DNA from: Candidatus Nitricoxidivorans perseverans | GTDB lineage: Bacteria; Pseudomonadota; Gammaproteobacteria; Burkholderiales; Rhodocyclaceae | NCBI GenBank assembly: GCA_030246985.1 | Contig: CP107246.1 | Coordinates: 1,242,282-1,306,281, forward strand | DNA length: 64,000 nucleotides | Direction of reading: 5' to 3' | Part shown: positions 1-64,000 of the stretch, in pieces | How the letters are laid out: the number at the start of each line of letters is the position of its first letter | Position numbering within the stretch: position 1 is the first letter of the stretch | Program-made: the position numbers and the translations under genes | Notes under the pieces: generated by a model | What the model saw: the letters and a program-made list of their open reading frames with translations, nothing else | Database searches by the model: none | What the model was told of the DNA's origin: nothing

Positions 1-873
1 GGCCACGCGCCGGGCCTGGCGGCGTTGCTGGCCCTGCGCGCGGCCCATGCCATGCGCGACGGGAGCCGGGCCAATCTGTGGCGCGAGAGGGTCGCGAGCC
101 GCGACGACGAAATTCGCGTGGCGCGCCTGATGACCGAGGCGGAAATCGCCACCGAGACCCGCCGCTTCGACGATGCCAAGAACGCGCTGGAAAGCCTGAC
201 GGCTTCGGGCGGGCGGCATATCGCGGCCCTGCGGCTGGCCCTGCGCGCCCGCCAGAGCGCGGGCGAGTGGCGCGAGGTCGTGCAACTGACGCGGCAGCTT
301 GAAAAACACAAGGCCATGACGCCGGAGCAGGCGGCGCCGATTCTCCTGCGCGCCCATCGCGAGGTACTCGATGGTCTGCGACAGGACGCGCCTCGGCTGC
401 TGCGCTACTGGCGCGACCTGCCCGCCGCCGAGCGGCTGGAGCCGCGCATGGCGCTGGCCGGCGCAAGCGCCCTGGCGGCGGCGGGCGATTGCATCGAGGC
501 CGCCCGCATCGTCGAGGACGCCCTCGACGAGCGCTGGGACTCGTCGCTCATCGCCGCCTACGCCGGGTGCGAGGGGGGCGACGTGCTCGCGCGCATCGCC
601 CATGCCGAGAAGTGGCTGACCCAACACCCGAAGGACGCCCGACTGCTCTTCGCGCTGGGCCGCCTGTGCCGGCAGAAGCAGCTCTGGGGCAAGGCGGAAA
701 GCTATCTGGAGGCGTCGCTGGCCATCGAGCCCTCCCGCGCCGCCTACATCGAGCTCGCCCAACTGCTCGACCAGCTCGAACGCCCCGAGGAGGCCGGCCG
801 CCACTACCGGACGGCGGCGCTATGCACCTGCCCGGAGGGCGGCTGCACCCGCTTCCGCAAAACCGTCCGATAG
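1..873 (+). CDS. hemY: HemY-like TPR protein (5' end outside window)
   Basis: The frame is open from the first base, so only the C-terminal roughly 290 residues are visible and the true start lies upstream. The protein is Ala/Arg/Leu-rich and helical, with tetratricopeptide-like repeats that are clearest near the end (residues around WGKAESYLEASLAIEPSRA and the following LAQLLDQLERPEEAGRHY). It ends with a short CxCPEGGCxR tail typical of proteobacterial HemY. HemY is a membrane-anchored TPR protein linked to late protoporphyrin/haem synthesis, normally after hemX; its biochemical role is unsettled. The N-terminal membrane segments are not in the window. It converges on purD with only 3 bp between the stop codons. 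Confidence 0.8.
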   Translation, partial: GHAPGLAALLALRAAHAMRDGSRANLWRERVASRDDEIRVARLMTEAEIATETRRFDDAKNALESLTASGGRHIAALRLALRARQSAGEWREVVQLTRQLEKHKAMTPEQAAPILLRAHREVLDGLRQDAPRLLRYWRDLPAAERLEPRMALAGASALAAAGDCIEAARIVEDALDERWDSSLIAAYAGCEGGDVLARIAHAEKWLTQHPKDARLLFALGRLCRQKQLWGKAESYLEASLAIEPSRAAYIELAQLLDQLERPEEAGRHYRTAALCTCPEGGCTRFRKTVR

Positions 874-876
874 TTT

Positions 877-2157
877 TCAGCGCCGGATGGCGCGGTGCCC
901 AATGTCGCGGCGGTACTGCATGCCGTCGAAGCGGATGCCGTCGGCCAGCTCGTAGGCGCGCTTCTGCGCCGCCCGGACGGTATCGCCCAGGGCGGTGACG
1001 CAGAGCACGCGGCCGCCGGCGGTGACCACCTGGCCATCCTTCTCCGCAGTGCCGGCGTGGAAGATGTGGCTGTCCCCTTTTTCCTCTTCCTCGCGCTGCG
1101 GCAGGCCGTTGATGGCGTCGCCCTTGCGCGGCGATTCCGGATAGCCGGCGGCGGCCATGACGACGCCCAACGCCACGCGGCGATCCCATTCGGTCTCGAC
1201 CTGGTCGAGGCGGCCGTCGATGGCGGCGTCGAGCAGCTTCACGAAGTCGCTCTTCAGCCGCAGCATGATGGGCTGGGTTTCCGGATCGCCCATGCGGCAG
1301 TTGAATTCCAGCACGCGCAGCTCGCCGTCGGGCTTGATCATCAGGCCGGCGTAGAGGAAGCCGGTATAGGGGATGCCGTCCTTCTCCATGCCCTGGATCG
1401 TCGGCATGATCACCTCGCGCATCACGCGCGCATGGATGTCCGGCGTCACCACGGGGGCGGGCGAATAGGCGCCCATGCCGCCGGTGTTGGGGCCGCGGTC
1501 GTCGTCGAGCAGGCGCTTGTGGTCCTGGCTGGTGGCGAGCGCCAGCGCGTTCCGGCCGTCGGCCATGACGATGAAGCTCGCCTCCTCGCCGTCGAGGAAC
1601 TCCTCGATCACCACGCGCGCGCCCGCGTCGCCCATCTTATTGTCGAGCAGCATCATGTCGATGGCGGCGTGGGCTTCGTGCAGGCTCAATGCGACGACCA
1701 CCCCCTTGCCGGCGGCCAGCCCGTCGGCCTTGACGACGATCGGGGCGCCCGTGTTCTCGACGTAGGCATGCGCCTTTTGCGCGTCGGAGAAGGTGGCGAA
1801 CGCCGCCGTCGGGATGCCGTGCCGGGCCATGAACCGCTTGGCGAAATCCTTCGAGCTTTCGAGCTGCGCGGCCGCCTTCGTCGGGCCGAAGACGCGCAGG
1901 CGGCGCGCGCGGAAGACATCGACGATGCCGGCGGCCAGCGGCGCCTCGGGGCCGACGACGGTGAGATGCACCTTCTCCTTCTCGGCGAAGTCGGCCAGCG
2001 CCCCGACGTCGGTGATGGGCACGTTCTTCAGCTCGCGCTCGCGCGCCGTGCCGGCGTTGCCCGGTGCGACGTAAACGACTTGCAGGCCGGGAGTCTGGGC
2101 GAGTCTCCAGGCCAGCGCGTGTTCGCGGCCGCCGGAGCCGATGACGAGGAGTTTCAT
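877..2157 (-). CDS. purD: phosphoribosylamine-glycine ligase (GARS)
   Basis: Catalyses the ATP-dependent joining of glycine to 5-phosphoribosylamine, the second step of de novo purine synthesis, in the cytoplasm. The 426-residue length is normal. The N-terminal GSGGREHA motif (about residues 7-14), the ATP-grasp segment KADGLAAGKGVVV and the metal-site region around NCRMGDPETQP are all present. The ATG at 2157 overlaps the stop of the ORF6N gene by 4 bp (ATGA), so purD is probably translationally coupled to that foreign-looking gene. In related genomes purH and purD are usually direct neighbours; here two extra genes separate them. Confidence 0.97.
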   Translation of the reverse strand: MKLLVIGSGGREHALAWRLAQTPGLQVVYVAPGNAGTARERELKNVPITDVGALADFAEKEKVHLTVVGPEAPLAAGIVDVFRARRLRVFGPTKAAAQLESSKDFAKRFMARHGIPTAAFATFSDAQKAHAYVENTGAPIVVKADGLAAGKGVVVALSLHEAHAAIDMMLLDNKMGDAGARVVIEEFLDGEEASFIVMADGRNALALATSQDHKRLLDDDRGPNTGGMGAYSPAPVVTPDIHARVMREVIMPTIQGMEKDGIPYTGFLYAGLMIKPDGELRVLEFNCRMGDPETQPIMLRLKSDFVKLLDAAIDGRLDQVETEWDRRVALGVVMAAAGYPESPRKGDAINGLPQREEEEKGDSHIFHAGTAEKDGQVVTAGGRVLCVTALGDTVRAAQKRAYELADGIRFDGMQYRRDIGHRAIRR

Positions 2158-2681
2158 TTTGCCTTCTTTCCTTCGATGTCGGCGGTGAAGCCGATTGGAC
2201 GTTTTATTTGTTGTGGCGGAGTCATGAGTTGCCGGATCGCATCGAATACAGCGGAGAATTGCTTGTCGTAACGCTGCTCAAGTTCGTCGAGCCGTTGCGC
2301 TAAATCCCGGTGTTCGGCAAGCATGCGGCGTAGCCGGACGAAGGCGCGCACGATTTCAATGTTGACTTGAACTGCACGCGGGCTTTTCAGGACGCTGGAG
2401 AGCATGCCTACGCCTTGCTCGGTGAAGGCATGGGGGGCCGTGCGCGCACCGCCCCAACTTGAAATCACATTTTGTGATTTCAAGTTCTTCCACTCCTCGG
2501 CATTCAGTTGAAACATGAAGTCGGCGGGAAAGCGTTCGATATTGCGCTTGACTGCCTGCATCAAGGCCCCCGGCTTTACTTCGTAAAGCTTGGCTAGATC
2601 GGAAGACAACAGCACACGCTGCCCACGCAGCGTCAGGATAGATAGTTCAATCTCGGATATGTTGGTTAATAAGGTAGTCAT
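2154..2681 (-). CDS. ORF6N domain DNA-binding protein
   Basis: 175 residues. The N-terminal part (roughly residues 8-110) matches the ORF6N domain: ILTLRGQRVLLSSDLAKLY, then QAVKRNIERFPADFMFQL, then the FTEQGVGMLSSVL segment typical of phage antirepressor-type proteins. A charged helical, probably coiled-coil tail follows (LAQRLDELEQRYDKQF). ORF6N domains bind DNA and are common in phages and mobile elements; the target here is unknown. It overlaps the upstream 185-residue gene and the downstream purD by ATGA on both sides, so all three are coupled. Base composition is visibly more AT-rich than purD or purH, consistent with horizontal acquisition (inference). Confidence 0.85.
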   Translation of the reverse strand: MTTLLTNISEIELSILTLRGQRVLLSSDLAKLYEVKPGALMQAVKRNIERFPADFMFQLNAEEWKNLKSQNVISSWGGARTAPHAFTEQGVGMLSSVLKSPRAVQVNIEIVRAFVRLRRMLAEHRDLAQRLDELEQRYDKQFSAVFDAIRQLMTPPQQIKRPIGFTADIEGKKAK

Positions 2682-3235
2682 TGAGACGCCATCCGACTTT
2701 TCTTTCCAAGGTGCTTTTGCAAAGCCTCTTCGATCTGGAGCAACCTGAGGACGGGATTCTTGAGTTCCTCCGTTTTGCTTCGAACGTATTGCCTGAGTTC
2801 GTCGATGCGGCGCTGAAAATCTTCATTGACGACGAACTCAACAGAGACGCCGTATCTCGCAGCAATATTTTCCCGAATCTGACGCAAGTCTTTTTCTTGG
2901 TTATGGGCAGCACTCTCGTTCGAAGCTCGAATGATTGGGCTCCATAGCATGAAGTGTTGCTGATATTCAGGAAAAAACTTTCGAGCGTATTCAATATCGC
3001 GTGAGAACTTCTCCGTTAATTTCTCGACATTGTTAGGCCGTTTGTTTTTCGTGTACTTCAGGCCAGTGACTAAGTGAATTGCAACTTCACAAACATAAAG
3101 CGAATGATTGGAAAGATCGATGCCCACCACATCGATCTCCCCTTGGACATCGGGCGTATAGAGGTTTTGTTGGGTGAATTCGCAGCCTTTGATGTGCTGA
3201 AGATAAGCAGCGACCAACTCCTCGCCGATATTCAC
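2678..3235 (-). CDS. putative PD-(D/E)XK-superfamily protein of unknown function
   Basis: 185 residues, GTG start at 3235. I do not recognise a named family. The N-terminus has the layout of a PD-(D/E)XK nuclease fold: E6 in helix 1, G32-E33-I34-D35 on a strand, then E50-V51-A52 on the next strand (VCEVAIH). The usual lysine of ExK is replaced by alanine, so it may be inactive or use a displaced residue. The C-terminal third is a long amphipathic helix ([15 protein letters not shown]). It starts 22 bp after purH and overlaps the ORF6N gene by ATGA, and it is noticeably AT-richer than its neighbours. It could be a nuclease or restriction-like protein working with the ORF6N partner; this is inference. 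Confidence 0.6.
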
Positions 3236-3256
3236 TTCGTCACCGGACTTTGGAAG

Positions 3257-4837
3257 TCAATGCCGGAAATGCCGGAAGCCGGTGAACACCATGGCGACGT
3301 TCTGCTCGTCGGCCGCAGCGATCACCTCGGCGTCGCGCACCGAGCCGCCGGGCTGGATCACCGCCGTGGCGCCGGCTTTCGCGAGCACGTCGAGGCCGTC
3401 GCGGAAGGGGAAGAATGCATCCGAGGCGACGACGGAACCGGCGACGGTGAGGCCGTTGTTCTCGGCCTTGATGGCCGCGATGCGCGCGGAATCGACGCGG
3501 CTCATCTGCCCGGCGCCGACGCCGACCGTCATGTTGTCCTTGCAATAGACGATGGCGTTGGACTTCACGTACTTGGCGACTTTCCAGGCGAACAGCAGGT
3601 CGCGCATCTCCTGCTCGGAAGGCACGCGCTTCGTGACGACCTTGATGTCCGCCTGGGGGATGCGCGCGGCGTCGGACGTTTGCACCAGCAGGCCGCCGCC
3701 GACGCGCTTGTAATCCATGACGGCGCCGTCGATCGATCCCATGGGCACGACCAGCACGCGCAGGTTCTGCTTGGCGGCGAAGACGGCGCGGGCCTCGGCG
3801 GTGATCTCGGGCGCGATGATGACCTCGGCGAACTGGCCGGCCACCGCCTCGGCCGTGGCCTTGTCGATGGCGCAGTTGAAGGCGATGATGCCGCCGAAGG
3901 CCGAGGTCGGGTCTGTCTTGAATGCCTTGCGGTAGGCTTCCTCGGCATTGACGCCGACGGCCACGCCGCAGGGGTTGGCGTGCTTGACGATGACGCAGGC
4001 GGCGGCCGAATCTGCGAATGCCTTGACGCATTCCCAGGCCGCGTCGGAGTCGGCGATGTTGTTGTACGAGAGTTCCTTGCCCTGCAACTGTTCGTAGGCG
4101 GCGATGCTGCCGGCGACCGGCACCGGCTCGCGGTAGAAGGCGGCCGACTGGTGCGGGTTCTCGCCGTAGCGCATGGTGTCGACCTTGTCGAAGGCCAGTT
4201 GCAGGCGCTCGGGGAAGATGCCCGGCCTGTCCTCGGCGTCGAGGCTGGTCAGCCAGTTGGCGATGGCGCCGTCGTAGCGCGCGGTGTGCGTGAAGGCCTT
4301 CTTCGCCAGCGCGAAGCGCGTCTGGTAGGACAACGCGCCGCCGTTGGCCTTGAGTTCGGCGAGCACGGGCGCATAGTCCTCGGGATCGGTCAGCACGCCG
4401 ACGCCGCCCGCCTCGTTGCCGTGGTTCTTGGCGGCGGCGCGCACCATCGTCGGGCCGCCGATGTCGATGTTCTCGATGGCGTCCTCGAGCGCGCAGTCCT
4501 TCTTCGCCACGGTCTGCGCGAAGGGGTAGAGGTTCACGACCACGAGGTCGATGGTCGGGATGCCGTGCTGCTTCATCGTCTCGGCGTGGGCGGCATTGCC
4601 GCGGATGCCGAGGATGCCGCCATGCACCTTCGGGTGCAGCGTCTTGACGCGGCCGTCGAGCATCTCGGGGAAGCCCGTGTAGTCGGATACGTCGGTGACA
4701 GCGATGCCGGCGTCGCGCAGCATTTTCGCGGTGCCGCCGGTGGACAGGATGTTGACGCCGAGGCCGGCGAGTTCGCGGGAGAAATCGACGACGCCGCGCT
4801 TGTCTGAAACGCTGATGAGTGCCTGGGTGACTTTCAT
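3257..4837 (-). CDS. purH: bifunctional AICAR transformylase / IMP cyclohydrolase
   Basis: Performs the last two steps of de novo IMP synthesis: formylation of AICAR with 10-formyl-THF, then ring closure. The 526-residue length is normal. The N-terminal MGS-like cyclohydrolase domain begins with [11 protein letters not shown] (about 9-19) and has [13 protein letters not shown] at 62-74. The C-terminal transformylase domain carries the lysine-histidine KHANPCG motif at 285-291. It lies 7 bp downstream of fis, so dusB-fis-purH reads as one operon. The 10-formyl-THF donor pathway enzyme FolD is encoded at 45.9 kb. Confidence 0.98.
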
Positions 4838-4844
4838 GAAAACC

Positions 4845-5075
4845 TCAAAGAAGATTGTGTTCGGTAAGTTTTTTGCGCAGGGTATTGCGATTGATGCCGA
4901 GCATCTCGGCGGCGACGGTCTGGTTGCCGTTGGCCTGTTTCATCACTACTTCCAGCATCGGTTTTTCGGCGCAACTCAGCACCATGTCGTAGATGGCGTG
5001 GGGCGCCTGGCCGTCCAGGTCGCGGAAGTAGCGGTTGAGCGTGCGGCGCACGCAGTCGGAGATGTCGTTGCTCAT
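4845..5075 (-). CDS. fis: DNA-binding protein Fis
   Basis: 76-residue nucleoid-associated protein, slightly shorter than E. coli Fis (98), as is usual in betaproteobacteria. The C-terminal helix-turn-helix is plain ([21 protein letters not shown], about residues 50-70). Fis homodimers bend DNA and modulate rRNA, recombination and growth-phase genes. Its start overlaps the dusB stop by 4 bp (ATGA), and the dusB-fis order is conserved across proteobacteria, where the two are co-transcribed. Confidence 0.95.
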
Positions 5076-6049
5076 GCGGCCTCGAGGAAGAATTCGTCGG
5101 TGGCGGCCAGTTGCGCATCGACCGTGGTCATCTGGTTCATGGCGTGGCGGAAGCGGGCCGCGCCGGCAATGCCCTTCGTGTACCAGCTGATGTGCTTCCG
5201 GGCGATCTTGGCGCCGGTCTCCTCGCCGTAGAAATCGTACAGGTCGGCCAGATGCCGGCGGAGGATCGCGTGGATCTCGGCGAAAGTCAGCGCCGGGAGG
5301 ACGGCGCCGGTGGCGAGGTAGTGCTCGATCTCGCGGAACAGCCAGGGCCGGCCCTGCGCGGCGCGGCCGATCATGAGGCCGTCGGCCTTCGTGTAGTCGA
5401 GCACGAACTTGGCCTTCTGCGGCGTCGCGATGTCGCCGTTGGCGATCACCGGAATCTTCGCCCGCGACTTCACCAGCGCGATGGTGTCGTACTCGGCCTC
5501 TCCCATGTACTGGTCGGCGCGCGTGCGGCCGTGGATGGCGACGGCGCGGATGCCCGACTCCTCGGCGATGCGCGCGACCGCCGGCGCGTTGCGGTTCTCG
5601 CGGTTCCAGCCGGTGCGGAACTTGAGCGTCACCGGCGTCTCCGGCACGGCATTCACCACGGCCTCGCAGATGCGCGCGACGAGCGCCTCGTCCTTCATCA
5701 GCGCCGAGCCGGCCATGACGTTGCAGACCTTCTTCGCCGGGCAGCCCATGTTGATGTCGATGATTTTCGCGCCGCGCTCGACGTTGTAGCGCGCCGCCTG
5801 CGCCAGCATCGCCGGATCGGAGCCGGCGATCTGCACGGCGACCGGCGCGCCATCGTTCCCTTCGCCCTCGTGGTCGGCGCGGCGGCGCGTCTTGGCGCTG
5901 CCGTAGAGCAGGGAGTTCGAGGTGACCATCTCCGAGACTGCGAGCCCGGCGCCGAGCCGCTTGCAGAGCTGCCGGAACGGCCGGTCCGTCACCCCGGCCA
6001 TGGGCGCGACGAACAGGTTGTTGCGGAGCGTGAAGCCCAGGAAGTCCAT
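5072..6049 (-). CDS. dusB: tRNA-dihydrouridine synthase B
   Basis: FMN-dependent enzyme reducing uridines in the tRNA D-loop. I place the start at the ATG at 6049 (325 residues; E. coli DusB has 321), because the homologous region begins MDFLGFTLRNNLFVAPMAGVT; the frame stays open further upstream without similarity. The catalytic-type cysteine is C103 in NMGCPAKKV, followed by AGSALMKD. The FMN-site segment IPVIANGDI lies further on. It is the first gene of dusB-fis-purH. A TAGAAT-like -10 (ATTCTA on the plus strand at 6078-6083) would start transcription about 22 nt upstream of this ATG. Confidence 0.96.
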   Translation of the reverse strand: MDFLGFTLRNNLFVAPMAGVTDRPFRQLCKRLGAGLAVSEMVTSNSLLYGSAKTRRRADHEGEGNDGAPVAVQIAGSDPAMLAQAARYNVERGAKIIDINMGCPAKKVCNVMAGSALMKDEALVARICEAVVNAVPETPVTLKFRTGWNRENRNAPAVARIAEESGIRAVAIHGRTRADQYMGEAEYDTIALVKSRAKIPVIANGDIATPQKAKFVLDYTKADGLMIGRAAQGRPWLFREIEHYLATGAVLPALTFAEIHAILRRHLADLYDFYGEETGAKIARKHISWYTKGIAGAARFRHAMNQMTTVDAQLAATDEFFLEAA

Positions 6050-6140
6050 GGCCGGATCGGGAAGGGGGAAGGCGCGGATTCTAATCCAAAGCGCCCAAAA
6101 AATGTGCAATCGCCGGCAGGCCGCGGCGTAGAATGCCCCC
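6050..6140. promoter_or_regulatory. divergent promoter region dusB / small gene 6141
   Basis: 91-bp gap between divergent genes. On the minus strand a TAGAAT hexamer (6083-6078) suits dusB. On the plus strand TAGAAT at 6129-6134 lies exactly 6 nt before the ATG at 6141, as expected for a -10 box of a leaderless transcript. An AT-rich tract (AAAAAATG) sits between them. There is no recognisable Shine-Dalgarno before 6141. Prediction from spacing and hexamer match only. Confidence 0.5.
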
Positions 6141-6329
6141 ATGGAACATGTCGTTTCCCGTTACCCGCTGAAACAGGCGCCGCGCGACACCGAATACTGG
6201 CTGTCGCGTCCTGCGTCGGAGCGGCTCGACGCCGTCGAGTTGCTGCGGCAGGCCTGGCTGGAAAACCATCCCGATGCTGTCCAGGGACTTCAAAGAGTTT
6301 GTCGCATCGTTAAACGCCCGCGGGGTTGA
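6141..6329 (+). CDS. small protein paired with a nucleotidyltransferase
   Basis: 62 residues, beginning MEHVVSRYPLKQAPRDTEYW and ending QRVCRIVKRPRG. Similar short proteins with RYPL...YWLSR...ERL..VE.LR and a terminal RVCRIVKRP are, as I recall, common immediately upstream of nucleotidyltransferases of the type encoded at 6274, often annotated as hypothetical. It may be the partner or antitoxin-like half of a two-gene module; the function is unproven. It overlaps the following gene by 56 bp in another frame. The start has no Shine-Dalgarno; a TAGAAT box sits 6 nt upstream, which suggests a leaderless mRNA. Confidence 0.7.
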   Translation: MEHVVSRYPLKQAPRDTEYWLSRPASERLDAVELLRQAWLENHPDAVQGLQRVCRIVKRPRG

Positions 6330-6711
6330 GTACCTCGTGGTCGGCGGCTACGCGATGGCCCTGCATGGCCGGCCGCGGCATACGGGAGACCTCGACGTAT
6401 GGGTCGGCAGCGATGTGGAAAATGCGAAACGCCTGATGACCGCATTGCGCGACTTTGGCTTCGGCGAGGTCGGCCTGTCGGCGGGCGATTTCACCGAGCC
6501 GGGACAGGTGATCCAGCTCGGTTATCCGCCGTTCCGCATCGACCTGCTTACGTCCATCGATGGCGTCGATTTTACGGAGGCGTGGCAGCGGCGCCAGAGG
6601 GTCGAGCATGACGGTCTGCAGATTTTCTTCATCGGGCTCGACGATCTCAAGGCCAACAAGCGTGCGTCGGGACGGCCGCGGGATATCGACGATCTGGAAA
6701 ACCTTCCTTGA
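6274..6711 (+). CDS. nucleotidyltransferase-fold protein (DUF6036-like)
   Basis: 145 residues. The N-terminus shows the Pol-beta-type nucleotidyltransferase signature: G24-G25 in VVGGYAMALHG, then D39-L-D41 in TGDLDVWV, with a third acidic residue D90 in FRIDLLTSI. The C-terminus has FIGLDDLKANKRASGRPRDIDDL, a segment shared by this family. Such proteins can nucleotidylate RNA, protein or small molecules; several act as toxins or antitoxins in two-gene modules. The start lies 56 bp inside the preceding 62-residue gene, so the two are probably coupled. Substrate unknown. Confidence 0.8.
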   Translation: MLSRDFKEFVASLNARGVEYLVVGGYAMALHGRPRHTGDLDVWVGSDVENAKRLMTALRDFGFGEVGLSAGDFTEPGQVIQLGYPPFRIDLLTSIDGVDFTEAWQRRQRVEHDGLQIFFIGLDDLKANKRASGRPRDIDDLENLP

Positions 6712-6753
6712 GGCCTGACCACTGTTCGGCCAGAGCGGTCATAGGGTCTCTAG

Positions 6754-6864
6754 CAAGAATCGGGCGGCATTGCGCCGGAACCCGCTGTTCAACTGCTGAT
6801 GGATCTAATTGGCCGCCACCCGGTAGATGTGGTGAGGGGAATGCTGAAGGAGGGGTTTGGCTAG
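6754..6864 (+). pseudogene. possible C-terminal remnant of a lost gene
   Basis: A stretch of 36 sense codons flanked upstream by an in-frame stop (6751-6753) and ending with TAG at 6862-6864. It reads like a protein C-terminus (PEPAVQLLMDLIGRHPVDVV, then RGMLKEGFG), with ordinary amino-acid composition rather than the Arg/Pro-rich look of antisense frames in this genome. Its stop codon lies inside the inverted repeat at 6855-6872. No start or upstream domain remains. It could be chance. Confidence 0.25.
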
Positions 6865-6872
6865 CGCCAAAC
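6855..6872. repeat. perfect inverted repeat upstream of the methyltransferase cassette
   Basis: GTTTGGC-TAGC-GCCAAAC: 7-bp perfect arms with a 4-nt centre, 64 bp before the methyltransferase start. There is no T-run on either side, so a factor-independent terminator is unlikely. An operator for a dimeric regulator of the cassette, or the end of a lost gene, are the alternatives. Confidence 0.5.
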
Positions 6873-6888
6873 TACAGGTCTTCTCTCT

Positions 6889-6980
6889 CAGTAATGGCGG
6901 GAAGTTACAATTCTCGTCCTATGAGATGGGGGGTATATGCGCAGTGGGATTAAGTCGGCCAGTCGCAGTAATGGTGGGCG
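6889..6980 (+). repeat. short direct repeat pair in the cassette leader
   Basis: CAGTAATGGCGGG at 6889-6901 recurs as CAGTAATGGTGGG at 6966-6978 (12 of 13 identical, 77 bp apart). The second copy lies inside the first codons of the methyltransferase frame if translation starts at 6937, or in its leader if it starts at the GTG at 6997. It may be binding sites for an autoregulator or coincidental. Confidence 0.3.
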
Positions 6981-7896
6981 ATTAAGGAAGGCCGGGGTGA
7001 GTCGCTTTGCCAGTCCGTTGCGCTATCCAGGCGGAAAGGGTGGGCTGGCGCCATATCTTGCCGCCCTGCTTGAGCTCAACGACCTGACTGGTTGCGTCTA
7101 TTATGAGCCCTACGCTGGCGGCGCCGGTGCTGCCCTGAATCTGCTGACGCGCGATGCCGTGTCGCGGGTGCATATCAACGATGCGGACCCGCGTGTGGCC
7201 GCGATGTGGCGGGCCATGCTCAACCAGACCGACCGTTTCGTCGAGCGCATCAACGAGGTGCCGCTGAACATCGATGAATGGCGCCATCAGCGGGCAGTTT
7301 GTGCCGCCGCGTTCGGCGACGACTTTTCCATCGGTTTTTCCGCTTTCTACATGAATCGCTGCAACCGTTCCGGTGTGCTCAAGGGGGCCGGTCCCATCGG
7401 TGGGTTGGCGCAGGACGGCAAATGGCGCCTCGATGTCCGCTTCAACCGAGAGGAACTGTCATCCCGCATCCGCTTGCTCGGAAGGCTGCGTGATCGTATC
7501 GTCGTCAGCGAACGGGATGCCGTTGATTTCCTCAAGAGCGAATTGCCGGCCGGTAGGGCTCGTGCCCGGGCTTTCGTCTACGCTGATCCACCCTATGTCA
7601 TCAAGGGTCGCAGCCTCTACCTCAATGCCTATCGGCCGCAGGACCATGCCGTCCTTGCCGGTTATTTGTCCCGCCAGAACGTATTGCCGTGGCTGGTCTC
7701 GTACGATGATGCGCCGCTGATCCGCACGCTCTATGCAGACCATCAACTGGAATCGTTGCCAATCCGCTACACTCTGAACGAGAAGCGCTATGCCCATGAA
7801 CTGCTGATAGCCCCGCACCGCCTGTATCTGCCGGTCTCCGGGCGCTCTGTGTATGGAGCCAGACTCAATTCCACTACTGCAGGATTGCATCCATGA
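6937..7896 (+). CDS. D12-class DNA adenine N6-methyltransferase
   Basis: 319 residues from ATG 6937. An alternative GTG at 6997 (299 residues) has the better Shine-Dalgarno (AAGGAAGG). Motif order is that of the Dam/DpnIIA (alpha, D12) group: motif X-like RYPGGKG at 29-35, SAM-binding motif I EPYAGGAG at 57-64, and catalytic motif IV DPPY at 217-220 followed by VIKGRSLY. It transfers methyl from SAM to N6 of adenine within a recognition sequence I cannot predict. It is the first gene of a three-gene operon: its stop overlaps the ParB-like start (ATGA), and a PD-(D/E)XK nuclease follows. Linkage to a nuclease argues for a restriction-modification role rather than an orphan methylase. Confidence 0.9.
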   Translation: MRSGIKSASRSNGGRLRKAGVSRFASPLRYPGGKGGLAPYLAALLELNDLTGCVYYEPYAGGAGAALNLLTRDAVSRVHINDADPRVAAMWRAMLNQTDRFVERINEVPLNIDEWRHQRAVCAAAFGDDFSIGFSAFYMNRCNRSGVLKGAGPIGGLAQDGKWRLDVRFNREELSSRIRLLGRLRDRIVVSERDAVDFLKSELPAGRARARAFVYADPPYVIKGRSLYLNAYRPQDHAVLAGYLSRQNVLPWLVSYDDAPLIRTLYADHQLESLPIRYTLNEKRYAHELLIAPHRLYLPVSGRSVYGARLNSTTAGLHP

Positions 7897-9008
7897 CAGA
7901 CGGAACTACCCTCATTGAACGGCTACCCACTGACAGCCTGCATTTCGACCTGCGTAACCCGCGCTTAGCCGAGTACGGTATCGACGATGGGCTCGACGAA
8001 GATCAGGTTCTCGAAATTCTCTGGGATGCCATGGACGTGATGGAATTGGTGCAATCCATCTCGGCCTCAGGTTTCTTCGACCACGAAGCGCTCATCGTCG
8101 CGACCGAAGGCGGTAAGGATGTCGTGATCGAGGGCAACCGTCGTCTCGCGGCGGTCAAGGTATTGCGCAGCCCAGGATTGGCGGCAGAGAAGGGATGGCA
8201 GATCCCGAAGATTTCTGCGAAAGACAGGAAGCGCCTCGACCATCTGCCGGCTATCCGCCACAGCCGTGAAGAGTCATGGCGCTATCTCGGCTTCAAGCAC
8301 GTCAATGGCCCGGCCAAGTGGCGTAGCTATGCCAAGGCCATGTACATCGCCGAGGTCCATCGCAAGTATGGTGTCTCGCTGTCGGACATCGCGAACCAGA
8401 TCGGCGATCGCCACCGCACGGTGCAGCGCCTGTTTCGCGGATTGATGGTGCTTGAACAGGCCGAGCGGGCAAAAGTGTTTGACCGCGAAGACCGCTTCCA
8501 CAAGAACCTGTCGTTTTCGCACTTGTATACGGGTCTCGATTACCCCGAGATGTCTGGATTTTTGGGTGTAGCGACAAAGGAAGCTGAATCGGTTAATCCC
8601 GTACCGAAAGAGAAAGTCAAGGCACTCGGCGAATTGTGCGTTTGGCTGTATGGCAGTCGCAAGGAAAAGCGTGAGCCCGTGGTGCGCTCGCAGAATCCCG
8701 ATCTCCGCCAGCTCAATTCCGTAGTTGCCAATCGGGAAGCTGTGGAGGCCTTGCGCGCCGGTGCGCCGTTGGACAAAGCTTTCGAAATCAGTCGACCACC
8801 ACAAGCTGTGTTTGAATCCGCACTACTGGCTGCAAAACGGGAACTGACAACCGCTCGGGCTCATCTGACTACTGGGTATGACAACTCGGAAATGTTATTT
8901 CGCATAGCTGGCACTATTGCCGACATGGCCGATGACATCTACGAGGAGCTTGAGCGCAAACGAAAGGCTCCGCGAGGACGGGACAAGAAGCAGCGTGTGG
9001 CGGAGTAA
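7893..9008 (+). CDS. ParB/Srx-fold N-terminal domain protein with HTH
   Basis: 371 residues. The N-terminal half has the ParB/sulfiredoxin fold layout: LVQSISASGFFDHEALIV (box I-like, about 51-69), then VIEGNRRLAAVKVL (about 77-91), where GNRR replaces the GERR motif of chromosomal ParB that binds CTP. A helix-turn-helix follows (GVSLSDIANQIGDRHRTVQ, about 158-176). The C-terminal half is helical with a basic end. No parA-type ATPase is nearby, so plasmid partition is unlikely. Placed between a methyltransferase and a nuclease, it probably recognises or slides on DNA for them (inference). ParB/Srx domains adjacent or fused to DNA methylases are known from phages and mobile elements. Confidence 0.8.
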   Translation: MTDGTTLIERLPTDSLHFDLRNPRLAEYGIDDGLDEDQVLEILWDAMDVMELVQSISASGFFDHEALIVATEGGKDVVIEGNRRLAAVKVLRSPGLAAEKGWQIPKISAKDRKRLDHLPAIRHSREESWRYLGFKHVNGPAKWRSYAKAMYIAEVHRKYGVSLSDIANQIGDRHRTVQRLFRGLMVLEQAERAKVFDREDRFHKNLSFSHLYTGLDYPEMSGFLGVATKEAESVNPVPKEKVKALGELCVWLYGSRKEKREPVVRSQNPDLRQLNSVVANREAVEALRAGAPLDKAFEISRPPQAVFESALLAAKRELTTARAHLTTGYDNSEMLFRIAGTIADMADDIYEELERKRKAPRGRDKKQRVAE

Positions 9009-9014
9009 GCGGGG

Positions 9015-9944
9015 GTGTTCAAGCTCCCCTCCAAGCCCTCGCCGCGGGCCGAGATTCACGAACTGGCGGATTTTGCCGAGTTATTGGCCTGGGCCAATAA
9101 AAAGGTTTCGGCGCGTGAAATCGTGGCCTTTCTCGGGCGCCAAGGTGAGAGTGAGCCGAATGTCGGCTGCGACGATGTCGATGACGACAACGCCGCTGAT
9201 CTCGAAGACGTAATGAACGAGATCGAGCGTCGCCAAGCGGCGTGTCGTGGTCGATACCCCTATGCACTCGATCCCACCGGCAATGTCTTGCGCTATACGC
9301 CGACGGCGGATGAATGGCAGGGGCAGTTGTACGGCTATCTGTTGCTGAGTACGCGCCTGAACATGAAGAATGACCGGACGCACGCGGGCATCGATGGCGC
9401 CCATCTGCTGGAGGCCATTTCAGCGGCAGCGCTGCACCAGTATCTAGGGCAGGGGCGGGCGCGGGTCGAGATTTTCGGTACGGCTGCTGGAAGTAGCGAT
9501 TTTCCTGGAAAGGTGAATTCGATGTGCGCCGCCGTGGGTGAGGGTAATGGATATCGGCAGCTTGATTTCGGCCCGGTTACTGCCAATGACGACAAGTTGG
9601 ATGTCGTCGCTTGGGTGCCGTTTGCCGACCGGTCGGCGAGTCAAATCATCGTCTTCGCGCAATGCAAAACCGGTACCGCCTGGAGTGAGCAGCTGTGTCA
9701 ACTTCAACCCAGCGCATTCGTCAAGAAGTGGCTTGATCGACAGTTTCTCCATGATCCATTGCGGGCATTCTGCGTCTCCGAAGCAGCCAATCGCGCACGC
9801 TGGGGTGGGTACGCAGCAGAAGGGGGGCTGCTGTTTGATCGTTGCCGTCTGGTGGACTGCTGCGATGCGATTGATACTAAGCTATTCGCACAGATTGAAA
9901 AATGGAATCGCGCCGCATTCAAGGTGGCTCAAAAAGATTTATAG
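9015..9944 (+). CDS. PD-(D/E)XK restriction endonuclease-like protein
   Basis: 309 residues, GTG start at 9015 with GGAG about 10 nt upstream, 6 bp after the ParB-like gene. A variable N-terminal region (1-75) with an acidic run (CDDVDDDNAADLED) is followed by a helical segment and then the nuclease core: D196 in KLDVVAW and Q216-C-K218 in VFAQCKTG. This is the D...QxK form of the PD-(D/E)XK active site also found in Mrr-type enzymes. The acidic residue on the preceding helix is probably in HLLEAISAAAL. The likely role is DNA cleavage controlled by methylation status. The final gene of the cassette; codon use is less GC-biased than in the flanking housekeeping genes. Confidence 0.75.
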   Translation: MFKLPSKPSPRAEIHELADFAELLAWANKKVSAREIVAFLGRQGESEPNVGCDDVDDDNAADLEDVMNEIERRQAACRGRYPYALDPTGNVLRYTPTADEWQGQLYGYLLLSTRLNMKNDRTHAGIDGAHLLEAISAAALHQYLGQGRARVEIFGTAAGSSDFPGKVNSMCAAVGEGNGYRQLDFGPVTANDDKLDVVAWVPFADRSASQIIVFAQCKTGTAWSEQLCQLQPSAFVKKWLDRQFLHDPLRAFCVSEAANRARWGGYAAEGGLLFDRCRLVDCCDAIDTKLFAQIEKWNRAAFKVAQKDL

Positions 9945-10117
9945 CGTCCTACGGATGACGAGCTATCGGAGTGACTGCTGCACTCAAAGACCTGCCGCTG
10001 GATTGTCGAGCCGGCGAATGACGGCTTCGGCCGAACAGCAGAACTCGCGAATCGCGAGTTCCCTCAGCAAGTAAGTACCCCCGCCCGCCTGGACATGCCC
10101 CGGCATGAGGCCCGCGC
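9945..10117. other. intergenic boundary of the defence island
   Basis: 173 bp between the nuclease stop and the convergent pepP stop. I see no gene. It holds the perfect palindrome described separately and a second GC-rich dyad (GCCGGCGAATGACGGC, imperfect, about 10012-10027). The strong symmetry suggests a transcription end or repeat element rather than coding sequence. Confidence 0.5.
10042..10060. repeat. 19-bp perfect palindrome
   Basis: AACTCGCGA-A-TCGCGAGTT: 9-bp perfect arms around a single base. There is no T-tract. It sits between convergent genes at the right edge of the methyltransferase/nuclease island. Candidates are an element boundary, a dispersed palindromic repeat or a protein-binding site; no assignment is possible from one copy. 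Confidence 0.6.
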
Positions 10118-13088
<2,971 letters not shown>

Positions 13089-13125
13089 TTGCCTGCCTGC
13101 GCGCCGGGCGGCCCGTTCGGAATGA

Positions 13126-13143
13126 TAGAATCTCGAAATTCTA
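13126..13143. promoter_or_regulatory. imperfect palindrome in the amgK/lptD divergent region
   Basis: TAGAAT-C-TCGA-A-ATTCTA, symmetrical except for one base pair. It contains a TAGAAT hexamer on each strand and lies in the 115-bp gap between divergent amgK and lptD. It could serve as back-to-back -10 elements or as an operator; the symmetry alone does not say which. Confidence 0.4.
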
Positions 13144-13203
13144 ACATCGGCCTGCGGCGCTTCCCCGGACCCTTCCGGGAGGGCGCTCCTACAACACATC
13201 GGC

Positions 13204-15765
13204 ATGTCGTATCGATTGGGCGGACATTTCGGCTGGTTTCTCGTCTTCGGTATCGCCGGCCTTGCCGGCGCGGCCGAGAACCTGCCACCGCTTTCCGTCG
13301 ATCCGGCGCTGCTGGGCTTGGCGCCGTCGCCCGTGAAGCGCATGGCGCCGCCGACCGCCCCGGGCCCCGCCCCCGCGCCGCTTCCCGCCGTCGTTTCGCC
13401 CACTCCGCCGCCGGTTCCCCCGGTTTCCGTCGTCGCCGCGCCGGTTCCAGAACAACCCGCCCGGCAGCCGCAACTGGCCGATCCGCCCGTTGTCGCCGAG
13501 CAACCCGCCCTGCCGCCGACATATTCCGCCCACGTGGCGGCAGGTGAATTATCGGAACCGGAACTCAAGGCAACCCGGGGCATGACGCCGCTCTCGAAGG
13601 TCGACGGCCAGTCGCGGCCTTCCTTCCTCAGCGCCGATTACATCTGGGGCAAGAGCGATGTCGAAACGGTCGCCGAGGGAAACGCCGAGATACGGCGCAT
13701 CGGCACGACGATCGAGTCGGACCGCCTGTCCTATCGGCATGCCGACGACGAGGTCGAGGCCGTCGGCCACGTGCGCCTGACCAGCGAGGAGGATGTCATC
13801 ACGGGCCCGCGCATGCGCATGCGCCTCGAGGATAGCGTCGGCTTCTTCGAGAAACCGGAATATGTCCTGAAACGGCTGCCCGTTGGCGCCTCGATCGGTG
13901 CGTCGGCGCCTTCATCCACGCCGCCGCGCGAGCCGGTCATCGGCTCCGGCGCGGCCGAGCGCATCGACTTCGAGGGCGAGGGGCTTTTCCGCATGACCTC
14001 GGCGACCTACAGTACTTGCGCGCCGACGAACCGCGACTGGTACGCGGAAGTCGACGAGATGTGGCTCGATTACAACCGGGAGGTGGGCGAGGCAAAGCAG
14101 GCCACGGTCTACTTCAAGGGCGTGCCGCTGCTCCATTCGCCGTGGCTCTCATTTTCCCTCAATAACCAGCGCAAGAGCGGCCTGCTGACGCCCACCTACG
14201 GTTCCACCACTCAGAGCGGCCTCGATATCACCGTGCCCTGGTACTGGAACATCGCACCGAACATGGACGCGACGATCACGCCACGCATCATGTCGAAGCG
14301 CGGCATTCAACTGAACAACGAATTCCGCTACCTCGACCACAACTACAGCGGCCAAGCGCGCTACGAGATCCTGCCGGAGGACCGCGTCACCCGTACGCGC
14401 CGCAGCGCCTATTCGCTGGTGCACAGCCAGAACTTCGGTCGGGGGTTTTCCGGCGGCCTGAATATCAACGGCGCTTCCGACGATGCCTACTTCAGCGACC
14501 TATCGACGCGCCTGTCGGTGGTGACCCAGACCAACCTGCTGCGCCAGGGCTCGCTGTCCTACGGCGGCGGCTGGTGGAACGCCTCGCTCATGGCGCAGCG
14601 CTACCAGACATTGCAGGACCCGGCGGCGCCAACCGCCGTTCCCTACTATCGGCTGCCCCAACTGACGGTGTCGGCGGCGCGCGCCGACCTGCCCTTCGGC
14701 GCGGCCTTCGGCTTCTCCGGCGAGTACGTGAACTTCGACCATCCGACCAACCTGCTCGGCAAGCGCACCGTCCTTTACCCGCAGGTGTCGCTGCCCATGC
14801 AGGCATCGGCCTTTTCCATCACGCCCAAGATCGGCCTGCACATGACGCGCTACGCCCTGGAGCGCCAGGCGGCCGGCACGCCGGCGCAGATCACGCGCAA
14901 TGTGCCGATCTTCAGCATCGACTCCGGCGTCGCCTTCGAACGCGACACCGAATGGTTCGGCCAGCAGTCCCTCATCCAGACCCTCGAGCCCCGGCTGTAC
15001 TACCTCTACGTGCCGGTGCGCGAGCAGAGCCAGATCCCGGTTTTCGATTCCGGCCGCACGGACTTCAACTTCGCCCAGATCTTCGCCGAGAACCGCTACG
15101 GCGGCAGCGACCGCATCGGCGACGCCAACCAGGCCACGCTGATGGTGACGTCCCGCCTGCTCGATCCCGCCAGCGGCATCGAGCTCCTGCGCGGCGCCGT
15201 CGGCCAGCGTTTCTACTTCACCACCGAACATGTGATCCTGCCCGGCGAGACGGCGCGCAGCGACCGCAAGACCGACCTGCTGGCCTCGCTGTCCGGCCGG
15301 GTGCTGCCGAAGACCTACATCGACGCCGGCTGGCAGTACAACCCCAACAAGTCATGGACCGAGCGGCTCAACTTCGGCGGCCGCTACCAGCCGGAAACCG
15401 GCAGGGTGCTCAACGCCGGCTATCGTTACACGCGCGACCAGCTCGGCCAGATCGACGTCTCGGGCCAGTGGCCGCTGTTCGGCGGCTGGCACGGCGTCGG
15501 CCGCTATAATTATTCGACGAAGGAGCGCCGCGTCGTCGAGACGGTCGGCGGCCTCGAATACGACGGCGGCTGCTGGGCGGCGCGCTTCGTCGTACAGCGC
15601 ATCGCCACCCAGGCCAACAAGTCGACGACGGCCCTCTTCTTCCAGCTCGAGCTGAACGGCTTCTCGCGCATCGGTTCCAATCCGCTCGACCTTCTCAAGC
15701 GCAACATCCCAGGCTATGGGATCATCAACCAACCGACGGCCGACCCGATCTTCGGCGCCAACTGA
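13204..15765 (+). CDS. lptD: LPS-assembly outer membrane protein LptD
   Basis: 853 residues; inserts lipopolysaccharide into the outer leaflet with LptE. A signal peptide ends near AGLAGAAEN, then comes a Pro/Ala/Val-rich low-complexity stretch (about residues 45-105) that makes it longer than E. coli LptD (784). The OstA jellyroll domain (FLSADYIWGKSDVETVAEG onward) and a large C-terminal beta-barrel follow. I see only two cysteines in the mature part, C272 (TYSTCAPT) and C790 (GGCWAARF), against four in E. coli; they probably form the single inter-domain disulfide. It heads lptD-surA-pdxA-rsmA. Confidence 0.96.
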   Translation: MSYRLGGHFGWFLVFGIAGLAGAAENLPPLSVDPALLGLAPSPVKRMAPPTAPGPAPAPLPAVVSPTPPPVPPVSVVAAPVPEQPARQPQLADPPVVAEQPALPPTYSAHVAAGELSEPELKATRGMTPLSKVDGQSRPSFLSADYIWGKSDVETVAEGNAEIRRIGTTIESDRLSYRHADDEVEAVGHVRLTSEEDVITGPRMRMRLEDSVGFFEKPEYVLKRLPVGASIGASAPSSTPPREPVIGSGAAERIDFEGEGLFRMTSATYSTCAPTNRDWYAEVDEMWLDYNREVGEAKQATVYFKGVPLLHSPWLSFSLNNQRKSGLLTPTYGSTTQSGLDITVPWYWNIAPNMDATITPRIMSKRGIQLNNEFRYLDHNYSGQARYEILPEDRVTRTRRSAYSLVHSQNFGRGFSGGLNINGASDDAYFSDLSTRLSVVTQTNLLRQGSLSYGGGWWNASLMAQRYQTLQDPAAPTAVPYYRLPQLTVSAARADLPFGAAFGFSGEYVNFDHPTNLLGKRTVLYPQVSLPMQASAFSITPKIGLHMTRYALERQAAGTPAQITRNVPIFSIDSGVAFERDTEWFGQQSLIQTLEPRLYYLYVPVREQSQIPVFDSGRTDFNFAQIFAENRYGGSDRIGDANQATLMVTSRLLDPASGIELLRGAVGQRFYFTTEHVILPGETARSDRKTDLLASLSGRVLPKTYIDAGWQYNPNKSWTERLNFGGRYQPETGRVLNAGYRYTRDQLGQIDVSGQWPLFGGWHGVGRYNYSTKERRVVETVGGLEYDGGCWAARFVVQRIATQANKSTTALFFQLELNGFSRIGSNPLDLLKRNIPGYGIINQPTADPIFGAN

Positions 15766-15772
15766 TCCAGCC

Positions 15773-17080
15773 ATGCGATTCATGAAAACCCTTCCGTCCC
15801 TGCTGCTCGCCGTCGCGGCGCTGTTGCCGCCGGCCGTCGCCGCACAGCGGTCCCAGCCCATCGAGGCGGACCGCATCATTGCCGTCGTCAACAGCGAGGC
15901 CATCACCCTTTTCGAGTTGCGCGCCCGCATGGCCATGGTCGAGCGCCAGTTGCGCAGCCGGAACGTCCAGCTGCCGCCGCGCGACGTGCTCGAACCGCAG
16001 CTGCTCGAACGCATGATCATCGACCGCCTGCAATTGCAGTTCGCGAAGGAAACGGGCATGCAGGTTTCCGACGGCGAACTCGACGCCGCACTGCGCCGCA
16101 TCGCCGAGGGCAACCGCTTTTCCATTCAGGATTTCCGGGCGGCCCTGGCGCGTGACGGCATCGCCTGGGACAAATTCCGCGAGGAAATCCGCGAGGAGAT
16201 GCTCGTCTCGCGCCTGCGCGACCGCGAGGTGGAGAGCCGCATCGTCGTTTCCGAGGGCGAGATCGACAACTACCTGGCGAACCCCGGCAAGGCGGACGGC
16301 GGCGAGACGGCGCAACTGGCCCACATCGTCGTGCGGGTGCCCGAACAGGCCGACGCGGCCCAGCTCGCCCGTTTCCGCGCGCGCGCCGAACAGGCTTGGC
16401 AGCAGGTCCGGGGCGGTGACGATTTCGGCCGTGTCGCGGCCAGCTTCTCCGATGTTCCGGACGGATTGTCCGGCGGAATGATGGACATGCGCCCCATCGA
16501 CCGGTTGCCCGGCCTCTACGCGGAAGCCGTGCAGAAGATGAAGCCGGGCGAGATCAGCGAGATCCTGCGCAGCCCGGCCGGCTTCCACATCATCAAGCTG
16601 GTCGAGCGGCGCGGCGGCGCGACGCCGACGCAGGCGCTGAGGCAAACCCACGCCCGGCACATCCTCGTCAAGGTCAACGAGCTTGTCTCGGACGCCGAGG
16701 CGAGGCACAAGCTGACTGGTCTGAAGGAGCGCCTCGACAACGGCGCGGATTTCGCCGAGCTGGCGCGCCTGCACTCCAACGACCTTTCGGCCGCCAGGGG
16801 CGGCGACCTGGGCTGGCTCTACCAGGGCGACACGGTGCCCGATTTCGAGCGGGCCATGGACGCGCTGAAACTCAATGAAGTCGGCCAGCCGGTGCGTTCG
16901 CCGTTCGGCTGGCATCTGATCCAGGTGCTCGAACGCCGCACGGAGGACGCATCCCAGGAACGCCGGCGCCTGATCGCGCGCCAGGCGCTGCGCGAGCGCA
17001 AGTCCGACGAGGCCTACCAGGACTGGCTGCGCCAGTTGCGCGACCGCGCCTACGTCGAATACCGCCTCGAGGAGAAATGA
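15773..17080 (+). CDS. surA: periplasmic chaperone / peptidyl-prolyl isomerase SurA
   Basis: 435 residues from the ATG at 15773, 7 bp after lptD. The signal peptide is [20 protein letters not shown] with cleavage after AVAAQ. The N-terminal SurA chaperone region begins [16 protein letters not shown]. Two parvulin domains follow: the first around [12 protein letters not shown] to [11 protein letters not shown], the second starting [12 protein letters not shown]-like ([11 protein letters not shown]) and ending [12 protein letters not shown]. SurA folds outer-membrane barrels such as LptD, encoded immediately upstream. The stop overlaps pdxA (ATGA). Confidence 0.96.
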
Positions 17081-18018
17081 CGGTTATCGCCGTCACCTCC
17101 GGCGAACCCGCCGGCATCGGGCCGGACATCTGCCTCGCACTGGCCGGCGCCGACCTGCCGGTGCGCGTGGCCGTGCTGGGCGATCGCGACCTGCTGGCGG
17201 CGCGGGCGCGGCGGATTGGCGCAGGCATCGACGGCCTCGATATCCGGCATGTCCCGCTCCGTGCGCCCTGCGTCGCCGGCCGGCTCGATGCCGCCAACGC
17301 CCCCTATGTGCTGGAGCTGCTCGACCGCGCGCTGGTCGGCTGTCGGTCGGGCGAATTCGCGGCGATGGTCACGGCGCCGGTCCACAAGGGCGTCATCAAC
17401 GACGCCGGCATCCCGTTCACCGGCCACACCGAATACCTCGCGGAGAAGACCGGCACGCGACGCGTCGTGATGATGCTGGCCGCCACGGGAGAAAACGAGG
17501 GGCTGCGCGTGGCGCTGGCGACCACGCACCTGCCTCTCAAGGACGTGCCCGCCGCGATCACGCGAGAGGAACTGACGGCGACGATCCGCATCCTGCACGG
17601 CGATCTCGTCTCGAAGTTCGGCATCGGCCGGCCGCACATCCTCGTCGCCGGCCTCAACCCGCACGCCGGCGAGGGCGGCCACATGGGCCGCGAGGAGATC
17701 GACGTCATCGCGCCGGTGCTGGAAAATCTGCGCGTCGAAGGCATGGATCTCGTCGGCCCCCTGCCCGCCGACACGCTGTTCACGAAGCATGTGCTGGCCG
17801 GCTCGCACGCCCAGCTCGCGATGTATCACGACCAGGGACTGGCGGTGCTCAAGTACGCCGCCTTCGAGGACGGCATCAACATCACGCTGGGCCTGCCCGT
17901 GCTCCGCATCTCGGTCGATCACGGCACGGCGTGCGACCTCGCCGGCACGGGACGCGCCAGCCCGGCCAGCCTCTTCGCCGCCGTGAAGCTGGCCGCCGAG
18001 ATCGTCGCGCGACAATGA
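17077..18018 (+). CDS. pdxA: 4-hydroxythreonine-4-phosphate dehydrogenase
   Basis: 313 residues. NAD-dependent oxidation of 4-phosphohydroxy-threonine in the DXP-dependent pyridoxal phosphate pathway. Starts with [16 protein letters not shown]. It contains the conserved [35 protein letters not shown] and [10 protein letters not shown] segments that carry the zinc and substrate ligands. Coupled at both ends by ATGA overlaps, to surA before and rsmA after. Confidence 0.97.
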
Positions 18019-18800
18019 AACACACGCCTCGCAAGAGGTTTGGGCAGAACTTTCTCATTGCGACCGGCGTCATCCGCGACATCGTCGAAGCCATCGCGCC
18101 ACGGCCCGATGACCGCATGGTGGAGATCGGCCCGGGGATGGGGGCGCTGACGGAGCCGCTGCTCGAAAAACTGGACCACCTGCACGTCGTCGAGATCGAC
18201 CGGGACCTGATCGCGCAGCTGCGCGAGCGGTTTGCGCCTGACCGATTGACGATCCACGAGGGCGACGCGCTGGAATTCGATTTCGGCAGCCTGGGGCCGG
18301 GACTGCGCGTGGTCGGCAACCTGCCCTACAACATCTCGACGCCGCTCTTGTTCCACCTCGCAGGCTTCGCGGCTTCCGTGTGCGACATGCACTTCATGCT
18401 GCAGAAGGAAGTGGTGGATCGCATGGTGGCCCCGCCCGGCGGCGGCGAGTATGGACGGCTGTCCGTGATGCTGCAATACCGCTTCGGGATGGAACGGCTG
18501 TTCCTCGTACCACCCGACGCCTTCGATCCGGCGCCGAAGGTGGAATCGGCCATCGTGCGCCTCCTGCCCAGGCCGGCGGAAACGCGGACCGTCCGGGACG
18601 AGACATTATTCGGCCGCATCGTCACGGCGGCCTTCGGCCAGCGCCGCAAGATGCTGCGGAACACCCTGCGGGACTGGTTTTCCGAAGCGCAGCTACAGGG
18701 CCTCGGCATCGCGCCGACGGCGCGCGCCGAGGAACTTGCGGTCGAGGATTACGTGCGCCTCGCCAATGCTCTCACTCCTTCTTCATCGGGCAGGTGCTGA
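18015..18800 (+). CDS. rsmA: 16S rRNA (A1518/A1519-N6,N6)-dimethyltransferase
   Basis: 261 residues from the ATG at 18015 ([13 protein letters not shown]), chosen because it overlaps the pdxA stop (ATGA). Dimethylates two adenines in helix 45 of 16S rRNA late in 30S assembly. SAM-binding [15 protein letters not shown], the acidic EIDRDL, and the NLPYNIS catalytic motif are intact. Its 3' end overlaps the convergent DUF2892 gene by 29 bp. Confidence 0.97.
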
Positions 18801-18963
18801 TGCCCAGAAGAGGGTAGATCGCGCAGAAGCCGACAGCTCCCGTGACGAGGGGCACGATGCCGATCCAGGCCCAGACCGGGCCATCCATCAATGTCCAGAC
18901 CACCAGGGCCAGACCAACGACAATGCGCAGGATGCGATCGATACCGCCGACGTTCATTTTCAT
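18772..18963 (-). CDS. DUF2892 small inner-membrane protein
   Basis: 63 residues with two predicted membrane segments ([16 protein letters not shown] and [22 protein letters not shown]) and the GxxxFCxxYxLLGISTC motif of the DUF2892/YgaP-type membrane domain. In some proteins this domain is fused to a rhodanese; here it stands alone. The function is not established. The start has an excellent Shine-Dalgarno (AAGGAGGGT) 5 nt upstream. It ends inside the convergent rsmA gene. Confidence 0.85.
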
Positions 18964-18993
18964 GATGACCCTCCTTCGAAATTAAAGGGGCTC

Positions 18994-19764
18994 TCATACT
19001 ATCAGTTCCGCGATCACCGGCGCGTGGTCGGAGGGACGTTCCAGCTTGCGCGGCTCCCGGTCGACCGAACAGGCGGCGCAACCCAGGGCCGGGGACAGCA
19101 GGATGTGGTCGAGGCGCAGCCCCATGTTCCCGCGAAAGCCCATCATGCGATAGTCCCACCAGGTGAAGCTCATCGAAGGCTGGTCGAAGAGGCGGAAGGC
19201 ATCCGAAAGGCCCAGGCCCAGCAGCGCGCGGAAGGCGTCGCGTTCCGGCTCGGAGCAGAGAATCTGGCCGCGCCAGGCGACGGGATCGTACACGTCGCGG
19301 TCTTCCGGCGCGATATTGAAATCGCCGAGCAGCGCCAGCCGCGGGTGCCGGGCCAGTTCCTCGCGCAGCCAGGCGGTCAGCGCCTTGAGCCATTTCAGCT
19401 TGTATTCGTACTTGTCCGAGCCGACGGCCTGCCCGTTGGGGAAATAGGCGCAGACGATGCGCACTCCACCGACGGTGGCGGCGATAAGCCGCGCCTGGGG
19501 ATCGTCGAATTCCGGAATGCCCCGCACGACATCGGCGGCTTCGGCGCGCGACAGGATGGCGACGCCGTTGTAGGTCTTCTGGCCGCAATGGACGGCCCGG
19601 TAGCCGGCGGCCTCGATCTCGGCGAAGGGGAAGACGCCGTCCTCCAGTTTCGTTTCCTGAAGACAGAGCGCGTCGGGCTGATGGGCGGCGAGCCAGTCCA
19701 GCACCTGGGGCAGGCGCACCTTGAGGGAATTGACGTTCCAAGTAGCGAGACGGACCTGCGGCAC
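18994..19764 (-). CDS. xthA: exodeoxyribonuclease III
   Basis: 256 residues, GTG start at 19764 preceded by GGAGG. AP endonuclease and 3'-5' exonuclease of base excision repair. Endonuclease/exonuclease/phosphatase fold: [16 protein letters not shown] at the N-terminus, LQETKLED with the metal-binding glutamate, [11 protein letters not shown], and [10 protein letters not shown] at the C-terminus with the catalytic histidine. Runs in the prlC-xthA direction with 24 bp between genes. Confidence 0.96.
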
Positions 19765-19788
19765 GGAGAATTTTCCTCCGGATCGGAA

Positions 19789-21837
19789 TTACGCGGAAAT
19801 CATCCCGTTGTGGCGCAACAGGGCATCGACCTGCGGCGCGCGGCCGCGGAACGCCCTGAACGACTCCATCGCGGGGCGCGCGCCGCCGACGGCCAGTATC
19901 TCGCGCCGGAAACGCTCGCCGACCTGCGCGTCGAGCGCGCTGCCGGAACGCTCCGCCGCCTCCTCGAATGCCTCGAAGGCGTCGGCGGAGAGCACCTCGG
20001 CCCACTTGTAGCTGTAGTAGCCGGCCGCGTAGCCGCCACCGAAGATGTGGGAGAAGCTCTGCGGGAAACGGTTCCACTCGGGCGGGAAGATCACGGCCAC
20101 TTCCTTGCGCACCTCGTCGAGCAACTGCAGGAAGGTCTGGCGCGTGCCGTCGAATTCGCTATGTAGCAACAGGTCGAAGAGGCTGAACTCGATCTGGCGC
20201 AGCATCTGCATGCCGCCCTGGAAGTTTTTCGCCGCGATCATCTTGTCGTAGAGGGTGCGAGGCAGTGGCTCGTTTGTCTCGGCATGCGCCGTCATGCCCT
20301 GAAGCACGTCCCACTCCCAGCAGAAGTTCTCCATGAACTGGCTGGGCAGTTCCACGGCATCCCATTCGACTCCGTGGATGCCCGAAACCGACAGTTCGTC
20401 CACCTGGGTCAACAGATGGTGCAGGCCGTGGCCGGTTTCGTGGAACAGGGTGGTCACGTCGTCGTGGCTGAAAGTGGCGGGCTTGCCGCCCACCGGCGCC
20501 GGGAAGTTGCAGTTCAGATAGGCCACGGGCGTTTGCAGGCCGGCGGCGGTACGGTGGCGGCCGATGGCGTCGGCCATCCAGGCGCCGCCCCGCTTGGTTT
20601 CACGGGCATAGATGTCCATGTAGAAACGGCCCACCAGCTCGTCGCCATCCCCTTTCTTGACGATGCGCCAGAAGCGCACGTCCGGATGCCAGACGGCCGC
20701 GCTGTCCGGCTCGATACGCACCGAGAACAGGGATTCGATGACCCGGAACAGGCCGGCCATCACCTTGTGCTCTGGGAAATACTGCTTCACCTCCTCGTCC
20801 GAGAAGGCGTAGCGGGCCAGCTTGAGTTTTTCCGAGGCCCAGGCCATGTCCCAGCTTTCCAGTTTGGACAGGCCCAGTTCGGCGCGGGCGAATTCATGGA
20901 GCTCGGCCACGTCCCTCTCGGCGAAGGGCCGCGCCTTGGCCGCCAGTTCGCGCAGGAAGCCGGCGACCTGGGCCGGCGACTCGGCCATCTTGGGCACTAG
21001 GGAGACCTCGGCGAAACTGCCGTAGCCCAGCAGGGCCGCTTCCTCGGCGCGCAATTGCAGGATGCGGCCGATCAGAAGGCCGTTATCCCACTCGGGCTTG
21101 CCGAATTCCGAGGCCCGGGTGACATAGGCCCGGTACATGCGCTCGCGCAGGCTCCGGTCGTCGGCATACTGCATGACCGGGATGTAGGCGGGCGCCCGGA
21201 GGGTGAATTTCCAGCCCGGCTTGCCTTCCTTCTCCGCCGCGGCCCGCGCGGCGGCCTTCACATCGTCCGGCAGGCCGGCCAGACCCGCTTCGTCCGTCAC
21301 CCATTCGTTGTGGGCGTTGGTGGCGTCCAGCAGGTTCTCGGAAAACTTGGCGCGCAGGGCAGCCTGTTCCTCCTGGATTTCCTGGAAGCGCGGCTTCTGC
21401 GCCTCGGGAAGATCGGCGCCCGAGAGGCGGAAGTCGCGAATGTCGTTATCGACGATACGTTTGCGGGCCTCAGTCAGCATTGGATATTCGGCGCTGGCCC
21501 ACAGTGCCTTGATCTTGGCGAACAAGGCCAGGTTCTGCCCCAGCTCGGCCTGGTAGCGCGCCACCTCGGGCAGCAGGGCATTGTAGGCCTCGCGCCACTC
21601 GGGCACGTCCATGACGGAGTGCAAGTGCGCGACGATGCCCCAGGCCCGGGACAGGCGTTCGCCGGCGTCGGTCATGGGCGCCATGAGGTCGTCCCACGTG
21701 GCGGGCGTCTCCGGCTTTTCCAGCGCGGCGATCAGGGCCCTGCTCTCTTCCAGCAGTTGGCGGATGGCGGGGGCAACGTGGTCGGGGCGGATTGCGTCAA
21801 AACGCGGCAGCCCGGTGAAATCGAGCAATGGGTTCAT
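19789..21837 (-). CDS. prlC: oligopeptidase A (M3 family)
   Basis: 682 residues (E. coli 680). Cytoplasmic zinc metallopeptidase degrading short peptides, including cleaved signal peptides. The zinc motif HETGH lies in [14 protein letters not shown], and the downstream glutamate in [17 protein letters not shown]. The C-terminal [21 protein letters not shown] segment is characteristic. The start overlaps the purC stop (ATGA). Confidence 0.97.
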
Positions 21838-22721
21838 GTGGTGAGGCGAGCGAGCGCTTCGCGGTATTTGGTCGTGGTCTTTTCGACGATCCCGGCGGGC
21901 AGCCGGGGGCCGGGCGCCCGCTTGTTCCAGTCGAGCGTCTCCAGGTAGTCGCGCACGAACTGCTTGTCGAAGCTCGCGGGGCTCGTGCCGACCCGGTAGG
22001 TATCGGCCGGCCAGAAGCGCGACGAATCGGGGGTGAGCACCTCGTCGATGAGATACAGCGTGCCGGCCTCGTCGAGGCCGAACTCGAACTTGGTGTCCGC
22101 GATGATGATGCCGCGCGTGAGGGCGTAGTCGGCGGCCTCCTTGTAGAGGCGCAGCGCGGCGTCGCGCACCTGGGCCGCCAGCGCCGGGCCGATGGTCTTT
22201 TCGACCGTGGCGTAGTCGATGTTCTCGTCGTGCGTGCCGATCTCAGCCTTGGTGGAGGGCGTGAACAGCGGCTGGGGCAGCTGCTGCGCCATCCGCAACC
22301 CGGCGGGCAGCGGGATGCCGCAAACCTTGCCCGTGGCCTGGTAGTCCTTCCAGCCGGAACCGATCAGGTAACCGCGCACCACCGCCTCGATGGGCAGCGG
22401 CTTCAGCCGCCTGACGACGATGGCGCGGCCGCGTACCTGATCGCGCTCGTCGGGCGCCACCACGGTTTCCGGGTCGATCCCGGTGAGCTGGTTGGGGATG
22501 ATGTGGCCGAGCCTGCCGAACCAGAAGTTGGCCACGGCCGTGAGCACCTCGCCCTTGCCGGGGATCGGATCGGGCAGGATCACGTCGAAGGCGGAGAGGC
22601 GGTCGGTGGTGACGATCAGCATCCGGTCATCGCCGACGGCGTAGTTGTCGCGCACCTTGCCGCGGCCGAGCAGCGGCAGGCTCCTGATGGAGGATTCGTA
22701 GAGAGGAGTGGTCATGGTCAT
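21834..22721 (-). CDS. purC: phosphoribosylaminoimidazole-succinocarboxamide synthase (SAICAR synthase)
   Basis: 295 residues from ATG 22721, which overlaps the psiE stop (ATGA); a second in-frame ATG is at 22715. ATP-dependent condensation of CAIR with aspartate in purine synthesis. Shows [16 protein letters not shown], the [19 protein letters not shown] substrate loop, the [14 protein letters not shown] segment and the C-terminal [13 protein letters not shown] motif. This is the longer single-domain form common in betaproteobacteria and fungi. Other purine genes are at 0.9-4.8 kb and 46.8 kb. Confidence 0.97.
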
Positions 22722-23161
22722 TCGCGCACGTAGGGTTTGCCGTTGCGTTCCGCGTCCTCCCGGTAGGGAAAGCGCGTGTGGCCGAAGCGGACCGCCAGCA
22801 CGGCGATGGTGAGAAGGAAAATGGCGACGGCCACCGCAAGCATGCGCCACTCGGTCATGTCCTTGAGGTCGAGGATCAGGTAGCGGGCCAGGGCCACCAT
22901 GGCGATATAGAGCGGATAGCGCACCGGCAGGTGGCCGGACTTGAAATACTGGCCGACCATGGCCAGCACTTCCAGGTACAGGAACATCAGCAGCAGGTCG
23001 GCCAGATGCACCCGCTTCGCCTCGAACATGGCGACGATCTCGTGGTACATGGCCGTGGTGGTCGCGAATGCGATCACCAGCAGGCCGACATACTCGACGG
23101 CGTCGAGCCCGCCGCCGAAGAAGCGGCGAATGCGGTCGAATGCGTGGGATTGGATGTCCAT
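22718..23161 (-). CDS. psiE: phosphate-starvation-inducible PsiE family membrane protein
   Basis: 147 residues with four predicted membrane helices (starting [72 protein letters not shown]). PsiE-family proteins are induced by phosphate starvation in E. coli; the biochemical role is unknown. A good Shine-Dalgarno (GAGGAG) lies within the end of the toxin gene 9 bp upstream. The stop overlaps purC, so psiE and purC are probably translated together. Confidence 0.85.
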
Positions 23162-23170
23162 GGCGGACGT

Positions 23171-23497
23171 TTACTCCTCGAAGATATCTCGCAGTATACC
23201 TAGCAGAGCGGCCAGCGTCGCAGCGTCGATCTTGCCCTGACGCTTGACGAGCCGTGCCTTGTCGAGGATGCGCATCTGTTCAGGCAGGATCAGGCCTTTC
23301 TTGCCGCCGAAGGCCACGGGCACGCGAAACGGCGCCGGTTGGCTGCCGGTGGTCATCGGGGCCACCAGCACCGTGCGCAGCCAGTCGTGAATCTCGGGCG
23401 GCGATACGATCACGCAAGGCCGCGTCTTCTGGATTTCCGCGCCGACGGTCGGATCGAGCGCAGCCAGCCAGATGTCGCCTCGCTTGACCTTCACCAT
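23171..23497 (-). CDS. mazF: MazF/PemK-family toxin (mRNA interferase)
   Basis: 108 residues with the MazF SH3-like barrel signature: [19 protein letters not shown], then [14 protein letters not shown] and LVAPMTTG. The family cleaves RNA at short sequence motifs to arrest growth. It overlaps the antitoxin gene by 7 bp. Only 9 bp separate it from psiE-purC, so the pair may supply the promoter for those housekeeping genes. Confidence 0.92.
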
Positions 23498-23742
23498 TGC
23501 AGCAGGGCGTCTTCGGCGTTGGCGAATTCCGGCCAGATCGGGGCATCGTCGCCTTGCCCCGCGATCTCGCGCGCAGCCTCGGCCCAGCCGGCGCGCGGGC
23601 GATGTTCGCGGACCGGACGCAAGACAATGGCGCCGTTTTCCACGGACATATCGACATCCGTCTCCAGGCCGGTTTCCATCAGCAACGGCTTCGGAATCAG
23701 CACGCCCTGGGAGTTGCCGATTTTTCGAATGGAGGTGCGCAT
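23491..23742 (-). CDS. mazE: AbrB/MazE-type antitoxin
   Basis: 83 residues. The swapped-hairpin DNA-binding fold is recognisable at the N-terminus (SIRKIGNSQGVLIPKPLL), followed by VDMSVENGAIVLRPV and an acidic C-terminal tail that would bind the toxin. Shine-Dalgarno AAGGAA sits upstream of the ATG at 23742. It probably autoregulates with MazF through the AT-rich dyad just upstream. Confidence 0.9.
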   Translation of the reverse strand: MRTSIRKIGNSQGVLIPKPLLMETGLETDVDMSVENGAIVLRPVREHRPRAGWAEAAREIAGQGDDAPIWPEFANAEDALLQW

Positions 23743-23754
23743 GGGGTGTCTTCC

Positions 23755-23790
23755 TTGTGGTTTTACAATGTTATAACTATACGCTGCAAC
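23755..23790 (-). promoter_or_regulatory. putative promoter/operator of the toxin-antitoxin pair
   Basis: An AT-rich island in GC-rich surroundings, containing the 8-bp palindrome GTTATAAC (23770-23777), a TTGCAG -35-like hexamer and TATAAC/TAAAAC -10-like hexamers on the minus strand upstream of the antitoxin. Toxin-antitoxin pairs of this type commonly repress their own promoter through such a dyad. Exact boxes are uncertain. Confidence 0.45.
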
Positions 23791-23797
23791 CGCCCCA

Positions 23798-23833
23798 ATG
23801 CAAAGAGGCCGTCGGCGGTATGCCGACGGCCTC
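23798..23833 (-). terminator. hairpin terminator at the end of the cbb operon
   Basis: GAGGCCGTCGGC at 23805-23816 pairs perfectly with GCCGACGGCCTC at 23822-23833 around a 5-nt loop: a 12-bp GC-rich stem starting 22 bp after the fba stop. On the minus strand it is followed by TTTGCATT, a weak T-tract. It separates the Calvin cycle operon from the toxin-antitoxin promoter. Confidence 0.75.
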
Positions 23834-23854
23834 GAACCTCCAGCAAATCGCCGC

Positions 23855-24919
23855 TTACTTGACGATCTGCGCCAGCTCGCCCTTCTTATAGCGCTCGGCC
23901 ATCTTTTCCAGGGGAATCGCCTTGATCTTCGAGGCCATGCCGGCGCAGCCGAAGGCTTCGTAGCGCGTCTTGCAGATGGCTTTCATTCCCTTGCGCGCCT
24001 CGGTCAGGTACTTGCGCGGGTCGAACTCCTTGGAGTGTTCGACAAAATACTTGCGGATGGCGCCGGTGGAGGCCATGCGCAGGTCGGTGTCGATGTTCAC
24101 CTTGCGCACGCCGTGCTTGATGCCCTCGACGATCTCCTCGACGGGCACGCCGTAGGTCGAGCCCATCGTGCCGCCGAACTGGTTGATGATCGCCAGCAGC
24201 TCCTGCGGCACGCTGGAGGAGCCGTGCATCACGAGGTGGGTGTTGGGGATGCGGGCGTTGATCTCCTTGATGCGGTCGATGCGCAGCACGGCGCCCGTGG
24301 GCGGGCGGGTGAACTTGTATGCGCCGTGGCTGGTGCCGATGGCGATGGCCAGGGCGTCGACGCCGGTGGCCCGGACGAACTCGGCCGCCTCGTTGGGATC
24401 GGTGAGGAGCTGGCTGTGGTCGAGCGTGCCCTCCGCGCCGTGGCCGTCCTCCTTCTCGCCCTTGCCGGTCTCCAGCGAGCCCAGGCAGCCCAGCTCGCCC
24501 TCGACGGAAACGCCGATGGCGTGGGCGATGTCGACGACGTGCCGGGTGACCCTGGCGTTGTATTCGAAGGTGGAGGGCGTCTTGGCGTCCTCCATCAGAG
24601 AGCCGTCCATCATGACGCTGGAGAAGCCGGATCGCATCGACTGGATGCAGACGGAGGGGCTGGCGCCGTGGTCCTGGTGCATGACGATGGGCAGGTCGGG
24701 ATGACTTTCGATGGCCGCCTCGATCAGGTGGCGCAGGTACGCTTCGCCGGCGTATTTGCGGGCGCCGGCCGAGCCTTGCATGATGACGGGGCTGTCGGTT
24801 TCCTCGGCGGCCTCCATGATGGCCTGGATCTGTTCGAGGTTGTTGACGTTGAACGCCGGCAGGCCGTAGCCGTTTTCGGCGGCATGGTCGAGCAACTGGC
24901 GCATGGAAACGAGGGGCAT
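23855..24919 (-). CDS. fba: class II fructose-1,6-bisphosphate aldolase
   Basis: 354 residues from ATG 24919 with AGGAG 9 nt upstream; the open frame extends further but without similarity. Zinc-dependent aldolase, joining GAP and DHAP (and probably E4P and DHAP) in the Calvin cycle and gluconeogenesis. Zinc ligands lie in [11 protein letters not shown] and in the later VMHGSSSVP and [13 protein letters not shown] segments. The Calvin-type subgroup is indicated by the length and operon context (cbbA). Last gene of the operon, followed by a strong hairpin. Confidence 0.96.
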
Positions 24920-24942
24920 GGCAGTCTCCTGGTTGTGATGGG

Positions 24943-26382
24943 TTAATCGGTGGTGCCGCGGCGCTCGCCGACCTTGACGATCCTCAGCGTGTTGGTGCCG
25001 CCCGGCTGGCCGATGGGCTCGCCGAAGGTCATCACGATGAGGTCGCCCGGGGCGACGACGCCGGAACGGACAAGTTCGTCCTCGGCCTCGCCCAGCAGTT
25101 CGTCGCGGTCGCGGCCGACATGACGGATGAGCAGAGGATACACGCCTTTGAATATGCTGACCTTGTAGCGGGTGCGGATCTCCGGCGTCATGGCGTAGAT
25201 GGGAACGCCGTAATGCAGGCGCGACATCCACAGCGCCGTCGAGCCCGATTCGGTCAGGGTGGCGATGGCCTTCACCTTGAGGTGGTGGGCGGCGAACAGC
25301 GCGGCCATGGCGATGGACTGGTCGATGCGGGTGAACACCCGGTCGAGGAAATCCTTTTCAAGGGCGACCTCGGCCGACTTCTCGGCCTCGACGCAGATGC
25401 GCGCCATGGCCTCGACGGTCTGCACCGGATATTCGCCGGAGGCGGTCTCGGCCGAGAGCATGACGGCGTCGGTGCCGTCGAGCACGGCGTTGGCGACGTC
25501 CGAGACCTCGGCGCGGGTGGGCACCGGGCTGTGGATCATGGATTCCATCATCTGCGTCGCCGTGATGACGAACTTGTTGTGTTCACGGGCGGCGCGGATG
25601 ATCCTCTTTTGCAGGGCCGGCACGGCCGCGTCGCCGACTTCGACGGCCAGGTCGCCGCGGGCGACCATCACGCCGTCGCAGGCGTGCAGGATGTCCTCCA
25701 GGTTCTGGATGGCCTCGACGCGCTCGATCTTCGCGATGACCAGCGCCCGCGATCCGGCCTCATGCAGGAGTTCGCGGGCCAGGCGCAGGTCGCCGCCCGA
25801 CTTGGGGAAGGAGACGGCGACATAGTCGGCGTTGATGCTCGCCGCGATCCGGATGTCTTCCATGTCCTTCGGCGTCAGCGCCGGCGCCGAGAGGCCGCCG
25901 CCCTGCTTGTTGATGCCCTTGTTGTTGGACAGCTCGCCGCCATGCCGCACGCGGCAGTGGATCTCGCCTTCCTCGATGCGGTCGACGTCCATGACGATGC
26001 GGCCGTCGTCGAGCAGCAGGACATCGCCTGCGGCGACGTCCTCCACCAGTTCCGGGTAATCGAGGCCGACGCGGCCGACGTCGCCGGATTCGCAGCGGGC
26101 CGCGAGGATGAAGTCCTGGCCGGGCTTCAGCAGCACCTTGCCTGCCGCGAATTTTCCGATGCGGATCTTGGGCCCCTGCAGGTCGGCCATGATGCCGATG
26201 GTGCGGCTCTGGGCGCTGGCGGCCAGGCGCAGGTTATCCACCCGCCGCCGGTGATCCTCGACGGTGCCGTGCGAGAAGTTGAGCCGCACGACATCGATGC
26301 CGGCGGCGACCAGCCTGTTGACCGCCGTCGGATCGGTGGAGGCCGGTCCGAGGGTGGCGACGATCTTGGTGGTGCGCCGCAT
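24943..26382 (-). CDS. pyk: pyruvate kinase
   Basis: 479 residues from ATG 26382 ([15 protein letters not shown]). A TTG at 26397 overlapping the pgk stop would add five residues; neither start has a clear Shine-Dalgarno. It converts PEP and ADP to pyruvate and ATP. Signatures: [24 protein letters not shown], and the catalytic [11 protein letters not shown] followed by [12 protein letters not shown]. Its place between pgk and fba inside a Calvin operon gives an exit from 3-phosphoglycerate toward pyruvate; I recall the same order in other betaproteobacteria. Confidence 0.96.
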
Positions 26383-26393
26383 CGTGGGCGGGC

Positions 26394-27575
26394 TCAACCC
26401 TTTGCCCGCTGCTCCAGGATTTCGATCGCGGGCAGCGCCTTGCCCTCGAGGTATTCGAGGAATGCGCCGCCGGCCGTGGAGATGTAGGACACCTTGTCGT
26501 AGATGCCGTACTTCTGGATGGCGGCGATGGTGTCGCCGCCGCCGGCCAGCGTGAAGGCCGATGTCGCGGCGATGGCGTCGGCAATCTTTTTCGTGCCGGC
26601 GCCGAACTGGTCGAACTCGAACACGCCGACCGGGCCATTCCAGACGACGGTGCCGGCCTTCATGATGATGTCGACGAGTTCCTGGGCGGATTTCGGGCCG
26701 ATGTCGAAGATCATGTCGTCATCGACCACGGCCCCGGCGTCCTTGAGCACGGCGGGTTCGGCGGCGTCGAACTTCTTGCCGCAGACCACGTCGACGGCGA
26801 TCGGGATGGTCGCGCCACGCGCCGCCATCTTCTTCATCAGGGCCTGGGCGGTGGGCACCAGGTCGTCTTCGCACAGCGACTTGCCGATGTTCTTGCCGGC
26901 GGCCTTCAGGAAGGTGTTGGCGATGCCGCCGCCGACGACCAGCTGGTCGCACTTCCCGGCGAGGGCTTCGAGCACGGTGAGCTTGGTGGAGACCTTGGAG
27001 CCGCCGACGATGGCCACCATCGGCCGGGCGGGGTTGGCCAGGGCCTTGGCCAGGGCTTCCAGTTCCGCCGCCACCAGCAGGCCGGCGCAGGCGGCCGGGG
27101 CGAACCGGGCGACGCCGTAGGTGGAGGCCTCGGCGCGGTGGGCGGTGCCGAAGGCGTCCATGACGAAGAGGTCGCACAGCGCGGCGTATTTGCGCGCGGT
27201 TTCCTCGACGTTCTTCTTCTCGCCCTTGTTGATGCGGCAGTTCTCCAGCAGCACGACTTCGCCGGCCTCCACCTGGAAGCCGCCGTCCACCCAGTCGCGG
27301 ATCACGCGCACGGGCTTGCCGAGTTTGGCGCCCATCACGTCGGCCACCGGCTGGAGCGAGTTCTCGGGGGAAAACACGCCCTCCTCGGGACGGCCGAGGT
27401 GGGAGGTCACCATGACCCTGGCGCCCGCCTTGAGGCAATGCTCGATGGTCGGCATCGAGGCCGTGATGCGGGCGTCGGACGTCACCTTGCCGTCCTTGAC
27501 CGGCACGTTGAGGTCGGCGCGGATGAAGACGCGCTTGGCCTTGAGGTCGAAATCGGTGAGGCGCTTGAAGGTCAT
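26394..27575 (-). CDS. pgk: phosphoglycerate kinase
   Basis: 393 residues from ATG 27575; the frame stays open far into gap but homology begins at [19 protein letters not shown]. It phosphorylates 3-phosphoglycerate to 1,3-bisphosphoglycerate in the Calvin cycle. [16 protein letters not shown], the SHLGRPEEG loop, [13 protein letters not shown] and the nucleotide-binding [12 protein letters not shown] near the C-terminus are intact. It is 14 bp from gap. Confidence 0.97.
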
Positions 27576-27589
27576 GGCGGGTTCCGCGC

Positions 27590-28606
<1,017 letters not shown>

Positions 28607-30625
28607 TTAGATGAACGACTCGACGGCCTTCACGACGTTCGCCACCGTGAAGCCGAATTCCTTGAACAGCGTGCCGGCGGGGGCGGATTCGCCGAAGCGG
28701 TCCAGCCCGATGACCTTGCCATTGTCCTGGCCGCCGACATACTTCCACCAGCCGTCGGTGACGCCGGCTTCGATGGCGACGCGCGGCAGGCCCTTGGGCA
28801 GCACGCCGTCCCTGTACGCCCGATCCTGACGGTCGAAGACGTTGGTGCTGGGCATCGAGACCACGCGCACGGGGATGTCCTCCTGCGCCAGCGCGGCCTG
28901 CGCCTTGAGCGCCAGGTCGACCTCGGAGCCGGTGGCGATCAGCACCGCTCTGGCCTGTCCCTTCGCTTCCGACAGGACGTAGCCGCCGCGCCGGATAGCC
29001 TCGATGGTCGCCGCATCGCGCGGCACGAAGGGCAGGTTCTGGCGCGACAGGGCGAGCGAGGTCGGGCCGTTGCGCTTCTCGACGGCGGCAATCCAGGCCA
29101 CCATGGTCTCGACGGTGTCGCAGGGGCGCCAGACGTCCATGTTGGGCAGCAGGCGCAGGCTGGCGATCTGCTCGACCGGCTGGTGCGTCGGGCCGTCCTC
29201 GCCCAGGCCGATCGAGTCGTGCGTGAACACGTAGATGACGCGCTGCTTCATCAGCGCCGACATGCGCAGGGCATTGCGGGCGTATTCGGAGAACATCAGG
29301 AAGGTGCCGCCGAAGGGCAGCAGGCCGCCGTGCAGCGCCATGCCGTTCATGATGGCCGCCATGCCGAACTCGCGCACGCCGTAGGAGATGTAGTTGCCGA
29401 CGGACTTGCCGGAGACGTGCTTGCAGCCCGACCAGTTGGTCAGGTTGGAGCCGGTCAGGTCGGCGGAGCCGCCGAGGAATTCGGGCAGGGCCGGGGCCAG
29501 GGCGTTGATGGCGATCTGCGAGGCCTTGCGGGTGGCCACGGTCTCGGCCTTGCCGTTCGCCGCCTCGATCGCCTGCTTGGCATACCCGGCCCAGTCGGCG
29601 GGCAGCTCATTGGCCATGCGGCGCCTGAACTCGGCGGCCTCGGCAGGGAAGGCCTTGGCGTAGTGCTCGAACTTGCGGTTCCAGTCGTCCTCCCAGGCGG
29701 CGCCCTTCTTCTTCGCATCCCAGGCTTCATAGACTTCCTGCGGGATCTCGAAGGGGCCGAAGTGCCAGCCGATGTGCGGACGGGCGGCGGCGATCTCGGC
29801 GTCGCCCAGCGGCGCGCCGTGCACGTCGTGGCTGCCGGCCTTGGTCGGGGCGCCGGCGCCGATCACGGTCCGGCAGCAAATGATGGACGGCTTGTCGGTG
29901 ACGGCCTTGGCGGCTTCAATTGCCGCATGCAAAGCCTCCGGGTCATGTCCGTTGACGTTCGGCACCACGTGCCAGCCATAGGCCTCGAAGCGCTTCGGGA
30001 TGTCCTCGGTGAACCAGCCCTCGACGTGGCCGTCGATGGAGATGCCGTTGTCGTCCCAGAAGGCGGTCAGCTTGGAGAGGCCCCAGGTGCCGGCCAGAGA
30101 GCAGGCCTCGTGCGAGATGCCTTCCATCAGGCAGCCGTCGCCCAGGAAGACCCAGGTGCGGTGGTCGACGAGATCAAAGCCGGGCTTGTTGAACTCGGCG
30201 GCCAGCAGCTTCTCGGCCATGGCCATGCCCACCGCGTTGGTGATGCCCTGTCCGAGCGGGCCGGTGGTGGTCTCGATGCCCGGCGCATAGCCGTATTCGG
30301 GGTGCCCCGGCGTCTTGCTGTGCAACTGGCGGAACTGCTTGAGGTCGTCGATGGACAGGTCGTAGCCGGTCAGGTGCAACAAGGCGTAGATCAGCATCGA
30401 GCCGTGGCCGTTGGAGAGCACGAACCGGTCGCGGTTGGCCCACTTGGGATTGGCGGGGTTGTGGCGCAGGTGGTGGTTCCACAGCACCTCGGCGATCTCG
30501 GCCATGCCCATGGGCGCGCCGGGATGGCCGGAATTGGCCTTCTGCACGGCGTCCATGGCCAGGGCGCGGATCGCGCTAGTCAGGTTGTTGAACACGGGCG
30601 GCTCGAAATCGCTGAAAGTAGACAT
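28607..30625 (-). CDS. tkt: transketolase
   Basis: 672 residues. Thiamine-diphosphate enzyme moving two-carbon units between sugar phosphates to regenerate pentoses. N-terminal [30 protein letters not shown], the ThDP motif [12 protein letters not shown] with the conserved downstream asparagine region, and the pyrimidine domain around [18 protein letters not shown] are present. Probably cbbT. It follows cbbP by 35 bp. Confidence 0.97.
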
Positions 30626-30660
30626 GGGGTTTGCACCAGGGATAAGGATGAAATTATAGG

Positions 30661-31536
30661 CTATCCGACCGCTTTGGCCTTCACCATCATCTCCAGGATG
30701 ATGGGCGAGAGTACCAGTTCCATGGCCAGGCCCATCTTGCCGCCCGGCACGACGATGCTGTTCGGCCGGGACATGAACGAGTCGCGGATCATGTTGAGGA
30801 GATAGGGGAAGTCGACCCCGTGGTAGTCGCGGAAGCGGATCACGACCAGCGATTCGTCAAGCGTCGGAATGTCCCGCGCGATGAAGGGGTTGGAGGTGTC
30901 GACGATGGGCACGCGCTGGAAGTTGATGTGGGTGCGCGAAAACTGCGGGCAGATGAAATGCACGTAGTCGTGCATGCGGCGCAGGATGGTCTGGGTCACC
31001 GCCTCGGCGGAATAGCCGCGGCCCTCGGTGTCGCGGTGGATCTTCTGGATCCATTCGAGGTTGACCACCGGCACGACGCCGATGGCCAGGTCGACGTGCT
31101 GAGCCACGTCGGCGTCGTCCCCCACGTGGGCGCCGTGCAGGCCCTCGTAGAACAGCAGGTCGGTGTGCTCCGGAATCTCCTCCCAGGGAGTGAACGTGCC
31201 GGGCGTCTGGCCGTAGGGCGCGGCTTCCTCCTCGCTGTGCAGGTAGAAGCGGCGCTTGCAATAGCCGGTCTCGCCGTAGACCCTGAACATTCCGGACAGC
31301 TCGGACAGCAGGTTGGCGTTTGGGCCGAAGTGCGTGGGGGGGCGCGCGCCGGCGTCCTCCATCTCGACGATGATCCTCTTCATCCCGGCACGGTCGTACT
31401 TGTGCATGCTGTCGCCTTCGATCACCGCCGCCGCGATCTTCTCGCGGAGAAAGATATGCTCGAAGGATTGCTTGACGGTGGTGGTGCCGGCGCCGGAGGA
31501 GCCGGTGACCGCGATGATCGGATGCTTGATGGACAT
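30661..31536 (-). CDS. cbbP: phosphoribulokinase
   Basis: 291 residues, the short class I bacterial type. Produces ribulose-1,5-bisphosphate, the substrate of the adjacent RuBisCO. P-loop GSSGAGTTT at 12-20, the acidic/basic substrate region [24 protein letters not shown] and the [14 protein letters not shown] segment are conserved. Shine-Dalgarno GGAGAGG. Class I enzymes are often activated by NADH; nothing in the sequence proves it here. Confidence 0.97.
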
Positions 31537-31589
31537 GGCGCCTCTCCGTTGTATTGATTTTGGCCGGGCAAACTGGATTGCCGTTTACT

Positions 31590-32960
31590 TTACTTGAGCT
31601 TTTCGCGCCAGCCGGGGAACAGCTTGTCGGCATCCTTCGGGAAGGATTCGAAGGCGCGGGCGAATTCCTTGTGCTCCCTGGCCCACTCGATCGGGTCGGC
31701 GCCGGCCTTCCAGCATTCGTAGGCCTGCCGTAGCGACTTGGCGCCGGCGGCCGGGCTGTCGATGTGGCCGTAGGAACCGCCGCCGGCGGTGTTGATGACG
31801 TTGCCGTGGCCGAGGTTCTCGAAGAAGCCGGGCAGGCGCAGCGCGTTCATGCCACCGGAGATGATGGGGGTGGTCGCCTTCACGCCGTCCCACTTCTGGA
31901 AGTAGACCGGGCCCTGGCACTCGTCGCGCTCGATCATGTAGGCGATGATCCTGTCGTCGCCCTCGCCTTCCATCTTGCCGTAGCCCATGGTGCCGACGTG
32001 GATGCCGGAAGCGCCTTGCAGGCGCGACATCTTGGCCAGCACGAAAGCGGTGTAGCCGCGCTTCGACGACGGGGAGGTGACGGCGCCGTGGCCGGCGCGG
32101 TGGTAGTGCAGGAACTGGTTCGGGTACTGGCGGCGGGCGGTGGTGACCATGCCGGGGCCGCCGACGTAGCCGTCGACCAGGAAGGCCAGCTTGTTGGCGT
32201 CGGTGCCGAAGGTCTCCAGCGCGAAGTCGGCGCGGGCGCACATCTCGTAATGGTCGTCGGCGGTGATGTTCATGGAGAACAGCTTGGCCTGGCCGGTTTC
32301 GTCCATGGCGCGCTTCATGGCGTCGTAGACCAGCGGGATGGTCTTCTTCAGCGGGGCGAACACCTGGTTGCCCTGCGGCTCGTCGTTCTTGATGAAGTCG
32401 CCGCCGAGCCAGAACTGGTAGGCCGCCTCGGCGAACGGTTCGGGACGCAGGCCGAGCTTGGGCTTGATGATCGTGCCGGCGATGTAGCCGCCGTCCTTGA
32501 CCGGGCGGCCGAGGATGCGCCACAGCTCCTCGATGTTGGTGGCCGGGCAGTCGAACTGGCGGATGACTTCGGGCGGCACGAAGAAGTCGATCATCTTGGC
32601 GTGCTCGATGTCGCCCATGCCCTGGTTGTTGCCGATGGTCAGCGTCAGGAACGAGACCAGCATCATGCGGCCGTCGATGACGTTGCGGTCGAACAGCTCC
32701 AGCGGATAGGCGATCCGCATGTCCTCGGTCGCCTCGTCGATGCGATAGACCAGCGCGTCGACGCCCTTGGTGAATTCGTCGGTGGTGGAGACCTCGACGT
32801 TGGTGCCGGTCGAGGACTCTGCGGCGAAGTGCGCGGCGGCCTCCAGGTAGCCGGTGCCGGCCTTCGGCTTCATCCTGTAGGCGCACAGGATGTACTTGCC
32901 GCTCTTGATCAGGTCTTCTTCCTTGAGGCCGAGGTCGGCGTAACGGGCTGATTGGTCCAT
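31590..32960 (-). CDS. cbbM: form II ribulose-1,5-bisphosphate carboxylase/oxygenase
   Basis: 456 residues from ATG 32960 with AGGAG 8 nt upstream. A single large-subunit protein with no small-subunit gene beside it; the sequence pattern is form II, and the active-site residues match Rhodospirillum rubrum numbering exactly: K166 (IIKPKLG), carbamylated K191 with D193 and E194 (FIKNDEP), H287-R288, and loop-6 K329 (YGKMEGEG). It fixes CO2 on RuBP. Form II enzymes usually have low CO2/O2 specificity and work under low oxygen or high CO2. No cbbQ/cbbO activase genes follow; phosphoribulokinase does. Confidence 0.98.
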
Positions 32961-33056
32961 GGTCTGCTCCTTTGCTTCGTATGTCTGCGGTTGCTGGTTC
33001 CGGCAGTTGCCGACTTCAACTGGCCCCATCTTAGCCACCTGGAACCATAAATAATA
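32961..33056 (-). promoter_or_regulatory. possible internal promoter region for cbbM
   Basis: 96 bp between cbbY and cbbM, the widest gap in the operon. On the minus strand its start is AT-rich (TTAATATTATTTATGG, 33060-33045, overlapping the cbbY stop) and includes a TTA-N7-TTA arrangement resembling LysR-type half sites as well as TATTTAT-like -10 sequence. The rest holds a normal leader with AGGAG before cbbM. A dedicated cbbM promoter is plausible but not demonstrated. Confidence 0.35.
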
Positions 33057-33773
33057 TTAAGAACTTCTGATGCGATGCATAAGTCGAATATCGGAGAGCC
33101 GGGTATCGGACAGGTCGGGCAGCACGGCCCGGGCGCCGGTGAAATCCTGCCCGCGGGTGTACATGCTTTCCGTCGCGACGACGGGGATGCCGGCGGCCAG
33201 TGCGGAGCGCAGCCCGAGGGCGGAATCCTCGAGGGCCAGGCAGTCCGCGGCGGGCAGTTCCAGGCGATCCAGGACCCAGAGGTAGATGTCCGGCGCCGGC
33301 TTCTTGGCGGGCACGATGTCGCCGGTGCCGATGGCGTCGAACCAGTCGATCGATTCCGGGCCCAGCCGGGTGCGCAGCAGCGCGAGGACGTTATCCAGCG
33401 TGGTGGTGGTGGCGATGGCCAGCCGCAATCCGGCGGCGCGGGCTTCCGCGACCAGGTCGGCGATGCCGGGGCGCAGCGGGATGTCGCCGGCTTCGAGGAT
33501 GTCCAGGTAGTGGCGCGTCTTGGCGGAGTGCATGGCCTGGATCGCCTCTTCCCTGTCACGGCGGGCGAAGAACGCGGGATCGCAGTGCTGCGCGTAATGG
33601 CGCATGCGCTCCTTTCCGCCGGCGACGGCGAGCAGTTCGCCATAGAGCTGTTCGTCCCAGCGCCAGCGCAGCCCGGCTTCCCAGAAAGCCGCATTGAATG
33701 CGGGCCGGTGGCCGTCGCGCTCGGTTTCGGCCAGCGTGCCATCCACGTCGAAGATGAGGGCTTTGAGTTGCAT
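33057..33773 (-). CDS. cbbY: CbbY-type HAD phosphatase
   Basis: 238 residues from ATG 33773; the frame runs on antisense through cbbR but homology begins MQLKALIFDVDGTLAETE. HAD-family nucleophile D9 and acid D11 in FDVDGTLA, a helical cap with the CbbY pattern (RWDEQLYGELLAVAGGKERM), ATTTTLDNV for the motif II threonine, and KPAPDIYLW with the lysine. CbbY dephosphorylates xylulose-1,5-bisphosphate, a RuBisCO misfire product that inhibits the enzyme. First gene of the cbb operon, divergent from cbbR. Confidence 0.93.
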   Translation of the reverse strand: MQLKALIFDVDGTLAETERDGHRPAFNAAFWEAGLRWRWDEQLYGELLAVAGGKERMRHYAQHCDPAFFARRDREEAIQAMHSAKTRHYLDILEAGDIPLRPGIADLVAEARAAGLRLAIATTTTLDNVLALLRTRLGPESIDWFDAIGTGDIVPAKKPAPDIYLWVLDRLELPAADCLALEDSALGLRSALAAGIPVVATESMYTRGQDFTGARAVLPDLSDTRLSDIRLMHRIRSS

Positions 33774-33799
33774 GGCCGGCAGCATAGAGACGGAAGACC

Positions 33800-33840
33800 A
33801 TAAGATGAAGTCAGGAATTCTTATTGGAATGATAAGATTC
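33800..33840. promoter_or_regulatory. CbbR operator candidate in the cbbR/cbbY gap
   Basis: CTTAT-TGGAATG-ATAAG at 33820-33836 is a perfect 5-bp inverted repeat with N7 centre (extended to GAATTCTTAT and ATAAGATTC with a one-base offset). It fits the TTA/TAA-type LysR recognition site. A third half-site, ATAAGAT at 33800-33806, repeats the right arm exactly 32 bp away, about three helical turns. This matches the recognition-site plus activation-site layout of LysR-regulated divergent promoters. Position between divergent cbbR and cbbY strongly supports CbbR binding. Confidence 0.75.
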
Positions 33841-33848
33841 CGTTCACC

Positions 33849-34793
33849 ATGAAAAACGTCACCCTGCGCCAGCTGAAGGTCTTCGAGGCTGTCGCCAGCC
33901 GCCTGTCCTTCTCCCGCGCCGCCGAGGACCTGCACCTGACCCAGCCGGCCGTGTCCATGCAGGTGCAGTCCCTGGCGGACCAGGCCGGCCTGCCGCTGTT
34001 CGAGCAGATGGGCAAGAAGATCTACCTCACCGCCGCCGGCGAGGAACTGCTGCGCCATGCGCGGCGCATCGCCCAGCAGCTGCGCGAGGCCGACGAGGCG
34101 CTGGCGGCGATCCGCGGCGTGCGCGGCGGGCGGCTGCTCGTCGGCGTCGTCTCGACGGCGAAATACTTCGCCCCGCGCCTGCTGGCGACCTTCAGGGAAA
34201 CCCATCCCGAGGCCGACCTGCGGCTGGGCGTTCACAACCGCGAGACCATCGTCCGTCAGCTGGCCGACAACGAGATCGACCTCGCCATCATGGGCGCGCC
34301 GCCGACGGATTTCGGGACGGTGTCGTCCGAATTCGCCGAGCACCCCCAGGTGATCGTCGCGCATCCCGGACATCCGCTGGCCGCCCGCCGCCGCATCGAG
34401 CCGGCCGACCTGGCGGGGGAGGTGTTCCTGATCCGCGAATCGGGATCGGGCACGCGCGGCGCGATGGAGCGGTTCTTCGCCGAAAATGGCGTCATGCCCG
34501 GCAACACGATGGAGATGTCCGACAACGAAACCGTCAAGCAGGCCGTGATGGCGGGCCTGGGGCTGTCCTTCATCTCGGAGCATTCCATCGGCCTCGAACT
34601 CTCCGCCGGCCGCATCGTCAGGCTGCCCGTGGCCGGCACGCCCGTGATCCGCCACTGGTACATCGTGCATCGCGCCGAAAAGACCCTGCTGCCGATGACG
34701 GCCGCCTTCCTCGAGTTCGTGCGCACCGAGGGACCGCGCCTGATCGCCGGCATCGTGCCGGGGGCGAGGAAGCCCGCGAAATCGCCGGGCTGA
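33849..34793 (+). CDS. cbbR: LysR-type regulator CbbR
   Basis: 314 residues. The winged HTH occupies residues 1-60 (TLRQLKVFEAVASRLSFSRA, then LHLTQPAVSMQVQSL), followed by a periplasmic-binding-like effector domain starting GGRLLVGVVSTAKYFAPRLL. CbbR activates Calvin genes in response to metabolites such as RuBP, PEP or NADPH, depending on species. It is divergent from cbbY with a 75-bp gap holding a symmetric site. A 42-bp piece of its 3' end has a diverged partner copy at 35261-35302. Confidence 0.95.
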   Translation: MKNVTLRQLKVFEAVASRLSFSRAAEDLHLTQPAVSMQVQSLADQAGLPLFEQMGKKIYLTAAGEELLRHARRIAQQLREADEALAAIRGVRGGRLLVGVVSTAKYFAPRLLATFRETHPEADLRLGVHNRETIVRQLADNEIDLAIMGAPPTDFGTVSSEFAEHPQVIVAHPGHPLAARRRIEPADLAGEVFLIRESGSGTRGAMERFFAENGVMPGNTMEMSDNETVKQAVMAGLGLSFISEHSIGLELSAGRIVRLPVAGTPVIRHWYIVHRAEKTLLPMTAAFLEFVRTEGPRLIAGIVPGARKPAKSPG

Positions 34794-34848
34794 CCGGCAT
34801 GGCGCACCCGTCAAACCGGGGGTAGACTAGTCAAAAGGAGGCCGGGCC

Positions 34849-35244
34849 ATGGGCATTACGCACGCGAAACTGACGATCACCAATCCGCTGTTGCGCCAAC
34901 TCGAACCGATAGAGGCCGAAGCCTTGGCGGATACCGGCGCCATGCATCTGTGTATTCCGGAGCATGTGGCCATTCAGCTGGAACTGGTGGAGAAGGAGAA
35001 GCGCGAAGTCACCCTCGCCGATAGCTCGAAACGGCTTTATCCATATGTCGGCCCCGTCGAGTTGCGCTTCGGCAACCGGTCCTGCTATGTCGGCGCGATG
35101 GTGATGGGCGACGAAGTCCTGCTGGGCGCGATCCCGATGGAGGATATGGACCTGATCGTCCGGCCGCTCAGCCGGGAAGTCCTGATCAATCCCGCCAGCC
35201 CGAACATCCCGTCATCGCTGGCGAAAGGGTTCAGGGGGAAATAG
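34849..35244 (+). CDS. clan AA (retropepsin-like) aspartic protease
   Basis: 131 residues, strong Shine-Dalgarno AAGGAGG. The catalytic motif D28-T-G-A lies in EAEALADTGAMHLCIPE, followed by the pepsin-fold strands (LELVEKEKREVTLADSS) and the second-loop pattern VLLGAIPMEDMDL, where the hydrophobic-hydrophobic-Gly signature of the family is LLGAIPME. Single-domain proteins like this would act as homodimers; their substrates in bacteria are largely unknown. It sits between cbbR and a fossil of a cbbR-like 3' end, so it may have arrived by recombination there. Confidence 0.8.
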   Translation: MGITHAKLTITNPLLRQLEPIEAEALADTGAMHLCIPEHVAIQLELVEKEKREVTLADSSKRLYPYVGPVELRFGNRSCYVGAMVMGDEVLLGAIPMEDMDLIVRPLSREVLINPASPNIPSSLAKGFRGK

Positions 35245-35260
35245 GGGCCACGATTTTTCG

Positions 35261-35302
35261 GCCTTCCTCGAATTCGTGCGCACGGAGGGGCCGGGGCTGA
35301 TC
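35261..35302 (+). pseudogene. fossil of a LysR/cbbR-like 3' end
   Basis: This 42-bp segment matches 34704-34745 within cbbR at 37 of 42 positions. In the cbbR frame it reads AFLEFVRTEGPGLI against AFLEFVRTEGPRLI; three of the five differences are silent and the other two change one codon (Arg to Gly). The segment after it is unrelated and runs into the thioredoxin-like gene's 3' end. It looks like the remnant of a diverged second cbbR copy or a recombination scar, with the protease gene between the two copies. Confidence 0.6.
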
Positions 35303-35864
35303 AGTCCTCCCGCCACTTGATCGAGCAGCCGATGGAGGGAACCTGCTCGCGCGGCCCCTGTCCCGTGCGTGCGATTTCCTTCATGGCTTCGAACAGGTCG
35401 CGCCGTGCCGCGGGGACTGACTCCTTGCGCGATGCGTCGAGCCGGCCGCGGTACTGCAATTCCAGGGCGGCGTTGAAGCCGAAGAAGTCGGGCGTGCAGA
35501 CGGCGCCGTAGGCGCGGGCGACTTCCTGCGTTTCGTCGAGGACGTAGGGGAACGGGAAGTCCATCCGCTTCGCCACCCGCACCATGTTGTCCCACGAGTC
35601 TTCCGGGTATTCGGCGGGATCGTTGCTCATGATCGCGATGCTGCCCACGCCGAGCGCCGCGAGTTCCCTCGTGTCGCGCACGATGCGGTCGATCACCGCC
35701 TTGACGTAGGGGCAGTGGTTGCAGATGAACATGACCAGCAGCCCCCGCGTACCCAATTGGCCGTGCGCCGAGGCGAGGGTGTGGCGCCGGCCGTCGACGC
35801 CCGGCAGGTCGAAATCGGGGGCCTTGCGGCCGAAGTCGCAGGTGGGGGTCGGGGTGCTGGCCAT
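35301..35864 (-). CDS. thioredoxin-fold redoxin family protein
   Basis: 187 residues with an AhpC/TSA-like thioredoxin fold: an N-terminal APDFDLPGVDGRRHTLASAH segment, the redox motif C48-N-H-C51 followed by PYVKAV, and IAIMSNDPAEYPEDSW plus the cis-proline region YGAVCTPDFFGF. The family (often labelled thioredoxin family protein) is cytoplasmic and has no signal peptide here. A thiol peroxidase or disulfide oxidoreductase role is likely but unproven. Divergent from rsmE. Confidence 0.82.
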   Translation of the reverse strand: MASTPTPTCDFGRKAPDFDLPGVDGRRHTLASAHGQLGTRGLLVMFICNHCPYVKAVIDRIVRDTRELAALGVGSIAIMSNDPAEYPEDSWDNMVRVAKRMDFPFPYVLDETQEVARAYGAVCTPDFFGFNAALELQYRGRLDASRKESVPAARRDLFEAMKEIARTGQGPREQVPSIGCSIKWRED

Positions 35865-35883
35865 GCTGCCTCCGTTGCGGACC

Positions 35884-35889
35884 TATAAT
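35884..35889 (+). promoter_or_regulatory. -10 box predicting a leaderless rsmE mRNA
   Basis: A perfect TATAAT hexamer ends 6 nt before the rsmE ATG (35896), which puts the expected transcription start on the A of the start codon. No Shine-Dalgarno lies between. The -35 region has no good match. Confidence 0.5.
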
Positions 35890-35895
35890 GCCCGG

Positions 35896-36627
35896 ATGAT
35901 AACGCGCATCCACTGTCCGCAAGGCTTGGCGCCCGGCGCCAGCGTGGCGCTGCCGGCCGTGGCCGCCCATCACGTGGCGCGCGTGCTGCGGCTCAGGGAG
36001 GGCGATCCGCTCGTGCTGTTCGACGGCCGCGGCGGCGAATGGACGGCGGCGATCGCACACATCCGCAAGGACGAGGTGCATGCCGCCCTGGGGAGTTTCG
36101 ACGGGGTCGACCGCGAGCCGCCGCTGGACGTGACGCTCGTCCAGGCGGTGCCGGCCGCCGACAAGATGGACTGGATCGTGCAGAAATGCACGGAGCTGGG
36201 CGTCGCGGCGATCCGGCCCGTGGCCGCGAAGCGCAGCGTCATCCGCCTTTCGGGCGAGCGCATGGAACGGCGCGTCCGGCATTGGTGCGGCGTGGCCGTC
36301 GCCGCCTGCGAGCAGTGCGGCCGCAACCGGGTGCCGGCCGTTGCGCCGATCGTTGATCTGCCTCAATACCTGGCCTCGCTTCCGGAAGACAATGGCATGC
36401 GCCTGCTGCTGGCGCCGGAGGCCGGCCGGCGCGTGGCGGAGTTGCGGCCGCCGGCCGGGCCGGTTACCCTGCTGGCGGGGCCGGAGGGTGGTTTCGATGG
36501 GGATGAACTGCTGGCGGCGGCCAGCGTCGGCTTCCAGGCGGTGACGCTGGGGCCGCGGGTGTTGCGCACGGAAACGGCGGGCCTGGCGGCCGTGGCGGCG
36601 ATGATGGCTTTGTGGGGCGATTTCTAG
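35896..36627 (+). CDS. rsmE: 16S rRNA (uracil1498-N3)-methyltransferase
   Basis: 243 residues from ATG 35896 (ITRIHCPQGL); earlier in-frame codons lack homology. SPOUT-class trefoil-knot methyltransferase. N-terminal PUA-like domain (HHVARVLRLREGDPLVLFDGRGGEW), then VQAVPAADKMDWIVQKCTELGV, and the knot motifs LLAGPEGGFDGDEL and LGPRVLRTETAGLAAVA that bind SAM. A TATAAT box just 6 nt upstream suggests a leaderless transcript. Confidence 0.96.
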   Translation: MITRIHCPQGLAPGASVALPAVAAHHVARVLRLREGDPLVLFDGRGGEWTAAIAHIRKDEVHAALGSFDGVDREPPLDVTLVQAVPAADKMDWIVQKCTELGVAAIRPVAAKRSVIRLSGERMERRVRHWCGVAVAACEQCGRNRVPAVAPIVDLPQYLASLPEDNGMRLLLAPEAGRRVAELRPPAGPVTLLAGPEGGFDGDELLAAASVGFQAVTLGPRVLRTETAGLAAVAAMMALWGDF

Positions 36628-36636
36628 GGGGCGGCG

Positions 36637-38148
36637 ATGTTCGAATCGGCTGAACTGGGCCACAAGATCGACAAGGAAACCTACCGCAAGGCGGTGCCCG
36701 AGTTGCGCGCGGCACTGCTCGACGCTCAATACGACCTCAAGGAACAGGGCAAGATTCCGGTGGTCGTTCTGGTCAGCGGCCAGGACGGCGCCGGCAAGGG
36801 CGAGACCATCAACATCCTCTACGAGTGGATGGATCCCCGCTTCCTCTCCACCCTGGCGTTCTCGGCGCCGACCGACGAGGAGCGCCAGCGGCCCTTCATG
36901 TGGCGCTACTGGCGGGCGCTGCCCCCCAAGGGGCGCATCGGCATCTTCGCGGGCTCCTGGTATTCGAGCCCGATCCACGACCACATCGAAGGCAACATGA
37001 CCCAGGCGGCCATGGACCAGCGCATCGATCAGATCAACCGCTTCGAGGCGATGCTGGTCAACGAGGGCGCCCTCGTGCTCAAGTTCTGGTTCCACCTGAC
37101 CAAGGACGGCCAGAAGCGGCGCCTCAAGGCGCTTGAAAAGGATCCGCATACCGCCTGGCGCGTCACCAAGTGGAACTGGGATCGCCTCAAGACCTACGAC
37201 AAGCTGCAGGAGGTGGTCGGCCATGTGCTGCGCATGACCAACACGCCGTGGGCGCCATGGATCATCATCGAGGGCGAGGACGACCGCTATCGTTCGCTGA
37301 CCACGGGCAAGGTGCTCCTCGACGCCATTCGGAGCCGCCTGGCGGCCACCGGCAAGCAGGCGACGCCGGTGGCGCCGCCGGTGCCGGTGAACATCGACGG
37401 CCGCGACGTGCTCTCCGAGCTCGACCTCACGCACACGATTCCGAAGAAGGACTATGAAAGCCAGCTCGCCAAATGGCAGGGCAGGCTCTCCGAGCTGGTG
37501 CGCGACCCGCGCTTCAAGCCGCACTCCGTGATCTGCGTCTTCGAGGGTTCGGACGCCGCCGGCAAGGGCGGCGCCGTGCGGCGCATTACCGCCGCCATGG
37601 ACGCGCGCGACTACCAGATCGTGCCGATCGCCGCGCCGACCGAGGAAGAACGCGCCCAGCCTTATATGTGGCGCTTCTGGCGGCATGTTCCGCGGGTCGG
37701 CCGGGTCACCATCTTCGACCGTTCCTGGTACGGCCGCGTGCTGGTCGAGCGCGTCGAGGGCTTCTGCGCCGAAGCCGATTGGCTGCGGGCCTACACCGAG
37801 ATCAACGATTTCGAGCACGAGCTCTCCGAGGCCGGCGCCATAATCGTCAAGTTCTGGCTCCAGATCGGCAAGGAGGAGCAGCTGCGGCGCTTCAAGGAAC
37901 GCGAGAAGATCGAGTTCAAGCGCTTCAAGATCACCGAGGAAGACTGGCGCAACCGCGAGAAGTGGGATGACTACCACAAGGCGATCTGCGACATGGTCGA
38001 CCGCACCAGTACCGGGAACGCGCCCTGGACGCTGGTCGAGGCCAACGACAAGAACTACGCGCGCGTCAAGATCCTGCGGACGGTTTGCGAGCGCATCGAA
38101 GCCGCGATCGGCGCCAGGCCCGACAAACCCGTGAAGAAGAAAGAGTGA
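36637..38148 (+). CDS. pap: polyphosphate:AMP phosphotransferase (tandem PPK2)
   Basis: 503 residues made of two PPK2 domains. The first has Walker A GQDGAGKG at 48-55; the second has GSDAAGKGG near 304-312, each followed by a lid and Walker B region (AGSWYSSPIHDHIEG and FDRSWYGRVLVERVEG). Two-domain class II PPK2 enzymes phosphorylate AMP to ADP using polyphosphate. The first domain's loop (SWYSSP instead of SWYGRV) is degenerate, and the C-terminal domain normally carries the activity. It would allow nucleotide recharging from polyphosphate stores; phoU is nearby. Confidence 0.93.
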   Translation: MFESAELGHKIDKETYRKAVPELRAALLDAQYDLKEQGKIPVVVLVSGQDGAGKGETINILYEWMDPRFLSTLAFSAPTDEERQRPFMWRYWRALPPKGRIGIFAGSWYSSPIHDHIEGNMTQAAMDQRIDQINRFEAMLVNEGALVLKFWFHLTKDGQKRRLKALEKDPHTAWRVTKWNWDRLKTYDKLQEVVGHVLRMTNTPWAPWIIIEGEDDRYRSLTTGKVLLDAIRSRLAATGKQATPVAPPVPVNIDGRDVLSELDLTHTIPKKDYESQLAKWQGRLSELVRDPRFKPHSVICVFEGSDAAGKGGAVRRITAAMDARDYQIVPIAAPTEEERAQPYMWRFWRHVPRVGRVTIFDRSWYGRVLVERVEGFCAEADWLRAYTEINDFEHELSEAGAIIVKFWLQIGKEEQLRRFKEREKIEFKRFKITEEDWRNREKWDDYHKAICDMVDRTSTGNAPWTLVEANDKNYARVKILRTVCERIEAAIGARPDKPVKKKE

Positions 38149-38158
38149 CCGGACCGAT

Positions 38159-39493
38159 ATGACGGAAACGACGCAGGAACAAGACGCCGACAGGAAACTG
38201 GTGGCCTGGGTCCGCCAGGCCGCGCCCTACATCCACGCCTTTCGCGGCAAGACCTTCGTCATCGCCTTCGGCGGCGAGGAGCTGAAGGAAGACAGCGCAC
38301 AGGCACTGATCCACGACATCGCCCTGCTCGACAGCATGGGCATCCATCTGGTGCTGGTGCATGGTGCTCGGCCGCAGATCGACGCCGAGATGGCCAGCCG
38401 CGGCCTGACGCCCCGCTTCCACAACGGCCTGCGCGTCACGGATGCGGAAACGCTCGAATGCGTGAAGCGGGCGATGGGCGTGACGCGCATCGAGATCGAG
38501 GCGCTGCTCTCGCAAGGTCTGCCGAACACGCCGATGGCCGGCGCCTTCCTTCGCATCACCGGCGGCAATTTCATCACGGCCCGTCCGGTCGGCGTGGTCG
38601 ACGGCGTCGACTTCCAGTACACCGGCGCCGTACGCAAGGTGGTGGCCGAGGAAATCCGGGCGGACCTGGCCCAGGAGAACGTGGTGCTGATCACCCCGGT
38701 GGGCGCCTCGCCGACCGGCGAAATCTTCAATCTGGCTTGGGAGGAGGTGGCCGAGGCGGTCGCGGTCGCCATCCGGGCCGACAAGCTGGTCTACCTCTGC
38801 GATGCGCCCGGCATCGTGAACAAGAAGGGCGAACTGATCGACGCCCTGGCCGCCGACAAAGCGGCGCAGCTGCTCGCCAGGCGCGTCGGGCAGACCCCCG
38901 AAGTGGCGCGCGTCCTTCCAGGCGCCCTGCGCGCTTGCCGCGCCGGCGTCGGCCGGGTGCATTTCCTCGACCGCAGGCGCGACGGTGCCATGCTGATGGA
39001 ATTCTTCACCCGCGAGGGCGTCGGCACGGTGCTGACCAGCGCGCCCCTGGCCCACCTGCGGCAGGCGACGTCGGACGACGTGGGCGCCATCCTGTCCCTG
39101 ATCGCCCCGCTGGAGGCCGACGGCACCCTGGTCAAGCGCGGCCGGGAGCGACTGGAGATGGAGATCACGCGTTTTTCCGTCCTCGACCACGATGGCGTCA
39201 TCGTCGGCTGCGCCGCCCTCTATCCGTTTTCAGACGACAAGGCGGCGGAATTGGCCTGCCTGGCCGTCATGCCGGAATACCGGCGCGCCGGCTACGGCGA
39301 CCAACTGCGCCGCCATATCGAGGCGCGCGCCCGCAAGATGAAGCTCAGGCACCTGTTCGTGCTGACCACGCGCACGGCCCACTGGTTCATCGAGCGCGGC
39401 TTCGCCGAAGCGGACATCGATGCGCTGCCGGTCGCCAAGCGAGAGCTTTACAACTTCCAGCGGCGTTCCAAGGTACTGGCCAAGTCGCTGTAG
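38159..39493 (+). CDS. argA: N-acetylglutamate synthase
   Basis: 444 residues (E. coli ArgA 443). First step of arginine synthesis: acetyl-CoA plus glutamate to N-acetylglutamate. An N-terminal amino-acid-kinase domain (VIAFGGEELKED, LVLVHGARPQID) without kinase activity in this family binds the inhibitor arginine. The C-terminal GNAT domain (from about residue 300) has LACLAVMPEYRRAGYGDQL for acetyl-CoA and the LFVLTTRTAHWFIERGF segment. Ten base pairs after pap. Confidence 0.96.
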   Translation: MTETTQEQDADRKLVAWVRQAAPYIHAFRGKTFVIAFGGEELKEDSAQALIHDIALLDSMGIHLVLVHGARPQIDAEMASRGLTPRFHNGLRVTDAETLECVKRAMGVTRIEIEALLSQGLPNTPMAGAFLRITGGNFITARPVGVVDGVDFQYTGAVRKVVAEEIRADLAQENVVLITPVGASPTGEIFNLAWEEVAEAVAVAIRADKLVYLCDAPGIVNKKGELIDALAADKAAQLLARRVGQTPEVARVLPGALRACRAGVGRVHFLDRRRDGAMLMEFFTREGVGTVLTSAPLAHLRQATSDDVGAILSLIAPLEADGTLVKRGRERLEMEITRFSVLDHDGVIVGCAALYPFSDDKAAELACLAVMPEYRRAGYGDQLRRHIEARARKMKLRHLFVLTTRTAHWFIERGFAEADIDALPVAKRELYNFQRRSKVLAKSL

Positions 39494-39528
39494 AATTCGG
39501 CCTCACCTCTATTTGAAGGAAATAGCAC

Positions 39529-39798
39529 ATGGCACGCATGGTGAATTGCGTCAAGCTCGGCCGCGAAGCGGAGGGGCTGGATTTCCCGCCGATGCCCGGC
39601 GCGCTCGGCAAGCGGCTGTTCGAGAATGTTTCGAGGGAAGCCTGGCAGCAATGGATCCGGATGCAGACGATGATCATCAATGAGAATCGCCTGAATCTGG
39701 CGGACGCCAGGCACAGAAAGTACCTGACCGAACAGGTCGAGAAGCACTTCTTCGGCGAAGGCGCCGCCCCGCTGTCTGGCTACGTGCCGCCGCGATGA
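39529..39798 (+). CDS. yggX: Fe(2+)-trafficking / oxidative damage protection protein
   Basis: 89 residues, full length. [20 protein letters not shown] with its single conserved cysteine, then the [19 protein letters not shown] helix and [12 protein letters not shown] are diagnostic of YggX. It protects Fe-S enzymes from oxidants. Shine-Dalgarno GAAGGAAA. Its stop is 4 bp from that of convergent phoU. Confidence 0.96.
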
Positions 39799-39802
39799 GA
39801 CG

Positions 39803-40504
39803 TCAGCCGGCCGCCGCTTCCTGCTCGATCGCCTCCAGCCCGATGTGGCGCACGTCGCGCCCCCTGGCCATGTAGACGACGTACTCCGACAGGTTCTTGG
39901 CGTGGTCGCCGATGCGCTCGATGGACTTGGCGATGAACAGCAGGTCGAGCGCGCATGAAATGGTGCGCGGATCTTCCATCATGAAGGTGATCAGCTGGCG
40001 CATGATGGACTTGAACTCCGAATCCACCGCCTTGTCCTGACGCACCACCTGGGCCGCCGCCGCCAGGTCGATGCGGGCGAAGGCGTCGAGGGCCTGGCGC
40101 AGCATCGCCACCGCGATGTCGGCGACGTGGCGCAGCGGCACCCGCGGCACGAAGGGCGTTTCCCGCGAATGCAAGTTCTTGCCCATCTTGGCGATTTTCT
40201 TGGCCTCGTCGCCGATGCGCTCCAGGTCGGTGATGGTCTTGATCACCATCATGATCATGCGCAGGTCGGAGGCGGTCGGCTGGCGGCGGGCGATGATGTG
40301 CGTGCAGGCCTCGTCGAGCTCGACCTCGTGCCGATTGACCGTCTGGTCGTTGTCAATCACCTGGTCGGCCAGGAGCAGGTCGCCGCTGTCCAGGGCCTCC
40401 ATGGCCCGGACGATCTGCTGCTCGACCATGCCGCCCATCTGCAGGACCCGCGTTCGGATGTTCTCCAGATCGACGTCGAATTGCTTGGCAATGTGTTCTG
40501 GCAT
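39803..40504 (-). CDS. phoU: phosphate transport accessory protein PhoU
   Basis: 233 residues consisting of two homologous three-helix bundles with the ExxxD metal patterns (VDSEFKSIMRQLITFMMEDP in the second; HEVELDEACTHIIARRQPT in the first). It links the Pst transporter to PhoR signalling and limits phosphate uptake. No pst or pho kinase genes are in the window, so phoU is separated from its usual partners. It lies downstream of rpiA on the same strand. Confidence 0.95.
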   Translation of the reverse strand: MPEHIAKQFDVDLENIRTRVLQMGGMVEQQIVRAMEALDSGDLLLADQVIDNDQTVNRHEVELDEACTHIIARRQPTASDLRMIMMVIKTITDLERIGDEAKKIAKMGKNLHSRETPFVPRVPLRHVADIAVAMLRQALDAFARIDLAAAAQVVRQDKAVDSEFKSIMRQLITFMMEDPRTISCALDLLFIAKSIERIGDHAKNLSEYVVYMARGRDVRHIGLEAIEQEAAAG

Positions 40505-40571
40505 GGCCCATGTTCCCCTGGAAGATGCGACCGGCGAGTCTAGCCGCGCCGGATGACGGAATTGTTGCAGA

Positions 40572-41243
40572 TCAGCGAATGATTGTCTTCACGCCTTCCG
40601 GCGTGGCCAGCAGCAGAACGTCGGCGCCACGGCGGGCGAAAAGGCCATTGGTGACGACACCGGCGATGTGGTCGATTTCGGACTCCAGCGCCACCGGATC
40701 GGCGATGGCCAGGCCATGCACGTCGAGGATCACGTTGCCGTTATCGGTGACGAAGCCCTCGCGCAGGCGGGGTTCGCCGCCCAGCGCCGCGAGCCGGCGC
40801 GCCACGTGGGTGCGCGCCATGGGGATTACCTCCACCGGCAACGGGAATCGGCCCAGGGTCTCGACCCGTTTGCTCGCGTCGCAGATGCAGACGAAAGTCC
40901 GCGCCACGGCGGCGACGATCTTCTCGCGCGTCAACGCGCCACCGCCGCCCTTGATCATCGCGAGTTGTCCGTCGATCTCGTCGGCGCCATCCACGTAGAT
41001 GGACATTTCAGCGACGTCGTTGAGGTCCAGCACCCGGATGCCGTGCCCTTCGAGGCGCCTCGCCGTGGCCACGGAACTGGCGACGGCGCCGTCGATTCGG
41101 TCTTTCATCGGCGGCAGCGCGTCGATGAAGAAGTTGGCGGTCGAGCCGGTGCCGACGCCGAGGATGGCACCCGCCGGCAAATGGGCCGCCATGTAGTCCG
41201 CCGCCGCCTGGGCGACCGACCGCTTGAGTTCGTCCTGTGTCAT
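40572..41243 (-). CDS. rpiA: ribose-5-phosphate isomerase A
   Basis: 223 residues from ATG 41243 ([18 protein letters not shown]). Interconverts ribose-5-P and ribulose-5-P, giving the direct precursor of the phosphoribulokinase substrate, so it serves the Calvin cycle encoded at 23.8-33.8 kb although outside that operon. Motifs [22 protein letters not shown] (catalytic acid), [14 protein letters not shown] with the catalytic glutamate, and [10 protein letters not shown] are intact. It follows aceF by 37 bp. Confidence 0.97.
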
Positions 41244-41280
41244 GGTGGCGCCAGTATAGTGGCTATCCCTCGTGATTCGC

Positions 41281-42474
41281 TCACAGCAGCACCCGGCGGA
41301 AATCGGCCAGCAGCCGGCAGAGGAAGCCGGTGAAGCGCGCCGCGGCCGCGCCATCGATGACGCGGTGGTCGTAGGACAGCGAGAGCGGCAGCATCAGGCG
41401 CGGCGCGAATTCCTGGCCGTTCCACTTCGGTTTCGTCTCGGCTTTCGAGACGCCGAGGATGGCGACTTCCGGCGCGTTGACGATGGGCGTGAACGCCGTG
41501 CCGCCGATGCCGCCGAGGCTGGAGATGGTGAAGCAGCCGCCCTGCATCTCGGCGGGCGCGAGCCGGCCCTCACGCGCCTTGCCGGCCAGCTCCGCCGTCT
41601 CCCGCGCGATGTCAAGCAGGCCCTTGCGGTCGGCGTCGCGGATCACGGGCACCACCAGGCCGTCCGGCGTGTCGGCGGCGAAGCCGATGTGGGTATACCG
41701 CTTGAACACGATATTCTCGCCGTCGAGCGATGCATTGAATTCGGGATGCGCCTTCAGCGCCGCGACCGCCGCCCGGACGAGGAAGGCGAGCAGGGTCAGT
41801 TTCACGCCCGACGTTTCGTTCTCCCGATTGATCTCGACGCGGAAGGCTTCCAGATCGGTGACGTCCGCCTCGTCGAACTGCGTGACATGGGGAATCGTCG
41901 CCCAGTTGCGGGCGAGGTGGGCGCCGGAAATCCTCTGGATGCGGGACAGGGGCCTCGTCTCGATCGGGCCGAATTTCGAGAAGTCGATTGGCGACGGGGA
42001 TGGGATGCCCGGCGCGTCTCCGCCGCGCATCGCGTCCTTCACGAAGGCCTGAACGTCGGATGCCAGGATGCGGCCATGGGGGCCGCTGCCGCCGACCCCG
42101 GTGACATCGACGCCCAGCTCTCGCGCAAAGCGCCGCACCGAGGGGCTGGCGTGCGGCTTGTGCCCGCCGGACATTTCGGCGACAACGGCGGCCGGCGCGG
42201 GCGCGGCGGTTTGCGGCGCTTCCGGGAGGGAGGGCGCGGCGACCATCGTCAGGATCACGCTGTCCCTGGAAACCTTGTCGCCGAGCTTTACCCGGATTTC
42301 CTCCACCGTGCCGGCGGCGGGCGCGGGCACATCCATGACGGCCTTGTCGGATTCCAGCGTGACGAGGGCGTCCTCGGCCTTGACGGCGTCGCCCGGCTTC
42401 ACCCGGATATCGATGATCGGCACATCCTTTGAATCGCCGATGTCGGGCACCTTCACTTCCAGCGGTTCAGCCAT
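41281..42474 (-). CDS. aceF: pyruvate dehydrogenase E2 (dihydrolipoyllysine acetyltransferase)
   Basis: 397 residues from ATG 42474, 2 bp after aceE. One N-terminal lipoyl domain (1-75, lipoylated K44 in [11 protein letters not shown]), an Ala/Pro linker, a peripheral-subunit-binding domain (about 108-142, [15 protein letters not shown]), a second linker and the catalytic domain ending with [17 protein letters not shown], which holds the active-site histidine. E. coli AceF has three lipoyl domains; a single one makes this a short variant. No lpd (E3) gene follows; rpiA does. Confidence 0.96.
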
Positions 42475-42476
42475 GG

Positions 42477-45140
42477 TCACACCTTCGCCGGGTTGGGTTT
42501 GTCCGGATCGAGACCGTATTTTTCGATGGCCTCCTCCACTTTCGCCGTCTCGATCTGGCCTTCGTCGGCCAGCGCCCCCAGTGCGGCCAGCGCGATCCAG
42601 CGCCGATCGACCTCGAAGAAGTGGCGCAGCCTCTCGCGGGTGTCCGAACGCCCGAAGCCGTCGGTGCCGAGCACCGCGTAGCGGCGCGGCACGAAAGGCC
42701 GGACCTGTTCGGCGAAGGCCCGCACGTAGTCGGTGGCGGCGATCACCGGGCCGCGCGTGTCTTTGATCAGCGCCGTGACGTGCGGCACCCGCGCCGGCTC
42801 GCGGGGGTGCCGCAGGTTCCAGCGCGCGCAGTCCCGGCCGTCGCGCGCCAGTTCCGTGAAGCTCGGACACGACCAGAGGTCGGCGTCGATGCCCCAGTCG
42901 TCGCGCAACAGATCCCCGGCTGCGGCGGCCTCGCGGAAGATCGCGCCCGATCCGAGCAATTGGACGCGCGGCGCGTTCGAGGCCGGCCCCTTGCGGAAGA
43001 GATACATGCCCCGGAGAATGTCGTCGCGTGCGCCATCGGGCATCGCCGGATGCTCCCAGTTCTCGTTCATCGCCGTCAGGTAATAGAACACGTCCTGCTG
43101 CTCCGCGACCATGCGGCGCAGGCCGTCCTGCACGATGACGGCGACTTCGAAGGCGAATGTCGGATCCCAGGAGACGCAGTTCGGGATGAGCGCCGAGAGC
43201 AAGTGCGAATGGCCGTCCTCGTGCTGCAAGCCCTCGCCGTTCAGCGTCGTGCGGCCGGCCGTGCCGCCGATCAGGAAGCCGCGGGCGCGCGCGTCGCCGG
43301 CCGCCCAGCAGAGGTCCATCGTGCGCTGGAAGCCGAACATCGAGTAGAAGACGTAGAAGGGCACCATCTGCACGCCGTGGGTCGAGTAGCTCGTCGCCGC
43401 GGCGATCCAGTCGGCCATGGCGCCGGCCTCGTTGATGCCTTCTTGGAGGATCTGCCCGTCCTTCGATTCCTTGTAGAACATCAGCTCGCCAGCGTCCTGC
43501 GGCACGTATTTCTGGCCTTCCTGGTTCCAGATGCCGATCTGTCGGAACAGGCCCTCCATGCCGAAAGTGCGCGACTCGTCGGCGACGATGGGCACGATGC
43601 GCCGGCCCAGCGCCTTGTCCTTGAGCAGCACGTTGAGGATGCGCACGAAGGCCATGGTCGTCGAAAACGCGCGCCCCTCGCCGCCGGCCTTGAGCAACGC
43701 GTCGAAATCGGAAAGCGGCGGCACCGGCAGCGGCTCGACGATGCGGCGGCGCGCCGGCAGGTCGCCGCCCAGCGCCTCGCGCCGCTCGCGCAGGTAGGCG
43801 AGTTCCGCCGAATCCTCCGCGAACTTCAGGTAGGGCAGAGACTCCAGTTCCTCGTCGGCGACGGGCAGCTTGAATCGGTCGCGGAAGGCCCGGATCGACG
43901 TGGTGCCCATCTTCTTCTGCTGGTGGGTGATGTTCTGCGCCTCGCCCGATTCGCCCATGCCGTAGCCCTTGACCGTCTTGGTCAGGATCACCGTCGGCTG
44001 GCCGGCATGCGCCGTCGCGGCCGCGTAGGCGGCGTAGACCTTGTGCGGGTCGTGGCCGCCGCGGTTCAGGCGCCAGAGGTCGTCGTCGGTCCAGTTTGCG
44101 ACCATCGCGCCGAGTTCCGGCGTATTGAAGAAATGCTCGCGTACATAGGCGCCGTCCTTCGACTTGAAGGTCTGGTAGTCGCCGTCGACGCACTCCATCA
44201 TGCGGCGGCGCAGGTGGCCCTGCCTGTCCTGCGCCAGCAGCGGATCCCAGTAGCCGCCCCAGATGACCTTGATCACGTTCCAGCCGGCGCCGCGGAAGTC
44301 GGATTCGAGCTCCTGGATGATCTTGCCGTTGCCGCGCACCGGACCGTCGAGCCGCTGAAGGTTGCAGTTAATGACGAAAACCAGGTTGTCGAGCTTCTCG
44401 CGCCCGGCCATGCCGATGGCGCCCATGGACTCGGGCTCGTCCATCTCGCCGTCGCCCATGAAGGCCCAGACCCTGCGCCCCCCCGTGTCGGCCAGTTCCC
44501 GGTCGTGCAGGTACTTCATGAAGCGCGCCTGATAGATGGCCTGGATCGGCCCCAGGCCCATCGACACCGTCGGGAATTGCCAAAAGTCCGGCATCAGCCA
44601 CGGATGCGGATAGGAGGGCAGCCCCTTGCCGCACACTTCCTGGCGGAAACAGTTCATCTGCGCCTCGGTCAGGCGGCCGAGCAGGAAGGCGCGGGCATAG
44701 ACGCCGGGCGATGAGTGGCCCTGGAGGTACACCAGGTCGCCGCCATGCTTTTCGGAAGGCGCATGCCAGAAATGGTTGAAGCCGACGTCGAACAGCGTCG
44801 CGGCGGAGGCGAAGCTGGCGATGTGGCCGCCGAGGTTCGAGTCGCCCCGGTTGGCGCGCAGCACCATGGCCATGGCGTTCCAGCGCACGTAGGCGCGGAT
44901 GCGATTCTCGATGGCGTAATCGCCGGGCGCGCGCGGCTGGCGATCGGCGGGGATGGTGTTGACGTAGTCCGTGTTGGCCGAATAGGGAAGATTGATGCCC
45001 GTCCGGCGGCCCAGGTCGATCAGGCGCTCGATCAGGAAGTGCGCGCGCGCCGGGCCTTCCCGTTCGATGACGGCTTCCAGCGCTTCGAGCCATTCCCCGG
45101 TTTCCTGGGGATCGTCATCCGGCGGCATAGACTCGGACAT
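42477..45140 (-). CDS. aceE: pyruvate dehydrogenase E1, homodimeric type
   Basis: 887 residues (E. coli AceE 887). Thiamine-diphosphate-dependent decarboxylation of pyruvate and reductive acetylation of the E2 lipoyl group. N-terminal LIERLIDLGRRTGINLPYSA, GGHIASFASAATLFDVGFNHF, and the ThDP motif GDGEMDEPES followed by FVINCNLQRLDGPVRGNGK are conserved; histidines for catalysis fall in GHSSPG and later EDGHSHL segments. A typical aceEF operon without E3. Confidence 0.98.
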   Translation of the reverse strand: MSESMPPDDDPQETGEWLEALEAVIEREGPARAHFLIERLIDLGRRTGINLPYSANTDYVNTIPADRQPRAPGDYAIENRIRAYVRWNAMAMVLRANRGDSNLGGHIASFASAATLFDVGFNHFWHAPSEKHGGDLVYLQGHSSPGVYARAFLLGRLTEAQMNCFRQEVCGKGLPSYPHPWLMPDFWQFPTVSMGLGPIQAIYQARFMKYLHDRELADTGGRRVWAFMGDGEMDEPESMGAIGMAGREKLDNLVFVINCNLQRLDGPVRGNGKIIQELESDFRGAGWNVIKVIWGGYWDPLLAQDRQGHLRRRMMECVDGDYQTFKSKDGAYVREHFFNTPELGAMVANWTDDDLWRLNRGGHDPHKVYAAYAAATAHAGQPTVILTKTVKGYGMGESGEAQNITHQQKKMGTTSIRAFRDRFKLPVADEELESLPYLKFAEDSAELAYLRERREALGGDLPARRRIVEPLPVPPLSDFDALLKAGGEGRAFSTTMAFVRILNVLLKDKALGRRIVPIVADESRTFGMEGLFRQIGIWNQEGQKYVPQDAGELMFYKESKDGQILQEGINEAGAMADWIAAATSYSTHGVQMVPFYVFYSMFGFQRTMDLCWAAGDARARGFLIGGTAGRTTLNGEGLQHEDGHSHLLSALIPNCVSWDPTFAFEVAVIVQDGLRRMVAEQQDVFYYLTAMNENWEHPAMPDGARDDILRGMYLFRKGPASNAPRVQLLGSGAIFREAAAAGDLLRDDWGIDADLWSCPSFTELARDGRDCARWNLRHPREPARVPHVTALIKDTRGPVIAATDYVRAFAEQVRPFVPRRYAVLGTDGFGRSDTRERLRHFFEVDRRWIALAALGALADEGQIETAKVEEAIEKYGLDPDKPNPAKV

Positions 45141-45211
45141 GGCAAGTTCCTCGGCACAGCCGCCATGAGAGGAGCGGCCAACATATCAGGGCGCCCGATT
45201 ATGCCCCCGGT

Positions 45212-45757
45212 TTACATGCCGCTCAGATCATCGATGGCATCGACCACCATGCCGGTGCCGATGGCGATCAGCAGAATGTCGGTGGCCACGCGTACATATC
45301 TGTGGCCGGTGGGCGGGGGCCCCAGACGCACAACAACGCTGGACGGCAAATCGTAGAAAATCACGTCGCGCGGCAGCGGCTGTCCCTTGTGCCATTTTTT
45401 AGCTTGGCCTGGCGGCAGGCAGCCGTTGCGCTTCTTGGCCAGTCCCGGCGGACAGTGCCCGGAGCGGAAACGTTCGTCGTAATACTCGCGCATGGCGGCG
45501 CGATGATGGTCGTTGAAGTACGCGCCGACCCGCGTGTCGTCACGATCGTCATGCCGGGAGTCTCCTCGGCGGTCATCACGACGATCGTCCTTGCGTCCGC
45601 CACCGGCGCGCGAATCCCCCTTGCGCGTTTCCTGGGCGTTGTTTCCAGGCTTTCCGCCGCCCGCCCATCCAGGCTTGTCGGCAAAGGCGGGGCCGCCGGT
45701 AAGGATGGCGGCTACGAACAAGGTCAGGAGATATTTTCCTTGCGGACAGGTTCGCAT
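45212..45757 (-). CDS. RcnB-like periplasmic protein
   Basis: 181 residues from ATG 45757, which has GGAGG 8 nt upstream. The signal peptide is MRTCPQGKYLLTLFVAAILT with cleavage near GPAFA-DKP. A low-complexity charged region follows (Asp/Arg-rich RKDDRRDDRRGDSRHDDRDD), then HCPPGLAKKRNGCLPPGQAKKW and a C-terminal RcnB-type segment (YDLPSSVVVRLGPPPTGHRY). RcnB is implicated in Ni/Co homeostasis in E. coli, but many homologues have no known role. Upstream of aceE on the same strand with a 71-bp gap. Confidence 0.75.
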   Translation of the reverse strand: MRTCPQGKYLLTLFVAAILTGGPAFADKPGWAGGGKPGNNAQETRKGDSRAGGGRKDDRRDDRRGDSRHDDRDDTRVGAYFNDHHRAAMREYYDERFRSGHCPPGLAKKRNGCLPPGQAKKWHKGQPLPRDVIFYDLPSSVVVRLGPPPTGHRYVRVATDILLIAIGTGMVVDAIDDLSGM

Positions 45758-45931
45758 GATTCGCCTCCGGAGTGACTTTGACGCCATACTATACCCTGAC
45801 GGTTCGCGTCTGGCGCAAGGGCTCGCTTCCGCATCGCCATGCGTCCGGGATTGGAAATCCGACCGGGCTCCCGTGTGGACGCCCACCCGCCGAATCCGGA
45901 TAATTGCGCCTTTTCTGACAAGGACTTCCGC
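45758..45931. promoter_or_regulatory. divergent promoter region, RcnB-like gene / folD
   Basis: 174 bp between divergent genes. It includes ATACTATACCCTGAC (about 45785-45799), with TATAGT on the minus strand suiting the RcnB-like gene, and GGATAATTG (about 45898-45906) upstream of folD. No operator or riboswitch fold is apparent. Confidence 0.4.
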
Positions 45932-46786
45932 ATGACCGCACGCATTCTCGACGGCAACGCCCTTTCGGCGAAGGTGAGGGAACATCTCGCCGAACATGCC
46001 GCCGCCCTCAAGGCCACGCATGGCGTCACGCCCTGCCTCGCCGTGATCCTCGCCGGCGAGGACCCCGCTTCCGCCGTCTATGTGCGCAACAAGGTGGCCG
46101 CCTGCGAGAAGGCCGGCTTCCGCTCGATCAAGGAGGTCTATCCGGCTAACGTCGAGCCGGTGGAAGTGCTTGCCAGGATCGCCGAGTTGAACGCCGATCC
46201 GGACGTGCATGGCATCCTCGTCCAGCTGCCGCTGCCGAGGCAGTTCGACGCCGAGGCGGTGCTGGAGGCCATCTTGCCGGAGAAGGACGTCGACGGCTTC
46301 CACGCTGAGAACGTCGGCGCGCTGATGCAGGGCACCCCGCGCTTCCTGCCCTGCACGCCCTACGGCGTCATGAAGATGCTGGAGAGCGAGAACGTGCCGC
46401 TCAAGGGCGCCGAGGCGGTGATCGTCGGTCGCAGCAACATCGTCGGCAAGCCGATGGCGATGCTTTTGCTGGCGCAGAGCTGCACCGTCACCGTCTGCCA
46501 TTCCCAGTCGAAGGACCTGGCCTTCCACACGCGCCGCGCCGACATCCTCGTCGCCGCCGTCGGCCGCGCGAAGATGATCACCGGCGACATGATCAAGCCG
46601 GGCGCAACGGTCATCGACGTCGGCATCAACCGCACGCCGGAAGGTAAGCTCTGCGGCGACGTCGATTTCGAATCCGCAAAGGAGGTAGCCGGCCTCATCA
46701 CGCCCGTGCCCGGCGGCGTCGGCCCGATGACCATCACCATGCTGCTCGCCAACACCCTGGAATCCGCGGAGAGGACGCTGAAATGA
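45932..46786 (+). CDS. folD: methylene-THF dehydrogenase / methenyl-THF cyclohydrolase
   Basis: 284 residues from ATG 45932 ([19 protein letters not shown]). Interconverts 5,10-methylene-, methenyl- and 10-formyl-THF, supplying formyl groups for PurH and fMet. Catalytic [17 protein letters not shown] with the YxxxK pair, [20 protein letters not shown], and the NADP-site [14 protein letters not shown] are intact. Overlaps purE (ATGA), a sensible purine-metabolism pairing. Confidence 0.97.
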
Positions 46787-47274
46787 ACACTCCCCTGATC
46801 GGCATCGTCATGGGCTCGGACTCGGACTGGCCGGTCATGAAGGCCTGCACCGAGACGCTGAAGCAGTTCGGCGTCGCCTTCGAGGCGAAGGTGCTGTCCG
46901 CGCACCGCACGCCGGATGCAGCGCTCGACTATGCGGCGACGGCGCAAAGCCGCGGCATGAAGGTGCTGATCGGCGCGGCCGGCGGCGCTGCGCACCTCGC
47001 CGGCGTGCTGGCCGCCAAGACCGAACTGCCGGTGCTGGCCGTGCCCATGCCCTCGAAGCACCTGGGCGGCTTCGATTCCCTGCTCGCGATGGTGCAGATG
47101 CCCGGCGGCATCCCGGTGGCCACTTTCGCGATCGGCGAAGCCGGCGCCACCAACGCTGCGCTGTTCGCCGTCGCGATGCTGGCGCTTTCCGACGCCGCGC
47201 TGGCGGAGAAGCTGTCCGACTTCCGCCGGCGGCAGACCGAGAAGGTTCTGTCCAAGACCCTGCCGGATGTCTGA
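46783..47274 (+). CDS. purE: N5-carboxyaminoimidazole ribonucleotide mutase
   Basis: 163 residues. Class I PurE converts N5-CAIR to [20 protein letters not shown] at the N-terminus, the catalytic [27 protein letters not shown], and [20 protein letters not shown] are typical. Class I enzymes need a PurK partner; no purK is within the window, where tsaC follows instead with an 8-bp overlap. Confidence 0.97.
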
Positions 47275-47893
47275 CATCGAACGGGCGGTCGCCCTGCTCC
47301 GCCAGGGCGAATTGGTCGCGTTCCCGACCGAGACGGTTTACGGCTTGGGCGCCGACGCTTCGAACTCCGCCGCCGTTGCGAAGATATTCGCCGCCAAGGG
47401 CCGGCCGCAGGATCGTCCGCTGGCCGTCCTCCTGCAGGACAGCGGTCAGGCCGCCCATTGGGCGCGCGACATTCCGGAGGCGTTCTGGAAGCTCGCGCGG
47501 ACGTACTGGCCGGGGCCACTGACGATCGTCCTCAAGCGCGCGCCGGGCGTGAGCGACGCCCTCACCGCCGGCCTGGATACGATCGGCCTGCGCGTCCCGA
47601 ACCATCCGCTCGCACTGGCCCTCCTGAACACGTTCGGCGGCGCCATCGCCGCCACTTCCGCAAACCGCTCCGGGGATGCCAGCCCAACCACGGCGCAAGC
47701 CGTCCACGAGGCGCTGGGCGCCACCGTCCGGTTGATCCTCGACGGAGGCCTCTGCGCCATCGGCATCGAATCCACGGTCCTCGACTTATCCGGCACCAGG
47801 CCACGCATCCTGCGGGCCGGCGCGATCGGCGCGGCGAACCTCGCCGATGTATTCGGTGAAATGCCTTGCACGGATGGCGCCACGACGCTATGA
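47267..47893 (+). CDS. tsaC: L-threonylcarbamoyladenylate synthase
   Basis: 208 residues, YrdC/Sua5 family. Makes threonylcarbamoyl-AMP from threonine, bicarbonate and ATP for t6A at position 37 of ANN-decoding tRNAs. LVAFPTETVYGLGADA, KIFAAKGRPQDRPLAVLL, YWPGPLTIVLKR, TIGLRVPNHPLAL and the SANRSGDASPT loop are conserved. No C-terminal Sua5 extension, so it is the short TsaC type. It overlaps purE by 8 bp. Confidence 0.95.
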   Translation: MSDIERAVALLRQGELVAFPTETVYGLGADASNSAAVAKIFAAKGRPQDRPLAVLLQDSGQAAHWARDIPEAFWKLARTYWPGPLTIVLKRAPGVSDALTAGLDTIGLRVPNHPLALALLNTFGGAIAATSANRSGDASPTTAQAVHEALGATVRLILDGGLCAIGIESTVLDLSGTRPRILRAGAIGAANLADVFGEMPCTDGATTL

Positions 47894-47941
47894 CAACCGT
47901 GAGGTAACATTGGCGCTCCCAATCCTGCCGGAGCTTGTGCC

Positions 47942-49330
47942 ATGCCCACCGTCGCACCGGAAATTTTCAAGGCTTATGACATACGCGGCATCGTCGGCCG
48001 CAACCTGACGCCGGAAACCGCCCGCCTCGTCGGCCGGGCGCTCGGCACGGAGGCCAACGAGCGCGGCCTGGTGAGCATTGTCGTCGGCCGCGACGGCCGG
48101 CTGTCCGGTCCGGCGCTTGCCGCCGCGCTGGGTGAAGGCATCGCCTCGACGGGCATCGACGTCATCGACATCGGCTGCGTACCGACGCCCGTCACCTATT
48201 TCGCGGCCCAGCATCTCGGCGGTGGCAGCTGCGTCTCGGTGACGGGCAGCCACAATCCGCCCGACTATAACGGTTTCAAGATGGTGCTCGGCGGCGAGAC
48301 GCTCTACGGATCGCTGATCCAGGCGCTGCGCAAGACGATCGAGGCGCGCCGCTTCGTCGACGGGCATGGCGTGACACGCGAGGCCGACGTGCGTGAGGCG
48401 TATCTCTCGGCCATCACCGGCGATGTCAGGCTCTCGCGGCCGATGAAGATCGTGGTCGATTGCGGCAACGGAGTAGCCGGCGCTTTCGCGCCGGAACTCT
48501 TCCGCCGCATGGGCTGCGACGTCGTCGAATTGTTCTGCGCGGTCGACGGCAACTTCCCCAACCACCATCCCGACCCCTCAAAGCCCGAGAACCTCCGTGA
48601 CGTGATCCGCGCGCTGAGGGAAACGGACGCCGAACTGGGCTTGGCCTTCGACGGCGACGGCGACCGGCTCGGCGTCGTCACCAAGGACGGCGAGATCATC
48701 TACCCGGACCGGCAGCTGATGCTGTTCGCCGCCGACGTGCTGATGCGCAATCCCGGCGCGCAGATCATCTTCGACGTCAAGTGCTCGCGCTGGGTGGCCG
48801 AATCGGTGAAACTCCAGGGCGGCCGGCCGCTGATGTGGAACACCGGACACGCCTTCATCAAGGGCAAGCTCAGGGAAACCGGCGCGCCCCTGGCCGGCGA
48901 GATGAGCGGGCATATGTTCTTCAAGGAGCGCTGGTACGGCTTCGACGACGGCCTGTACGCGGGCGCGCGCCTGCTCGAGATCGTGTCGCGCTGGAAGGAC
49001 GCCAACTGGCCGCTGAAGAACCTGCCCAACGCGATCTGCACGCCGGAACTCAACCTGAAGATGAAGGAAGGCGAGCCGCACGCTCTCATCGAGAAATTGC
49101 AGAAACAGGGGAAATTTCCGGGTGCCGCGCAGCTCGTCACCATCGACGGCGTGCGCGCAGAATACCCGGACGGTTTTGGGCTGGCGCGCGCATCGAACAC
49201 CACGCCGGTCGTCGTGTTGCGCTTCGAGGCCGACACGCAGGCCGCGCTGGCCCGCATCCAGGCCGAATTCAAGGCCGCGTTGGAGTCCGTCTGGCCGGGC
49301 CTGCAAGTGAAATTCGACAGTGGCCACTGA
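47942..49330 (+). CDS. algC: phosphomannomutase/phosphoglucomutase
   Basis: 462 residues, alpha-D-phosphohexomutase family of the AlgC type. N-terminal PEIFKAYDIRGIVG, catalytic phosphoserine in SVTGSHNPPDYNGFK, metal loop FDGDGDRLGVV, sugar loop GEMSGHMFFKERW and the C-terminal RASNTTPVVVLRFEAD phosphate-binding motif. Supplies hexose-1-phosphates for LPS and exopolysaccharide. The EAL-HDOD gene starts inside its last codons. Confidence 0.93.
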   Translation: MPTVAPEIFKAYDIRGIVGRNLTPETARLVGRALGTEANERGLVSIVVGRDGRLSGPALAAALGEGIASTGIDVIDIGCVPTPVTYFAAQHLGGGSCVSVTGSHNPPDYNGFKMVLGGETLYGSLIQALRKTIEARRFVDGHGVTREADVREAYLSAITGDVRLSRPMKIVVDCGNGVAGAFAPELFRRMGCDVVELFCAVDGNFPNHHPDPSKPENLRDVIRALRETDAELGLAFDGDGDRLGVVTKDGEIIYPDRQLMLFAADVLMRNPGAQIIFDVKCSRWVAESVKLQGGRPLMWNTGHAFIKGKLRETGAPLAGEMSGHMFFKERWYGFDDGLYAGARLLEIVSRWKDANWPLKNLPNAICTPELNLKMKEGEPHALIEKLQKQGKFPGAAQLVTIDGVRAEYPDGFGLARASNTTPVVVLRFEADTQAALARIQAEFKAALESVWPGLQVKFDSGH

Positions 49331-50561
49331 AGAAGTCTTCATCGGCCGCCAGCCGATCCTCGACCGCGACCAGAAGATGTTCGCCTACGAACTGCTGTTC
49401 CGGAGCGGCTCGCAGAAGAACTCGGCGGATGTTCAGGACAACCTGGCGGCCTCGGCCAGCGTCATCAGCCATGCCTTCGGCGATCTCGGCATCGATCAGG
49501 CGCTCGGCCCCTACAAGGGCTTCATCAACTGCGACGAGGAACTGCTGCTCTCGGACATCATCGAGATACTGCCGACCGACAAGATCGTGCTGGAGGTGCT
49601 GGAAACCGTCGAGGTGACGCCACCCATCGTCGGGCGCTGCCGGGAGCTCAAGGCGCGCGGCTTCACCCTGGCGCTGGACGACTTCGTCAATTACGAGGAG
49701 AAATGGCGGCCGCTGCTGGATCTGGTGGAAATCGTCAAGGTCGACATCATGCCCCTCGACACAGCGTCCCTGGCCCGCACTACCGTGGCGCTCAGGCGCT
49801 GGCCGCTCATGCTGCTGGCCGAGAAGGTGGACTCGCGCGAGCAGGCGGGCTTCTGCCACGACCTCGGCTACACGCTGTTCCAGGGCTACTACTTCGCCAA
49901 GCCGGTCATCATCGCCGGCCGGAAGCTCGGCCATTCCCGACTGTCCCTGATGCGCCTGCTGGGACTGGTGCTGGAGGATGCCGAGACCACCCAGCTGGAG
50001 GGCGTCTTCAAGCACGAGCCCGGCTTGGCCATGAACCTGTTGCGGCTCACCAATTCGGTCGCCACGGGCGTGCGCACCCGTGTCACCTCGCTGCGCCACG
50101 CCGTCACCATACTGGGTCGCCGTCAGCTACAACGCTGGCTGCAACTGCTGCTCTACACCAACCCATCCGGCGGCGATGTGGCCAGCCCCCTGTTGCAGCT
50201 CGCCGCCACCCGCGGCCGCCTGATGGAACTGCTGGCCGGTGGCCTGCATCCCGGACAGCGGGAGATCGGGGACCACGCCTTCATGACCGGCATCATGTCG
50301 CTGATGCCGACGCTTATGGGCGTCGGCATCGGAGAAATCCTCAAGGGCATCAACCTCACCGGCGACGTGCGCGAGGCACTGGAATCACGCGGCGGCGAAC
50401 TCGGCACCATGCTGCGCCTGACGGAAGCGCTCGAGGCCGGCGACGGCGCGGCCTGCCACGACCTGACCGGACAGCTGGCCGGCGCCGACCACACCGTGAT
50501 CAACGCCTGCCTGGCCCAGGCGCTCGCCTGGGCCAATAACATCGGGCGAATGAACGAGTAG
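49320..50561 (+). CDS. EAL-HDOD two-domain signalling protein
   Basis: 413 residues, GTG start at 49320 overlapping algC by 11 bp. The N-terminal EAL-like domain begins EVFIGRQPILDRDQKMFAYE with ELL in place of EAL; LALDDFV, VEIVKVDI and FQGYYFAKP keep several metal/substrate residues, but the DDFG(T)G loop 6 is replaced (DDFVNYEEKW), so phosphodiesterase activity is doubtful. The C-terminal HDOD domain starts near residue 205. This is the CdgJ/YuxH type, often involved in motility or biofilm control without c-di-GMP turnover. Role here unknown. Confidence 0.9.
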   Translation: MATEEVFIGRQPILDRDQKMFAYELLFRSGSQKNSADVQDNLAASASVISHAFGDLGIDQALGPYKGFINCDEELLLSDIIEILPTDKIVLEVLETVEVTPPIVGRCRELKARGFTLALDDFVNYEEKWRPLLDLVEIVKVDIMPLDTASLARTTVALRRWPLMLLAEKVDSREQAGFCHDLGYTLFQGYYFAKPVIIAGRKLGHSRLSLMRLLGLVLEDAETTQLEGVFKHEPGLAMNLLRLTNSVATGVRTRVTSLRHAVTILGRRQLQRWLQLLLYTNPSGGDVASPLLQLAATRGRLMELLAGGLHPGQREIGDHAFMTGIMSLMPTLMGVGIGEILKGINLTGDVREALESRGGELGTMLRLTEALEAGDGAACHDLTGQLAGADHTVINACLAQALAWANNIGRMNE

Positions 50562-50564
50562 CGT

Positions 50565-53192
<2,628 letters not shown>

Positions 53193-53272
53193 GGGAGCGC
53201 CGGTGGTGTTCGGGATAGGCGAATTCTAGCAGCGCCCCAGCTTTTCCAGTTTGGTGCGGCTTCCCGCCCCGC

Positions 53273-54121
53273 TCATCGTGTTTTCTTCAGCTTGCGAGGC
53301 GGTGCGCCGACAGGCGGCAGAAAACTTTCCCCCGTCACCACCGGCCTGCCGGTCTTGGCTTCCAGTGCTTTGCGCGCTTGTTTGGCAATGCCACCGCCCT
53401 TGGTTGCGGCCTCGGCGTTTTCGGTGATGCCGGTGGCCTCGCCCGTTTCGGCGATCTGCCGCGTGGAGAGTTCCGCCAGTGCCGTGAAAATCAGTTCCGC
53501 CTCGCTCATGTGGTCGCGCAGGTTGTGATCCTGCAAGCCCTTCATCCGCTTGTGCGCCTTCACGCTCACGCCCGACCATTCCTCATGGATGATGTTGGTG
53601 AGGATGGCGAATTCATCACCCTGCCGGATGTCGTGGCTGGCCCAGTAGTCGGTCAGCTTGTTGCGCGTCTCCTGCCCGGTCATGCGCTGCTGTATCCACT
53701 TCTCGCTGCGCCCGTGCTTGCGCCAGGTCTCGCGGGCGCGGTCCAGCGAACGACCGGGATCGGCCATCTCCCGCATACGCTCGTAGCCGACCTTCGCCAA
53801 CCATAGCTTGATCGGCTCGGCCTTCGGGCTGGGGACGGACTGAACGAGGCGCAGCAGGGTTTCGGCGGTGGCCATGTCGGTCAGGCGCTGTTTGCCATCG
53901 GCGGCGACCAATTTCAACTGGTAACAACTTGATACCAGTTGACTACCCTCCTTGGTCAGACGGCCTTTCAAGACCTTCCAGTACTTCCTGGCCCCCTGAT
54001 AATCCGGCTGCTGGGTCAGCACCTGAACGATGTCGACCACCGAAAACCACCAGGTTTCGGTGTCCTCGTCATAAACGCGCCGGATGGCGTGGCTCTCGAA
54101 GAAGGCGGATTGGATTGTCAT
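53273..54121 (-). CDS. Bro-N domain antirepressor-like protein
   Basis: 282 residues. The N-terminal Bro-N domain (about 1-105) includes AIRRVYDEDTETWWFSVVDI, then ARKYWKVLKGRLTKEGSQLV and the MATAETLLRLVQSVPSPKAE segment. A central conserved part (WIQQRMTGQETRNKLTDYW, GDEFAILTNIIHEEWSG, MSEAELIFTALAELSTRQIA) is shared with many chromosomal and phage antirepressor-like proteins. It ends in a basic tail. Probably a DNA-binding remnant of a mobile element; target unknown. A truncated phage-type HD hydrolase gene lies directly upstream. Confidence 0.85.
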   Translation of the reverse strand: MTIQSAFFESHAIRRVYDEDTETWWFSVVDIVQVLTQQPDYQGARKYWKVLKGRLTKEGSQLVSSCYQLKLVAADGKQRLTDMATAETLLRLVQSVPSPKAEPIKLWLAKVGYERMREMADPGRSLDRARETWRKHGRSEKWIQQRMTGQETRNKLTDYWASHDIRQGDEFAILTNIIHEEWSGVSVKAHKRMKGLQDHNLRDHMSEAELIFTALAELSTRQIAETGEATGITENAEAATKGGGIAKQARKALEAKTGRPVVTGESFLPPVGAPPRKLKKTR

Positions 54122-54162
54122 GGTTCAAACCCTTTCGCGGCAACATGGGTGAATGCGCTGTT

Positions 54163-54339
54163 TCATGAGGCGGAGGCGGTCATGCTGTGTTCCGCCACCG
54201 AATAGAAACTCGTGCAATGCCCTCCGAAGCGGCAAAGCTTCGAGAGCGCGGCGGCGATATCGCGGATGTCGAGCAGTGCCGGATCGGGTTTCAGGACGTC
54301 AAACCACTTGCCGGTGGATGTCAGAATCGATGACGACAA
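54163..54339 (-). pseudogene. truncated phage-type HD phosphohydrolase
   Basis: A frame of 58 codons from TTG 54339 to TGA 54163. It reads TSTGKWFDVLKPDPALLDIR, then DIAAALSKLCRFGGHCTSFY and SVAEHS before stopping. This is the N-terminus of the HD-domain hydrolase family found in phages and bacteria, whose pattern is (T)G..FD.L.P.P....I.DIA.ALS.LCRF.GH...FYSVAEHS. In intact members the HD metal-binding residues (LLHDA..) follow, and they are missing here. The usual ATG is absent too. Part of a decayed mobile segment with the Bro-N gene. Confidence 0.75.
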
Positions 54340-54458
54340 ATCGGTGGTCTCCCGTTATTGCGGTAGATGCGTTCGGTGCGGGTCATGGAGTGGCCTGTAT
54401 GGCCGCTTCATGATAGCCGATCCCAATCCGCGATCCCCGGCCACCGCTATCGCGGGGT
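54340..54458. other. noncoding remainder between the HD fragment and the radical SAM gene
   Basis: 119 bp with no coding frame I can support. It contains ACCGCTATCGCGGGG-type GC-rich dyads close to the radical SAM stop but no T-tract. Together with the HD fragment it makes up a 337-bp stretch without an intact gene. Confidence 0.4.
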
Positions 54459-56387
54459 TCAGCGCAGCGCCTGTGCAATGAAGTGGCGCGGCACGCGGCT
54501 GCGCGGGATGCGCACGCGGCTTCCGTCGAACCAGCAGCGCACGTCGTCGTCGAGGCCGATGCCATGCATGAAGTTGTAGAGCGCCTTGTTCAGCGCGACG
54601 CCCAGCGCGTCGTGGTCGACGCCGGTCGGGTCGATGAAGCCGACGTCGTTCCGGGCGAAAGTCGTGGCGGGCAACGGCTTGAGCGTGATGCCGTAGCGCT
54701 CCGGATGCCGGCCGACCGGCGAGTGAACCGTGCACACGAAGCGATGGAAGAAGCCGGATTGAATGCAGCCCGCCCCGAACAGTTGCCGAACGTATTCCAG
54801 CGCGTCGACGGTGTCCTGCACCGTCTGGGTCGGGAAGCCGTACATCAGGTAGGCATGGACCAGGATGCCGGCGTCGGTGAAGGCGCGCGTCACACGGGCG
54901 ACCTGCTCGACCGAGACGCCTTTCTGCATGAGCTTGAGCAGCCGGTCGGAGGCGACTTCCAGCCCGCCGGAAACGGCGATGCATCCGCTTTGCGCAAGCT
55001 CCCCGCACAGTTCCGGGGTGAATGATTTCTCGAAGCGGATATTGCCCCACCACGAGATATCCCGGTGGCGCTTCCGTAATTCATCGGCGAGCGATTTCAG
55101 CGCCCTGGGCGCGGCGGCCTCGTCGACGAAATGGAACCCTGTCGTCCCCGTCTCCGCGATGACGGCCTCGATGCGGTCGACCAGCGTGCCGGCCGCCAGC
55201 GCCTCGTAGCGGGAGATGTAATCGAGCGAGACGTCGCAGAAGCTGCACTTTCTCCAGTAGCAGCCCTGCGCCACGGCGAGCTTGTTCCATCGGCCGTCGG
55301 ACCACAGACGGTGCATGGGATTGAGCATGTCGAGGACCGACAGGTAGCGGTCGAGCGGCAGCCCCTCCCAGGTGGGCGTGCCCACATCGGCGAAGGCGAT
55401 ATCGGGCTCTGCGGCGTCGATGTAGCGCACCGCATCGGCGGCGCGCACGAAAGTTCGCACCAGACGCTCCCTCGGGCGGGTGCCCCGGTGATGTTCGATC
55501 AGCGCCAGGAGAGGACGTTCGCCGGCATCCAGCGTGACGTAGTCGACATAGTCGAATACCCTCGGCTCGCAAAGCTCGCGCAATTCGGTATTGACGAAGC
55601 CGCCGCCGAGGGCGATGGCGATGGACGGGTCGTGCGCCCTGATCGCCTGCGCGATTCGGAACGCCGCATACACGGAACCCGGAAACGGCACCGACAACAG
55701 GACGAGCCGTGGCTTGTGCCGGATCAGGGCTTTGAGAGTCAGATCGCGCAGGACGGCGTCCACCAGGTTGGGCGGCGCCGCCAGGGCTGCCGCCAGCGGC
55801 TCGAAGCTGGGCTGGCTCTGCGCCAGTGACTCGGCGTAGCGCACGAATTCGAAGCGCGGATCGACGGCATCGCGCAGCACGTCGGCAAGGTCGTTGAGGT
55901 ACAGGGTGGCGAAATGCCGGGCGCGATCCTGGATGCCGAGCGCGCCGAAGGCCCAGGCCAGCGGATCGCCGCCGTCCTCGTCGTCCGGATCAACATAGAC
56001 GTCGAGCGATTCGAAACGCGGCCCCTCGGGCAGGAAGCGCCGCCCGGCGATGCGATGGCCAAGGCTGGGGTCGCGTCCCTGAAGAAAGGCCACGGCCGGT
56101 TCGATGGTGGACAGGTAGCGATCGAACTGCCGGTCGAAGGAATCGACGGCCGCGGTGCGCTTGTCCCGTGGCAGGGCGGCGACGCATCCGCGGATTTCAA
56201 CGAGGCCGGCGGACGAGAACAGCCGAAGCACCAGCGCCAGCGCCAGGTCTTCCTGCACCGCATCGATCCCGCGCGAACGCAGGAACCCGGTCAGGAAGGC
56301 CGTGGACGGGTAGGGCGTATTGAGCTGCGTCATCGGCGGGATGACGGCAAGGACGCGCATGGGCAGGGCGGGGTGGCCGGCGAACAT
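54459..56387 (-). CDS. B12-binding domain radical SAM protein
   Basis: 642 residues from ATG 56387; an internal ATG at 56360 (RVLAVIPPMTQLNTPYPS) may be the true start, as the cobalamin-binding fold begins there. The N-terminal B12-binding-like domain contains the long PRLVLLSVPFPGSVYAAFR and IALGGGFVNTELREL strands, then the radical SAM core with cluster motif C-YWRK-C-SF-C (CX4CX2C rather than CX3CX2C), FHFVDEAAAP, and AVSGGLEVASDRLLKLMQKG. The C-terminal domain is unassigned. Substrate unknown; likely a methyltransferase or cyclase-type enzyme acting in an unlinked pathway. Divergent from murI. Confidence 0.85.
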   Translation of the reverse strand: MFAGHPALPMRVLAVIPPMTQLNTPYPSTAFLTGFLRSRGIDAVQEDLALALVLRLFSSAGLVEIRGCVAALPRDKRTAAVDSFDRQFDRYLSTIEPAVAFLQGRDPSLGHRIAGRRFLPEGPRFESLDVYVDPDDEDGGDPLAWAFGALGIQDRARHFATLYLNDLADVLRDAVDPRFEFVRYAESLAQSQPSFEPLAAALAAPPNLVDAVLRDLTLKALIRHKPRLVLLSVPFPGSVYAAFRIAQAIRAHDPSIAIALGGGFVNTELRELCEPRVFDYVDYVTLDAGERPLLALIEHHRGTRPRERLVRTFVRAADAVRYIDAAEPDIAFADVGTPTWEGLPLDRYLSVLDMLNPMHRLWSDGRWNKLAVAQGCYWRKCSFCDVSLDYISRYEALAAGTLVDRIEAVIAETGTTGFHFVDEAAAPRALKSLADELRKRHRDISWWGNIRFEKSFTPELCGELAQSGCIAVSGGLEVASDRLLKLMQKGVSVEQVARVTRAFTDAGILVHAYLMYGFPTQTVQDTVDALEYVRQLFGAGCIQSGFFHRFVCTVHSPVGRHPERYGITLKPLPATTFARNDVGFIDPTGVDHDALGVALNKALYNFMHGIGLDDDVRCWFDGSRVRIPRSRVPRHFIAQALR

Positions 56388-56536
56388 GGGAATGCCGGAT
56401 CATAGGACATTAGCGTGGAACAATCATGGCGTGGCGTTTCATCCTTTCGCGGGTGGCTGTCGGCCATGATCGTTAGCGGCGTTTCCACGGCGCGAACGGG
56501 AATCCGCGATCGGGGTCTTGCCGGTAGAATCCCGCC
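56388..56536. promoter_or_regulatory. divergent promoter region, radical SAM gene / murI
   Basis: 149-bp gap. TAGAAT at 56525-56530 ends 6 nt before the murI ATG (56537), with no Shine-Dalgarno, which predicts leaderless initiation. On the minus strand no strong box is apparent. No operator or riboswitch-like structure seen. Confidence 0.45.
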
Positions 56537-57355
56537 ATGTCACGAAATCCGGCCACCCGTCCCATCGGCGTCTTCGATTCCGGCGTCGGCGGCCTCACGG
56601 TCGTCCGCGCGCTGATGGAACGCCTGCCGCACGAGCGCATCGTCTATTTCGGCGACACGGCGCGGGTGCCCTATGGCGTCAAGTCGGTGGGCACCATCGA
56701 ACAGTTCACCGCCCAGATCGTGGATTTCCTGCTGGCGCAGGACGTGAAGATGCTCATCGTCGCCTGCAACACCATGGCGGCGGTCGCTTCCCATGTGGTG
56801 AAGGAGAAGGCCGCCCTCCGCGATCTGCCGGTGCTCGACGTGATCGAGGCCGGCGCCCGCGCGGCGGTCGATGCGTCCGCCGGCCGGGCGATCGGCGTGA
56901 TCGCCACGCCGACGACCATCAATTCCAACGCCTATGCCCGGCGTATGCACGCCCTGGATGCGAGGGTCAGGATCTATTCGCAGGCCTGCCCCCTCTTCGT
57001 GCCGCTGGTGGAGGAAGGCTGGCTCGACCATCCGGTCACGCGGCTGACGGCGCAGGAATACCTGAAGACGGTGCTGGCCGAGCATGTGGATACCCTGGTG
57101 CTGGGCTGCACGCACTATCCGCTGCTCAAGCCGCTGCTGCGGGAGGTGGCCGGCCCGGAGGTGGCGCTGGTGGATTCTGCCGTCACCACCGCCGAGCAGG
57201 CCGCCCGGCGGCTTGGCGAATTGAGCCTCGCCAACCCTGGCGAGACCCCACCCGATTATCGTTACGTGGTCACCGACGTGCCCTTGCGCTTCGCCACCAT
57301 CGGCGAGCGATTCCTGGGACGGGCGCTCGGCCGGATGGAGGTGGTGCACTGGTAG
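56537..57355 (+). CDS. murI: glutamate racemase
   Basis: 272 residues. Provides D-glutamate for peptidoglycan. The N-terminus IGVFDSGVGGLTVVRAL, first catalytic cysteine C77 in IVACNTMAA, and second C191 in LVLGCTHYPLL are intact, as is YFGDTARVPYG. It probably works upstream of the recycling genes amgK/murU in cell-wall metabolism. Start predicted leaderless. Converges on the solute-binding protein gene with 15 bp between. Confidence 0.97.
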   Translation: MSRNPATRPIGVFDSGVGGLTVVRALMERLPHERIVYFGDTARVPYGVKSVGTIEQFTAQIVDFLLAQDVKMLIVACNTMAAVASHVVKEKAALRDLPVLDVIEAGARAAVDASAGRAIGVIATPTTINSNAYARRMHALDARVRIYSQACPLFVPLVEEGWLDHPVTRLTAQEYLKTVLAEHVDTLVLGCTHYPLLKPLLREVAGPEVALVDSAVTTAEQAARRLGELSLANPGETPPDYRYVVTDVPLRFATIGERFLGRALGRMEVVHW

Positions 57356-57370
57356 GGGCGGCGCCCACGG

Positions 57371-58648
57371 TCACTGCCATTCCGCCACGGGGGCCGGCGC
57401 CACGAGGATGTCGTTGGCGCGCGACATCGCCGTGTCGAGCGCCTCTTTGGCCGGCTTGGTGTTGTTCCAGACGAATTCGATCTCCTCGCCGAGAATTTCC
57501 CGAACCTTGTTGCGGCCGAAGCCCAGCTTGGTGCGGGCCATCTTCTGCCGGGGCGCGGAAAGCCGCTTCTCCGCCGCGGCCAGGACCATCGGCGTCACTG
57601 CCACGCCAGCAGCCTCTTTCAGCGCATCGAGCGCCGCTTTCGTCATGGGCAGGAAACCGGTGGCCCGCACCCATTCCCTCTGCGCCTCCGACCTCAGCAG
57701 GAAGCCGACGAACCGGGCCGCCACCCGGTATTCCGCCTTCTTCTTGCCGGGCAACGCCCACAGGGCGGCGCCATCCGGCAGCACGTCGGCCGGGCGGGCG
57801 CCGTACACATCGTCGTAGTAAGGCAGTGCGGCCACGCCCACCGGAAATCGGGGCATGCGGGGCAAATCCGCATGCAGCGAGGATTCTCCGGTCAGCATGG
57901 CGCACTTGCCGGCCAGGAATCTCGCATCCCCCTCGCGCCCCGGCCCGAAGTAGTGGAAGTAGAGGCTCTTGTGCCAGCTCGCCAGCAGGGCGACATGCTT
58001 GACGTGCACCATGCCGTTGAGGGCGACCATATCCGTTTTTCCGCTTCTTGCCAGCATCGGCTCGCCATGCTGGGACGAAATGTTCTCCAGATGCACCCAG
58101 GCGAAGCGCGAGGTCGTCAGCGGGCAGTCGAAGCCGGCGTCGAGCAGCCTGCCGGCGATCCGCTGCACCTCCCACCAGGTCTTCGGCGGCACCTCCGGAT
58201 CGAGGCCGGCCTTGAGGAAGGCATCCTTGTTGTAGAAGAGAACCGGCACGGCCAGTGCCATGGGCAGCCCCTGGATGCGGCCGGTCAGGTCGTCCACCGC
58301 ATCGGCCATCTGTGGAAAGAAGCGCGTCTCGTCAAACCTCTCGCCGCTTTCCCTCATCACGGCATGCAGGGGCTTGAAGCGCGGGCGGGTATCGAAGAAG
58401 CGCATGCCGTCCTCGGGTTCCAGCAGGGCCAGGTGAGGCAACTGGCGCCGGTCCTCGACTGCGGACACGTCCTGCAGGACGACCTTCGCCCTGCCCTTCT
58501 GCCCATCGTTGAAGCGCAACACCAGGGTGGACAGCGCATCCAGGGGCGCGCCGTCCAGGGCGTGGCGCAGGACGATTTCCTGGGCCGGAGCCGCCGATGC
58601 CATCAGACTCAGAATGGCGATGACCGATACAACAAGGTATCGTTTCAC
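57371..58648 (-). CDS. orphan ABC transporter solute-binding protein (UgpB-like)
   Basis: 425 residues from GTG 58648, chosen over GTG 58663 because GGAGG lies 6-7 nt upstream and the signal peptide MKRYLVVSVIAILSLMASAA then has a clean N-terminus with cleavage after APAQ. Family 1 extracellular solute-binding protein: IQGLPMALAVPVLFYNKDAF with PPKTWWEVQ, characteristic of sugar or glycerol-3-phosphate binders such as UgpB. No permease or ATPase gene is nearby, so the ligand and partner transporter cannot be inferred. Confidence 0.85.
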   Translation of the reverse strand: MKRYLVVSVIAILSLMASAAPAQEIVLRHALDGAPLDALSTLVLRFNDGQKGRAKVVLQDVSAVEDRRQLPHLALLEPEDGMRFFDTRPRFKPLHAVMRESGERFDETRFFPQMADAVDDLTGRIQGLPMALAVPVLFYNKDAFLKAGLDPEVPPKTWWEVQRIAGRLLDAGFDCPLTTSRFAWVHLENISSQHGEPMLARSGKTDMVALNGMVHVKHVALLASWHKSLYFHYFGPGREGDARFLAGKCAMLTGESSLHADLPRMPRFPVGVAALPYYDDVYGARPADVLPDGAALWALPGKKKAEYRVAARFVGFLLRSEAQREWVRATGFLPMTKAALDALKEAAGVAVTPMVLAAAEKRLSAPRQKMARTKLGFGRNKVREILGEEIEFVWNNTKPAKEALDTAMSRANDILVAPAPVAEWQ

Positions 58649-58767
58649 TTGTATCCTCCGCACTTGCCGCAGGCCGTCAGTCTATTGGATGTCGACATTT
58701 TCGTGGCATGCATTCATCTGGGATAACATTTGCGTTGTCGTCACTCACCGGACAGATCGGGCGCACC

Positions 58768-59511
58768 ATGATGAACCGCTATCAGAAAGCGATCGCCGTC
58801 GTCGCGGCGACAAACATCTTCGTGATGCTGCTGTTTCCGCCCTTTCTCGACAATCCGATGGCGCGGGGCATGCTCAGGAGCTTCGATGGTTTCCGTTTCT
58901 TTTTCCTGGCGCCGGCCGCGCTCCCCATTCATACCGAGCTGCTCGCCATTGAGATCATCTTCGTGATGACCAATGCCCTGGCGGCCTGGCTGGCGCTCAA
59001 CCGCTGGCCGGGCGCCGGTCGCGCCCCAACCGAGGCCGGCGCGGCGCGCGGCATTGTCCTTTTCGGCATCGCCAACGGCGCTCTGATCGCCCTGTTCCCG
59101 CCTTTCGAGCCTTATCCGTCGATGGTGCAGACGTTGCCGGCAGGGGGATTCGATGGCTTCTACTTCGCCTTCGGCGATAAGATGCGCCGCGACCTCTGCC
59201 TGCCGATGCTCTATCTGGAAGCCATCATGGTTGCGGCCAACCTGCTCGCGATCTGGCTGATGTTCGGCACCGCCAGACGCAAACTGTCCGCCGACGACGA
59301 GCGCTTGCTCGACATCGTCCACCGCCTGCCCCCCCAGAACCTGGAGGCGCTGGCGAACACGCTGCGCCACGAGATCGAATCATCGGAGCACGCATTGCCG
59401 GACCGCATTGGACAGCTGGGCCGCCATGACGACCGCCGCCGCCGGGAAGCTCCCGACTTCACGGGCCTGGAGCGGCGCGGGCGGACGGACAGGCGCAAGC
59501 CGGCCAGCTGA
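58768..59511 (+). CDS. four-helix membrane protein with internal duplication
   Basis: 247 residues from ATG 58768 (a second ATG follows at 58771; an upstream ATG at 58708 is possible). I do not recognise a family. Two copies of a two-helix unit are visible: N16...LFPPF(22-26), FDGF(39-42), E62, N69, W74 recur as N103...LFPPF(109-113), FDGF(128-131), E151, N158, W163, a shift of 87-89 residues. The C-terminal 80 residues are charged and soluble (DDERLLDIVHRLPPQNLEAL, ending in Arg/Asp-rich sequence). Function unknown. Confidence 0.75.
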   Translation: MMNRYQKAIAVVAATNIFVMLLFPPFLDNPMARGMLRSFDGFRFFFLAPAALPIHTELLAIEIIFVMTNALAAWLALNRWPGAGRAPTEAGAARGIVLFGIANGALIALFPPFEPYPSMVQTLPAGGFDGFYFAFGDKMRRDLCLPMLYLEAIMVAANLLAIWLMFGTARRKLSADDERLLDIVHRLPPQNLEALANTLRHEIESSEHALPDRIGQLGRHDDRRRREAPDFTGLERRGRTDRRKPAS

Positions 59512-59607
59512 CCCGGCAAGTCAGTCTTTCATTCCCGCCGGAGCTCAAGTATTCTTCATCGCTGCCGTAGAGCCGGTATCGTGCGCCCCGCGCAACAACG
59601 AAATTCC

Positions 59608-60003
59608 ATGCACCTGCGCCATTTCCTGCCCATTCTCGTCCTGCTCCTGGCCGGTTGCGAACAGCTTGGCCTCGACACGGCCGCCAAGGAGGCCGCCGCC
59701 GCCGCCGTCAGGGAAGCGGACGGTAAGGCCATCGGCGGCGCCTGCCGCCATGCCGGCCGCGCGCTGGAGGATTGCTATCTCATGAACCCCAAGGCGTCCA
59801 AGGCGGCCATCTTTGCCGGTTGGCGCGATTTCGACGCCTACATGCGCGAAAACAAGCTCGAGATCGTCCGCCCGGAAGGCGAGGAGCCCGAACCGAAGGA
59901 CGATGCCGCTGAAGGGAAAAAGGCCGGCACGAAGCACGGCGCGGCAGCGGCAAAACCGTTCCTGGCGGGTATAATCCCCCCGTCTCGCCATCCCGCCGGT
60001 TGA
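59608..60003 (+). CDS. small putative lipoprotein
   Basis: 131 residues from ATG 59608. The signal sequence is [17 protein letters not shown] with lipobox LLAGC and lipidated C17, followed by an Ala-rich helix ([16 protein letters not shown]), a small conserved-looking core with two cysteines ([20 protein letters not shown]) and a charged Glu/Lys-rich tail. No named family recognised. The 3' end overlaps the predicted rhlE promoter. Confidence 0.65.
59970..59975 (+). promoter_or_regulatory. -10 box of the rhlE promoter
   Basis: A consensus TATAAT in very GC-rich sequence, inside the end of the lipoprotein gene. Transcription from about 59982 would give rhlE a leader of about 113 nt. No convincing -35 hexamer at the right spacing. 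Confidence 0.5.
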
Positions 60004-60048
60004 TGGCGTCCTGGCCGTCCCGGCCGAAAATCACCCAGACACGCTCTG

Positions 60049-60087
60049 CCTGAACCGGTACCCCGCAAAGGGGCAGGCCGATTCAGG
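60049..60087 (+). promoter_or_regulatory. leader hairpin touching the rhlE ribosome-binding site
   Basis: CCTGAA at 60049-60054 pairs with TTCAGG at 60082-60087, and inside it CCCC (60061-60064) pairs with GGGG (60070-60073) around GCAAA. The right outer arm includes the first bases of the AGGAG Shine-Dalgarno (60085-60089), 5 nt before the ATG. Folding would limit ribosome access. RNA-helicase genes are often controlled through structured leaders, for example by cold or by autoregulation. The fold is drawn by eye, without energy calculation. Confidence 0.5.
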
Positions 60088-60094
60088 AGATCCA

Positions 60095-61498
60095 ATGAAG
60101 TTCGACGAACTCGGGCTGTTGCCCGAACTGCTTCGCGCCGTGCATGACGCCGGCTACACCGAGCCGACGCCCATCCAGGCCCAGGCCATTCCCATCGTCC
60201 TCCAGGGGCTCGACCTCATGGGCGGCGCCCAGACCGGCACCGGCAAGACAGCCGGCTTCACGCTGCCCCTGCTGCAACGCCTGGCGCGCCACGCCAACGC
60301 TTCGCCCTCGCCGGCGCGCCACCCGGTGCGCGCGCTGATCCTGACGCCGACGCGCGAGCTGGCCATGCAGGTCGAGGAGAGCGTCGTCACCTACAGTAAG
60401 CACCTGCCGCTGCGCTCCGTGTGCATCTACGGCGGCGTGGACATGAGGGCGCAGGTCGCCGAGCTGAAGGAGGGCCGCGAGATCGTCGTCGCCACCCCGG
60501 GGAGGCTCCTCGACCACGTGCAGCAAAAGACGGTGAATTTCAATGCCGTGGAAGTCCTGGTCCTGGACGAAGCCGACCGCATGCTCGACATGGGATTCAT
60601 CCCGGACATCAAGCGCATCCTCGCCCTACTGCCGAAGGAGCGCCAGAGCCTGCTGTTCTCGGCCACCTTCTCGGACGAGATCAAGAAGCTTGCCGACGTC
60701 ATGCTCAAGGCGCCGCAGCTCATCGAGGTGGCGCGGCGCAACACCGTCTCGGAAACCATCACCCACCGAGTCCATCCGGTGGCCAGCGACCGCAAGCGCT
60801 ACCTGCTGCTGCGCATGCTGAACGACGCGCAGATGCCACAGGTTCTGGTCTTCGTCGGCACCAAGTTCGGCGCCAGCCGGCTCGCCCTCTGGCTGGAGAA
60901 GCAGGGCGTCAACGCCACCGCCATCCACGGCGACAAGAGCCAGCAGCAGCGCACCGAGGCGCTGGAGGACTTCAAGGCCGGCCGCGCCCGCGTCATGGTG
61001 GCCACCGACGTGGCGGCGCGCGGGCTGGACATCGACGACCTGCCGCATGTCGTCAACTACGAGCTTCCGCACGTCGCCGAGGACTACATCCACCGCATCG
61101 GCCGCACCGGCCGCGCGGGCAAGAAGGGGGACGCCACCTCGCTGGTCGCGCCCGAGGAAAAGGGACGCCTCGCCGACATCGAGAAGCTCATCAAGTTCAA
61201 GATCGAGCAGGTCGTCGTGAACGGCTTCGAGCCGGGATCAAGCGCCCCGGTCGAGGAGCGCGAGATGCGCGGGCGCGGCCACGGCCATGCCCACCGCGAG
61301 CGCGAGCGCCACGGCCCGAAAGCGCCGGTACGTCTGCCCACGCCGGCCGCGCGCCTGCCGGCGGCCGACGGTTTCGATGCCAGCAAACCTTACGAACCCA
61401 AGGTGCCCGACGACGCCGAAGCCAAGCCGGAGCCGCCGCCGCGCCGTCCGCTGCGACCCGTCGCCGCCCTACTCGGCGGACTCGGCAAGAAACCATAA
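60095..61498 (+). CDS. rhlE: DEAD-box ATP-dependent RNA helicase RhlE
   Basis: 467 residues. Q motif region ([13 protein letters not shown]), Walker A AQTGTGKT at 45-52, PTRELAMQ, the DEAD box at D158-E-A-D161, SAT, and [10 protein letters not shown] are all in place. The C-terminal extension (from about residue 375) is rich in His/Arg/Gly then Pro/Lys and likely binds RNA. RhlE-type helicases act in ribosome maturation and RNA decay. Preceded by a structured leader and followed by a factor-independent terminator. Confidence 0.95.
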
Positions 61499-61510
61499 GT
61501 AAATAAGTAA

Positions 61511-61536
61511 AACGCCCGCCGAAGCGGGCGTTTTTT
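61511..61536. terminator. bidirectional factor-independent terminator
   Basis: AACGCCCGC-CGAA-GCGGGCG followed by TTTTTT: a stable GC stem with UUCG/CGAA-type tetraloop and T-tract on the plus strand, and AAAA on the other side giving a shorter T-tract on the minus strand. It lies between convergent rhlE and pntB and can end both transcripts. Confidence 0.93.
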
Positions 61537-61554
61537 CGCGGCGCGCCTCCCGCG

Positions 61555-62964
61555 TCAGGATTTCAGCGCGACCAGCACCTCGTCGAGCATCTTCTTCGCG
61601 TCGCCGAACAGCATCCGGTTGTTCTCCTTGTAGAAGAGCGGATTGTCGACGCCCGCATAGCCGGAGGCCATGCTGCGTTTCATGACGATTGAGGTCTTCG
61701 CCTTCCACACTTCCAGCACCGGCATGCCGGCGATGGGGCTGGCCGGGTCCTCCTGCGCCGCCGGGTTCACGATGTCGTTGGCGCCGATGACCATGGACAC
61801 GTCGGTGTCCGGGAAGTCCTCGTTGATCTCGTCCATCTCCATCACGATGTCGTAGGGCACCTTGGCCTCGGCCAACAGGACGTTCATATGGCCGGGCATA
61901 CGGCCGGCGACCGGATGGATGCCGAAGCGCACGTTGACGCCCTTCTCGCGCAGGTGCTGGGTGATCTCGAACACCGTGTGCTGGGCCTGCGCCACTGCCA
62001 TGCCGTAGCCGGGCACGATGATGACGTTCCTGGCTTCCCTGAGCAGCTCCGCCGTTTCATGCGCGCTGATCGCCGTGACCTCGCCGGCCGGCTGGCCGTC
62101 ACCCTTGGCCGCGGGCGCGCCGCCGCCGGTGCCGAAGCCACCGGCGATCACGCTGATGAAGTTGCGGTTCATCGCACGGCACATGATGTAGGACAGGATG
62201 GCGCCGGAGGAGCCCACCAGGGCGCCGGTGACGATGAGCAGGTCGTTCGACAGCATGAAGCCGGTGGCCGCCGCCGCCCAGCCCGAGTAGCTGTTGAGCA
62301 TCGACACCACCACCGGCATGTCGGCGCCGCCGATGGCCATGACCATGTGGATGCCGAAGAGCAGCGCGATCACCGTCATCACGATGAGCGGCGTCATGCC
62401 GGCGGCCATCGATTCGGCGTGCAGAAACTCGCGGCCGAACCAGATCACGACCAGCAGGCCGGCGAGGTTCATCCAGTGGCGTCCGGGCAGCAGCATCGGC
62501 TTGCCCCCGATCTTGCCGGAGAGCTTGCCGAAGGCGATCACCGAGCCGGAGAACGTCACGGCGCCGATGAGGATGCCGATGTAGATCTCCGCCTCATGGA
62601 TGGCCTTTTCGGCGCCGGTGAAGGCGATGGAGGTGTCGATATAGCTCGCGAAGCCGACCAGGCAGGCGGCGAGGCCGACCAGGCTGTGCATCAGCGCGAC
62701 GAGTTCCGGCATCTGGGTCATCTGCACGGTGCGCGCCGCGTAGAGGCCGATGCTGCCGCCCACGACCATGGCGCCGACGATCCAGGGAATGCCGGCCATG
62801 GTGACGCGCGGCCCGAAGACGGTCGCCAGCACGGCGATGGCCATGCCGATCATGCCGTAGAGGTTGCCCCTGCGGGAAGATTCCGGATGGGACAGGCCGC
62901 CGAGGCTGAGGATGAAGAGAATGGTCGCGCCGAGGTAGGCGACGGTGGTTAGACTTTCGGACAT
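61555..62964 (-). CDS. pntB: proton-translocating NAD(P) transhydrogenase subunit beta
   Basis: 469 residues. An N-terminal membrane domain (dII part) with about nine helices ([20 protein letters not shown] onward) and a C-terminal NADP(H)-binding domain III with [34 protein letters not shown] and [12 protein letters not shown]. With PntA it couples the proton gradient to NADPH formation, useful for CO2 fixation and biosynthesis. 13 bp downstream of pntA. Confidence 0.97.
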
Positions 62965-62977
62965 TTGTCGCTTCCTC

Positions 62978-64000
62978 TTATTTGCGGAACATCGCCAGCA
63001 TGCGGCGGGTCACGGCAAAGCCGCCGAACATGTTGATGGTGGTAAGCGCGATGCCGACCACGGCCAAGCCGAGAATCCAGCTCTCCGGCCGGGCGACGTC
63101 ACCCGCGAGCGGCGGCGCGATCTGCACCAGCGCGCCGATGGCGATGATGCTGGAAATCGCGTTGGTGACGCTCATCAGCGGCGTGTGCAATGCCGGCGTC
63201 ACGTTCCAGACCACCATGTAGCCGACGAAGCAGGCCAGCACGAACACCGTGAAGTGGGCGAGGAAGGCCGAGGGCGCGCCGGCGCCGATCAGCCAGAACA
63301 GCGCGGCGGCGAACCCGAACATGATCGCCGTGCGCGCAGGGGAGGCCGGCGCGCCTCCACCGTGGCCATGGGCCGGCGGCGGGGGTGGCATCGCCGCCTT
63401 GGGCGCCGGCGGGGCCGGCAGTTTGATGGGCGGCGCCGGCCAGGTGATGGCGCCCTCCTTGATGACCGTCAGGCCGCGGATGGCGTCGTCTTCCATGTTG
63501 ACGTTGACGATGCCGTCCTTGGTCTTGCACAGTTCCTCGGTCAGGCGCAGCAGGTTGTTCGAATAGAGCGTCGAGGCTTGCTTCGCCAGGCGGCTGACCA
63601 GGTCGGTATAGCCGACGATGGTCACGCCGTGCTTCACCACCACCTGGCCGGGCTCGGTCAGCTCGCAGTTGCCGCCCTGCTCGGCCGCCATGTCGACGAT
63701 GACGCTGCCCGGCTTCATGCTCTTCACCATGTCGGCGGTGATAAGGCGGGGCGCGGGCTTGCCGGGGATCAGCGCGGTGGTGATGACGATGTCCACTTCC
63801 TTGGCCTGCTTGGCGTACATCTCGCGCTGGGCCTGCTGGAAACCTTCGGACATCACCTTGGCGTAGCCGCCGCCGCCGGAGCCTTCCTCCTCGTAATCGA
63901 CCTTGACGAATTCGCCGCCCAGCGACACGACCTGGTCGGCCACCTCGGCGCGCGTGTCGTTGGCGCGCACGATGGCGCCCAGGCCGGCTGCCGTGCCGAT
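62978..64000 (-). CDS. pntA: NAD(P) transhydrogenase subunit alpha (3' part)
   Basis: Incomplete: the frame is open to the window edge, so the N-terminal part of domain I is missing. The visible 340 residues cover the end of the NAD(H)-binding domain ([40 protein letters not shown]), a Pro/Ala/Gly-rich linker ([20 protein letters not shown]) and the C-terminal membrane segment with four helices ending [16 protein letters not shown]. Both domains lie on one chain as in E. coli PntA, not split as in PntAA/PntAB. Confidence 0.96.

Follow-up and report, generated by a model that had tools for sequence, protein, structure and literature searches.

A three-gene cassette that pairs a ParB-fold protein with a predicted PD-(D/E)XK nuclease beside exchangeable DNA methylases

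The locus considered here places a ParB-like gene between a DNA methylase gene and a nuclease gene, which raises the question of whether the ParB-like protein is an accessory of an ordinary restriction-modification (R-M) pair or an obligatory part of the system itself. The window, i.e., the whole stretch of 64,000 nucleotides that was analysed, carries the following features.

6937-7896, + strand: D12-class (N6-adenine) DNA methyltransferase of 319 aa, the modification component, with LRYPGGKG, YEPYAGGAG and ADPPY
7893-7896, + strand: ATGA stop/start overlap coupling the methylase and ParB-like genes, read from the sequence
7893-9008, + strand: ParB/Srx-fold protein of 371 aa, with VIEGNRRLAA
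9009-9014, + strand: 6-bp gap between the ParB-like and nuclease genes, read from the sequence
9015-9944, + strand: winged-helix plus PD-(D/E)XK nuclease of 309 aa, GTG start, with D196 and Q216-C-K218

The three genes, their motifs, the overlap and the gap are all present in the open reading frames and the window sequence, just as the sequence-only reading had described them. The methylase is matched by Pfam MethyltransfD12 (E=3.4e-12) and by the PADLOC models PD-Lambda-5_B (PDLC04018, 1.9e-98) and MTase_II (3.2e-79). The cassette stretch has a GC content of 0.57-0.60, with most of its surroundings higher, at 0.62-0.71, and it lies as a single copy between dusB and pepP in the 2.70-Mb single-contig genome of the host, in whose relatives dusB lies near pepP with the cassette absent between them.

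Homologues of the ParB-like protein came from several kinds of source, namely genomes and relatives, viral contigs, and the records of phages and plasmids. The count of 168 loci was reached once two contig ends, the copies belonging to the window itself and six distant paralogues of the ParB-like protein (L173-L178) had been set aside. A scan of the viral contigs that used the single ParB-like protein of the window returned no matches, and the alignment-based scan of these contigs with the family did give matches. The nuclease gene lies directly downstream of the ParB-like gene, on the same strand, in 165 of the 168 loci (the others being L048, L050 and L056), with a spacing that ranges from an overlap of 62 bp to a gap of 16 bp (-62 to +16 bp) in most relatives, and this recurrence of the gene pair places the cassette far beyond chance. 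The reverse search, in which a nuclease profile was run against 398 Pseudomonadota genomes, yielded four intact independent matches in addition to the window. Each of the four has an adjoining ParB-like gene, and the methylases that go with them are of D12 (two loci), C5 and N4/N6 type. Of two other matches, one was a fragment at the edge of a contig and one was marginal. The divergence of the ParB-like proteins also follows that of the nucleases closely (r=0.94, 153 loci). Given this linkage in both search directions and the co-divergence of the two proteins, the ParB-like protein and the nuclease are taken to be an obligate pair, which supports the earlier proposal of the ParB-like protein as an obligatory component; the two genes stand together, and not mostly apart from each other, whichever of them is used as the starting point.

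The methylase, by contrast, is the variable partner. Its classes were assigned by profile searches, and 158 of 171 loci, the window included, have a methylase gene no more than 6 kb away. A D12 gene directly upstream on the same strand, which is the arrangement of the window, is seen in about 52 loci, a D12 gene downstream in 39, a C5 gene downstream in 47 (mostly convergent and typical of P2-like phages), and an N4/N6-type gene downstream in 20, and, of 50 loci arranged like the window, 18 have an in-frame ATGA/GTGA overlap between the upstream D12 and ParB-like genes. A ParB tree of 152 rows shows at least eight changes of methylase class and at least 19 of arrangement. Across genomes, the ParB-like and nuclease genes keep their order and close spacing, in contrast to the methylase, whose class, side and strand all vary. 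For example, the L063 and L071 loci have ParB-like proteins that are 73% identical and nucleases that are 56% identical, beside unrelated methylases (N4/N6 type versus D12), and P2-like phages carry C5 methylases up to 97.8% identical beside ParB/nuclease pairs that are only 32%/24% identical. Unlike methylases beside alike pairs need not imply different targets, as distant methylases can share a site, and in stable D12 groups the methylase and the pair co-diverge (r 0.80-0.97). Among the 15-residue windows of the ParB-like protein and the nuclease, none was clearly more alike between methylase-sharing loci, although some such likeness would be expected of an ordinary R-M system in which both activities have one target. 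The site may be read by the pair, by the methylase or by both. Six loci with at least 4.5 kb on both sides have no recognisable methylase, and some of them look decayed.

The ParB-like protein of the window has no Pfam match of its own, and it is matched over its full length by phrog_3694 in PHROG (1.4e-76). Its predicted parts are as follows.

Residues 7-141: N-terminal nucleotide-binding domain, with NPR (22-24) and EGNRR (80-84)
Residues about 142-305: HTH domain
Residues 303-358: C-terminal helices

The AlphaFold model of this protein (pLDDT 93) resembles KorB (8qa9, Z 10.8 over 203 aa) and the ParB of M. xanthus (Z 10.7 over 94 aa, 26% identity), and each of its 22 Foldseek matches at E<=0.001 is a ParB, Noc or KorB protein, so that the ParB-like protein is, on its predicted model, a ParB/KorB-type nucleotide-binding clamp fold with an HTH. 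The motifs N22-P23-R24 and E80-G81-N82-R83-R84 are conserved in the family, with G81-N82-x-R84 of the P motif present in all 110 members and R83 in 109 of them, and the usual box III is swapped for an invariant H136 and W143. The conserved arginine of the P motif is required for nucleotide binding in this fold, according to a survey of this ParB-CTPase fold from 2025 (PMC12704722), in which members are described as binding CTP, ATP or GTP with no reliable rule as to which; the nucleotide of the present protein is, on this basis, not predictable. Any hydrolysis of it may be altered, given that the P motif has N in place of E (GNRR). As for the role of the protein, for which a clamp, a translocator or a site-recognition subunit had been offered, the modelled fold favours an NTP-gated clamp. 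No parA gene was found in the cassette or adjoining it in the window, the ParA-binding motif of ParB, given in the same survey as LG-(R/K)-GL (PMC12704722), is absent from the N terminus of the ParB-like protein (MTDGTTLIERLPTDSLHFD), and no conserved parS-like palindrome rose above shuffles upstream of the cassette in 48 loci.

The window's nuclease, the product of the third gene, has no match in Pfam, NCBIfam or PADLOC, and 126 aligned homologues, each scanned singly, gave no Pfam matches and only isolated, weak PADLOC matches; in PHROG, phrog_14650/phrog_3984 match it at about 1e-8. Two parts are predicted.

Residues about 11-96: winged helix
Residues 97-285: nuclease core, with D196, Q216 and K218

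In the AlphaFold model (pLDDT 94.5, pTM 0.92), D196 opens the strand 197-201, and Q216 and K218 lie within the strand 211-218. The top rows of the VIA-align comparison are mostly PD-(D/E)XK enzymes with middling Z values (AF1548 8.2, MspJI 7.5, PaqCI 7.5, FokI 6.8, BsmI 6.8 and AspBHI 6.4), and Foldseek returned no significant match for the nuclease in the PDB (best E 0.03) or BFVD, an absence that does not point to a new fold. Because the fold rows come almost all from one superfamily and the active site is in keeping with it, the protein is assigned, as modelled, to the PD-(D/E)XK superfamily, with the core fold and D...(E/Q)xK in place.

Among 161 distinct nuclease homologues, D19, E22, R73, Y81-P82, D192, D196, Q216, R276 and R278 are conserved in at least 93%, although no stretch of the alignment is conserved enough to build a pattern scan. 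The claim that the D/QxK residues are conserved stands for D196 and Q216, each of which is kept in more than 95% of these homologues, whereas QxK itself is confined to the window's branch. The lysine is found only at 218, in the strand (QxK), in 61 sequences, only at 226, just past the strand, in 92, at both positions in three, and at neither in two intact sequences and three fragments, so that 153 of 158 intact nucleases have a lysine in exactly one of the two positions. The K218 form accompanies the arrangement with D12 upstream, K226 accompanies most other arrangements, and the position switches only twice on the ParB tree. A shift of the lysine such as that to 226 is a known kind of variation within the PD-(D/E)XK superfamily. 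As the residue moves and yet is almost never missing, the nuclease appears to be under selection to stay catalytic, and this moving but retained lysine is strong evidence, at the level of sequence, for a predicted working catalytic site.

Several known systems share parts of this design. The closest in composition is PD-lambda-5 (Vassallo et al. 2022, PMC9519451), which likewise has a ParB-like protein and a D12-type methylase, and the window's methylase scores as its B component (PDLC04018). Its A component, however, matches only residues about 9-197 of the ParB-like protein, at best at 1.4e-14, as against 2.8e-133 over the full length for a true PD-lambda-5 A protein, and the PADLOC models of that system comprise A and B only, with no separate nuclease, whereas here a nuclease adjoins in 165 of 168 loci and is the constant partner, the methylase being the variable one. 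The N-terminal restriction of the A match and the constant separate nuclease place the cassette outside PD-lambda-5. The PADLOC model PDC-M38A, of 715 aa, matches the ParB-like part at 3.5e-19 to 6e-25, only over about positions 60-350, and does not match the nuclease. GmrSD-type enzymes also couple a ParB/Srx-fold NTPase to a nuclease, but theirs is an HNH nuclease in a modification-dependent system with no cognate methylase, unlike the PD-(D/E)XK nuclease and methylase found here, and no HNH family of Pfam matched the cassette nuclease or its homologues. ParB, KorB and Noc, as CTP clamps, are alike in the fold and in the nucleotide-binding motifs, including the GxxR of the P motif, and differ in having GERR, box III and ParA, where the cassette protein has GNRR, H136/W143, no ParA and a linked nuclease.

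The likeness to type II R-M systems lies in a compact mobile cassette with a methylase gene beside that of a nuclease whose predicted winged-helix/PD-(D/E)XK model has a restriction-enzyme fold and a conserved active site; type II systems lack the near-invariable ParB-fold subunit and the three unrelated methylase classes. Relative to type III, there is no helicase, and the ParB fold takes the place of the SF2 motor. Type III enzymes slide on DNA under a nucleotide switch before cutting, which is a logic similar to that proposed below. The exclusion of BREX, DISARM and types I and III by the sequence-only reading is borne out, and extends to ISP, as the three genes encode no helicase or translocase ATPase, nor PglZ, BrxX or the like, and, in P2-like phages, are bounded by phage genes with no helicase gene in the cassette. 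With neither a helicase nor an HNH nuclease, the cassette fits no defined R-M type exactly.

Taken together, the two-way gene linkage, the swapping of methylase classes, the conservation of the active-site and nucleotide-binding residues, and the location in a phage defence hotspot indicate that the cassette is probably a three-gene R-M system whose restriction enzyme is an obligate pair, formed by a ParB-fold nucleotide-binding clamp and a PD-(D/E)XK nuclease, both folds being those of predicted models. The two proteins would form a complex, load under nucleotide control and cut unmethylated DNA, with the methylase providing protection. In such a scheme, the methylase would mark the host's own copies of the target site, and a dimer of the ParB-like protein would load onto unmarked incoming DNA, where the binding of a nucleotide (CTP or ATP) would close it around the DNA. 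The closed clamp may then slide or accumulate, and would bring or activate the nuclease, with the DNA being cut as a result. Weighing against this reading are the near-identical C5 methylases beside dissimilar pairs, the lack of a methylase-tracking region in the pair, the six loci with no recognisable methylase, the lack of a significant Foldseek match for the nuclease in the PDB, and the N in the P motif. It may further be that this is a separate type of R-M system, in which an NTP clamp of the ParB fold, with no helicase, joins the recognition of a site to its cutting. Such a pair could take up unrelated methylases (D12, C5 or N4/N6) as new partners, so that its specificity would not be a fixed property; this larger claim is tentative, and we lean somewhat against it.

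Other readings of the same genes must be weighed against this one. The methylase itself may read the site for both restriction and modification, the pair being a general effector that is recruited or blocked by whichever methylase adjoins it, and the repeated changes of class on the ParB tree (at least eight), the near-identical methylases beside very different pairs (and the reverse), and the lack of a specificity-tracking region within the pair all agree with this. Nevertheless, a single docking surface common to families as different as D12, C5 and N4/N6 is hard to imagine, one target sequence can be common to different methylases, and the co-divergence of methylase and pair in the stable D12 groups also speaks against it, so that we hold this reading to be rather unlikely. 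An ordinary type II system, in which the nuclease cuts alone and the ParB-like protein has an accessory, regulatory part (as an operon repressor, for instance), would need only the methylase and a PD-(D/E)XK nuclease that brings a winged helix of its own, and the ParB-like HTH could well be regulatory; a regulator is not expected, however, to adjoin the nuclease in 165 of 168 loci and to diverge along with it (r=0.94) across exchanges of the methylase, and no conserved palindromic operator was found upstream in 48 loci, which makes this account decidedly improbable.

A modification-dependent system of type IV, in which the pair would attack modified phage DNA and the methylase would serve some other purpose, finds its model in GmrSD, where a ParB-like NTPase domain is likewise joined to a nuclease (PMC12839542), and Pfam GmrSD_N is matched weakly by seven of 119 ParB-like members. 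Given that the modelled nuclease is PD-(D/E)XK and not HNH, and that a methylase constantly adjoining the pair could expose the cell's own DNA to attack by marking it, we consider it very unlikely. Scarcely credible, finally, is a maintenance or partition module of mobile elements, with DNA segregation as the task of the ParB-like protein: the ParB fold with an HTH and the frequent occurrence in phages and some plasmids would suit it, against which stand the lack of ParA in the cassette and of the ParA-binding motif at the N terminus, the constant presence of a nuclease with a conserved active site, and the presence of the cassette on chromosomes from at least 20 phyla.

If the preferred reading, that of a clamp-nuclease pair with an exchangeable methylase, is true, then a CTP/ATP-gated clamp, best known from chromosome segregation, polices foreign DNA without a motor protein, and bacteria and phages both use such clamp-based restriction. 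It would also mean that a widespread restriction module has gone unnamed, because neither Pfam nor PADLOC has a model that matches the nuclease, and the swapping of methylases makes the seat of restriction specificity a testable question. No description of the three-gene set was found in open-access papers. The 2025 survey of the ParB-CTPase fold lists HNH and methylase fusions, and its nuclease passages make no mention of the ParB-nuclease pair (PMC12704722).

The pair is distributed over at least 20 bacterial phyla (genome loci, NCBI names) and is also present in phages and some plasmids. In a scan confined to 120 proteins encoded near the chromosomal loci, several known defence families are represented (PD-Lambda-5, PD-Lambda-1, type I S, AbiLi and ThsB). 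The hotspot mentioned above is the defence hotspot of phage P2, and among 5,426 complete E. coli genomes, 103 have the Wphi pair and 36 have the 12474 pair. The genes of phage Wphi are AAN28262 (ParB-like), AAN28261 (nuclease) and AAN28260 (Mth), and the laboratory strain E. coli W is a carrier of this phage's pair. In the E. coli genomes, the annotation of the two genes reads 'ParB N-terminal domain-containing protein' and 'hypothetical protein' and nothing more.

In relatives, the pepP-dusB interval holds a gene for a UbiH-type FAD hydroxylase, and it is the place of this gene that the cassette takes in the 6142-10118 stretch of the window; the hydroxylase of the relatives found no match in the host genome. 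Three further features of the window are the following:

10041-10061: perfect 21-bp palindrome, GAACTCGCGAATCGCGAGTTC, just 3' of the cassette
6274-6711 (within 6141-6711): DUF6036 nucleotidyltransferase gene
2678-3235, minus strand: low-GC ORF of 185 aa with no family assignment

The palindrome occurs only once in the genome and may be a terminator, an operator or a clamp-loading site. The DUF6036 gene is preceded and overlapped by a 62-aa ORF (both within 6141-6711), an arrangement which resembles a nucleotidyltransferase toxin-antitoxin pair. In the 185-aa ORF, the segment GEIDVVGID...LYVCEVAI looks like a NERD/PD-(D/E)XK-type core.

Among the collected loci with ParB-like homologues, three nucleases (L092, L068 and L082) present both of the alternative catalytic lysines, K218 and K226, and are possible intermediates of the relocation of this residue. 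Within each of the locus pairs L140/L149, L002/L003 and L136/L161, the C5 methylases are 95-98% identical, with adjoining ParB-nuclease pairs only about 30% identical, which is a natural swap of the methylase in P2-like phages.

The phage scaffold MT835579 (L009:4794-9633) carries two divergent ParB-nuclease pairs facing one another, adjoined by a large P-loop ATPase-like gene. Finally, the copy of the pair on a Neorhizobium plasmid (L008:1-7812), which is perhaps part of a larger system, is accompanied by genes with DUF262, Z1 and PD-(D/E)XK motifs.
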